Source of the DNA: Rhodospirillales bacterium | GTDB lineage: Bacteria > Pseudomonadota > Alphaproteobacteria > UBA828 | Direction: 5' to 3' | Assembly (NCBI GenBank): GCA_028820995.1 | Contig: JAPPHR010000112.1 | Span: 1-41,883, forward strand | DNA: 41,883 bases | Shown: piece after piece, positions 1-41,883 of the stretch | How positions within the stretch are numbered: position 1 is the first letter of the stretch | How the letters are laid out: the number at the start of each line of letters is the position of its first letter | Notes under the pieces: model-generated | Seen by the model: the letters and a program-made list of their open reading frames with translations, nothing else | The model's database searches: none | Told to the model about the DNA's origin: nothing | Translations under genes and position numbers: made by a program

Positions 1-134
1 CGGCGCTTGATCGCTGGGTCGGCGTGTGGGAAAACCTCGGCCGCTCGTTCGCGGACGCGGACGGGCTCAACCTCGACCCCCGGCAGGTCCTGATCGGTGC
101 GTTCTCGGCGCTGCAGGAGGCCGCGCGGGCCTGA
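1..134 (+). CDS. holB: DNA polymerase III delta-prime subunit, C-terminal end (partial)
   Basis: Only the last 43 codons are present, read from base 3 to the TGA at 132-134; the gene begins outside the window. The visible tail (WVGVWENLGRSFADADGLNL, then a short helix ending ALQEAARA) resembles the end of alphaproteobacterial HolB, part of the clamp-loader complex at the replication fork. Its position directly before metG and tatD matches the common tmk-holB-metG-tatD order, and this order is the main support for the call. No catalytic motif is visible because the ATPase-like domain lies upstream of the window. Confidence 0.7.
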   Translation, partial: ALDRWVGVWENLGRSFADADGLNLDPRQVLIGAFSALQEAARA

Positions 135-157
135 GCGGCAGGACCGGAGGTCAGTGC

Positions 158-1717
158 ATGGCGCCCCGAGCGGCCTACTACCTGAGCACACCGATCTACT
201 ACGTGAACGATTCGCCCCATATCGGGCACGCCTACACGTCGCTCGCCTGCGACGTGCTGGCCCGTTTCATGCGGCTCGACGGGCGCGACGTGCTGTTCCT
301 CACCGGCACCGACGAGCACGGCCAGAAGGTCGAGAAATCCGCAATCGCCGCCGGCATGGAGACGCAGGAATTCGTCGACCAGGTCTCGGAGCGGTTTCGC
401 GCCCTCGGCGAGGTGATGGGGTACAGCAACGACGACTTCATCCGCACCACCGAGGACCGTCACACCCGCTCGTGCCAGGAGCTGTGGCGCCGGATCGTGG
501 CCAACGGCCACATCTACCTCGGCAAGTACGCCGGCTGGTACTCGGTGCGGGACGAGGCCTTCTGCACCGAAGCGGAGGTTACGGACGGCCCCGGCGGCGG
601 CAAGGTGACGGTGACGGACGGCTCGCCGGTGGAATGGGTGGAGGAGCCCAGCTACTTCTTCCGCCTCTCCGCCTGGCAGGAGCCGCTGCTGGAGTTCTAC
701 GAGAAGAACCCGCAGGCGGTGGCGCCCGAGAGCCGGCGCAACGAGGTCGTCAGCTTCGTTTCCGGCGGGTTGAACGACCTCTCCGTCTCGCGTGCGAGCC
801 TGAAATGGGGCATTCCCGTGCCGGGCGATCCCGGCCACACGATGTACGTGTGGCTGGACGCGCTCACCAACTACATCAGCGCCGCCGGGTTCCCCGACAC
901 CGAATGCGACCTGTACCGGACGTACTGGCCCTGCGACCTCCACATGGTGGGCAAGGACATTCTGCGCTTTCACGCGGTCTACTGGCCGGCCTTCCTGATG
1001 GCGGCGGGCGTCAAGCCGCCCACACGCGTCTTCGCCCACGGCTGGTGGACGAACGAAGGCGAGAAAATGTCCAAGTCGCTGGGCAACGTGATCGATCCGC
1101 ACGACATCGTCGAGCGCTACGGGCTGGACGCGGTGCGCTACTTCCTGCTGCGGGCGCTGCCCTTCGGCAGCGACGGCGACTTCTCGCACCGGGCCATCGT
1201 CGGGCGCATGAACGACGACCTGGCGAACGACTACGGCAATCTGGCGCAGCGGGTGCTGACCATGGTCAACCGCAACTGCGCCGCCGCCGTGCCGGAGCCT
1301 GGCGCCTTCACGCCCGCAGACGACGCGCTGCTGGGCGCGGCCGAGGCGCTGGTGGAGACGGTGCGGGCCGATCTCGGCGAGCAGTCGTTTCACCGGGCGC
1401 TCATCCATATCTGGGAGGTCGTTGGCCAGGCTAACCGCTACGTCGACGAGCAGGCCCCCTGGGTGCTGCGCAAGGAGGACCCGGCGCGCATGGCGACGGT
1501 GCTCTACGTGGTGATCGAGACGCTGCGTCATCTGGCGGTGCTCACCCAGGCCTACATGCCGGCCGCGAGCGGGCGGATGCTCGATCAGCTGGGCGTGGCG
1601 GAGGACGCGCGCACGCTGGCGGCGCTCGGCCCAGACGGGCGCCTCGCGCCCGGTACGCCGCTGCCGAAGCCGGAGCCGATTTTCCCGCGTTTCGTGGAGG
1701 ATAGCGCAGCTTCCTGA
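158..1717 (+). CDS. metG: Methionyl-tRNA synthetase
   Basis: Cytoplasmic class I aminoacyl-tRNA synthetase that charges initiator and elongator tRNA-Met. At 519 residues it is the short bacterial type without the C-terminal dimerisation domain. The signature HIGH is at residues 21-24 and KMSKS at 303-307. The anticodon-binding helical domain follows (AYMPAASGRMLDQLG near the end). I chose ATG 158 because GGAGG lies 7 bases upstream and the N-terminus AAYYLSTPIYYVND is typical. A longer reading from base 26 would run through the holB end and is not credible. The gene starts 23 bases after holB and is probably cotranscribed with it and tatD. Confidence 0.96.
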   Translation: MAPRAAYYLSTPIYYVNDSPHIGHAYTSLACDVLARFMRLDGRDVLFLTGTDEHGQKVEKSAIAAGMETQEFVDQVSERFRALGEVMGYSNDDFIRTTEDRHTRSCQELWRRIVANGHIYLGKYAGWYSVRDEAFCTEAEVTDGPGGGKVTVTDGSPVEWVEEPSYFFRLSAWQEPLLEFYEKNPQAVAPESRRNEVVSFVSGGLNDLSVSRASLKWGIPVPGDPGHTMYVWLDALTNYISAAGFPDTECDLYRTYWPCDLHMVGKDILRFHAVYWPAFLMAAGVKPPTRVFAHGWWTNEGEKMSKSLGNVIDPHDIVERYGLDAVRYFLLRALPFGSDGDFSHRAIVGRMNDDLANDYGNLAQRVLTMVNRNCAAAVPEPGAFTPADDALLGAAEALVETVRADLGEQSFHRALIHIWEVVGQANRYVDEQAPWVLRKEDPARMATVLYVVIETLRHLAVLTQAYMPAASGRMLDQLGVAEDARTLAALGPDGRLAPGTPLPKPEPIFPRFVEDSAAS

Positions 1718-1737
1718 GACCAATTGCGAGCGCACGA

Positions 1738-2532
1738 ATGCTGGTCGACAGCCACTGCCATCTCGACTTTCCGGACTTCGACGACGACCTCGACGGCGTT
1801 CTCGTGCGGGCGGCCGACGCCGGGGTCGGCACCCTGCAGACGATCTGCACGCGCGTGACGCAATTCGACGCGGTGCGTGGCCTGGCGGAGGACCACGAGA
1901 GGATCTGGTGCTCGGTCGGCATCCATCCGCACCACGTCGCCGAGGAGCCGGAGACCACCGCCGATCACCTCGTCCGCATGGCGGAGCATCCCAAGGTCAT
2001 CGGAATCGGCGAAACCGGGCTGGATTTCCATTACGACAACAGCCCGAGGCCGCAGCAGGAAGCGAGCTTACGCCAACACATCGCCGCTGCCAGGCAGACC
2101 GGGCTGCCGCTCATCGTCCACACGCGCTCGGCCGACGAGGACACCTGCCGCATCCTGCGCGAGGAAGCGGGGAAGGGGGCCTTCCCCGGCGTCATCCACT
2201 GCTTCAGCGCGGGCCGCATGGTCGCGGAGACGGCGCTCGACATAGGGTTTCATGTTTCGTTCTCGGGCATCCTCACCTTCAAGAAGGCCGAGGAGGTGCG
2301 CGCCGTCGCCCGCGACGTGCCCCTGGAGAGGCTGCTGGTGGAGACCGATGCGCCCTATCTCGCGCCGGTGCCCCACCGCGGCCGCCGCAACGAGCCCGCG
2401 CACGTGGTCCATACCGCCGCGCGGCTCGCCCAGATCAAGGGGCTGGATGAGGCCGAATTGGCCCGTGCGACGACCGATAATTTCTTCAGACTGTTTTCCA
2501 AATCGACGCCGCAACCTCTCGCAATAAAATGA
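1738..2532 (+). CDS. tatD: TatD-family metal-dependent deoxyribonuclease
   Basis: 264 residues, the usual TatD length. The TIM-barrel amidohydrolase-type metal ligands are visible: H6 and H8 in DSHCHLD, E92 in GETGLDFHY, H128 in IVHTR, H154 in VIHCFS and D204 in VETDAPYL. The family has 3'-5' exonuclease and DNA-repair-related activity on DNA and RNA; the exact physiological substrate is uncertain. It lies 20 bases after metG and overlaps the next gene by ATGA, so translation of the pair is probably coupled. The start has only a weak ribosome site, which fits a within-operon gene. Confidence 0.93.
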   Translation: MLVDSHCHLDFPDFDDDLDGVLVRAADAGVGTLQTICTRVTQFDAVRGLAEDHERIWCSVGIHPHHVAEEPETTADHLVRMAEHPKVIGIGETGLDFHYDNSPRPQQEASLRQHIAAARQTGLPLIVHTRSADEDTCRILREEAGKGAFPGVIHCFSAGRMVAETALDIGFHVSFSGILTFKKAEEVRAVARDVPLERLLVETDAPYLAPVPHRGRRNEPAHVVHTAARLAQIKGLDEAELARATTDNFFRLFSKSTPQPLAIK

Positions 2533-3299
2533 AAATAACCGTCCTCGGTTGTGGCACGTCGAGCGGGGTCCCGGTAATCGGCTGCGACTGCGCGGTGTGC
2601 CGCTCGAGCGATCCTCGCAACCGCCGGCGCCGGGTCTCGGTGCTGGTCGAATCGGGCGACACGCGGCTCCTGATCGACACGCCGCCGGACCTGCACGCGC
2701 AACTGGTCGATGCCGATGTCGCGCACGTCGATGCCGTGCTCTACACCCACGGCCATGCCGACCACGTGCACGGAATTGACGACCTGCGCTCAATCAATTT
2801 CCGCATGGGGCGGGCGCTCGATACCTACGGCTCGGCCAAGACGCTGGCGGCCATCAAGGGACGGTTTGCCTACGCGTTCGAGCCCATGGGCACGCGCGGA
2901 TGGGCCAAGCCCAGCCTCAATCCGGTGGAAATCGACGGCCCGTTCGCCGCCGGCGGCTTGGAAGTGACGCCGTTCCCGCAGGAGCACGGGCGCAGCGTCA
3001 CCACGGGCTACCGGATCGGCGCCATGGCGTATTCGACCGACGTGAAGGTGCTGCCGGAGGAGGCCTTCGCCGCTTTAGACGGCGTCAAGCTCTGGGTCGT
3101 CGATTGCCTGGGCTACCGCGAGCATCCCACGCACGCGCATCTCGACATTACGCTTGAATGGATCGCACGGGTGAGGCCGCAGCTCGCCGTGCTGACGCAC
3201 ATGTCGCACCAGTTCGACTACGAGACGCTGCTGGCCGCGTTGCCGGAAGGCGTGGTACCAGGCCACGACGGGCTTACGATCGAGACGGAGCGGCTGTGA
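2529..3299 (+). CDS. MBL-fold metallo-hydrolase, PhnP-like
   Basis: 256-residue metallo-beta-lactamase-fold hydrolase. The metal motif HGHADH is at residues 74-79, further ligand regions are PQEHGRS and DCLGYREHPTHAHLD, and a Cys-rich N-terminal loop (CGTSSGVPVIGCDCAVC) resembles the zinc loop of PhnP-type cyclic phosphodiesterases. This family is regularly found after tatD in alphaproteobacteria, but its substrate there is unknown to me. The start codon overlaps the tatD stop (ATGA). It is the last gene before the dif site, and the operon probably ends here although no clear hairpin is seen. Confidence 0.88.
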   Translation: MKITVLGCGTSSGVPVIGCDCAVCRSSDPRNRRRRVSVLVESGDTRLLIDTPPDLHAQLVDADVAHVDAVLYTHGHADHVHGIDDLRSINFRMGRALDTYGSAKTLAAIKGRFAYAFEPMGTRGWAKPSLNPVEIDGPFAAGGLEVTPFPQEHGRSVTTGYRIGAMAYSTDVKVLPEEAFAALDGVKLWVVDCLGYREHPTHAHLDITLEWIARVRPQLAVLTHMSHQFDYETLLAALPEGVVPGHDGLTIETERL

Positions 3300-3348
3300 T
3301 GCGTGCCGCAAGCCACTGGAACCAGGTATCGAATGCGAACCGTCTAAA

Positions 3349-3376
3349 ATTTACCATAATATATCTTATGCGAATT
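3349..3376 (-). other. dif: dif site (XerC/XerD chromosome-dimer resolution site)
   Basis: On the minus strand the 28 bp read as an 11-bp XerC-side arm AATTCGCATAA, a 6-bp centre GATATA and an 11-bp XerD-side arm TTATGGTAAAT. The E. coli dif arms, from memory, are GGTGCGCATAA and TTATGTTAAAT. The XerD arm therefore differs at one position and the XerC arm in three of its first four bases only. The site is a sharp AT-rich island in GC-rich DNA and is intergenic. Dif sites mark the terminus where XerCD, activated by FtsK, resolve chromosome dimers. Motif polarity and gene orientation around it agree (see findings). Confidence 0.9.
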
Positions 3377-3492
3377 AACTCTCAGGCCGGGCGGGCGCGC
3401 CGGGCTGCCCGCGCTGTGCTGTCGGCGGCGCTCCCCGGCAACGAGCGCAGTCGTCCCTTTCTTCGTCCGGTCGCGGCGACGGCGCCCGGACG

Positions 3493-4428
3493 ATGAGCGA
3501 TACGCCACCGCCGCAGCACCGCCCGGACGACGACAACACGCCCGACGCGCGGGCCGCCGGTATCGATCGACTGCTCGACGTGATGGCCCGGCTGCGCCAC
3601 CCGGACGGCGGCTGCCCGTGGGATCTCCAACAGAGCTTCGAGACCATAGCGCCCTACACCATCGAGGAAGCCTACGAGGTAGCCGAGGCGATCCGGCAGG
3701 ACGACCGCGAGGCGCTCCGCGACGAGCTCGGCGACCTGCTGCTGCAAGTGGTCTTCCACGCGCAGATGGGGCGCGAAGACGGCAGCTTCGATTTCGATGC
3801 GGTCGCGCGCGGCATCGCGGACAAGATGATCCGCCGCCACCCAAACGTCTTCGGCGACGACGAGTCGGACGCGCGGCACTCGGCGCCGGCGCAGATGCGG
3901 TCCTGGGAAGCCCAGAAGGCTGCCGAGCGCGAGGCCAGGGCGCAAGCCGAAGGGCGCCGGCCCAGCGTGCTGGATGGCGTGGCGCTGGCCCTCCCTGCCC
4001 TGCTCCGCGCGGAGAAGCTGCAGAAGCGCGCGGCGCGCGTGGGCTTCGACTGGCCGAATCGGGCGCCGGTCTTCGACAAGGTGCTGGAAGAGGTGGCCGA
4101 GGTGCGCGAGGCCGCGGCGGCAGCGGATGCGCAGGATCCGCCTGACCCGGCCGTCACGGCCGAGGTCGGCGACCTGCTGTTCGCCTGCGTCAATCTGGCG
4201 CGCCATCTTGGCGTCGAGCCCGAGGCCGCGCTCCGTGCCGCCAACGCCAAGTTCACGGCCCGCTTCCGCCATGTGGAAGCGGCACTGGGCAATTCGGGAC
4301 GCGACGCGGCAGACGTCGGCCTCGCCGAGCTCGACCGGCTGTGGGAGGAAGCGAAGCGGGCTGAGCACCGGCCAAGGGCGGTCGCGGCGTCAGCCGATCC
4401 GACTCCGGGCGAAACGGGAAAGAACTAA
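3493..4428 (+). CDS. mazG: Nucleoside triphosphate pyrophosphohydrolase MazG
   Basis: 311 residues with the two tandem MazG domains of the long form. The first holds the Mg-binding helix set (IEEAYE at 57-62, DELGD at 77-81) after the typical RHPDGGCPWD segment. The second follows VGFDWPN and holds EEVAEV and AEVGDLLF. It hydrolyses NTPs and dNTPs to monophosphates, cleaning the nucleotide pool. It is separated from the metallo-hydrolase by about 190 bp containing dif. The ribosome site before ATG 3493 is poor. In many relatives mazG lies beside hflX and hfq; here groESL and a phage-like gene lie between them. Confidence 0.94.
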   Translation: MSDTPPPQHRPDDDNTPDARAAGIDRLLDVMARLRHPDGGCPWDLQQSFETIAPYTIEEAYEVAEAIRQDDREALRDELGDLLLQVVFHAQMGREDGSFDFDAVARGIADKMIRRHPNVFGDDESDARHSAPAQMRSWEAQKAAEREARAQAEGRRPSVLDGVALALPALLRAEKLQKRAARVGFDWPNRAPVFDKVLEEVAEVREAAAAADAQDPPDPAVTAEVGDLLFACVNLARHLGVEPEAALRAANAKFTARFRHVEAALGNSGRDAADVGLAELDRLWEEAKRAEHRPRAVAASADPTPGETGKN

Positions 4429-4445
4429 CCCAGCCGCTAGAGAGC

Positions 4446-4464
4446 GAGGGGCGCTACGCCCCTC
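4446..4464 (+). terminator. GC-rich hairpin after mazG
   Basis: A perfect 8-bp stem GAGGGGCG / CGCCCCTC with a 3-base loop begins 17 bases after the mazG stop. There is no T-run behind it, so it is a terminator-like or mRNA-end hairpin rather than a textbook intrinsic terminator. Confidence 0.5.
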
Positions 4465-4470
4465 CCCGAC

Positions 4471-4489
4471 TCACCGGACCATGGTGCGG
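4471..4489 (+). repeat. 19-bp direct repeat with palindromic core, copy 1
   Basis: TCACCGGACCATGGTGCGG, identical to copy 2 at 5481-5499. Its 16-bp core is an almost perfect palindrome around ACCATGGT with one mismatched pair. It lies 70 bp before the start of the DUF3486-type gene. A related perfect palindrome is at 31750-31765. Confidence 0.8.
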
Positions 4490-4559
4490 TGCATGGCATG
4501 GCGCGCGTGCGTCAGGATCGCGGCATGGAGGGCGAGAGCGGGCGCGTGCGGCAGGCGGG

Positions 4560-5597
4560 TTGGGCGGGCGGTCGTCGGTGGAGAAGCTGCCGGCCGATTT
4601 CCGCGATGCCGTCGACGCCGCGATCGAAGACGGCACCACCATCGACGATATCGTCGCCTGCATCCGTGAGATGGGCGGCGACTGTTCGCGCTCCGCCGTC
4701 GGCCGCCACGTCAAGAAGGAGCGCGACCTGATCAGCGAACGGCGCGCGTTCGGCCGCTTCGTCGAGGAATGGACGCATGTGCTCGGCCCCCGTGCCGAGG
4801 GCCGCGCCGGCCTCGTCGCGATCGAGACCCTGCGAATGCTGACCCTGCGCACCATGGCCGAGCTGAGCCAGCGCAAGGAGCCGGCGTCGCTCGAGGAGCT
4901 GTCCCGCCTCTCGCTTGTGCTGGTCCGGATCGAGCAGGCCGACAAGCTCCGCCTCGAACGCGAGCGGGCTGCGGCCGAGGCCAGTGCGGAGGCGGACGCC
5001 GCCGCACGCGCTGCCGCCATGACCCATGAAGAGAGGGTCGCGGCTATCCGCCAGTCCATCCAGGAGGAGTTCTTCCCCAATTTCTCAGCCTCGCCGCCGG
5101 AGGAATTCGAGACGGCGGCCGCCGCTCCCGAGGGCGCGCCCATCAACCCGCCGGACGACAACTCCGGTTCGCTTGCCGACGGCGGAGCCTGCGTCTGGGA
5201 GGACGCGAGCAGAGCGCACGACGTGCGGGACTCGCGCGGAGCGGACGCGATAGCGGCGGGGGGCAACTGGCGGCGCCAGCCGCAATCGGGCCGCACGATC
5301 CTGCGTTCTGCCCCTGGGCGTGGCGGGGACCGGGCTGAGGCCGGGGGGTCCCCTCATGACACGGCCGCGCATGTTGGCGCGGCGCCAATTCCAGCCCGCG
5401 ATTCTCACCACAGGCGAAGTCTGCCCGACGCTTACCGGCAGCAACGACGACGAAGAGATTGTCCTCCCCATCCACGCGATTCACCGGACCATGGTGCGGG
5501 GCGCGCTGCGCTCCACCGGTACTCTCCTCACGTTCGACGCTGGAGACTGCCGCCGCCCGGCCCGCGGAACCACGCTCAGCCCACTTGTCCCACTTAA
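4560..5597 (+). CDS. DUF3486 / Mu gp27-like phage-derived protein with unusual tail
   Basis: The first ~185 residues resemble the DUF3486 family (Mu gp27-like, thought to be a small-terminase-type DNA-packaging factor). SSVEKLPADFRDAV is followed by a helix-turn-helix-like GGDCSRSAVGRHVKKE and a long acidic helical region rich in Glu, Ala and Arg. The start is TTG 4560, chosen because family members begin with a Gly/Arg-SSV segment; no ATG or GTG is available in that frame nearby. After residue ~190 the reading frame continues for ~155 residues rich in Arg, Pro and His that look like translated noncoding DNA, so the true end may be earlier or a frameshift may have occurred. No other phage gene lies nearby, so it is an orphan. 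Confidence 0.6.
   Translation: MGGRSSVEKLPADFRDAVDAAIEDGTTIDDIVACIREMGGDCSRSAVGRHVKKERDLISERRAFGRFVEEWTHVLGPRAEGRAGLVAIETLRMLTLRTMAELSQRKEPASLEELSRLSLVLVRIEQADKLRLERERAAAEASAEADAAARAAAMTHEERVAAIRQSIQEEFFPNFSASPPEEFETAAAAPEGAPINPPDDNSGSLADGGACVWEDASRAHDVRDSRGADAIAAGGNWRRQPQSGRTILRSAPGRGGDRAEAGGSPHDTAAHVGAAPIPARDSHHRRSLPDAYRQQRRRRDCPPHPRDSPDHGAGRAALHRYSPHVRRWRLPPPGPRNHAQPTCPT
5481..5499 (+). repeat. 19-bp direct repeat with palindromic core, copy 2
   Basis: Exact copy of the 4471-4489 repeat, in the same orientation and 1010 bp away. Together they bracket the DUF3486-type coding region. It lies inside the doubtful C-terminal extension of that reading frame, which supports that extension being noncoding. 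Confidence 0.8.
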
Positions 5598-5715
5598 TCC
5601 CGCAAATCCCGGGTTAAACAGGGGTGTGCTGGAGGCGCGCGTCCCGAGGAACATGCCGGTTGGGCGCCTATGGCGCGACGCAGACCGTGCCAGCCGTGGA
5701 TATCCTTTGAAACAA

Positions 5716-5742
5716 AGAAGGGGGCCACGCGGCCCCCTTCCC
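5716..5742 (-). terminator. Intrinsic terminator of groESL
   Basis: A perfect 9-bp stem AAGGGGGCC / GGCCCCCTT (5718-5726 and 5731-5739) with a 4-base loop lies 26 bases after the groEL stop. On the minus strand it is followed by a T-rich run (CTTTGTTTC). It also sits where any transcript from the + strand gene would meet the operon. Confidence 0.8.
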
Positions 5743-5765
5743 GTAACGGTGCGTATGGCGGGCGG

Positions 5766-7466
5766 TTACATGCCCATGCCACCCATTCCGCCCATACCAC
5801 CCATTCCTCCCATGCCGCCCATACCACCCATTCCTCCCATGCCGTGTCCGTGCATGTCGCCGCCGGGAGGCATCGGGGGCGCCTTCTCGGGGATCTCGAC
5901 GATGCCGGCCTCGGTCACGATCAGCAGGCCGGCGATGGAAGCAGCGTCCTGAAGCGCCGTGCGCACGACCTTCGCCGGATCGATGATGCCGGCTTCGATC
6001 ATGTCGCAATAGCGGTTCTCCTGGGCGTCGTAGCCCTGGCTCACCTTCCGTTGATCGAGGAGTTTGCCGACCACGAGCGAACCGTCGGCACCGGAATTCT
6101 CCGCGATATGGCGGGTGGGCGTGCGAATCGCCCTCCGTACGATGGCGATCCCGCGATCCTGGTCGGAATTGGCGCCCTCAAGCTTGTCGAGCTTGCGCGA
6201 CGCCGAAAGCAATGCCACGCCGCCGCCGGGGACGACCCCCTCCTCCACCGCCGCACGCGTGGCGCGCATGGCGTCGTCCACGAGCTCCTTCCTCTCCTTG
6301 ACCTCGATCTCGGTATCGCCGCCGACCCTGAGCACGGCGACCCCGCCGACCAGCTTGGCGAGCCGTTCCTCGAAGCGCTCCTGGTCGTATTCGGAGTCGG
6401 TGGTCTCGATCTCGAAGCGGAGCTGCTGGCAGCGTTCGTCGATGGCCTTCTTGGTGCCGCCGCCGCCGATGATCACGGTTTCGTCCTTGCTCATCTCGAC
6501 GCGCTTGGCCGTACCCAGCATGTCGAGCGTGACGTTCTCCAGCTTGACGCCGAGCTCGCTGTTGATCACCGAGCCGCCGGTGAGCACCGCAATGTCCTGA
6601 AGCATGGCCTTGCGGCGATCGCCGAAGGCCGGCGCCTTGGCCGCCGCAGCCTTGAGGCCGCCGCGCAGCCGGTTGACCACCAGCGTCGCCAGCGCCTCGC
6701 CGTCGACGTCCTCGGCGACGATGACCAGCGGCTTGCCACTCTGTCCGACCCTCTCCAGCACCGGCAGCAGGCTCTGCATGCTCGTGAGCTTCTCCTGATG
6801 CAGCAGGATGTAGACGTCGTCGAGCTCCACCGTCATGCGCTCGGCATTGGTCACGAAATAGGGCGAGACATAGCCCTTGTCGAAATTCATGCCCTCGACG
6901 ACGTCGAGCTCGGTCTCGATGCCGGCCGCTTCCTCGATGGTGATGACGCCGCGCTCGCCCACCTCTTCCATGGCGCGCGAGATCATGTCGCCCACCTGGG
7001 GATCGTTGTTGGCGGCGACAGTTGCCACTTGCAGGATTTCCTCGCGGGTCTTCACCCGCTTGGAACGCTTGCCGATGTCTTCGACGACATTCGCAACGGC
7101 GAGATCGATGCCGCGCCGCACGTCCATCGGGTTCATGCCCGCAGCGACCGCCTTGGAGCCCTCCTGAATCAACGCGCGGGCGAGGATGGTCGCGGTGGTG
7201 GTCCCATCGCCGGCGGTCTTCTCGGTGTGGGTGGCGGCCTCGCGGACGAGCCGGGCACCGATATCCTGCATGCGGTCCTCGAGCTCGATCTCCTTGGCGA
7301 CTGTTACGCCGTCCTTGGTGATGCGCCCGTCGCCGCCCGCCGTCTGATAGACCACGGTGCGGCCCTTGGGGCCGAGCGTGACCGATACGGCGTCGGTGAG
7401 GATGTCGACACCTTCGAGAAGGCGCTCGCGGGCCTCCTCGGCTTGATGGATTTGCTTCTTGGCCAT
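5766..7466 (-). CDS. groEL: Chaperonin GroEL (60 kDa), long GGM tail
   Basis: 566-residue ATP-dependent chaperonin that folds proteins in a double-ring chamber with GroES. ATP-site elements are present: GPKGR at 32-36, the catalytic Asp of TKDG at 52, GDGTTT at 86-91 and [15 protein letters not shown] in the C-terminal equatorial part. The tail is a run of GGM repeats about 25 residues long, longer than usual, which explains the extra length. Several stretches differ from typical alphaproteobacterial GroEL ([12 protein letters not shown] near residue 37, [19 protein letters not shown] near 66), so it may be a secondary paralogue. It follows groES by 48 bp with GGAG before the start. Confidence 0.96.
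5772..5843 (-). repeat. Tandem repeat encoding the GroEL GGM tail
   Basis: A 27-bp unit at 5793-5819 is repeated exactly for 24 bp at 5820-5843, and a diverged version precedes it (5772-5792). It is in frame and encodes Gly-Gly-Met units. The near-identity of the two units suggests recent slippage or unequal exchange. Confidence 0.8.
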
Positions 7467-7514
7467 CGCCCAACGCTCCAGATTAAATCTATGCCTACGC
7501 CAGCGTGTGCCGAG

Positions 7515-7802
7515 CTACTCGATCACGCCCATGATGTCGGACTCCTTCATGATCAACAGCTCCTCGCCGTCGACCTTGACCTCGGTGCCCGACCACTTGC
7601 CGAACAGAATGCGGTCGCCCGCCTTGACGTCGAGGGGAGTAAGCTTGCCGTCCTCCCCGCGCCCGCCCGGGCCAGCGGCGACGACCTCGCCTTCCTGCGG
7701 TTTCTCCTGGGCGGTGTCGGGAATGATGATGCCGCCTGCCGTCTTCTGGTCCTGCTCAATCCGCCGCACCAGCACGCGGTCGTGCAAAGGCCTGATGTTC
7801 AT
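7515..7802 (-). CDS. groES: Co-chaperonin GroES (10 kDa)
   Basis: 95 residues, beginning [14 protein letters not shown], as standard for GroES. It contains the mobile-loop segment ([19 protein letters not shown]), the GroEL-contacting GGI, and the C-terminal [10 protein letters not shown] strand. GroES caps the GroEL ring. I chose the internal ATG at 7802 rather than one 11 codons earlier because GGAGGG precedes it at correct spacing and family members begin there. It is first in the operon, with a sigma-70-type promoter and a CIRCE element directly upstream. Confidence 0.96.
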
Positions 7803-7858
7803 GCCGCCCTCCAGAAACTTGTACGCGTCCAACACGTCGACGCCGCATAGCGCTGTTG

Positions 7859-7885
7859 TTAGCGCTCTCTTGCGGCGAGTGCCAA
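7859..7885 (-). promoter_or_regulatory. CIRCE element (HrcA operator) of groESL
   Basis: Inverted repeat TTAGCGCTC, 9-base spacer, GAGTGCCAA, two mismatched pairs out of nine, matching the CIRCE consensus TTAGCACTC-N9-GAGTGCTAA. It lies between the predicted promoter and groES, the usual place for repression by HrcA with heat-shock induction. The repressor gene is not in the window. Confidence 0.93.
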
Positions 7886-7886
7886 C

Positions 7887-7915
7887 TTAATAGGGAGGCG
7901 TCGCGGCCATGTCAA
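7887..7915 (-). promoter_or_regulatory. Sigma-70-type promoter of groESL
   Basis: On the minus strand TTGACA (7910-7915) is followed by a 17-bp spacer and TATTAA (7887-7892). Transcription would begin inside or at the edge of the CIRCE element, so HrcA binding would block initiation or early elongation. Confidence 0.8.
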
Positions 7916-8202
7916 CCACGAGACGGGCAGGCAGGTCGGCCCAAGCACTCGGCCTCAGTTCCCCGAATGTTCCTCGTTCATTCCAGGATGAAATTGGCCA
8001 CCAGCCACGGGCGTCAAGGGCCGATGGATGCACGAGACTCCGGCGTGCGTCCTGCCCCGGCTGGCTCCCCATCCTATCTCTAGTTGACGCTTTATGGAGA
8101 GAAAGAATGGAGCGTATTCAATGGCTTACGATCTATTAGTGCGATTATACATTGTGTAAAATTCGCGTGAGAATCGGCGATGGCGACGACCGCAGGTATC
8201 GG
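7916..8202. other. Intergenic region between groES and hflX, no gene seen
   Basis: About 290 bp with no convincing gene. The right part (8085-8170) is unusually AT-rich for this DNA and contains TTGACG, a possible 10-codon peptide (ATG 8107 to TAG 8139, preceded by GGAGAG) and a TATACA-like box near 8146. No terminator is evident after hflX. A small RNA or leader peptide is possible but unsupported. Confidence 0.35.
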
Positions 8203-9570
8203 TCAGGCGCTGGCGAACGAGACGCCGGGGCGCCGCTCCAGCCGGCCCGCGTCCGCCGGGCTGAGCCCGACCCTGAGCCGGGCCTCGCCGTTGTCATCGG
8301 AACATTCCAGGACCTCGCCATGGCGGTAGAGCCAGGCCAGGGTCGCACCGTCGGCATAGGGCACCCGTACGTCGACGACTCGCCGCGACGCCGTCAGCCG
8401 AGCGTCGATCGCGCCGATCAGGTCCTCGATGCCGTCGCCGGTAAGCGCCGACGCAGCGAGCACGGTCGGCTGTCCGGCGGGCCATTTGCTCCCGTTGCCC
8501 CCTCCCCTTCCCTGCTCGGCAAGGCAGGCGCGCTGGCGCGGGTCGAGCAGGTCGAGCTTGTTGAGGACCTCGACGACACCGCTCTGAAGGCGATCTTCGA
8601 GGCCGAGCTCGGTCAGCACCCGCAGCACGTCGACACGCTGCTCCGCACTCTCCGCGTGGGCGCAGTCGCGCACGTGCACGACAAGGTCGGCCGCGATCAC
8701 TTCTTCCAGGGTGGCACGGAACGCCGCCACCAGGTCGTGCGGCAGGTCGGAGACGAAGCCGACCGTGTCCGACAGGATGATGCGCTGGCCCGACGGCAGG
8801 ACGACGCCCCGCATGGTCGGATCGAGGGTCGCGAAGAGCTGGTCGCGGGCGGCCGCGCAGGCCCCGGTCAGCCGGTTGAAGAGCGTCGTCTTGCCGGCGT
8901 TCGTGTATCCGACCAGGGCGATGACCGGAAAGGGAACCCGCTGGCGCGCCGCGCGATGCAGGCTGCGGGTGCGCTTGACGGCACCCAGCGCACGCTCGAG
9001 ACGGCCGATCCGGGTGCGAATCTGGCGCCGGTCGGCCTCGATCTGCGTCTCTCCCGGCCCGCCGACGAAGCCGAATCCGCCGCGCTGGCGCTCAAGATGC
9101 GTCCACGACCGGACCAGTCGGCTGCGCTGGTAGCGAAGGGCCGCGAGCTCGACCTGCAGCCGGCCTTCCTTCGTGCGTGCCCGCGCACCGAATATTTCCA
9201 GGATGAGCGCGGTTCGGTCGATGACCTTGCAGTCCCACGCGCGTTCGAGATTGCGCTGCTGAACCGGGGTGAGCGCCCCATCCACGATGACCAGTTCCAG
9301 AGCCTCCAAAGACGCTGTCTCCGCAACTGTCTCCACCCGCCCAGGGCCGAACAGGGTTGCGGGCCGCGGATTCGGCAGGGGCACGACTTCCGCAAGCACG
9401 ACATCGAGGTCGATCGCCCGGGCCAGGCTGACCGCTTCGGCAAGGCGCCTCTCCGGCTCGCGCGCCGGCTCGCACGCGTGCCGGGCCGCCGGCGGCTGCG
9501 CCAGGGCCGGATGCAGGACACAGGTGCGCGATGGCGAATCAGCGCCGCGTGGAACGCTCGCGCCCGCCAC
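8203..9570 (-). CDS. hflX: Ribosome-associated GTPase HflX
   Basis: 455 residues. An N-terminal HflX domain (NPRPATLFGPGRVE, then VIVDGALTPVQQRNLE) is followed by a coiled linker with the GGPGETQIEADRR signature and a GTPase domain with G1 GYTNAGKTT, G3 DTVGF and G4 NKLD. HflX splits stalled or heat-stressed ribosomes. Its GTG start at 9570 follows the hfq TAA without a gap, so the two are translationally coupled. The Arg/Ala-rich first ~40 residues are poorly conserved, so a start further in cannot be excluded. Confidence 0.94.
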   Translation of the reverse strand: MAGASVPRGADSPSRTCVLHPALAQPPAARHACEPAREPERRLAEAVSLARAIDLDVVLAEVVPLPNPRPATLFGPGRVETVAETASLEALELVIVDGALTPVQQRNLERAWDCKVIDRTALILEIFGARARTKEGRLQVELAALRYQRSRLVRSWTHLERQRGGFGFVGGPGETQIEADRRQIRTRIGRLERALGAVKRTRSLHRAARQRVPFPVIALVGYTNAGKTTLFNRLTGACAAARDQLFATLDPTMRGVVLPSGQRIILSDTVGFVSDLPHDLVAAFRATLEEVIAADLVVHVRDCAHAESAEQRVDVLRVLTELGLEDRLQSGVVEVLNKLDLLDPRQRACLAEQGRGGGNGSKWPAGQPTVLAASALTGDGIEDLIGAIDARLTASRRVVDVRVPYADGATLAWLYRHGEVLECSDDNGEARLRVGLSPADAGRLERRPGVSFASA

Positions 9571-9831
9571 TTACGTCTCGTCCTCCTCTGCCGGTGCGCC
9601 GCCTTGGTCGAACAGCTGGACCGGCTGAACCGGCATGACCGTGGAGATCGCATGCTTGTACACAAGTTGCGAATGGTCATCGCGTTTGAGCAGGACGCAG
9701 AAGTTATCGAACCAGGTGATGATTCCCTGGAGCTTGACCCCGTTCACGAGAAAGATCGTGACCGGCATCTTCCCTTTGCGCACGTGATTGAGGAAGACGT
9801 CCTGGAGACTGTGGGATCCCTTGCCAGTCAT
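9571..9831 (-). CDS. hfq: RNA chaperone Hfq
   Basis: 86 residues with the complete Sm fold: [12 protein letters not shown] helix, Sm1 region [13 protein letters not shown] and the Sm2 motif YKHAISTV. Hfq forms hexamers that pair small RNAs with mRNAs. I chose ATG 9831 because family members start at this point, and the 24 residues possible upstream are not Hfq-like. It lies between a HAD phosphatase and hflX in a minus-strand series, the standard alphaproteobacterial hfq-hflX pair. Confidence 0.96.
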
Positions 9832-9909
9832 GCGTTCCTCTATCCTTGCCTGCCCCCGTCTTCCGGAGGCTGGGCGCCGGGCACACCCACACAAGCATAC
9901 CATTATGGA

Positions 9910-10590
9910 CTATATGGTGATGCCGTACCGCCGAAAAAATCCCTGCAATGCTGCGTGATCGGCGACCTGATGATCCGGTGTTCGCGGGCGGTCGCCGTCG
10001 CGGGGCGGGTCGGCGCCGACAATCACCGAAGCGCAGCCGGCATTTCGGGCGCAGGTGACGTCGATTCCTGTATCGCCGATATACCACACGTCCGGGCCTG
10101 CAGCGATTCCTGCTCCCTCCAGCGCCAGGGCCACGGCCTCGGGCGCAGGCTTGTCCACCGGTCCGTCGTCGGCGCCGACGATGCGTCCGAAATAGGCGCT
10201 CCAGCCCAGGTGGGCCGCTTCCTCCCGCACCAGATCGCCCTGCTTGCTGCTCACCACGCCGAGAGGCATTCCGTCACGATGGAGCGCAGCCAGTGTATCC
10301 GCAGCACCCTGGAGCGGGGTCAGCCGGCGCAGATGATGGGCCCGGTAATGCCGATAGAACATGTGTTCGGCGCGGGCGGCGTCGGCACCGAACAGGTCGG
10401 GAAACGAGTCCCGCATCGAACGCCGCACCCAGGCCTTGGTCTGCTCGAAGCTCCAGGGCTTGCGCCCCAGGTCCAGAAACGTCAGCCGCAGACTCTCGTG
10501 GATGATCTCCCAGCTCACGACCAGTGTGTTGTCCCAGTCGAACAGGACGGCGCGCGGCCTGATCACCGGTTGGCGCGCCCACCGCGGCAA
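9910..10590 (-). CDS. HAD-superfamily hydrolase, phosphoglycolate phosphatase-like
   Basis: 226 residues. HAD motif I is LFDWDNTL (nucleophile Asp and +2 Asp), motif II is VVSSKQ, motif III Lys is in DKPAPEA and motif IV is GDTGIDVTCA. The helical cap between motifs I and II is of the Gph type. It probably dephosphorylates a small phosphorylated metabolite such as 2-phosphoglycolate; the substrate cannot be fixed from sequence. Its start overlaps the end of the aminotransferase gene by 28 bp, and hfq follows after 78 bp. Confidence 0.88.
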   Translation of the reverse strand: MPRWARQPVIRPRAVLFDWDNTLVVSWEIIHESLRLTFLDLGRKPWSFEQTKAWVRRSMRDSFPDLFGADAARAEHMFYRHYRAHHLRRLTPLQGAADTLAALHRDGMPLGVVSSKQGDLVREEAAHLGWSAYFGRIVGADDGPVDKPAPEAVALALEGAGIAAGPDVWYIGDTGIDVTCARNAGCASVIVGADPPRDGDRPRTPDHQVADHAALQGFFRRYGITI

Positions 10591-11426
10591 TAGGAGAGAT
10601 AGAGATCACGCAGGCGCAAGGTTACAGGTCCCGGCTCCCCGCTGCCCACCTGGCGGCCATCGATGCGGACGATGGCGCGGACGAAGGACGTCGTGCTGGT
10701 GAGGAAGGCCTCCGGCGCCGCTTGCGCTTCGGCCAACGTGAACGCCCGCTCGACGACCTCGATCCCCGCCTCGCGGGCCAGCCGGATCACCGTCTGGCGC
10801 GTGATACCGCCGAGGATGTTCGATTCGAGATCGCGCGTCACGACGCGGCCGGCGCCGTCGACGATCCATGCGTTGGTGGACGAACCCTCGGTGACCCGTC
10901 CTTCCGGATCGACGAACCAGGCTTCGTAGGCGCCCTGCTCGCGGGCGTCCTGCTTGGCCAGCACGTTGGGAAGCAAGGAGACGGACTTGATGTCGCAGCG
11001 GCCCCAGCGCCCCTCCGGTATGGAGACGACTTCGCCCCCTCGGTCCTCAGCCGCATTCTCGGGCCAGCGGATAGAGCGCGCGGTAAGAACCACAGCACCT
11101 TCGGCGTCCTCCGGGAAGGGATGGTCCCGCGCCGCCGCGCCGCGCGTGACCTGCAGGTACACGATGCCGTCGCGGACCCGGTTGCGGCGCAGGACTTCGC
11201 GGGTCACGAGCCTGAGCGCGTTGCGCGGAAGCGGCATGTCCATCCTGAGCTCGCGGAGCGAACGCTCCAGGCGGTCCAGGTGCGGCTCCTCGTCGATTAC
11301 CCGACCGCCAAAGACGGCGGCGACTTCGTAGACCCCGTCCGAGAACTGGTATCCCCTGTCCTCGACATGGACGTGTGCAAGGTCGTGTCGCATATAGCAG
11401 CCGTTGACATAAGCGATGCGCGACAT
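10563..11426 (-). CDS. dat: D-amino-acid aminotransferase (fold-type IV PLP enzyme)
   Basis: 287 residues of the branched-chain/D-alanine aminotransferase fold-type IV family. The PLP lysine is in DIKSVSLLPNVLAKQ; the N-terminal MSRIAYVNG and VEDRGYQFSDGVYE and the phosphate-cup TEGSSTNAW are all present and favour the D-amino-acid transaminase group over BCAT. It would interconvert D-alanine and D-glutamate for cell-wall precursors or D-amino-acid use. It lies 12 bp downstream of trkA; this neighbourhood is common in alphaproteobacteria between trkA and hfq. Confidence 0.9.
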   Translation of the reverse strand: MSRIAYVNGCYMRHDLAHVHVEDRGYQFSDGVYEVAAVFGGRVIDEEPHLDRLERSLRELRMDMPLPRNALRLVTREVLRRNRVRDGIVYLQVTRGAAARDHPFPEDAEGAVVLTARSIRWPENAAEDRGGEVVSIPEGRWGRCDIKSVSLLPNVLAKQDAREQGAYEAWFVDPEGRVTEGSSTNAWIVDGAGRVVTRDLESNILGGITRQTVIRLAREAGIEVVERAFTLAEAQAAPEAFLTSTTSFVRAIVRIDGRQVGSGEPGPVTLRLRDLYLSYCRGGRANR

Positions 11427-11438
11427 CCAGGCCTCCGG

Positions 11439-12815
11439 TCAGAAGAACTCCAGGCTCACGGCAAACATTTGTTCGATCTTCTTCACCGCACGCGCCATCG
11501 CCAGCATGACGACCCGGTCATGCTCCTGAATTACTGTTTGGGGGCGCGGAATAATGACTTCATCACCGCGTACGACTGCGCCGACGATGATCCCGGTGGG
11601 CAGCTTGGTTTCGGCGAGGGGCTGGCCGACGATGGGCGAGGTTCCGAGAGCCTCGGCCTCGATGACTTCGGCAGCACCGTCGCGGATCGAATGGACCGCG
11701 AGGATACGCCCGCGCCGGATGCGCTGGAGGATCGTCGAGACCGTCGACTCTCTCGGGCTCACGGCGACGTCGACGCCGAGGCTTCCCATCAGCGGCCCGT
11801 AGCTGGAATTGTTGACGAGCGAGATTGCGGTCCGGCAGCCCGCGCGCTTGGCCAGCAGTGCCGCTAGGATGTTCACCTCGTCGTCGTTGGAGACGGCGAT
11901 CACCGCTTGCGCAAGCCCGATGTTGATCTCGATGAAGATCTCCGGATCCAGTGCATCGCCGCCGATCACGGTGGAGCGGGTGAGCCGTTCGGCCAGAAAG
12001 CGCGCACGTTCAGGGCGCAGCTCGACCACCTTCACATCGAGCCCCGGATGGCTCTCCTCAAGCTCCTGTGTGAGGAAGTAGCCGATGTTGCCGCCACCGA
12101 TGATGACCACCCGGCGGGCCTCCGGCTCTTCGTGCCCGAAGACGGCCATGCCGCGCGCCACATGCTCGGAATCGACGGCGAAGTAGACCTCGTCGCCGAT
12201 CAGCATCTGATCGTCGCTGCGCGGCACGATCAGGCGCGAATCCCGGCTGATCGCAAGAACCATGATGTTGAGATCCGGAAAGAGTTCCGTGAGCTGGCGA
12301 AGCGGCGTGTTGATGATGGGGCAGCCTTCCTCGCAACGCACGGCGATCACCCGCAGGCGCCCGTCGCAGAAGGGCAGCATGTCGATAGTACCCGGCACCC
12401 GAAGACGGCGCTCGATGGCGCGGGCGACCTCGATCTCGGGCGAGATGATCAGGTCGATCGGCATGTTGTCGCGGTTGAACAGGTCCGCCCAGGCCGGGTT
12501 AAGATAGCTCTGATGGCGCACCCGCGCGATTTTTTCGGGCACGTCGAACAGCGAGTGCGCGACCTGACACGCCACCATGTTGACTTCGTCGGAGTGTGTC
12601 ACGGCGACGATCATTTCGGCGTTCTTGGCGTCCGCTTCCTCAAGCACGTCGGGCAGCGACGCGTTTCCGACGATCGCCCGCGCGTCCACCGAGTCAGCGA
12701 ACCGCTGCACGACCGCGCGATCGGTGTCGATGACGGTCACGTCGTTCGCCTCGTTCGCGAGCTGACGAGCGATGCTGGCGCCGACCTGTCCGGCTCCGCA
12801 AACAATGATCTTCAT
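11439..12815 (-). CDS. trkA: Trk potassium uptake system NAD-binding protein TrkA
   Basis: 458 residues made of two copies of an RCK unit. The first Rossmann domain begins MKIIVCGAGQVGASIARQL and the second has VVIIGGGNIGYFLTQEL; each is followed by a TrkA-C domain (around residues 140-220 and 370-458). It is a cytoplasmic regulator that binds NAD(H) or nucleotides and gates a TrkH/TrkG potassium channel, which is not in this window. The start overlaps the ntrX stop (ATGA, 12812-12815), so it is cotranscribed with the NtrYX two-component system. Confidence 0.95.
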   Translation of the reverse strand: MKIIVCGAGQVGASIARQLANEANDVTVIDTDRAVVQRFADSVDARAIVGNASLPDVLEEADAKNAEMIVAVTHSDEVNMVACQVAHSLFDVPEKIARVRHQSYLNPAWADLFNRDNMPIDLIISPEIEVARAIERRLRVPGTIDMLPFCDGRLRVIAVRCEEGCPIINTPLRQLTELFPDLNIMVLAISRDSRLIVPRSDDQMLIGDEVYFAVDSEHVARGMAVFGHEEPEARRVVIIGGGNIGYFLTQELEESHPGLDVKVVELRPERARFLAERLTRSTVIGGDALDPEIFIEINIGLAQAVIAVSNDDEVNILAALLAKRAGCRTAISLVNNSSYGPLMGSLGVDVAVSPRESTVSTILQRIRRGRILAVHSIRDGAAEVIEAEALGTSPIVGQPLAETKLPTGIIVGAVVRGDEVIIPRPQTVIQEHDRVVMLAMARAVKKIEQMFAVSLEFF

Positions 12816-14275
12816 GGGCCGTTCAGCTTGTCAGGACTACCTCCGCCGCCGTCGACCGCCGCGTCTCCGCCCGTGTTCTGCCCGTCGTGGTCGCGTTCGA
12901 GCATCCCGAGCGAGCGCAGTTTGCGATGGAGTGCCGAGCGCTCCATGCCAACGAACTGGGCGGTCTTCGAAATGTTGCCGCCAAATCGCGCGACTTGGGC
13001 GTTGAGATAATCCCGCTCGAACAGCCGGCGGGCTTCGCGCAACGGCATTGTCATTACGTCTACGAGTCCGGGAAGCGCCTGCGGCTGTCCCGGCGCTGAC
13101 CCCAGTGCCGCCTGGATCATGTCGGCGCCAATTCGGCGATTGGCGGATGCCGGCGTCATGATGAGGAGCCATTCCACGAAATTTCGAAGTTGGCGCACAT
13201 TGCCGGGCCAGTCGAAAGACTGCAGCATCGCCATCCCGTCGCCGCCGATTTCATGCGGAGGCAGTCCGGCGCTTTCAGCCGCTTGCTTAACGAAAAAGCT
13301 CGCCAACTCGGGGATATCTTCGCGCCGCTCTCGTAGCGCGGGCACTTCGATGGGTGTGACTTGCAACCGGTAATACAGGTCCTCTCGGAAGCGCCCCTGC
13401 TCTATCTCAGACTCCATATCGCGAGTCGTCGCCGCCATGACGCGGATATCGACCTCGATCTGCTGTGTTCCGCCTTCACGCTCGAAGGTGTGCGCTTGGA
13501 GCGCGCGCGCAATCTTGCCCTGGGTCTCGAACGGCATGTCGGCAATCTCGTCGAAGAAGAGCGTGCCGCCGTGGGCGCGCTCGAAGGTCCCGATCTTGCG
13601 CGAGTGTGTACCGCCTGGCCCATCCCCTTCGCTACCGAACAGTTCGAGCTCCACGTGATCGGGGCGCATCATCGCAGCGTTGGCGACGACGAAGGGTCCC
13701 GCAGAGCGCCGCGACTGGCTGTGGATAAGACGTGCGACAACCTCCTTTCCCGCCCCGGCCGGACCGGTGATAAAGACGCGCCTGTCGGTTGGGGCAGAAC
13801 GCTCGGCGGCCATGCGAATTTGCTTGATCGCCGGGGATTTTCCGATCAGCGCTGTTGCCTCGCCGGCTCGCAGCTTCAGTTCGGCTACCTCGCGCCTCAA
13901 CTCGGCGGCTTCAAGCGCACGTGTGACGGAGAGCAGCAGACGATCGCTGTCGAGCGGTTTTTCGATGAATTCGTAGGCACCCTTCTTAATGGCAGCGACG
14001 GCGGTGTCGATCGTTCCGTGACCGCTGATCATGATGATGGGAACCTCGGGGTGACGGTGCATTACGGCCTCGAGCACGTCCATGCCGTCGAAATCGCTTC
14101 CCTCCAGCCAAACGTCGAGGATGATGAGCGCTGGCGGGGGACCGGAGTCGATCGCTTGAATTGCGGTGGCGCCGTCTGCTGCGTCGCGCGGCGCATAACC
14201 GCCGTCTTCCAGAATTCCGGCGATCGTCTTACGGATCAGAGGTTCGTCGTCGACGATCAGGATATCGCGGGCCAT
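12812..14275 (-). CDS. ntrX: Response regulator NtrX (AAA+ / Fis type)
   Basis: 487 residues: receiver domain with phospho-acceptor Asp54 in LDVWLEG, an AAA+ domain with Walker A TGPAGAGKE and Walker B GTLFFDEI, and a C-terminal Fis-type helix-turn-helix (FGGNISKTAQFVGMERSALH). The GAFTGA loop that contacts sigma-54 is replaced by a Gly/His-rich stretch, as known for many alphaproteobacterial NtrX proteins, so activation of sigma-54 promoters is doubtful. NtrX links nitrogen and redox or oxygen signals, and in some species cell-cycle control. ATG overlaps the ntrY stop (TAATG). Confidence 0.95.
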   Translation of the reverse strand: MARDILIVDDEPLIRKTIAGILEDGGYAPRDAADGATAIQAIDSGPPPALIILDVWLEGSDFDGMDVLEAVMHRHPEVPIIMISGHGTIDTAVAAIKKGAYEFIEKPLDSDRLLLSVTRALEAAELRREVAELKLRAGEATALIGKSPAIKQIRMAAERSAPTDRRVFITGPAGAGKEVVARLIHSQSRRSAGPFVVANAAMMRPDHVELELFGSEGDGPGGTHSRKIGTFERAHGGTLFFDEIADMPFETQGKIARALQAHTFEREGGTQQIEVDIRVMAATTRDMESEIEQGRFREDLYYRLQVTPIEVPALRERREDIPELASFFVKQAAESAGLPPHEIGGDGMAMLQSFDWPGNVRQLRNFVEWLLIMTPASANRRIGADMIQAALGSAPGQPQALPGLVDVMTMPLREARRLFERDYLNAQVARFGGNISKTAQFVGMERSALHRKLRSLGMLERDHDGQNTGGDAAVDGGGGSPDKLNGP

Positions 14276-16539
14276 TAGCTCTCACCGTTTCCTGGCGTGG
14301 TGTGCTCCGTCCCTGGCGTAGCGAAGACCAGCGTAACGCGGGCCCCGCCTCCAGCCCCGTTCTCCAGGAGCAGGCGTCCTCCGTGATCCTCCATGATCCT
14401 TCGCACGATCGCGAGGCCGAGGCCTGTGCCGCCCGCTCGGTTCGTCACGTAGGGTTCCGTCAGCCTGCCGCGCAGCGTGTGGGGCAGGCCTGGGCCGTTG
14501 TCCTCGACCTCGATCCTCCACTGGCCCTCATCTTCAAGCACACGGATTTCGATTCGTCCTGCCGGCTCGGTGCCTGACGTGCGGCTCTCAATGGCTTCGA
14601 TGGCGTTCTTGAGCACGTTGGTGAGCGCCCGACCGACCTGTCGGGGGTCGCAGTCGAGATGAATGTCGTCGTCGGTACGCTTGATCTCGAAGGCGACTTC
14701 CGGGCTCGCCAGCCGGTGCAAGACAACTGCGCGTTCGACGACGTCGATTAGATCGACCCGCTCCAGGACAGGTGCCGGCATCCGGGCGAAAGAAGAGAAC
14801 TCATCGATCATCTGGCGAATGTCGCCCACCTGGCGGACGATGATATCTGTGCAGTCCTCAAACACGTCGGGCTGGGTACTGACTTCGCTGAGGTACTTGC
14901 GTTTGAGCCGCTGTGCGGAGAGCTGGATCGGGGTCAGCGGATTCTTGATTTCATGGGCTATGCGTTGTGCGACATCGGCCCAGGCGGCCCGCCGTTGGGC
15001 CGATAGCAGAGCAGTAATGTCGTCGAATGTTACGACGAAGCCGTCGATACGGTGATCTGCTCGTTCGGTCACGATGCGCACGAGCAGGGTTTGGCGATGC
15101 TCCCCGCGAACCAACTCGACCTGATCCTCCACCATAGGCTGCGATCGCGTTCGGGCTCGGGCCAGCAGATCGGCCATCTCGGGAATCGCTTCCTGCAGCG
15201 CATGACCCGTGAGGGCGCTCCTGCTCGCATCGAGCAGCGCAAGCGCAGAGGGATTGGGCAGCGTAATCCGCCCGTCTGCATCAAGTCCGATGACTCCGGC
15301 GGAGACGCCCCCCAGGACCGCCTCGGTGAAGCGTCGCCGCTCGTCGAGCTCAAGATTGGCATCCTGCAAGGCCTGCTGCTGGCTGTGAATCTGACCCGTC
15401 ATGCGGTTGAAGGCCCGGCTGAGCGAGCCGATCTCGTCATCCTGCGGAGGCTCCTCGACGCGTGCCGCGAGCTCGCCGGCGCGAACGCGGTCGGCGGCGG
15501 CGATGAGACCCCCGATCGGGTAGGCGATACGGTTGGCGAATTGAAGTCCGAGCCACACCGCCGAAAGCAGGACCAGGAGCGCGATCAAGATGAAGATGAT
15601 CACGAAGGTGATCTGGATGCCGTATCGCTCATCCTCAAGGCGCTGATAATCCCTGACGACCGCCTGAATTTGCCGCGTGTGGTCGACCACCTCGGGTTGA
15701 AGGGAACGCGCCACATAGAGATAGACGTCGACGAAGCCAACGAGCTTGACCAGTGCGCGCATGCGGTTGCCGTCGCCGGGCAGGACCACGAGTTTTCCAT
15801 CCTCCGCCGAGTTGATGGCCCAATCGGGCACGGGCTCGATCTCGGCGGCAAATCCCAGATCGTTGCGCGCGAGGATATCTCCGTTGCGCCGAAACATGAC
15901 CGCCTCGGTGAGAGAGAGTGCAGTGGAGGTTTGGTTCAGCAGTTGGGGCATGAGTTGCGGCCGCTGCACGAGATGAACAGCGTTTCGATTAAGCTCCATG
16001 GCCGCCGCAAGTGTACTGATACGAAGGTTGTTGCCTTGCTCTTGGACATACGTGTGGGCGACCACTTGCGAGCCGTCAATCGCGCTCGAAACTTTTTCGC
16101 TGAACCATGACTGCATCCCGAAATGAAGGAAGAGCGCCGAGAACACGGCAACCACGATAGTCGGGGTCAGGGCAACAAGACTGAAGAGCGTTGCCATCCG
16201 TATGTGCAGCCGCGCTCCGGCCGCGCCACGGCGGCGCTCGATCCAGAGTTTAACAAGTTGCGAAGCGACCAGCGCACCGAGCAAGAGCAGCAATACGAGA
16301 TCGACGTTGAGCAGGATCAGGATGGTCTGCGGATCGGGCGCAAATGGCGCCGAGCCGCTCATCGTGGCGTAGGTGATCGCGCCCGAGGCCAAAGCAGCAC
16401 AGGCAAGCCCGATGGCGATCCAGCGCGGCAGGTCGCGACGTCGCGACCACGATGCGAAGCGTTGGCGGAGGGTGCTGGCTGTCGAATCCGAAGCCGGCCT
16501 AACGGCGGTCTCGGCTCCGATTAGCGCTTCGTCGGCCAT
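14275..16539 (-). CDS. ntrY: Sensor histidine kinase NtrY
   Basis: 754-residue membrane kinase. Three hydrophobic segments occupy residues ~38-58, ~70-98 and ~115-140, then a periplasmic loop, a fourth membrane helix (~310-330), HAMP, a PAS domain (ERRRFTEAVLGGVSAGVIGL), HisKA with the phospho-His in RIAHEIKNPLTP, and HATPase boxes NVLKNAIEAI, DNGPGLP and GTGLGLAIV. It phosphorylates NtrX. The usual upstream ntrB-ntrC pair is absent here; a cupin gene is next on the same strand. No clear promoter was found in the 43 bp before the start. Confidence 0.95.
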   Translation of the reverse strand: MADEALIGAETAVRPASDSTASTLRQRFASWSRRRDLPRWIAIGLACAALASGAITYATMSGSAPFAPDPQTILILLNVDLVLLLLLGALVASQLVKLWIERRRGAAGARLHIRMATLFSLVALTPTIVVAVFSALFLHFGMQSWFSEKVSSAIDGSQVVAHTYVQEQGNNLRISTLAAAMELNRNAVHLVQRPQLMPQLLNQTSTALSLTEAVMFRRNGDILARNDLGFAAEIEPVPDWAINSAEDGKLVVLPGDGNRMRALVKLVGFVDVYLYVARSLQPEVVDHTRQIQAVVRDYQRLEDERYGIQITFVIIFILIALLVLLSAVWLGLQFANRIAYPIGGLIAAADRVRAGELAARVEEPPQDDEIGSLSRAFNRMTGQIHSQQQALQDANLELDERRRFTEAVLGGVSAGVIGLDADGRITLPNPSALALLDASRSALTGHALQEAIPEMADLLARARTRSQPMVEDQVELVRGEHRQTLLVRIVTERADHRIDGFVVTFDDITALLSAQRRAAWADVAQRIAHEIKNPLTPIQLSAQRLKRKYLSEVSTQPDVFEDCTDIIVRQVGDIRQMIDEFSSFARMPAPVLERVDLIDVVERAVVLHRLASPEVAFEIKRTDDDIHLDCDPRQVGRALTNVLKNAIEAIESRTSGTEPAGRIEIRVLEDEGQWRIEVEDNGPGLPHTLRGRLTEPYVTNRAGGTGLGLAIVRRIMEDHGGRLLLENGAGGGARVTLVFATPGTEHTTPGNGES

Positions 16540-16582
16540 TGCTGTTTACCGCTCCGCCTGCGCGCCCCGAGCCAAAGCCGGC

Positions 16583-16942
16583 TCAGCTTGCCGCTTCGCC
16601 GCCGGTCGGGCCGTAGAACACGACCCAGACGTAGAGATCGTCGCTGAAGTCTTCGAAGGCGTGCGGGACACCGGCGGGTACGAACAGCACGTCGCCGGGC
16701 CGAAAATCGTGGCTCGCCGGGCCGTTACGAAAGGTTCCCCGGCCACTCATGACCACGTAGACCTCATCCTGATCGTGAGGCTGCCGAGTATCCGAACCGC
16801 GCGGCGCATAAGGGCCGACCCGGAGCGTTCCTCGCGCGATCAATTGTGCGAAGGGCCGGTCGCTCGGTCTGCGTTCGGCAAGGGCCGACACGGCTCGCGC
16901 CAGCGTGACGTGGCCGGGCACGTCGGCGGGCTTCTCACTCAT
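16583..16942 (-). CDS. Small single-domain cupin protein
   Basis: 119 residues, one double-stranded beta-helix. Cupin motif 1 is PHDQDEVYVVMSGRG (His, Asp/Gln and Glu positions for a metal) and motif 2 is PGDVLFVPAGVPHAFED with the second His. Such proteins are often metal-dependent dioxygenases, isomerases or sugar-binding factors; no specific reaction can be assigned. It starts with GAGAGAAG-like purines before ATG 16942 and is followed on the same strand by ntrY, so it may be cotranscribed with neighbouring metabolic genes rather than with ntrYX. Confidence 0.75.
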   Translation of the reverse strand: MSEKPADVPGHVTLARAVSALAERRPSDRPFAQLIARGTLRVGPYAPRGSDTRQPHDQDEVYVVMSGRGTFRNGPASHDFRPGDVLFVPAGVPHAFEDFSDDLYVWVVFYGPTGGEAAS

Positions 16943-16987
16943 AGGGTCTCAATCCACTTCTCTCTAATTCCCGGGGCGGGCAGACGC

Positions 16988-17395
16988 TCAGCCGGAGTCG
17001 TCCCAAACCCATGCGATCTGCTCCGTGTCCTCATACGCTTGCCAGTGAGCGATCGCACCCTTGGAGACGCGGAAATACCAGGCCGTCTCCTGATGAAGCA
17101 GCCGACCCGTGTTCTTGGCGGCCGATGTCTCGTCGATGAGCACCATCACGTGCTCGCCCTCGCCGAACATCAAATTCACCGTGTGGTCGCGGATGTCGAG
17201 CAGCGCACCGATTGCATGGAAGCATTGCTTGATCGGCTCCCGTCCCTGCCAGCGGCCGGCCCAGGCTACCTTGAACGAGCCCGGCAGGACGACCACTGCA
17301 TCGTCGGCCAGCAAGCCCATCATTGTTTGACCGTCGCCGCCCTTGATGGCGGCCAGGAATTGCCGGACGACCTCCTTCGGTTCGCTCTCTGCCAT
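16988..17395 (-). CDS. SnoaL / NTF2-like protein
   Basis: 135 residues with the cone-shaped NTF2-like pattern: an N-terminal helix (PKEVVRQFLAAIKGGDGQTM), LLADDAVVVLPGS, GREPIKQCFHAIGALL, and paired strands ending WQAYEDTEQIAWVWDD. Members bind or isomerise small hydrophobic compounds, but many have no known activity. I took ATG 17395 (MAESEPKE) because AGGAGGG lies 9 bases upstream; earlier in-frame codons would run into the MmgE/PrpD gene. It lies between that gene and the cupin, suggesting one metabolic unit. Confidence 0.7.
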   Translation of the reverse strand: MAESEPKEVVRQFLAAIKGGDGQTMMGLLADDAVVVLPGSFKVAWAGRWQGREPIKQCFHAIGALLDIRDHTVNLMFGEGEHVMVLIDETSAAKNTGRLLHQETAWYFRVSKGAIAHWQAYEDTEQIAWVWDDSG

Positions 17396-17447
17396 GGTTG
17401 CCTGCCCTCCTGCCGTGTATGCGAGTCCGAGACTCGCCTTGTCCGAT

Positions 17448-18845
17448 TCAGGCGTTCGCCGGCGCGCAAAGTAGCGCAATGAGCCGCTTGAGACCGCCCG
17501 CTTCTTCGAGAGACCATACCGCATCGACGAGATCGGCAACGTCCGGCGCGTCGTTCATGGCGGCCAAGAGGCCCCCGATCTTGTCGGCGATTGCGTCGGT
17601 CGTGAGTGGGCGCGCGGGAGACCCGCAGCTATCCAGCACCTCGGATCGGCGGCGCGTGCCGTCGGGCGCGGTGAGCTCGACCCAGCTGCCGAAACGAGCA
17701 GGGAAGACCGCCTGAATCGCATCGTCGGCTACAGCGTCGACCCGGTCCGCGACCGCGAGGATGCGTGGATCGGCGAGCCTCTCCTCCTCGTAGCCTTCGT
17801 AGCGACTCGGCCCGCAAACGATGCTCGCGCCCAGCGCATAAGGGAGGCTGTACTGGGCGGCCATGACCGATTGCGGCCGGCGCAGCATGTGTTGGCTCAC
17901 CAGGATGTCCGGCCCGCCGACCGTAATCTTCGAGATTGCCTCGTCCGGTATGGAGAATTCTTCCGTCACCTCGCGCAGCGCATCGATGGTCGAGTGGAAC
18001 AGGCGGCAACAGGGATAGGGCTTCAGGCTAATTCGGTGGATCTGGAACGGATCGCCCGCACGCCGCTCCAGGCGCTCGGGCTTCGGGTTGAGGCCGAACA
18101 GCGCGCAGAGGCCGTAGCGCCCATCAAGAGCCTGAGCCGGGCCGGCAATGCCGAGCCGGGCATGTTCGGCCGCCATCGTTCCGTGTTGCGCGCCGTAGCC
18201 CGCATGGAGTCGCTTGACCGTGGTGCCGCTCGCATCCTGCGAGAACTGCATGGAGCCCCCGGCAGCCGAGAGCACCAATCCCCACGACTGCGCCATTTCG
18301 GCCGCATCCAGCCCGTAGAGCTTGGCCGCCGCGGTTGCGGCCCCGAAGCCGCCGAAAAGCGCCGTCGGGTGGAAGCCCCGTTCGATCACGTCCGCCGCGC
18401 CCGCCGCCATGCCGGCCCGCGCCATGACTTCGTAGCCGGCGACGATCGTCGCGACCACCGCCTCGCCCGAGGCCCCGGCGGCGCGTCCGACGGCGAGGGC
18501 CGTGGCGATGACCGGCGCGCCCGGATGGCTCAGCGATTCGTCGTGGGTGTCGTCAAGCTCCATGCCGTGGGCGGCGGCAGCATTCACGAAGGCTGCGACA
18601 GAGGGCGCCGCATGCTCGTGTGAGCCGACGATAAGGCTTCCGTCGCCATTGCCGAGCGTCGCCCCCCAGTCGGCCAGCGCCCTGGACCAGGGCATGTCCG
18701 AGCCACGCCAAGCAACGCCGACGTGATCCAATAGCAGACGCTTGACCTGCTCCACGTCCTCCGGCGCAAGCGCCGCGTAGACGAGGCCGGACATCTCTTC
18801 CGCCAGAAGGCGTGTGCGGTCGCGATCGGCCGCCGCAGGCTCCAT
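17448..18845 (-). CDS. MmgE/PrpD-family protein
   Basis: 465 residues, the typical length of the MmgE/PrpD family (2-methylcitrate dehydratase, cis-aconitate decarboxylase and related lyases). Recognisable parts are AAAHGMELDDTHDESLSHPG with the active-site Asp/His region, ATIVAGYEVMARAG, GFHPTALFGGFGAATAAAKL and a C-terminal lid including HRISLKPYPCCRLFHS. The gene is outside any methylcitrate operon (no prpB or prpC here), so a different hydroxy-acid or related substrate is likely. It is read divergently from the amidase operon; 131 bp separate the two starts. Confidence 0.85.
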   Translation of the reverse strand: MEPAAADRDRTRLLAEEMSGLVYAALAPEDVEQVKRLLLDHVGVAWRGSDMPWSRALADWGATLGNGDGSLIVGSHEHAAPSVAAFVNAAAAHGMELDDTHDESLSHPGAPVIATALAVGRAAGASGEAVVATIVAGYEVMARAGMAAGAADVIERGFHPTALFGGFGAATAAAKLYGLDAAEMAQSWGLVLSAAGGSMQFSQDASGTTVKRLHAGYGAQHGTMAAEHARLGIAGPAQALDGRYGLCALFGLNPKPERLERRAGDPFQIHRISLKPYPCCRLFHSTIDALREVTEEFSIPDEAISKITVGGPDILVSQHMLRRPQSVMAAQYSLPYALGASIVCGPSRYEGYEEERLADPRILAVADRVDAVADDAIQAVFPARFGSWVELTAPDGTRRRSEVLDSCGSPARPLTTDAIADKIGGLLAAMNDAPDVADLVDAVWSLEEAGGLKRLIALLCAPANA

Positions 18846-18907
18846 CGCCGCGCTCCCGGTTCGCTGCAGACTTCCCTGCCCTCACCGGCCATATGGTTAC
18901 GGCGGCC

Positions 18908-18939
18908 CATATTGCACCCCCGCCCGGGTGCTGTATACA
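18908..18939 (+). promoter_or_regulatory. Candidate promoter overlapped by an inverted repeat
   Basis: Arms CATATTGCACCC (18908-18919) and GGGTGCTGTATA (18926-18937) form a 9-of-12 inverted repeat with a 6-bp spacer in the divergent region. Within it TTGCAC (18912-18917) and TATACA (18934-18939) are 16 bp apart and suit a + strand promoter for the amidase operon. A repressor bound to the repeat would cover the promoter. No regulator gene lies beside it. Confidence 0.5.
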
Positions 18940-18976
18940 GGGCCGTCCGTCGTCGCCGCGCCGACAGGTGCCTCCA

Positions 18977-19177
18977 ATGGCCAGAGTTTCCGGGGAACTC
19001 ATTACCGCGCAGGCCGCAGCCGGCGGCTACCGCCCGCCCAGCCAAGAGCGCGCCGAGGCGCTCGCCGAAGCGATCGGGCTTCTGGTGCAGGCGGCGGACG
19101 AAGCGGCCGCCCGGCTCACGTTCGAATCGGAGCCCGCGCACTTCCTCATCGCCATGGACGAGACGGCGGCGCGCTGA
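18977..19177 (+). CDS. Tiny GatC/AtzG-like partner of the amidase
   Basis: 66 residues, mostly one or two helices (MARVSGELITAQAA, ERAEALAEAIGLLVQAADEA) ending PAHFLIAMDE. Its size, position one base before the amidase ATG and helical make-up recall AtzG and GatC, small proteins that stabilise amidase-signature enzymes. Sequence similarity is weak, so this is inference from context. An ATG with a purine-poor leader (GGTGCCTCCA) starts it; longer reading is possible in frame from 18812 but would run through the promoter region. Confidence 0.6.
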   Translation: MARVSGELITAQAAAGGYRPPSQERAEALAEAIGLLVQAADEAAARLTFESEPAHFLIAMDETAAR

Positions 19178-19178
19178 T

Positions 19179-20591
19179 ATGAGCGACGACATCCACCTGT
19201 TGAGCCTGGTGGAGCTCGCCGACGCGATCGCCGCGCGGCACCTCTCCGCCGTCGAGGTGCTGACCGCTACCATCGCCCGCGCGGAGCGGCTTCAGCCGGT
19301 GCTCAACTGTTTCATTTCCCTGCAGGCAGAGGCGGCGCTGGAGAGCGCTGCGGCGGCCGATGCGGCGCTCGCGCGTGGCGAGGCGCCAGGCCCTTTGCAC
19401 GGCGTGCCGCTGGCGCACAAGGACATGTTCTACCGGGCGGGCCATGTCACCACCTGCGGCTCGCGCATCCGCAGGGACTTCGTTCCGGACCACGACAGCA
19501 CCGCCCTCTCCCGCCTCGATCGGGCAGGCGCGATCTATCTCGGCGGGCTCAACATGGCGGAGTTCGCCACCGGCCCCACCGGCCACAACGAGCATTGGGG
19601 CGATTGCCGCAACCCTTGGAACCAGGCCCACATCTCCGGCGGCTCTTCGAGCGGCTCCGGCGCGTCGGTCGGAGGCCGGGTGGTCTACGGCGCACTCGGC
19701 TCCGACACCGGCGGCTCCGTCCGCCTGCCGTCGGCCTGCTGCGGCGTGGTCGGACTCAAGCCGACCAACGGCCTCGTCAGCCGCTACGGGCTCATGCCCC
19801 TCTCCCACACACTGGACACGGTGGGCCCGCTTACCCGGACCGTGCGTGACGCGGCGCGGATCGTGGGCGTAATCGCCGGCCACGACCCGCGCGATCCGAC
19901 GACCAGCGACCGCCCCGTGCCCGGTTACGAAGCAGCGCTGGCCGAGGGCGCCGAAGGCCTCAGGATCGGTGTGCCGGCGGACTATTTCTATGACCTCGCC
20001 ACCGACGAGGTGCGTGCCCTGATGGAACGCAGCCTCGACGTCTTCCGCTCCGCCGGTGCCGAAATCGTCGAAGTCTCGGTGCCCGACATCGCGCGCATCA
20101 ACAACCTCTCCAATGTCGTCCTTTCGAGCGAGGCGGCGGCCATTCACGAGCCCTGGATCGCCGGCCGGCCCGACGACTATCAGGAGCAGGTGCGCAACCG
20201 CTACGAGCCCGGCCTTCACGTGCCTGCGGTAAAGTACATCCAGGCTCTCTCCGCCCGCGCCGGATTGCTGCGCGAATTCGTCGATACCGCGCTCGCAGGC
20301 GTCGACGCCCTGCACACGCCGGGCATTCCCTTCGCCATCCCGACGCGGGACCAGACGAACGTCGGCGGGGGCGAGCGGATGGCCGCCATGGTCGCCGGCC
20401 TGAGCTGGTGCACCCGCGCCGCCAACTACCTCGGCGGTCCCGGGCTGATCGTGCCCTGCGGCTTTACCGGGAACGGCCTGCCCACCGCCTTCCAGCTGAT
20501 GGGCCGCCCCTTCTCCGAGTCGACGCTTTTCCGCCTCGGCCACGCTTACCAGAGCGCGACCGACTGGCACACGCGGGCCCCAAGTCTATAA
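19179..20591 (+). CDS. Amidase-signature family hydrolase
   Basis: 470 residues. The amidase-signature catalytic triad is visible: Lys in [10 protein letters not shown], cis-Ser in [12 protein letters not shown] and nucleophile Ser in [11 protein letters not shown]. The overall pattern ([32 protein letters not shown]) resembles GatA-like and aryl/aliphatic amidases such as AtzE. It hydrolyses an amide, nitrile-derived or allophanate-like compound; the substrate is unknown. It follows the tiny GatC-like gene by one base, so the two are translationally coupled. It is not the tRNA amidotransferase GatA, since no gatB or gatC proper is present. Confidence 0.9.
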
Positions 20592-20671
20592 TCCCGCGCC
20601 GGCGCCGCACTGAGCGATTGCGGCCGGCATGCACCCCTGAAGCACGAGCGATGGAGGCGTGAGCGATACCG

Positions 20672-21058
20672 ATGACCGCGCATGGCACATTCTTCTGGAA
20701 CGAGCTGATGACCTGGAGCGTCGACAAGGCGAAGGCGTTCTACGCGGACACCCTGGATTGGCAGTATGAGTCGCACCCGATGGCGGATGGCGGCACCTAC
20801 ACGCTCTGCAAAGCTGGCGAGGCCATGGCCGCCGGCATCTTCGAGATGAAGCCGGGCACGGGCTTCGACGGGGTGCCGGACCACTGGTTTTCCTACATCA
20901 CGGTGGACGATGTCGACGCACGGCTCGCAGGCGTCGCGGCAGCCGGCGGCGAGGTCTGCCGGCCGGCCTTCGATGTGCCCGATGTCGGCCGCTTCGCCGT
21001 GGTCAAGGACGGCGGCGGCGCCTTCATCGGCTGGGTCACCCCGATTCAGCGGAACTGA
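20672..21058 (+). CDS. VOC-family (glyoxalase-fold) protein
   Basis: 128 residues with the two babbb modules of the vicinal-oxygen-chelate fold: FFWNELMTWSVDKAKAFYAD, IFEMKPG, HWFSYITVDDVDARLAG and GRFAVVKDGGGAFIGWV. Members use a metal to act on glyoxals, catechols or antibiotics, but many in this subgroup (resembling 27 kDa antigen CFP30B-type modules) have no known reaction. ATG 20672 has a weak ribosome site. Its stop is in the same frame as the FAD oxygenase that follows, only 18 bases before that gene's apparent start. Confidence 0.8.
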   Translation: MTAHGTFFWNELMTWSVDKAKAFYADTLDWQYESHPMADGGTYTLCKAGEAMAAGIFEMKPGTGFDGVPDHWFSYITVDDVDARLAGVAAAGGEVCRPAFDVPDVGRFAVVKDGGGAFIGWVTPIQRN

Positions 21059-21063
21059 CGCCC

Positions 21064-21070
21064 GGGGAGG
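21064..21070 (+). promoter_or_regulatory. Ribosome binding site that fixes an AUC start
   Basis: GGGGAGG lies 6 bases before ATC 21077. Between the in-frame stop at 21056-21058 and the end of the FAD-binding motif there is no ATG, GTG, TTG or CTG codon in frame, so this site argues for initiation at AUC. Confidence 0.55.
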
Positions 21071-21076
21071 CGCGCA

Positions 21077-22246
21077 ATCTACGACGCGATCGTCGTCGGC
21101 GCCCGCTGCGCCGGCGCGCCCACGGCAATGCTGCTGGCCCGCGAGGGCTATCGCGTGCTGTTGCTCGATCGCGACCGCTTCCCCAGCGACATGGGGCAAT
21201 CGACACACCTGATCCACCCGCTGGGCGTCGCCCATCTGCGCGATTGGGGCGTCCTGCCGCAGATCGCCGCCCGCGCCGTGCCCTTTACCGGTTGGCGCGT
21301 CGATCTTCACGGCACCGTGCTGAGCGGTGCGCCGCCGGCTGTGAACGGCTGCGAAGACTCGTACGGTCCCCGCCGCTATCTGCTGGATACCGTGCTTGCC
21401 GAGGCGGCGGTGGTTGCCGGGGCGGAGTTTCGCGACGGCATCCGCGTGGTCGATCTGGTCGAGGATGGCAACAGGGTCGCCGGCATCGTTGCCACGGCAG
21501 CCGATGGAAGCCGGCAGGTCGAACGGGCCCGCCTCGTCATCGGCGCCGATGGGCCGAACTCGGTCGTCGCCCGCTGCGCCGGCGCGAACGAATCCCTGTG
21601 CGAGCCCATCGTGCAGAGCAACATCTGGAGCTATTGGGAGGGCCTCGCGCTCGACCATGTCAGGCTCTACATCCGCGAGCGCAAGGGTGCCTTCGCCTTC
21701 CCCGCGAGCGACGGCACGGTACTGGTCTCCGCAAACCTGATGCACGACGAGTTCGTGGCCGCCCGGCACGACCGCGAAGCGGCCTTCCACGCCAGGGTCG
21801 AAGACGTCGCGCCCAATCTTCACGCAATGCTGCCCGGTGCAACGCGGACGGAGGGCTTCCACGGCGGCTGCACGCGGGCCTTCGTGCGCGAGGCTGCGGG
21901 TCCCGGCTGGGCGCTGGTGGGAGATGCGGGGATGAAGAAGGACCCGGTCACCGCGCAGGGAATCTCGACCGCGTTCCGCTGTGCCGAGATGCTGGCCGAG
22001 GCTGTGGACGACGGACTGAGCGGTCGCCGCGATCTTGACGAGGCGCTTGCCGATTACGCGACCGAGCGCGACCGCTGGCTGCTGCCCTACTACCGCTTTA
22101 CTGCCCAGCTTGCCCGCTTCGCCAAGCCGACCGAGACACTTGCTGCTTACTACCGCGAAATTCAGGACGATCCGGCCGAAACCGCCCGCCTCTTCGGTTG
22201 TGTGGCCCTCACCCACTCGCCCGACGACGTGCTTCCTCCCGCTTAG
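21077..22246 (+). CDS. FAD-dependent oxygenase/oxidoreductase (non-canonical start)
   Basis: 389 residues counted from ATC 21077. It is a group-A flavoprotein: the N-terminal FAD-binding motif VVGARCAGAPTAMLLAREG, the middle GADGPNSVVAR, and the GDAGMKKDPVTAQGISTAF that binds FAD ribityl are all present. Relatives begin M-(T)-YDAIVVGAR, which places the start at this ATC. The first ATG (21128) would cut off the FAD-binding glycines. Whether AUC is truly used, or an ATG was lost by mutation or base error, cannot be told. The substrate is unknown; the gene follows the VOC protein in the amidase operon. Confidence 0.8.
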   Translation: MYDAIVVGARCAGAPTAMLLAREGYRVLLLDRDRFPSDMGQSTHLIHPLGVAHLRDWGVLPQIAARAVPFTGWRVDLHGTVLSGAPPAVNGCEDSYGPRRYLLDTVLAEAAVVAGAEFRDGIRVVDLVEDGNRVAGIVATAADGSRQVERARLVIGADGPNSVVARCAGANESLCEPIVQSNIWSYWEGLALDHVRLYIRERKGAFAFPASDGTVLVSANLMHDEFVAARHDREAAFHARVEDVAPNLHAMLPGATRTEGFHGGCTRAFVREAAGPGWALVGDAGMKKDPVTAQGISTAFRCAEMLAEAVDDGLSGRRDLDEALADYATERDRWLLPYYRFTAQLARFAKPTETLAAYYREIQDDPAETARLFGCVALTHSPDDVLPPA

Positions 22247-22374
22247 CCGGGGCTGCTTATGTCCATTTGCCGCTGCCCGACTGCCCGTGCGTTGCATGGC
22301 ACGATGCTGGCGTAAGCGAAGCGCGCTGTGCAGCGCACCATCGTCCGGGGCATCGCGCGCGCCAGAAACCCAAC

Positions 22375-24054
22375 TTAGCCCCGAGGCGCCGCTTTCGCTT
22401 GCTGCCGCGCCCAGGAGTCGCGCAGGCCGACCGTGCGGTTGAAGACGGGCCGTTCGGATGTGGAGACCGGATCGGGGCAGAAATAGCCCTGCCGCTCGAA
22501 TTGCACCGTCTCACCCGGCCGCGAGCCGGCAAGGCTGGGCTCGAGGCGGCAGCCCGTCAGCAGGGTACGGGACTCCGGATTGAGGTCGTCCCAGAGCGCA
22601 CCCCCGTCGGCACCCGGAGTCGGCTTGGTGAAGAGGGAGCCGTAAAGGCGCACCTCCCCCTCGACCGAGTCTTCGGCGGAGACCCAGTGCAATGCCCCCC
22701 TCACCTTGCGCCCGTCCGGCGCCTGGCCGCCCCGGGTCTCGGGGTCGTAGGTGCAGCGAAGCTCGGTGACGGCGCCGGAGGCATCCTTCAGCACCTCTCG
22801 GCAGGTCACGAGATAGCCGTAGCGGAGCCGCACCTCGCGGCCCGGCGCCAGCCGGAAGAATTTCTTGGGCGGCTCCTCCATGAAGTCATCCGCCTCTACG
22901 TAAAGGGTGCGGCCGAAGGGGATCGGCCGAGTGCCGGAGGCCGGGTCTTCGGGGTTGTTGACGGCGTCGACGAACTCTCTTTCGCCCTCCGGATAGTTCT
23001 CGATCGTGAGCTTCAGCGGCCGCAATACCCCGAAGCGGCGCGGCGCGGTCTTGTTCAGCCGCTCGCGCACCGCGTGGTCGAGCATCGCCTGCTCCACCAG
23101 GTTGTCGCTGGTCTTGGAGATCGCGAGCAGGCCGACGAAATCGCGGATCGCCTCGGGCGGGACGCCGCGCCGGCGCAGGCCGCAGATGGTCGGCATCCGG
23201 GGGTCGTCCCAGCCGTCCACCCTGCCTTCCTCCACGAGCTGCGTGAGGCGGCGCTTGGAGAGCACCGTGTGGCTCAGGTTGAGACGTGAGAACTCGTACT
23301 GGCGCGGCACCATCGGTACCGGCAGCCGCTCGATCAGCCAGTCGTAGAGCGGGCGGTGATCCTCGAACTCGAGCGTGCAGAGCGAGTGCGTGACGCCCTC
23401 GATCGCGTCCGACTGCCCGTGGGCGAAGTCGTAGGTCGGATAGATGCACCAGTCCTCGCCGGTGCGCGGGTGGGCGGCGTGGAGGATGCGGTAGAGCACG
23501 GGGTCGCGCATGTTGATGTTGCCCGACGCCATGTCGATCTTCGCCCTGAGCACCCGCGCGCCTTCGGGGAACTCACCGGCCCGCATGCGGCGGAAGAGGT
23601 GGAGGCTCTCGGCTGTTGGCCGCGTCCGGTACGGGCTGTCGCGCCCCGGCTCGGTCAACGTGCCGCGATGCGCGCGGATATCCTCCGCCGAGAGATCGTC
23701 CACGTAGGCGTCGCCGGCTTCGATCAGGTGCTCGGCCCACGCGTAGAGGCGCTCGAAGTGGTCGGAGGCGAAGTAGAGGTGCTCCCCCCAGTCGAAGCCG
23801 AGCCAGCGCACGTCCTTCTGGATCGCCTCGATGAACTCGTGCTCCTCCTTGGTCGGGTTGGTGTCGTCGAAGCGCATGTGGCAGCGCCCGCCGAACTCCT
23901 GCGGCACGCCGAAGTTGAGACAGATCGACTTGGCGTGGCCGATGTGCAGATAGCCGTTGGGCTCCGGCGGGAAGCGCGTCACCACCTCGTCATGCCGCCC
24001 GGCCGCAAGGTCGGCCCGGACCACCGCCCGGATGAAATCGTCGCTAGTGCTCAT
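22375..24054 (-). CDS. glnS: Glutaminyl-tRNA synthetase
   Basis: 559 residues, class I GlnRS. The catalytic motif PEPNGYLHIGHAKSI near residue 32 and the KMSKS-equivalent VLSKRRL are present, with the GlnRS-specific RFDDTNP, the YDFAHGQSDAIEGVTHSLCT segment, and two beta-barrel anticodon domains at the C-terminus. It charges tRNA-Gln directly. Most alphaproteobacteria lack it and use GatCAB, so its presence points to acquisition by transfer or an unusual lineage. It converges with the FAD oxygenase gene; 128 bp separate them. GGGAGAG lies 13 bases before the start. Confidence 0.96.
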   Translation of the reverse strand: MSTSDDFIRAVVRADLAAGRHDEVVTRFPPEPNGYLHIGHAKSICLNFGVPQEFGGRCHMRFDDTNPTKEEHEFIEAIQKDVRWLGFDWGEHLYFASDHFERLYAWAEHLIEAGDAYVDDLSAEDIRAHRGTLTEPGRDSPYRTRPTAESLHLFRRMRAGEFPEGARVLRAKIDMASGNINMRDPVLYRILHAAHPRTGEDWCIYPTYDFAHGQSDAIEGVTHSLCTLEFEDHRPLYDWLIERLPVPMVPRQYEFSRLNLSHTVLSKRRLTQLVEEGRVDGWDDPRMPTICGLRRRGVPPEAIRDFVGLLAISKTSDNLVEQAMLDHAVRERLNKTAPRRFGVLRPLKLTIENYPEGEREFVDAVNNPEDPASGTRPIPFGRTLYVEADDFMEEPPKKFFRLAPGREVRLRYGYLVTCREVLKDASGAVTELRCTYDPETRGGQAPDGRKVRGALHWVSAEDSVEGEVRLYGSLFTKPTPGADGGALWDDLNPESRTLLTGCRLEPSLAGSRPGETVQFERQGYFCPDPVSTSERPVFNRTVGLRDSWARQQAKAAPRG

Positions 24055-24093
24055 GTGCTGCTGCTTTCTCTCCCGCTAACGTGGACCACCGCG

Positions 24094-25125
24094 TCAGCGG
24101 AAGTGCGGCATCACCTCGCTGGCGAAGAGTTCGGCCGAGGCCATGGCGTCGGCGCCGGGAATGCCGGGCATGTGCATCCAGCAGATCATCTCGCTCGGGT
24201 TGCAGGCCGCCTGGTAGTCGCGGATGCGGGCGATGGCGAAGTCGGGATCGCCGATGATGTAGCGGTCCTTGAAGGTCGCGAACGCGACCTCGGTGGGATC
24301 GTCGATCACACTGCCGTCGTCCCGCCTCAGCACCCGGTCGCCGGCGGCGGAAGCGGCGCCGTAAAGCTCGCGATAGAGGTAGTCCACCGCCGGCGCGGCC
24401 TTCGCTTCCGCCTCCGCCGTGGTCGGCGCGACGAACACCTGGCGGATGATCGGCCGCTCCGGGATCTCCCAGCCGGCGGCGGCGGCAGCGGCCTCGTAGG
24501 GCTTGAAGTGGTCCTGCAGCTCGGCGAGCCCGTGGCGAGGCGACATGATCTGCACCGAGCGCCGCGCCGCGGCCCGCCGCAACGAGCCCGGAGCCGAGAC
24601 CCCGTACCAGATGGGCGGATGCGGCCGCTGCACCGGCTTCGGCGTCACCCGCCCCTCGGGCACCCGGTAGTAGCGCCCCTCGAAGGAGAACGGCTCGCCG
24701 CTCCAGGCCTGGATCATCAGATCCAGCGCCTCCTCGAAGCGTCCCACGCGCTCCTCCCGCGGCACGCCGTGGGCGGCGAACTCCTGCGTCACGTAGCCCG
24801 GCGCCACGCCGAAGACGAAGCGCCCGCCCGAGAGGTTGTCGATCACCGCCACGTCTTCCGCCAGCTTGAGCGGGGCGTAGAGCGGCACCAGCAGGACCGC
24901 GGTGCCGATCCGCATCCGCTCGGTCACCGCCGCGGCGCCGGCCATGGCCACCAGGGGGCCGGGGCAGAATCCGTCCTTCTGAATGTGGTGGGAGCACTGG
25001 AACGCGGAGACGTAGCCCAGCTCTTCGGCCCGCGGCAGGCAACGCAGCATGTCCCGATAGGTCTCGCTGCTGGCGATGCCGCTCTCCGGCGGCACCTGGT
25101 GCGCGAAGAGGAGGCCGAATCTCAT
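24094..25125 (-). CDS. Luciferase-like (LLM class) flavin-dependent oxidoreductase
   Basis: 343 residues with the bacterial-luciferase TIM-barrel pattern: MRFGLLFAHQVPPES, RMRIGTAVLLVPLYAPLKLAEDVAVIDNLSGGRFVFGVAPGY in pieces, FSFEGRYYRV and PHPPIWYG. Members use reduced FMN or F420 to oxidise alkanes, nitrilotriacetate-like chelators or other compounds. The gene follows an SDR and a PPOX protein on the minus strand, suggesting a redox pathway. The start has a GGGGCAGC purine stretch upstream. The exact substrate and cofactor cannot be assigned. Confidence 0.85.
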   Translation of the reverse strand: MRFGLLFAHQVPPESGIASSETYRDMLRCLPRAEELGYVSAFQCSHHIQKDGFCPGPLVAMAGAAAVTERMRIGTAVLLVPLYAPLKLAEDVAVIDNLSGGRFVFGVAPGYVTQEFAAHGVPREERVGRFEEALDLMIQAWSGEPFSFEGRYYRVPEGRVTPKPVQRPHPPIWYGVSAPGSLRRAAARRSVQIMSPRHGLAELQDHFKPYEAAAAAAGWEIPERPIIRQVFVAPTTAEAEAKAAPAVDYLYRELYGAASAAGDRVLRRDDGSVIDDPTEVAFATFKDRYIIGDPDFAIARIRDYQAACNPSEMICWMHMPGIPGADAMASAELFASEVMPHFR

Positions 25126-25159
25126 TGCGCTGCCCCTGTCGCCTCAGCCGTCTGCGGCT

Positions 25160-25906
25160 TCATGAGAACGCGGCCCCGGCGATGCCCGCCAGCCAGCCGT
25201 CGTCCACGCCCAGGTTCACGCCGTGGATGTGGGCGGCGTCGTCGGAGCAGAGGAAGAGCGCGGCTGCGGCGATATTGTCGGGCTCCATGTAGCCGGTGCG
25301 GGTCGCCAGCATGCGTGCGAGGCCGGCGTTGAAGGCGTCGTTCGTCCACTGGTGCTCGGTCATCTGGGTGCGGATGAAGCCAGGCGCCACCGAGTTGACG
25401 TTGATCCTGTCGGGCGCGAGCTGCATCGCCAGCGCGCGCGTGAGGTTGAGGAGTCCGCCCTTCGCCGCGCAATAGGCCTCGGCGTTGGCGAAGCCCTGGC
25501 TTGCGGCGATGGACGTAGTGTTGACGACGCGGCCGCCGCCCTGCTTGCGCATTTGCGGCACCACCGACTGGATGAGGAAGAACACGCCCTTGAGGTTGAT
25601 GTCGAGGTTACGGTCCCAGTTCTCCTCCGTGGTCTCGTCGAAGGGCATCTGCTCGAAGACGCCGACGCAGTTGACCAGCAGGTCGATGGGCCCCAGATCG
25701 GCCTCGACCTCGGCGGCGAGACGCCGGCATTCCGAGACGCGGCTGAGATCGGCCACGTAGCAGCGAGCCTCCGCCACCGGGCTCTCGCCCGAGGCCGCGT
25801 CGGCGAGCGCCAGTTCCGCGCCTTCCGCGGCGAAGCGCTCGGCGACCTTGCGGCCGATGCCGCCGAGTCCGCCGGTGATCAGTGCCCGCTTGCCCTCAAG
25901 CCTCAT
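25160..25906 (-). CDS. Short-chain dehydrogenase/reductase
   Basis: 248 residues, classical SDR. The cofactor motif TGGLGGIG is near residue 11, an acidic residue in LADAAS favours NAD over NADP, NCVG follows, and the catalytic Ser (NTTSIAAS) and YCAAK are present. It reduces or oxidises a hydroxyl/keto group of a small molecule. AGGAG precedes ATG 25906. It lies between the PPOX protein and the luciferase-like gene, about 34 bp from each, and is probably cotranscribed with them. Confidence 0.92.
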   Translation of the reverse strand: MRLEGKRALITGGLGGIGRKVAERFAAEGAELALADAASGESPVAEARCYVADLSRVSECRRLAAEVEADLGPIDLLVNCVGVFEQMPFDETTEENWDRNLDINLKGVFFLIQSVVPQMRKQGGGRVVNTTSIAASQGFANAEAYCAAKGGLLNLTRALAMQLAPDRINVNSVAPGFIRTQMTEHQWTNDAFNAGLARMLATRTGYMEPDNIAAAALFLCSDDAAHIHGVNLGVDDGWLAGIAGAAFS

Positions 25907-25940
25907 CGCTTTTCTCCTGTAGCCGCGCCGTTGGCAGCGC

Positions 25941-26336
25941 CTATTCCATGAGCGCGACTTTTTCAGGTGCGATCCTGACGATCACGCGCTGCTCGCCCTC
26001 CTGCCGGTAAGGATAGCTGTCGAGGTCCATGTACTTCTTGGCCATCGCGTCGATGTGCGCGTCGGCGCCCTCGTGCTCCATCGCCACGACACGGCCCTGG
26101 ATCATGGCCTGCAGATAAGGGTTCTCCATGTCGAACACGGCAATCGCAACCCGCGCATCGCGGCGCATGTTGCGGGGCTTCACCCGCCCTTCCGCCGTGT
26201 TGAAGACGATGTGCGGCCCGTCGGTGTGGATCCAGACAACGGTGGCCTGGGGCCCGCCGTCGCCCATGAGCGTGGCCACGGTCGCGAAGTTCTTGCCGTC
26301 GAGCAGTCTCCTGGCCAGTTCAGGCAATTCCACCAT
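25941..26336 (-). CDS. PPOX-class (pyridoxamine oxidase-fold) flavin/F420 protein
   Basis: 131 residues with the split-barrel pattern: LLDGKNFATVATLMGDGGPQ, VVWIHTDGPHIVFNTAEGRVK and NMRRDARVAIAVFDMENPY. The combination resembles the TIGR03618-type F420-dependent PPOX group, though FMN use is equally possible. I start at ATG 26336, with GGGAG upstream, because the family begins with this Leu-rich helix; the longer frame upstream has no similarity. It is transcribed before the SDR and luciferase-like genes. Confidence 0.82.
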   Translation of the reverse strand: MVELPELARRLLDGKNFATVATLMGDGGPQATVVWIHTDGPHIVFNTAEGRVKPRNMRRDARVAIAVFDMENPYLQAMIQGRVVAMEHEGADAHIDAMAKKYMDLDSYPYRQEGEQRVIVRIAPEKVALME

Positions 26337-26430
26337 CTTTTTTCTCCCTGATTCCGCCCCGCAGACGGGGCACAACCATACAGGCGGGGCCGACCGATCG
26401 CACGCCCCACCCAGCCCCGCCGCAATAGTT

Positions 26431-27606
26431 CTATCGGCCTGAAGTCGGCTTGAGGCTGATGTCTGCAACGCTCTTGAGGGACATCGCGGTGATGGCGTCG
26501 GAAAGCGGATAGGTCCGATGCCCCGGATAGAGAACCCATAGATGCTCCAGACCCAAGTCTTCCATGACGATATGCATGGACTTCGTTGTGCGTGGCGCGT
26601 CGGTACACTTGAACTCGAAGCCCCAGCGCCGTCCCCGCCGCAGCAACAGCAGATCGAGCTCGGCACCCCGCCGGGTGGCGTAGAAGTACGCTTCGTGCTG
26701 GCCGTGCGCGAGCAGCGTCTGCTCCAGTGCGAATCCCTCCCAACTGGCGCCGTAGCGCGGATGCACGGGCAGGTCCGTCTCCTTTTCGAGCCCTAGCAGA
26801 AAGTGCAGCACGCCGCTGTCGCGCAGATAGACCTTGGGAGACTTGACGATCCGCTTGCCCAGGTTCTCGAACCACGGCGGCAGGACCCGGACCATGAAGG
26901 CGCCAGCCAGCAGGTCGCGGTAGCGGTTCACCGCCGGAACGGTCACGTCCATCGAACGCGCCAGTTCCGCCGCGTTCCAGGTCTGCCCGTGATAGTGCGC
27001 GAGCATGCGCCAGAAGCGCCCCAGCGAGTCGGGCGAGACCCTGGAGCCCAGCCCTGGCACGTCACGCTCCAGAAATGTCCGCGTGAACGAGCGCATCCAG
27101 CGTGTCCACGCAGGCGCAGACGGTGCCAACCATGCGCGCGGGAAGCCTCCTCGCATCCAGAGCCGGTCCTGATTGACGGGTCCTACCTCGGCCAGCGAGA
27201 AGCCGCCCACGTCCACAAACAGAATCCGACCCGCCAGCGTCTCGGAAACCCCCTTGATCAGGTCCCAGGAAGCGCTGCCCAGCAGCAGGAAGACCGCCTT
27301 TCGATCGGGTTCGTCGCAGATCGGGCGCAGCACTTCGAACAACCCCGGCATGCGCTGGATTTCGTCGATGACGACCAGCCCCTCGCTGTTTCCCAGCACT
27401 CTCTCAGGTGTTCCGGTCAGCGCCTCGCGCGTCGCCGCAACTTCGAGGTCGAAGAGTGTGGACGGACCCGGCCACTCGTGGGCGAGTTGCCGGGCCAGTG
27501 TCGTCTTGCCCACCTGCCGGGCGCCTAGCAAGGCGACTGCCGGCACTTCGGAGAGGCCGCCGGCAATCTCTGCCAGAAGCGAAGGTCGCGCAATTAATTG
27601 TCGCAT
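26431..27606 (-). CDS. AAA_14 / DUF4143 ATPase
   Basis: 391 residues. The N-terminal ATPase has Walker A LLGARQVGKTTLARQ, Walker B GLVVIDEIQRMP and a sensor segment FLLLGSASWDL. The C-terminal DUF4143 domain contains VYLRDSGVLHFLLG and an endonuclease-like core ELDLLLLRRGRRWGFEFK. Such proteins are widespread and often lone; some are thought to be linked to mobile elements or stress, without proven function. ATG 27606 is preferred over the TTG four codons earlier because the MRQLIARP start is common. The first ~110 bp upstream are locally AT-rich. Confidence 0.88.
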   Translation of the reverse strand: MRQLIARPSLLAEIAGGLSEVPAVALLGARQVGKTTLARQLAHEWPGPSTLFDLEVAATREALTGTPERVLGNSEGLVVIDEIQRMPGLFEVLRPICDEPDRKAVFLLLGSASWDLIKGVSETLAGRILFVDVGGFSLAEVGPVNQDRLWMRGGFPRAWLAPSAPAWTRWMRSFTRTFLERDVPGLGSRVSPDSLGRFWRMLAHYHGQTWNAAELARSMDVTVPAVNRYRDLLAGAFMVRVLPPWFENLGKRIVKSPKVYLRDSGVLHFLLGLEKETDLPVHPRYGASWEGFALEQTLLAHGQHEAYFYATRRGAELDLLLLRRGRRWGFEFKCTDAPRTTKSMHIVMEDLGLEHLWVLYPGHRTYPLSDAITAMSLKSVADISLKPTSGR

Positions 27607-27723
27607 ATCTAATGACAACGTTATGATTTACGACCATTATGAAGGATAGAGGACACACCGGGTTGCGTCCAGCGCCAATATCGCCAGTGAGGGAGGGCTG
27701 TCGCCGCCCCGAGCTCCGGCCGC

Positions 27724-28593
27724 TCAGGCCACCCACTCGTTGGCGTCGCCGGCGTCGCCGGCGATGGTGGTGCGGACCATGCGGCGCGGCTGATCCGGGG
27801 GATGGCCGAGGCCGCGGTGCAGGACGCAGCGGTTGTCCCACAGCACCAGATCGCCCTCCCGCCACTTGTGGACGAAAATGCGCGGCGGCCGGCACGCATC
27901 GGCGCACAGCCGCTCCAGCAGGCGGCGGCTCTCTTCCTGATCCTCGCCGACGATGTGGCTCGCGTGGCGGCCGATATAGAGGTTGCGCCGCCCGGTCGCC
28001 GGATGGGTGCGGATGACGGGCTGCTCCACCGGCGGCAGAGAGTCCCACTCGTCCTCGGTAATCCCGCCCATGCCACCGACCTTGCTCTGGCTGTAGGCAT
28101 AGCTGTGCACGGCCGTCTTGTCCGCAAGCCAGTCCCGCATGGCGGGCTCCAGGGCGTCGAAGGCCGCGCGCATGTCGGCGAAGGCGGTCTCGCCGCCGGT
28201 CTTCGGCACGATCTTCGCCGACAGTGCCGAGCCCTTGGCCGGGATGCGCTTGAAGGAGCTGTCGGTGTGCCAGAAATTGTTGCCGTGCAGCAGCCTGCCC
28301 GTGTCGCTGTCGGCCCCCCAGAGCGTCCCGTCCTTCTTCACGTTGGAGAGGTGGATGATCGCCGGATCGCCCTGGGTGTGCGTCTTGGTGAGGCTGCGCT
28401 CCAGCGGGCCGAAACGCTCGCTGAAGGCGACCTGCGCCTCTTCCGTCAGGTGCTGATCGGGGAACATCAGCACGGCGTAGGCGTGCCACGCCGCCTCGAC
28501 GGCGGCGAAGGTCTCGTCGTCGATCGCATCGAGCCGCACGTTGCGGACCGTCGCACCGAGGGTGGCGTCGGTCGGGGTGATTTCAGGCGTCAT
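27724..28593 (-). CDS. TauD/TfdA-family 2-oxoglutarate dioxygenase
   Basis: 289 residues, Fe(II)/2-oxoglutarate oxygenase of the TauD family. The metal ligands His and Asp are in NNFWHTDSSF and the distal His in NRCVLHRG; the 2-oxoglutarate Arg is in RRMVRTTIAG. Other family signatures are THTQGDPAIIHLSNV and GGETAFADMRAAFDAL. It would hydroxylate a small molecule such as a sulfonate, phenoxyacid or quaternary amine; the substrate is not determined. A strong AGGGGGAGGGGG purine run precedes ATG 28593. It follows the enolase-superfamily gene by 21 bp. Confidence 0.9.
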   Translation of the reverse strand: MTPEITPTDATLGATVRNVRLDAIDDETFAAVEAAWHAYAVLMFPDQHLTEEAQVAFSERFGPLERSLTKTHTQGDPAIIHLSNVKKDGTLWGADSDTGRLLHGNNFWHTDSSFKRIPAKGSALSAKIVPKTGGETAFADMRAAFDALEPAMRDWLADKTAVHSYAYSQSKVGGMGGITEDEWDSLPPVEQPVIRTHPATGRRNLYIGRHASHIVGEDQEESRRLLERLCADACRPPRIFVHKWREGDLVLWDNRCVLHRGLGHPPDQPRRMVRTTIAGDAGDANEWVA

Positions 28594-28614
28594 GGCCCCC
28601 TCCCCCTGCGTCGA

Positions 28615-29769
28615 TTACTCCCTGGCCCAGCCCGGAATGTAGCAGGGTCCCGGAATCGCGGGATAGCGCTCCAGAACCGATTCGTCGATCTCGATCCCGA
28701 GGCCCGGCCCGTCCGGCGGCTCGATGTGGCCGTCCACGACACCCGTATAGCCCTTCGCGAGGTCAGTGCGGAAGGGGTTCACCTGGGCGACGTCGGCCTC
28801 GTAGATCAGCCCGTTCGGGATCGCCGACAGCAGATGCGCGTTTCCGGCCGCGCTCAGGATGCTGTGGCTCGTGTGCGGCGCCATCGGGATGTGCCAGGCC
28901 GCGGCCATGTCCGAGATCTTCTTGAGCTCGCTGAGCCCGCCCGACTTGCAGAAATCCGCCTGGCAGACGGAGATCGCGCGTCCCTCGAACAGCGCGCGGA
29001 AGGCCGGCCTCCCGTAGTGGTTCTCGCCGGCGGCGATGGGGATGGCGGTGCGCGTACGAAGCTCCGCGTAGGCCGGGATGTTGTCCGGCGTGAACGGCTC
29101 TTCCAGCCAGTACACCCGGTTCTCCTCGCAGTAGCGCAGCACGTCCGGGATATCGAGCAGGTCGTAGCGCGTCGCGGCATCGACGGCGATGTCGAGATCG
29201 TCGCCGAAAGTCTTGCGGATGTGGTTCACGCGCATGGCGTCCCGCGCCGGGTGGTCGCCGACGCGCATCTTGATCGCCGTATAGCCCTCGGCCACCAGAG
29301 CGGCGACCTCTTTCTCCAAGTTTTCCGGTGGCTTGAAGCCGAGACTTAAACCGCCGGCATAGGCGCGGATGCGTTTCTTGGAGCCGCCCATCAGCGTGTA
29401 GATCGGCAAGCCCAGCAGCTTGCCCTTGAGGTCCCAGAGCGCGTTGTCGATGCCGGCCAATGCAGTGATGCTGCCGGCGCCCAGCCCGTGCGTTGTGATC
29501 TGCTGGCGCTCGAGCCGGTGCCAGATGCCCTCGCTGTCCAGCGGGTCGGCGCCGACGATGAGCGAGCCCAGCCCGTCCTGGACCACCGTCGCCATCGCCG
29601 TGGGGTTCTGGCCGTGATGCGCCTCACCGAGGCCGGTGGCACCGCTCTCGTCGGTGATCCGCACGAGCACGATATCGCGCTTGGTGTTGGTGCCGAGACC
29701 CATGCGCACGAGATTGGTCTCGAACGGGCACGAATGAGCGCTTGCGCGCACCTCGACGATCCTGGCCAT
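28615..29769 (-). CDS. Enolase-superfamily sugar-acid dehydratase/racemase
   Basis: 384 residues, mandelate-racemase/muconate-lactonising type. The capping domain includes LGTNTKRDIVLVRITDESG. Barrel motifs are Lys in TAIKMRVGDHP, the metal ligands Asp (IAVDAATRYD), Glu (WLEEPF) and Glu (AAGENHYG), then CQADFCKSGG and a His in APHTSHS. It abstracts an alpha proton of a carboxylate, often dehydrating a sugar acid. GGGGAGAAAG precedes ATG 29769. It is first in the minus-strand pair with the TauD-like gene. Confidence 0.9.
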   Translation of the reverse strand: MARIVEVRASAHSCPFETNLVRMGLGTNTKRDIVLVRITDESGATGLGEAHHGQNPTAMATVVQDGLGSLIVGADPLDSEGIWHRLERQQITTHGLGAGSITALAGIDNALWDLKGKLLGLPIYTLMGGSKKRIRAYAGGLSLGFKPPENLEKEVAALVAEGYTAIKMRVGDHPARDAMRVNHIRKTFGDDLDIAVDAATRYDLLDIPDVLRYCEENRVYWLEEPFTPDNIPAYAELRTRTAIPIAAGENHYGRPAFRALFEGRAISVCQADFCKSGGLSELKKISDMAAAWHIPMAPHTSHSILSAAGNAHLLSAIPNGLIYEADVAQVNPFRTDLAKGYTGVVDGHIEPPDGPGLGIEIDESVLERYPAIPGPCYIPGWARE

Positions 29770-29927
29770 CGCTTTCTCCCCTGTGACGCCGGCTGCGGTG
29801 CCGCCGCGCCGAAGCTATGCCGCCGCAGGCCTGTCTGCAAGCCGGGCCAATTGGCATATACGAACTGCATATCGTCATATCAAAATCGAATAATCGTAAT
29901 TGGAAAATCCGATGAATAATCTGATTC
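29770..29927. promoter_or_regulatory. AT-rich divergent intergenic region
   Basis: 158 bp between the divergent enolase-superfamily and nuclease genes. The part 29850-29925 is much more AT-rich than its surroundings and holds three closely spaced CATAT words (GCATATACG, GCATATCG, TCATATC) that could be regulator-binding sites. No perfect promoter is seen. Confidence 0.4.
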
Positions 29928-30737
29928 GTGAGACTCATCTCGGACATCGCCGTGACATGGGCGCACGGGCTTTCCTGCCGCTCGGCAGTAGTGGGACTCG
30001 CCGTGCTTGCGGTCGTAGCTGCTGGCATCGCCAATTTCGGTCAGGCCTTCGGCGCCGAGTCCTGGCGCGGCCTCGTCATCGCACCAGAGGACCGCTGCGC
30101 ACCTTACGACCGAGACAAGTACCGCTATTCGCAGTCGGTCGAAGCCGAGATCGTCGCCGCCATGGGGGGCAGAATCTACGGACCCTACACGGGGCGTCAC
30201 TTTTCGAGCACAAGCCGCACCGACATCGAGCACATCGTCGCCGTCTCCGAGGGCCATGACAGCGGACTCTGTGCCGCCGACCCTTCGGTCCGGCATCGCT
30301 TCGCCTCCGACCTGCTCAACCTGACCCTGGCCGCGCCCGAGGTGAACCGCTGCGGCGGGAACGGCAAGTGCGCCTATGACGCCGCAGAATGGCTTCCCCC
30401 CAGGAACCGCTGCTGGTTCGCCGCGCGCGTCGTTGCCGTCAAGTTCAAGTATTCCCTGACCGTTGACCGCGATGAAGCCGCCGCGCTGCAGCGCGTCCTC
30501 TCGGACTGCTCCTCCACCGACATCGTCTTTACCGACCGTGAGGCGAAGGCCCCCACTGCGTCGCCGGCGACCGGGCCCACTGTCATCTCGGTGGCCTTGC
30601 GACTCTATGACGACAATCGCAACGGCCGCATCACGTGCGCGGAGGCGAGACGCCACGGCATTGCTCCCGTGTCGCGCGACCATCCGGCCTATGCCTTCAT
30701 GCGCGACGGGGACGGCGACGGAGTAGTCTGCGAATAG
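29928..30737 (+). CDS. Exported HNH-type nuclease with C-terminal Excalibur domain
   Basis: 269 residues. An N-terminal hydrophobic segment (VVGLAVLAVVAAGIANFGQA, residues ~21-40) looks like a signal anchor or signal peptide. The middle has an HNH/DUF1524-like motif: TDIEHIVAVSEGHDSGLC, then SDLLNLTLAAPEVNR, and pairs of Cys around GGNGKCAYD that could form disulphides or bind metal. The end, LYDDNRNGRITCAEARRHG to RDGDGDGVVC, is a calcium-binding Excalibur-type region. It is probably a secreted or periplasmic DNase. The start is GTG 29928 in an AT-rich region; an alternative start further in cannot be excluded. Confidence 0.8.
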   Translation: MRLISDIAVTWAHGLSCRSAVVGLAVLAVVAAGIANFGQAFGAESWRGLVIAPEDRCAPYDRDKYRYSQSVEAEIVAAMGGRIYGPYTGRHFSSTSRTDIEHIVAVSEGHDSGLCAADPSVRHRFASDLLNLTLAAPEVNRCGGNGKCAYDAAEWLPPRNRCWFAARVVAVKFKYSLTVDRDEAAALQRVLSDCSSTDIVFTDREAKAPTASPATGPTVISVALRLYDDNRNGRITCAEARRHGIAPVSRDHPAYAFMRDGDGDGVVCE

Positions 30738-30819
30738 CGGCCAGAGGCTCACCTGTCTCGACCGAAGTCCAACTAACTTCGCACACCAGCCGGCCGGGCC
30801 GCCGCCGGCGGGAGGGAAC

Positions 30820-31686
30820 TCAGGCGACGGGCGGGGCCGTCGGCGGGTTCACGCCGCTGCCTGAATTGGACGCCCCTTCAAGGCATTGCGCGGAATTGGC
30901 TTCGTTTTGCAAAATAGCTTCTTCGCCGTCGCGCGCGGCCCCGGCAGAGACCCCGACGGCGGGTGCGTGCGAGGCCCGGGGTGCGGGCGGGCGCGCCCCG
31001 CCGGAGGGAGCCGATTCGGGATCGGCCTCTGCCGGCGGCGCCGGGTCGGGATCGGCCGTTCGGTCCGGCGGCGGGGCGCTATTCTCGGCCGCCGCGCCCG
31101 CCGCGTCGCGCAGGCGGCGGAACTCGTCCAGCGTCCGGTTCAACGACCGCTGCAGCATCGCTTCGTGACGTGCAATCCGGTCGAAGGTGCGCGCGCTCTC
31201 CCGCCGCTCCACCAGCACCCGTGCCGATGGTGCCTCGGCCATGATGCTCGCGTCGATTTGGAGTCTCCTCATTGCGAGCGTTTCCTTCGCCTTCATCGCC
31301 TCCTCCCCCAGGTGCTGGGCGAGACAGCCATCGACAAGGGCGCGATTCTGCGCTTGATCCAGCGAGCTGCGCTTCAGGCTGAGCTCGCCGTGGATGAAGA
31401 GCTCCGCCTCCATCCGGGCGGCGCGGTCGAGCCGCCACAGCAGCACGGCGACGCGCTCCGCCAGCACCTCCTGCAGCGCGCCCGCCGGCGCGAGGTCGGC
31501 GATCACGCCCTCCCTGAGCCGCGCGAACGCGTCCCCGTCCTCATCTGGAAGCAGCACGAGACACTCGGCGGTGAGGCCGTGGCTGAGCGCGTTGGCCGAC
31601 GATGCTGCCTTGCCGGCCTCGGTCCTCGGCCCGGTGCTCTTGCGGGCGTTCTCCCGGTTGGCTTCGATCTGTCTCTGGGTCGCCAT
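30820..31686 (-). CDS. Uncharacterised protein with ANRENARKSTGPRT start and low-complexity tail
   Basis: 288 residues. The N-terminus (ANRENARKSTGPRTEAGK, then ALSHGLTAE) is shared by a widespread family of unknown function seen near accessory regions. The middle is Leu/Arg-rich helix (ERVAVLLWRLDRAARMEAEL). The last ~80 residues are Pro/Ala/Gly-rich and end with an ILQNEANS segment, a word that recurs in such tails. AAAGGAG precedes ATG 31686. A perfect 16-bp palindrome lies 63 bp upstream. It converges with the nuclease gene. Confidence 0.65.
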   Translation of the reverse strand: MATQRQIEANRENARKSTGPRTEAGKAASSANALSHGLTAECLVLLPDEDGDAFARLREGVIADLAPAGALQEVLAERVAVLLWRLDRAARMEAELFIHGELSLKRSSLDQAQNRALVDGCLAQHLGEEAMKAKETLAMRRLQIDASIMAEAPSARVLVERRESARTFDRIARHEAMLQRSLNRTLDEFRRLRDAAGAAAENSAPPPDRTADPDPAPPAEADPESAPSGGARPPAPRASHAPAVGVSAGAARDGEEAILQNEANSAQCLEGASNSGSGVNPPTAPPVA

Positions 31687-31983
31687 GACGGCTCCTTTCG
31701 CGTTCGGACGAAATCGGAGCATCATCGACCGCGGCAGCCCGGTCGGTAACCGCACCATGGTGCGGTGCGGTGTCGGATATCGTTGTGGACCCGGCGCAAG
31801 GCCGGCCTGGGGTACCGGTCGCCGGCTCCGGCATCGATGGGAAGTGGCGGATGTGTTGGCGCCGCATGGCGAACCATCGCCTCCTGAGCTAGAGTCTTGT
31901 CAGCTGACCTCGTCACCGGGCACGGCACGTCCGACGCCCGCACCTCGCACTGCTGTGTTTTCCGACCCGAACCAAGGACAGCC
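31687..31983. other. Intergenic region with palindrome, no gene seen
   Basis: 297 bp between the divergent unknown-protein gene and the sterol desaturase-family gene. Apart from the palindrome at 31750-31765 I see no gene, clear promoter pair or terminator. It probably carries the promoters of both genes. Confidence 0.4.
31750..31765. repeat. 16-bp perfect palindrome, copy 3 of the repeat core
   Basis: CCGCACCATGGTGCGG, perfectly self-complementary, differs from the core of copies 1 and 2 by one base that in those breaks the symmetry. It is followed by TGCGGTG, partly like copy 1 (TGCATGG). It lies 63 bp before the start of the unknown protein gene. Confidence 0.75.
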
Positions 31984-32919
31984 ATGGCCGGCTTCGACGA
32001 TCTGATCGCGGCCCTGCCGGCGTGGCCCGTCATCCTCGGCGCACACCTTCTGCTCATCGTCGTTCCGGCGAGTGTCGCCTTCCTTGCTCTCTATGTGTGG
32101 AAGGGCAATCCCTTCCGTTGGCGCAAGATCCAGCCCGGTTTCGCGCCGCCCCATGCAATCCGGCGCGAGGTGCTCTATTCGCTTCTCACGGCGCTCATCT
32201 TTGCGCTCAACGGCGTCTTCATCTACGTCTCGATGGCGAACGGCTGGTCGCTCGTCTACACGCACGTGGCGGATTACGGCTGGCTCTACGGCGCCTTCAG
32301 TCTGGCGGTGACCATCGTGCTTCACGATGCCTATTTCTACTGGACCCATCGCCTGATGCACCATCCGCGCCTGTTCGATCGGTTTCACCGGCTGCATCAT
32401 GAATCGCACAGCCCGTCGCCCTGGGCGGCCTATGCCTTTGCGCCCATGGAGGCCGTGGTTCAGGCGATGTTCCTGACAATCCTCATATTCATCCTGCCGC
32501 TGCACGTTACGGTCATATACCTGTTCATGCTCCACATGATCGTCCGCAACGTTATCGGCCACAGCGGCTTCGAGCTGTTTCCACGAAGCGTGCCGGCGCA
32601 TCCGGTGCTCGGCGTCTTGACCACGACCACGCATCACGACCTTCACCACAGCTCCAGGGGCTCCAACTACGGCCTCTATTTCACCTGGTGGGATCGCCTG
32701 GCCGGCACGGAGCATCCGGAGTACCGCGAGGTCTTCGATCGTGTGACCGGCGGGCCAGAGACGCCGGCCGCCTCGCCGTCGAGTACGCCGGTGACGTGGA
32801 GTCCCACCGCGGTCGACATTGAGAACGCCGAACGTGACTCGGTGTGGAACGTCAACGCCTGTGACGCGCCCGATATTGCCGATTTGGAAGCCCCGATCGG
32901 CGCCAGGCCCACGCGCTGA
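31984..32919 (+). CDS. Sterol desaturase / fatty-acid hydroxylase-family membrane protein
   Basis: 311 residues with four or more hydrophobic segments (for example [55 protein letters not shown]) and the eight-histidine pattern of the superfamily: HDAYFYWTHRLMHH, HRLHHESH, HSGFE and HHDLHHSS, which bind a di-iron centre. It hydroxylates or desaturates a lipid in the membrane. I start at ATG 31984 (MAGFDDLI), since the longer in-frame leader is not conserved. The C-terminal ~60 residues after WWDRLAGTEHPEY are Thr/Pro-rich and less typical. Confidence 0.85.
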   Translation: MAGFDDLIAALPAWPVILGAHLLLIVVPASVAFLALYVWKGNPFRWRKIQPGFAPPHAIRREVLYSLLTALIFALNGVFIYVSMANGWSLVYTHVADYGWLYGAFSLAVTIVLHDAYFYWTHRLMHHPRLFDRFHRLHHESHSPSPWAAYAFAPMEAVVQAMFLTILIFILPLHVTVIYLFMLHMIVRNVIGHSGFELFPRSVPAHPVLGVLTTTTHHDLHHSSRGSNYGLYFTWWDRLAGTEHPEYREVFDRVTGGPETPAASPSSTPVTWSPTAVDIENAERDSVWNVNACDAPDIADLEAPIGARPTR

Positions 32920-33028
32920 TAGACAATCTGTCGGTGCACACCGCCAATGGTCTATCCGGGCCCGTTTTCGGCCCCGCCCGCTTGCGCAGGCCCGGAGCCT
33001 CGGGAACAATCCCGCGCCTGGAGGCCGA

Positions 33029-34771
33029 ATGACCGCACCTGAGACAGAAACCGGCGCCGATCCGGTCACGCGCGAGATCATCCGCGGCAAGCTCCTGGCG
33101 CTTGCCGACGAGATGGGCATCGTCATCGCCAAGACCTCGATGAGCCCGGTCATCTACGAGGTGCTCGACTTCGCCTGCGGCCTCTGCGATGCCGACGGCG
33201 AGCTCGTGGTCCAGACCAACGGCATCACCCTCTTCACCGGCACCTTCGCGTTGCAGGTGCACTCCATCGTGCGCCGCCACGGCGAGACCATGCGGCCGGG
33301 CGACGTCTTCATGACCAACGACCCCTTCGAGGGCGGCACCCACAGCTGCGACATCGCGCTGATCAAGCCGATCTTCGTGGAGGACCGGCTCTTCGCCTTC
33401 GCCATCTCCGTGGCGCACTGGAGCGAGGTGGGCGGCGCCGTGCCCGGCAGCATCTCGCCCACTGCCACCGAGATCTATCAGGAGGGCGTGCGCTTCCCCG
33501 GCATCCGCGTCTGCCGGGACGACGAGACCATCGACGACGTGATCGCGCTGATCCGGGAGAACGTGCGCCTGCCCGTGCAGTCCCTCGGCGACTTCAACGC
33601 AGGGCTCGCCGCCGTCCGCATCGCCGAGACGCGGCTCCGCGAGGTCATCGCCCGCTACGGCAAGGCCGCGGTGGAAGGCACCTTCGGCCACATCCTGGAG
33701 ACCAGCGAGCGGCTCAGCCGGGCCGCCGTCGCAGCGCTCCCCGACGGCGACTACGAGGCGGAGGACTGGATCGACGGCGACGGCATTTCCGAAGAGCGCT
33801 TCCGCGTCGCCGTCCGCGTCCGCATACGGGGCGAGACGATCACGTTCGACTTCACCGGCACCAGCCCGATGGTCAAGGGGCCCATCAACTGCGCCTTCGG
33901 CGCGCTCGATTCGGCGGTCAAGACGGTGTTCAAGTCGCTGGTGGACCCGCAGGCGCCCTCCAACGAGGGCTGGTTCCGCCCGGTGAGCCTGGTCTGCCCG
34001 CCGGGCACCGTGTTCACCGCCGAGAAGCCGGCGCCCACCGGCTGGTACTACGAGGGCTCGGCCCATGCCTCCGAGCTTGCCTGGAAGGCGCTCGCCCACG
34101 TCGCGCCCGAGCGCTTCAGCGCAGGCTCCTACATGAGCCTCGCCGGCACCTACTTCTACGGCCGCGACCCGGAGAGCGGCGAGGTCTACGTCCACATCGA
34201 GCCCGCCATCGGCGGCTGGGGCGCGACCGCGTCGGGCGACGGCACCAGCGCGCTCATCGCCACCACCGACGGCGACACCTACAACTACTCGGTCGAGCTG
34301 TTCGAGGCGAAGTTCCCCCTCGCCATCCGCCGCTACGCCCTCAACGTGGAAGGTGGCGCGGGCGCAGGCCGCCACCGAGGCGGCTTCGGCGTGGTCCGCG
34401 AGTTCGAGGTGGCGGGTGCAGACGCCCACACCAATTGCAGCATCGGCCGCTCCATCGAGCGCCCGTGGGGTCTGCAGGGCGGCGGCGAGGGCTCGAACAA
34501 CTACATGCGGATCGAGTCGGGCGGCAGCGTCAAGCGGGTCGCGCGCATTCCCTACGAAGCGTTGGCGGAGGGCGATCGCGTCGCCGTGGTGACCGGCGGC
34601 GGCGGCGGCTTCGGCGATCCCCTCACCCGGCCGGCGGACCGGGTCGCGGCCGATGTCGCCGACGGCTACATCTCGGCCGAGCAGGCGCAGACCGACTACG
34701 GCGTCGTCATCGCTGCCGACGGGGCCGTGGACGAGGCCGCTACCGCCGCGCTCCGCGCCGAACCACGCTAA
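33029..34771 (+). CDS. hyuB: N-methylhydantoinase B / HyuB-family protein
   Basis: 580 residues, the usual length for HyuB, the partner of HyuA in hydantoinases, 5-oxoprolinases and acetone carboxylases. Typical parts are DPVTREIIRGKLLALADEMG, VIAKTSMSPVIYEVLDFACG, TNDPFEGGTHSCDIALI and HWSEVGGAVPGSISPT, with ITGFDFTGTSP-like EGETITFDFTGTS later. The family hydrolyses imide or lactam rings with ATP. GGAGG precedes ATG 33029. No HyuA is beside it; a luciferase-like gene follows 16 bp later. The substrate is not known. Confidence 0.88.
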   Translation: MTAPETETGADPVTREIIRGKLLALADEMGIVIAKTSMSPVIYEVLDFACGLCDADGELVVQTNGITLFTGTFALQVHSIVRRHGETMRPGDVFMTNDPFEGGTHSCDIALIKPIFVEDRLFAFAISVAHWSEVGGAVPGSISPTATEIYQEGVRFPGIRVCRDDETIDDVIALIRENVRLPVQSLGDFNAGLAAVRIAETRLREVIARYGKAAVEGTFGHILETSERLSRAAVAALPDGDYEAEDWIDGDGISEERFRVAVRVRIRGETITFDFTGTSPMVKGPINCAFGALDSAVKTVFKSLVDPQAPSNEGWFRPVSLVCPPGTVFTAEKPAPTGWYYEGSAHASELAWKALAHVAPERFSAGSYMSLAGTYFYGRDPESGEVYVHIEPAIGGWGATASGDGTSALIATTDGDTYNYSVELFEAKFPLAIRRYALNVEGGAGAGRHRGGFGVVREFEVAGADAHTNCSIGRSIERPWGLQGGGEGSNNYMRIESGGSVKRVARIPYEALAEGDRVAVVTGGGGGFGDPLTRPADRVAADVADGYISAEQAQTDYGVVIAADGAVDEAATAALRAEPR

Positions 34772-34787
34772 GCCTGAGAGAGGTCCG

Positions 34788-35813
34788 ATGGCCGGGAAGA
34801 CCCGCAAGTGGAAGTGGGCCGTGCTCTTCAGCGGCGACAACCTGACGCTGCAGGAGACCATCGCGTTCGCGGCCAAGGCCGAGGACGCAGGCGCGGACAG
34901 CCTGTGGACCACCGAGCTCGGCCGCGACGCCTTCGTGCCGCTCGCCGGCATGGCCGCCGCCTGCAAGCGCGCCCGCCTCGGCACCGGGGTCGCCATCTTC
35001 GCAAGGCCGCCTGCGCTCACCGAGATCAGCGCCATGTCTATGGCGGAGCTCACGAGCGGCCGCTTCGTGCTCGGCCTCGGCACCGCACCGCCCGCGTGGA
35101 ACGAGAACTGGCACGGCCTCCCCTACCGCCGCCCGGTGCGGCGCATGCGGGAATACGTCGAGGCGATCCGCCTGATGTGGACCGCCAACCCAGAGTCGCC
35201 CATCGAGTACGAAGGCGAGATCATCACGATCCGCGACTACCGCCGCGTGCTGGCACCGCTCTGCGCGCCGCCGCCGATCTACCTCGCCGCCGTGCAGCCG
35301 GCGATGCTGCAGCTCACGGGCGAGATCGCCGACGGCCTGCTGGCGAACCTCCTCAACACGCCCCGCTACTTCACCGACATCGTGCATCCCAACATCGACA
35401 AGGGCCTTGCCAGGGCGGGGCGCACCCGTGCCGATATCGAGCTCTGCTCGCTCAAGGTCTGCTCCGTGGACCGCGACCGGGAGCGTGCGCGCCGCCGCGC
35501 GCGCGGGCCCATCGCGTTCTATTCGTGCCTCCCCTACTTCGACCAGGTGCTCGACCCGGCCGGCTTCACGCGCGAGAAGCTTGCGATCCGCGATGCCTGG
35601 GCGCGCGCCGACCTCGCCGCCATGACCGGCCTCGTGACCGACGACATGGTGGATGCGCTGGTATTGGCCGGCACGCCGGACGACGTGCGCAGCCAGCTCG
35701 ACCGCTTCGAGGGACTGTTCGAGACCGTGCTGCTCTACTGCCCGATGCCCTTCATCGAGCGCGAGGAATCGCTGGCCAACCACCATGCCATGATCGAGGC
35801 GTTCGCGGACTGA
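34788..35813 (+). CDS. Luciferase-like (LLM class) oxidoreductase
   Basis: 341 residues of the LLM superfamily, with a luciferase-like TIM barrel: WAVLFSGDNLTLQETIAF, AEDAGADSLWTTELGRD, LGTGVAIFARPPALTEISAM, LTSGRFVLGLGTAPP and the C-terminal TPDDVRSQLDRFEGLF. The pattern recalls F420-dependent methylenetetrahydromethanopterin reductase-like members. It is only distantly like the luciferase-like gene at 24-25 kb. It follows hyuB by 16 bp with GAGAGAGG before the ATG and precedes the CMD-like gene by 25 bp, so the three are probably one operon. Confidence 0.85.
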   Translation: MAGKTRKWKWAVLFSGDNLTLQETIAFAAKAEDAGADSLWTTELGRDAFVPLAGMAAACKRARLGTGVAIFARPPALTEISAMSMAELTSGRFVLGLGTAPPAWNENWHGLPYRRPVRRMREYVEAIRLMWTANPESPIEYEGEIITIRDYRRVLAPLCAPPPIYLAAVQPAMLQLTGEIADGLLANLLNTPRYFTDIVHPNIDKGLARAGRTRADIELCSLKVCSVDRDRERARRRARGPIAFYSCLPYFDQVLDPAGFTREKLAIRDAWARADLAAMTGLVTDDMVDALVLAGTPDDVRSQLDRFEGLFETVLLYCPMPFIEREESLANHHAMIEAFAD

Positions 35814-35838
35814 ACCGTCGCACCAAGAGGATGGACGC

Positions 35839-36396
35839 ATGACGAGCTATGCCGAGGCCCAACGCCTGCCACGCGCGGACCGCAGCGATTTCCCGGCCGG
35901 CAAGACGGAAATCTGGGATCACGTGGTCGAGACCCGCAAGCTCGACTTCATGCCCAACATGTTCGCGGTCATGGGGCGGAGCCCGGAGGCGCTCAGGTCA
36001 GTTGCCGCCGTGGGCGAGCATGTCCGCTGGCACTCGGCACTGGATAACGATCTGCGCGAGATGGTGATCTGCACCGTCGCTCAAGGAGTCGGCAATGTCT
36101 ACGAGTGGGACCACCACATCCACAAGGTGCCGGAGCGCTTCCGCAAGTCCGTAGGCACACTCGCGATCGAGGCCGAGCCCGCACCCGTCGGGCCGGCGCT
36201 CCGCCTCTGCCGCCTGCTGGCGAGCGGCGAGGACGTGGACGACGCGCTGGTCGCAGACTTGCGCGAAGCCCTCGGCGACGCCGGCCTCGTCGATCTCGTG
36301 GTGATGGTCGGCTACTACCAGCTCCTCGGCAGCTTCTGCGCCGTCCTTGGCATCGAAGTCGAAGAGGCCGTCGCCCACGTCCCCTTCAACGGCTGA
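35839..36396 (+). CDS. Carboxymuconolactone decarboxylase-like (CMD/AhpD-fold) protein
   Basis: 185 residues, all-helical. The N-terminal segment ADRSDFPAGKTEIWDHVVETR and the central LDNDLREMVICTVAQGVGNVYEWDHH match the CMD family, but the CxxC redox pair of AhpD is absent; the region has only isolated Cys residues. Members act in aromatic or lactone breakdown or as peroxidase partners. AAGAGGA precedes ATG 35839. It is the last gene of the hyuB run and its stop lies in the loop of a hairpin shared with the convergent E1 gene. Confidence 0.75.
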   Translation: MTSYAEAQRLPRADRSDFPAGKTEIWDHVVETRKLDFMPNMFAVMGRSPEALRSVAAVGEHVRWHSALDNDLREMVICTVAQGVGNVYEWDHHIHKVPERFRKSVGTLAIEAEPAPVGPALRLCRLLASGEDVDDALVADLREALGDAGLVDLVVMVGYYQLLGSFCAVLGIEVEEAVAHVPFNG

Positions 36397-36403
36397 GGCC
36401 GTT
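36388..36403. terminator. Short hairpin between convergent genes
   Basis: AACGGC and GCCGTT form a perfect 6-bp stem with loop TGAG; the loop holds the TGA stop of the CMD-like gene. The E1 gene ends 6 bases further on the other strand. There is no T-run, so it is a weak bidirectional terminator candidate. Confidence 0.35.
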
Positions 36404-36408
36404 ACGCG

Positions 36409-38604
36409 CTACTCCGCGGCGTCGGGCAGCGGCGCGGCCTCGGTGACGGCGCGCAGCCCCGCGATCACGTCCTCTTCTTGCGCAAGCGCGGCGGTCTCCA
36501 GCACCTTGGAGACGACGGGCGCCGCCTGCGAGCCGGAGACCCGCAGGATCTCGTGATCGAGCCAGTCGAAGAGCCGCTCCTGCGCCTCCTGGGCGATGCG
36601 GGCGCCGAGCGAAGGCCCGCGCGCGGTCTGCTCCACGATCAGCAGACGGTTGGTGCGCTGCACGCTGGCCCCGATGGTCTCCCAGTCCATGCCGAGCGGG
36701 TCGAGGGTGCGCAGATCGATCACCTCGGCGTCGATCCCGGCGGCCTCTGTGGCGGCGACGCTCACCGGCACCATGTTGGCGCAGGTCACCACCGTGCAGG
36801 CTGAGCCGGGGCGCACGATGCGCGCCTTGCCGAAGGGGATGCAGTAGTCGAGGTCGTCCGGCACCAGCCCTGAGCCCTGGTAGAGCGCCTGGCACTCGAT
36901 GATCGCCACCGGGTCGTTGCAGCGGACGGCGCTGTTGAAGAGCCCCACGTAGTCGAATGGCGTGGTCGGCGCGACGATGCGCCAGCCCGGCCAGAGCGCG
37001 AAGATTCCCGACGGGTCCATCGAATGCTGCGAGCCGTAGCCCCCGCCGGCCGCCACGCGGGCGCGCAGGATCAGCGGCGCATCGTGCCGGCCGCCGAACA
37101 TGTGGCGCACCTTGGCCGCCTGGTTGAAGAGCTGGTCCGCCGCGACCAGGCAGAAGTCCGCATACATGATCTCGACGACGGGCCTGAGCCCGTTGACCGC
37201 AGCGCCGAGCCCCATGCCGCAAAAGCCGTTTTCCGCAATCGGCGTGCCGATCAGGCGCTCAGGCCACACCTCCTTGATCCCCTTGGTGGCCCCCGCAGTG
37301 CCGCCCTTGAGCCGGTGCACGTCCTCGCCCAGCACGATCACGCTTTCGTCCCGCTCCATCGCGTGGAACTGCGCGGCGGCGATCGATTCGATGAAGGTCA
37401 TCTCGCGCGCCGCCGCCGGGTCCACGTCCTCCGGCTCCATGCGCGGCACGCCGTCGAGCTCCGAGAGGTCGCCGCGGATGCCGATATCGATCTCTGCCGT
37501 GTCGGGCCAGAGCGCCGGCACGACGCGGAGCCGATTGGTTCCCGGCTCGGTCTCGGTCAGCGCCTTCGCGGCGCTCTCCACCGCTGCGTGCGCGCGCCCT
37601 TCCAGCACCGCGACCCCGGCCTCGTCTATGATGCCGCAGTCGATCAGATGCTTCGGCATGGTGGTTACCGGGTCACGGTCGTGCCAGGCCTCCTCCTTGT
37701 CCTTGTCGCGGTAGCCGAAGGCGCTGCCCTTCATCGGTCCGTGCTGGTGGAAGTAGCGGTAGGTGAGGGATTCGATCAGCGCCGGTCCCGTCTCGTCCTC
37801 GATCCGGCCGCGCGCCCACTGCATGGCCTTGCGCACGGCCATCACGTCCATGCCGTCGACCTCGACCGAGGGCACGGCGAGCCCCTGCCCCCGCGCGGAA
37901 AGCCTGGTCTCGCGCGTGGTTTCCGAGACATGCGTCGAGACGCCGTAGAGGTTGTTCTCGACGAAGAAGACGATGGGCAGGTCGTAGAGGGCGGCCATGT
38001 TGAGGGATTCGTAGGCCGCGCCGTTCTGCATCGCGCCGTCCCCGAAGAAGGTAACGGTGAGGTTGCCGCTGCGCCGGAGCTTCTCGGCCAGCGCGTAGCC
38101 CACCGCCTGCGGCGGGTTGCCGCCGACGATGGCGTTGGTGCCGAGCACGCCGGCCTCGTCCCAGCGCATGTGCATCGAGCCGCCGCGCCCGCCGCAGTAG
38201 CCGGGCGAGAGCCCCATGATCTCGGCCATGGAGCGGTGCACGACCTCCTGCATCGCGTCGGGCCACTCGTCGGCGCGCGGGTCGTAGTCCGCCGGCGCCG
38301 CGTGGTTCAGGAACTTCGCCAGGAACTGGTGATGGGCGCGGTGCGTGGCGTTGATCTTGTCGGCGTCCGTCAGCGTCGACATGGCGCCGACGGCGCCGCC
38401 CTCCTGGCCGATGCTCGCGTGCGCGGGCCCGTGCACGCAGCCCGCCTTGAAGAGCTCCAGGATGCGTTCCTCGAAGCGGCGGATGAGGATGAGCTGCTCC
38501 AGGAGATAGGCGAGGACCTGCGGATCCTCGTTCCGCCAGTCGTCCTCGTCCGCGCTCAGCCGATTCCACGGAGTCATCGAGGTCAGTGGTTCCATCGTCG
38601 GCAT
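36409..38604 (-). CDS. Fused E1 alpha/beta TPP-dependent dehydrogenase
   Basis: 731 residues joining the two chains usually separate in pyruvate, acetoin or branched-chain dehydrogenase E1. Residues ~1-340 are the alpha part with HGPAHASIGQEGGAVGA and the thiamine-diphosphate motif GDGAMQNGAAYES ending VENN. Residues ~395-731 are the beta part: TFIESIAAAQFHAMERDESVI, GEDVHRLKGGTAGATKGI, TPIAENGFCGMGLGAA and EQTARGPSLGARI. It decarboxylates a 2-oxo acid or acetoin-like compound. No E2 or E3 gene is near. GGGGAG lies 7 bases before ATG 38604; a TATAAG box is at 38637-38642. Confidence 0.9.
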   Translation of the reverse strand: MPTMEPLTSMTPWNRLSADEDDWRNEDPQVLAYLLEQLILIRRFEERILELFKAGCVHGPAHASIGQEGGAVGAMSTLTDADKINATHRAHHQFLAKFLNHAAPADYDPRADEWPDAMQEVVHRSMAEIMGLSPGYCGGRGGSMHMRWDEAGVLGTNAIVGGNPPQAVGYALAEKLRRSGNLTVTFFGDGAMQNGAAYESLNMAALYDLPIVFFVENNLYGVSTHVSETTRETRLSARGQGLAVPSVEVDGMDVMAVRKAMQWARGRIEDETGPALIESLTYRYFHQHGPMKGSAFGYRDKDKEEAWHDRDPVTTMPKHLIDCGIIDEAGVAVLEGRAHAAVESAAKALTETEPGTNRLRVVPALWPDTAEIDIGIRGDLSELDGVPRMEPEDVDPAAAREMTFIESIAAAQFHAMERDESVIVLGEDVHRLKGGTAGATKGIKEVWPERLIGTPIAENGFCGMGLGAAVNGLRPVVEIMYADFCLVAADQLFNQAAKVRHMFGGRHDAPLILRARVAAGGGYGSQHSMDPSGIFALWPGWRIVAPTTPFDYVGLFNSAVRCNDPVAIIECQALYQGSGLVPDDLDYCIPFGKARIVRPGSACTVVTCANMVPVSVAATEAAGIDAEVIDLRTLDPLGMDWETIGASVQRTNRLLIVEQTARGPSLGARIAQEAQERLFDWLDHEILRVSGSQAAPVVSKVLETAALAQEEDVIAGLRAVTEAAPLPDAAE

Positions 38605-38751
38605 CGCGCTCTCCCCTGCCCGCTTCCGCCTCCGGACTTATAGCAGAGAACGGGGAGCCGGCACGCTTGGCGCCGCCTGCGGGGCGCGCTAGAACCCATC
38701 GCACCGGCGTCTCGGCCGGAGGGGCACGCATGGCGGAGGCCGGCGCGCACG

Positions 38752-39621
38752 ATGATTTACGACGAGCCGCGATTCACGCCGGGCGGCGACCGCTTCATCG
38801 AGATGGAGCTGGGGGACGAGCTCAACTTCGACCTCAACTTCCTGGTCCACGCGCTGACCGCGCGGGTCCGCGAGGCCGACTTCGACGGCATCATCGAGCT
38901 GCTGCCCAACATGGCCTCCATCGTCATCAGCTACGATCCCGACCGGATCGGCTACGACGACGTGGTGCGCGAGATCGGCGGGATCTTCGCCTCCCTCGGC
39001 TCGCTGGAGGACGTGGAGCTGCCGAGCCCGCTCTACACCTTCCCCGTGCTCTACTTCGACCACGTCACCCGCGCCTGTTGGGAGGACTACTGCGCCCGCA
39101 TCGCAGACAAGGAGTACGACCCGGACCTCATGGTGCGGCTCAACGGGCTGGAGAGCCGCGCGCAGCTCGCGCGCATCCATTCGGGCACGGAATACTGGGT
39201 GGCGGCTCTGGGCTTCTATCCGGGCCTCGCCTCGCTGATCGCGCTGGACCCGCGCTGCCGGCTCACGGCGCCCAAGTACAACCCGCCCCGCACCTGGACG
39301 CCCAAGGGCACGCTTGGCTATGGCGGCTCCGTGACCTGCCTCTACCCGGCGCGCACGCCCGGCGGCTACCAGATCATCGGCCATTCGCCGGTGCCGGTGT
39401 TCGACCTGGCGCAGCGGCTGCGCGCCTTCCGCGACCGCCTCGCTCTCCTCAGGCCCGGCGACCGCGTGCGCTTCGTGCCCGTGGGCCGCGAGGAGTACGA
39501 CCACGTGAGCGCCCAGGTGGAGAGCGGCGCCTACGAGCACCAGGTCGCGGCTTACGCCAAGTTCTCGATCCGCGCCTACCACGCGTGGCTGGAGACCCTG
39601 GACATGAGCGTTCGGTTCTGA
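38752..39621 (+). CDS. PxpB/KipI-family 5-oxoprolinase-type subunit, first copy
   Basis: 289 residues, like PxpB (allophanate hydrolase subunit 1, KipI). Recognisable are SIVISYDPDRIGYDDVVREI, HSGTEYWVAALGFYPGLASL, the PKGTLGYGGSVTCLYPARTPGGYQIIGHS region in pieces, and the C-terminal FDLAQRLRAFRDRLALL. PxpB with PxpC and PxpA hydrolyses 5-oxoproline using ATP. The variants here (GFYPG for GFMPGF-type, LGYGGSVT for VGIAGGQT) place it in a divergent subfamily, so the substrate may differ. It is read divergently from the E1 gene, 147 bp away. Confidence 0.85.
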   Translation: MIYDEPRFTPGGDRFIEMELGDELNFDLNFLVHALTARVREADFDGIIELLPNMASIVISYDPDRIGYDDVVREIGGIFASLGSLEDVELPSPLYTFPVLYFDHVTRACWEDYCARIADKEYDPDLMVRLNGLESRAQLARIHSGTEYWVAALGFYPGLASLIALDPRCRLTAPKYNPPRTWTPKGTLGYGGSVTCLYPARTPGGYQIIGHSPVPVFDLAQRLRAFRDRLALLRPGDRVRFVPVGREEYDHVSAQVESGAYEHQVAAYAKFSIRAYHAWLETLDMSVRF

Positions 39622-39668
39622 TGCGTCTCAGGGCGTTGGCCGCCGACGCTAATGCTTGACACGCCGTA

Positions 39669-39962
39669 TCAGGATCGGGCAGCCCAGTAGGCCGGCCTCC
39701 GCCTGTGATGAGCCACAGCGAGTATCTCGATCCTCCCACTCGTCTCCCGATAGATGATGGAGAGAGGGAACCGTACCAAGGGCGCCCGGCGAATGTCCGG
39801 CCCCTGGACGATTCGAAATCGGTGCGGGTCAGTGCTTACGGCCTTCAGGGCTTGCTCGAACGCCGCCAGGTAGTGGCTGCCGAGCCCAGGCCGGCGGGAT
39901 TCGTAGTACGCGACGGTCTCCAGGTGCTCCGCTTCTGCCTCCGGGTGAAACCGGATCGTCAC
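39669..39962 (-). CDS. ParE/RelE-family toxin
   Basis: 97 residues. The pattern MTIRFHPEAEAEHLETVAYYESRRPGLG is split: an early beta strand, then a helix pair, and the end RFPLSIIYRETSGRIEILAVAHHRRRPAYW, typical of ParE/RelE toxins (a gyrase poison or mRNA interferase). It overlaps the antitoxin stop by ATGA, the classical antitoxin-first order. It ends 47 bp before the end of the first PxpB-like gene on the other strand. Confidence 0.9.
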   Translation of the reverse strand: MTIRFHPEAEAEHLETVAYYESRRPGLGSHYLAAFEQALKAVSTDPHRFRIVQGPDIRRAPLVRFPLSIIYRETSGRIEILAVAHHRRRPAYWAARS

Positions 39963-40183
39963 CGCAGGAGCGACCGCGCCTTCTGCCGCACCTCCTCTTC
40001 GGGAATCGCCTGCACGTCGCCGCGGTCGAGTTCGCGGGCGCGGCGGGCCGCCACCGAAAGCCAGGCACGCTCGAGGTCGGCTTCGGACGGCTCATCGAGG
40101 CTGGACAGCAGCTTCTCGGCGAGCGCTGCCCTATCGTCCGGCGGCAGGCTCAGAGCCGCCTTCTGCAGGGTCTTGGGGTCCAT
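39959..40183 (-). CDS. Addiction-module antitoxin (TIGR02574-type)
   Basis: 74 residues. The run LQKAALSLPPDDRAALAEKLLSSLD and the later DLERAWLSVAARRARELDRG and IPEEEVRQKARSLL fit the short putative addiction-module component family that pairs with ParE/RelE toxins. I chose ATG 40183 because GGAGGAG lies 8 bases upstream. It would neutralise the toxin and probably repress its own promoter, which should lie in the 188 bp before pxpC. Confidence 0.88.
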   Translation of the reverse strand: MDPKTLQKAALSLPPDDRAALAEKLLSSLDEPSEADLERAWLSVAARRARELDRGDVQAIPEEEVRQKARSLLR

Positions 40184-40371
40184 CGCGCTTGCTCCTCCAA
40201 TCCGCGCGGGCTCGGTCCCGCTGGTGGAGAGCATCATAGCCCGATCATGGCCACGTGTATCGGTCGAGCGCTCCTGGCGGCGGGGTTGTTCGGGACATCG
40301 GCTGGCCCCAGGATGACCGCCTTCTAAGTACGGGACCACGACATGACGGAAGCGCGGGACGGACGGCAGCG

Positions 40372-41349
40372 ATGATCGAGGTGCTCAAGGCCGGGCTGGA
40401 GACCTGCGTGCAGGACTTTCCTGGCCGTTACGGTTTCTGGGAGCAGGGTTTTCCGCCATCCGGACCCTTCGACATGTGGTCCTTCCGTCTCGCCAATTTG
40501 CTGGTGGGAAACGCGCCGGAGGACGCGGGGCTGGAGATCCAGTTCCTCGGACCCACGCTGCGCTTCGAGAGTGCGGCCGTGATAGCGCTCACCGGAGCCA
40601 CCATGGCGCCCCGGCTCGACGGCGCACCGATTCCGCAGTGGGAGAGCGTCGCCGTCCCAGCCGGCGCGGTGCTGGAGACCGGCTTCGCCCGCGTCGGCGC
40701 CCGCGCCTATCTCGCCGTCTCTGGCGGCATCGATACGGCGCCGGTGCTGGGCTCCCGCGCAACCTTCCACATGGCAGGCGTCGGTGGCATCGAGGGCCAC
40801 GCCCTGAAGGACGGCCAGCGATTACCGCTGGGTGCCGCAGACGGCACGCCCTCCCGCCGCGTGCGCCTGGACTGCCGCCCACCCATCCCCTTGGAAAACA
40901 GCTGGCAGATCGAGGTCGTGGCCGGCCCCAACGACGACTGGATCGACGAAGAGGGGCAACGCATGTTCCTGGAGAGCGCTTGGACGCTGCAGGCCCGCAG
41001 CAACCGCACCGGCTACCGCCTCTCCGGCCCCGAGTGGACGTTTGCCGCCCGCGCCACAGACAAGGGGCTGGAGCACGGCGAGCACCCCTCCAACATCCTG
41101 GACCACGGCTATCCCGTGGGCGCGGTGAACCTCTGCGGCCAGACGCCGATCATCCTGGTGAACGATGGACCCTCGGCCGGCGGCTTCATCAACCCCTTCA
41201 CGGTGCCCTCGGCGGCATTCTGGAAGCTCGCCCAGTCCAAGCCCAACGACACCTACCGCTTCCACCTGGTCTCGGTCACGGAAGCGCAGGCCGCGCGCCG
41301 CGCCATCGACGCGCTCTGCGCCGAATCGAGCCTGGAGGACGCCGCGTGA
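40372..41349 (+). CDS. PxpC/KipA-family 5-oxoprolinase-type subunit
   Basis: 325 residues, biotin-dependent carboxyltransferase-like fold of PxpC (KipA, allophanate hydrolase subunit 2). Signatures are GLETCVQDFPGRYGFWEQG, FRLANLLVGNAPEDAGLEIQ, AYLAVSGGIDTAPVLGSRAT and RSNRTGYRLSGPEW. It partners PxpB in ATP-dependent opening of 5-oxoproline or a related lactam or allophanate. Its stop overlaps the GTG of the second PxpB-like gene (GTGA, 41346-41349). The ribosome site is weak (GGACGG). It is divergent from the toxin-antitoxin pair. Confidence 0.9.
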   Translation: MIEVLKAGLETCVQDFPGRYGFWEQGFPPSGPFDMWSFRLANLLVGNAPEDAGLEIQFLGPTLRFESAAVIALTGATMAPRLDGAPIPQWESVAVPAGAVLETGFARVGARAYLAVSGGIDTAPVLGSRATFHMAGVGGIEGHALKDGQRLPLGAADGTPSRRVRLDCRPPIPLENSWQIEVVAGPNDDWIDEEGQRMFLESAWTLQARSNRTGYRLSGPEWTFAARATDKGLEHGEHPSNILDHGYPVGAVNLCGQTPIILVNDGPSAGGFINPFTVPSAAFWKLAQSKPNDTYRFHLVSVTEAQAARRAIDALCAESSLEDAA

Positions 41350-41883
41350 TCTACGACGAGCCGCGCTTCATGCCGGGCGGCGATACCTTCGTGCTGGTGC
41401 AGTTCGGCGACGATGCCCGCATCGACCTCAACTTCATGGCTCTCGGGCTCACCGCCGCGCTGCGGGAAGACGGCACCAGGGGCGTGATCGACACCAACCC
41501 CTCCTACAACTCGGTGGTCGTCGAGTACGAGCCGGACCTGATCGGCCTGGACGATCTGGAGCGGGAGCTTCGGCGCCTGATCGAGGGGCTCGGGTCGGTG
41601 GAAGACCTGGAGCTCGAAAGTCGGCTCGCCTACCTGCCCGTGATGTACAACGACCCCTGGACCGAGGCCTGTGTCGAGGACTATGCCCAGCGTATCGCGC
41701 CGCGCAACGGCGACCCGGAATTCGTGGCCCGCATCAACGGGCTGGAAGATAAAGCTCAACTAGCGCGTGTACACTCGGGGACCGAGCACTGGGTCGTCGC
41801 CGTCTGCTCCACGCCGGGCCTGCCGCTCATGGTGGCGCTCGACCCGCGCTGCGCCATCACCTCGCCCAAGTACAACCCGCCCC
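41346..41883 (+). CDS. PxpB/KipI-family subunit, second copy (cut by window end)
   Basis: The first 179 residues are present. It starts at GTG 41346, giving (M)IYDEPRFMPGGDTF, and continues with RIDLNFMALGLTAALRED, YEPDLIGLDDLERELRRL, ARVHSGTEHWVVAVCSTPG and PRCAITSPKYNPP. It shares many positions with the first copy at 38752 (by eye roughly half), so the two are paralogues of the same divergent subfamily. It is translationally coupled with pxpC. The rest lies beyond the window. Confidence 0.88.
   Translation, partial: MIYDEPRFMPGGDTFVLVQFGDDARIDLNFMALGLTAALREDGTRGVIDTNPSYNSVVVEYEPDLIGLDDLERELRRLIEGLGSVEDLELESRLAYLPVMYNDPWTEACVEDYAQRIAPRNGDPEFVARINGLEDKAQLARVHSGTEHWVVAVCSTPGLPLMVALDPRCAITSPKYNPP

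Follow-up and report, generated by a model that had tools for sequence, protein, structure and literature searches.

Among the closest described systems is the dif/XerCD-FtsK system of Escherichia coli, in which a 28-bp site organised as 11+6+11 bases lies in intergenic or AT-rich DNA at the replication terminus, and KOPS-like motifs converge upon it. Chromosomal dif sites are already well described, as is their association with GC skew, and they have been predicted in hundreds of genomes (PMC3025954; PMC2731167). Carnoy and Roten (2009) attributed to proteobacterial dif sites "no apparent specific genetic environment" (PMC2731167), and a quarter of these sites adjoin mobile elements (PMC2731167).

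We analysed a stretch of 41,883 nucleotides, further called the window, which is the whole contig C23 of a MAG (2.87 Mb, 155 contigs, 67% complete) for which the nearest records with a name are MAGs of Alphaproteobacteria, one of them under the label Rhodospirillales, at a hydrolase identity of 81-89%. Read directly from the letters, positions 3349-3376 of the minus strand are AATTCGCATAAGATATATTATGGTAAAT, that is, 28 bp with two 11-bp arms and a 6-bp centre agreeing with the dif consensus. We regard it as almost certain that these bases are a genuine chromosomal dif site at the replication terminus, a call supported by uniqueness of the site, single-copy homologues in the same place in genus and family, turns of the skew, convergence of KOPS and presence of XerC and FtsK-gamma in this genome and of XerD in genus mates. 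The features concerned are the following.

3349..3376, minus strand: dif site, 28 bp, 5'-AATTCGCATAA GATATA TTATGGTAAAT-3'
3366..3376, minus strand: putative XerC-binding arm AATTCGCATAA, from the alignment to E. coli dif
3360..3365, minus strand: central hexamer GATATA, the same in all 6 genus members having the site
3349..3359, minus strand: putative XerD-binding arm TTATGGTAAAT, one mismatch to E. coli
104..1717, plus strand: metG, methionyl-tRNA synthetase (PF09334), part of the metG-tatD-mbl block
1738..2532, plus strand: tatD-family DNase gene (PF01026), part of the same block
2529..3299, plus strand: mbl, MBL-fold metallo-hydrolase gene (PF12706, E 1.1e-38), flank on the XerD-arm side
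3493..4428, plus strand: mazG (PF03819; NF007113 over its cut-off), flank on the XerC-arm side
8203..9570, minus strand: hflX, often the next marker gene past mazG in other Alphaproteobacteria

Aligned with E. coli K-12 dif (GGTGCGCATAATGTATATTATGTTAAAT, taken from NC_000913.3), the XerD arm is identical at 10 of 11 positions and the XerC arm at 8 of 11; the differences fall at positions 1, 2 and 4 in the XerC arm, 12 and 13 in the centre (TGTATA in E. coli, GATATA here) and 23 in the XerD arm, just as the sequence-only reading had it with three mismatches among the outer four XerC-arm bases and one in the XerD arm. Its description of the site as intergenic, AT-rich in GC-rich DNA and placed between the metallo-hydrolase gene and mazG is also accurate, the gap from the hydrolase stop (3299) to mazG (3493) being 193 bp and the GC content of the site 21% vs 67% for the window. 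The minus strand was assigned by us, the earlier reading having given none. The flanks differ from those of E. coli, where dif lies between ydeT and hipA. Also close is the dif of the circular chromosome of Agrobacterium tumefaciens, TAATCGCATAAGATATATTATGGAACTT (PMC2731167), which belongs to the same class, has the same GATATA centre and shares CGCATAAGATATATTATGG with our site, while differing in the final XerD-arm bases and in the outer XerC arm. The dif sites of uncultured class relatives (for example, at loci L196, L214, L215 and L241) share the order metG-tatD-mbl, dif, mazG-hflX and the orientation seen in the window, although their centre hexamer is usually TATATA or TGTATA.

The pattern CGCATAA-N6-TTATG-NN-AAAT has one zero-mismatch match in the window, where shuffles give an expectation of 0.04 matches at up to three mismatches, and a pattern scan of the contig revealed no tandem or second dif. 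A search of the genome for other sites with the same arms, proposed by the earlier reading, left this dif as the sole zero-mismatch match in the 2.87-Mb draft, about 3e-5 being expected from base composition; a second dif may lie on sequence absent from this 67%-complete draft. The runner-up (C120:9354) has one mismatch, TTCTG replacing TTATG, and is devoid of the conserved centre. With the centre hexamer left free in the search, five of seven genus mates each gave one site at up to one mismatch, always with GATATA in the centre; G001 and G003 had no match at this threshold. A dif match was found in 18 of 21 family genomes, nearly all in single copy. In a six-member genus alignment of the gap between mbl and mazG, positions are invariant at 75% within dif, 27% from mbl to dif and 6% from dif to mazG, a comparison that partly favours the arms, members having been picked by the dif pattern, while the free centre is equally invariant. 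The dif site stands out as conserved inside an otherwise diverged intergenic gap.

The genome of the window encodes the FtsK-gamma domain (E 2.3e-28) as well as a XerC-type recombinase, and all seven genus mates encode a recombinase of XerD type, the NCBI equivalog scores being just under the cut-offs (327.5 vs 329.6 for the XerD type, 307.6 vs 335.15 for the XerC type). XerD was not found in the 67%-complete genome of the window itself, probably due to this incompleteness. By analogy with E. coli, the AATTCGCATAA arm would be bound by XerC and the TTATGGTAAAT arm by XerD, at a site placed on the junction of the two replichores. Once sister chromosomes have become a dimer, septal FtsK, guided by KOPS-type motifs, would translocate DNA toward dif, and its gamma domain would activate XerCD, so that two dif copies recombine and the dimer is split. 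For the window's dif we infer binding and cleavage by XerC/XerD, translocation and activation by FtsK and dimer resolution from this likeness.

According to the sequence-only reading, the site locates the terminus without any whole-genome skew analysis. The terminus itself is supported by both skew and KOPS, but the assignment leans on relatives, because the window's own genome is a fragmented and incomplete MAG and the contig extends for 3.3 kb only on one side of the site, which also made the skew of the window alone uninformative. Long contigs of four genus mates place the skew turning point 1.1-3.2 kb from the homologous dif, the cumulative maximum being at -1500 bp (G002), -1387 bp (G005), +3215 bp (G006) and -1051 bp (G004) relative to it, and in the family member G008 the peak is at +3341 bp. 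The genus mate G007, having only 5.3 kb on one side, showed no skew change, with four motifs toward dif and three away. Pooled over seven contigs, the E. coli KOPS GGGNAGGG, which we assumed for these genomes, occurs 134 times toward dif and 21 times away, and in the window itself 10 times toward and once away; by our estimate, a GC skew of about 3% alone would lead to a toward/away ratio near 1.5. On the 5.34-Mb contig of the class relative G161, whose dif at 2.504 Mb is also between mbl and mazG, KOPS polarity switches from the 2.41-Mb sample to the 2.68-Mb sample, and the cumulative skew, as sampled, is highest near 2.15 Mb and declines from 2.41 Mb onward. Orientation of dif in respect to the skew was dropped as evidence, because the terminus is symmetric under reverse complement.

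According to our analysis the order metG-tatD-mbl, dif, mazG(-hflX), with a single dif orientation, recurs through Alphaproteobacteria. Among 64 class dif sites with at least 3 kb on either side, to which some families supply more than one site, metG, tatD or mbl flanks the XerD arm in 45 and mazG or hflX flanks the XerC arm in 42; both flanks are present at 35 and at least one at 52, always ordered and oriented as in the window. Twelve of the 64 have no flank gene where one would be expected, and of 193 class genomes sampled only 104 match the dif pattern at one mismatch; the linkage of dif with the flank genes is not universal in the class. Marker genes occur within 1.5 kb of dif at 52 of 80 sites inside the class; for 24 dif sites of other classes none was found at a distance of up to about 1.5 kb, nor in the 19.5 kb surrounding the E. 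coli site.

A set independent of dif was obtained from 80 loci retrieved by homology to the hydrolase (mbl) alone, in 20 of which mazG comes after mbl in the same orientation. Inside 18 of these 20 gaps, 85-2993 bp in length, there is a dif at up to two mismatches, and the remaining two hold a three-mismatch version; all 20 are on the same strand, and the shuffled gaps gave no dif match. The earlier reading took the join of mbl and mazG as usually short in relatives and dif as an addition to it, which is misleading, for the joins of relatives hold dif too. The position of dif, the more surprising of our results, is not peculiar to the window's genome. Two of the loci carry 1.1-1.4 kb of extra DNA in the gap, located between mbl and dif in L044 (6768-8218) and between dif and mazG in L047 (1044-2183), as if insertions beside dif were tolerated on either side. 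In five Acidobacteria-type loci (L082, L083, L094, L115, L118) mbl and mazG are adjacent but divergent, with no dif within the loci, and in such genomes the two may have a functional connection of their own.

In the interval between mazG and groEL the window has a Mu-like Gp27/small-terminase gene (4560-5594, plus strand; PF11985, E 3.7e-16; phrog_426), which is probably a phage remnant near the terminus; no further Mu genes were recognised nearby. Its location downstream of mazG, about 1.2 kb from dif, together with the mobile-element neighbours of a quarter of proteobacterial sites and the incompleteness of the MAG, may bring to mind a secondary dif-like attachment site, for instance that of an XerCD-integrating element of IMEX or pdif type, the true dif being elsewhere. 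We find this very improbable, as the contig has a single copy of dif, its position is vertically conserved through the class, and it is here that both skew and KOPS turn in the genus mates. Equally improbable is that this AT-rich imperfect palindrome, which separates two genes read in one direction, serves the mbl/mazG region as a promoter or terminator and merely resembles dif: we rejected this after a scan, in which two overlapping sigma-70-like minus-strand matches using TATATT/TATTAT of dif face away from mazG and no terminator-like structure occurs, and a promoter would not yield single-copy Xer arms spaced by 6 bp, skew turns and KOPS convergence, nor the same site at skew or motif switches in relatives despite other gap lengths (85-2993 bp).

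Returning to the chromosomal dif, its class-wide gene order appears to be undescribed in the literature searched, which did not include subscription literature: we found no paper that connects dif with mazG, with hflX or with the order described here, and the text of the Dinoroseobacter shibae dif paper does not name the neighbouring genes. We see the class-wide neighbourhood as a modest extension of the known dif picture that needs a wider survey. The gene order metG-tatD-mbl, dif, mazG-hflX appears to be inherited together with dif in Alphaproteobacteria, from which it follows that dif and the terminus stayed at this junction. The genes may have stayed either through simple inheritance with few cross-terminus rearrangements or through selection holding dif at the replichore junction. 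We are somewhat inclined to suggest that the terminus has been anchored since early in the class, moving dif off the replichore junction, or genes across it, being selected against.

A dif recognised in an uncultured and fragmented genome allows the terminus to be fixed without a closed chromosome, and, if the terminus is indeed anchored, gene order could mark it even in fragments and MAGs. In contrast to the earlier view (PMC2731167), in Alphaproteobacteria dif appears to have a specific genetic environment. If a wider, properly sampled survey agrees, mbl and mazG would become landmarks of the terminus, and the terminus, usually considered as a rearranging region, would in this class have preserved its gene order over a very long period.
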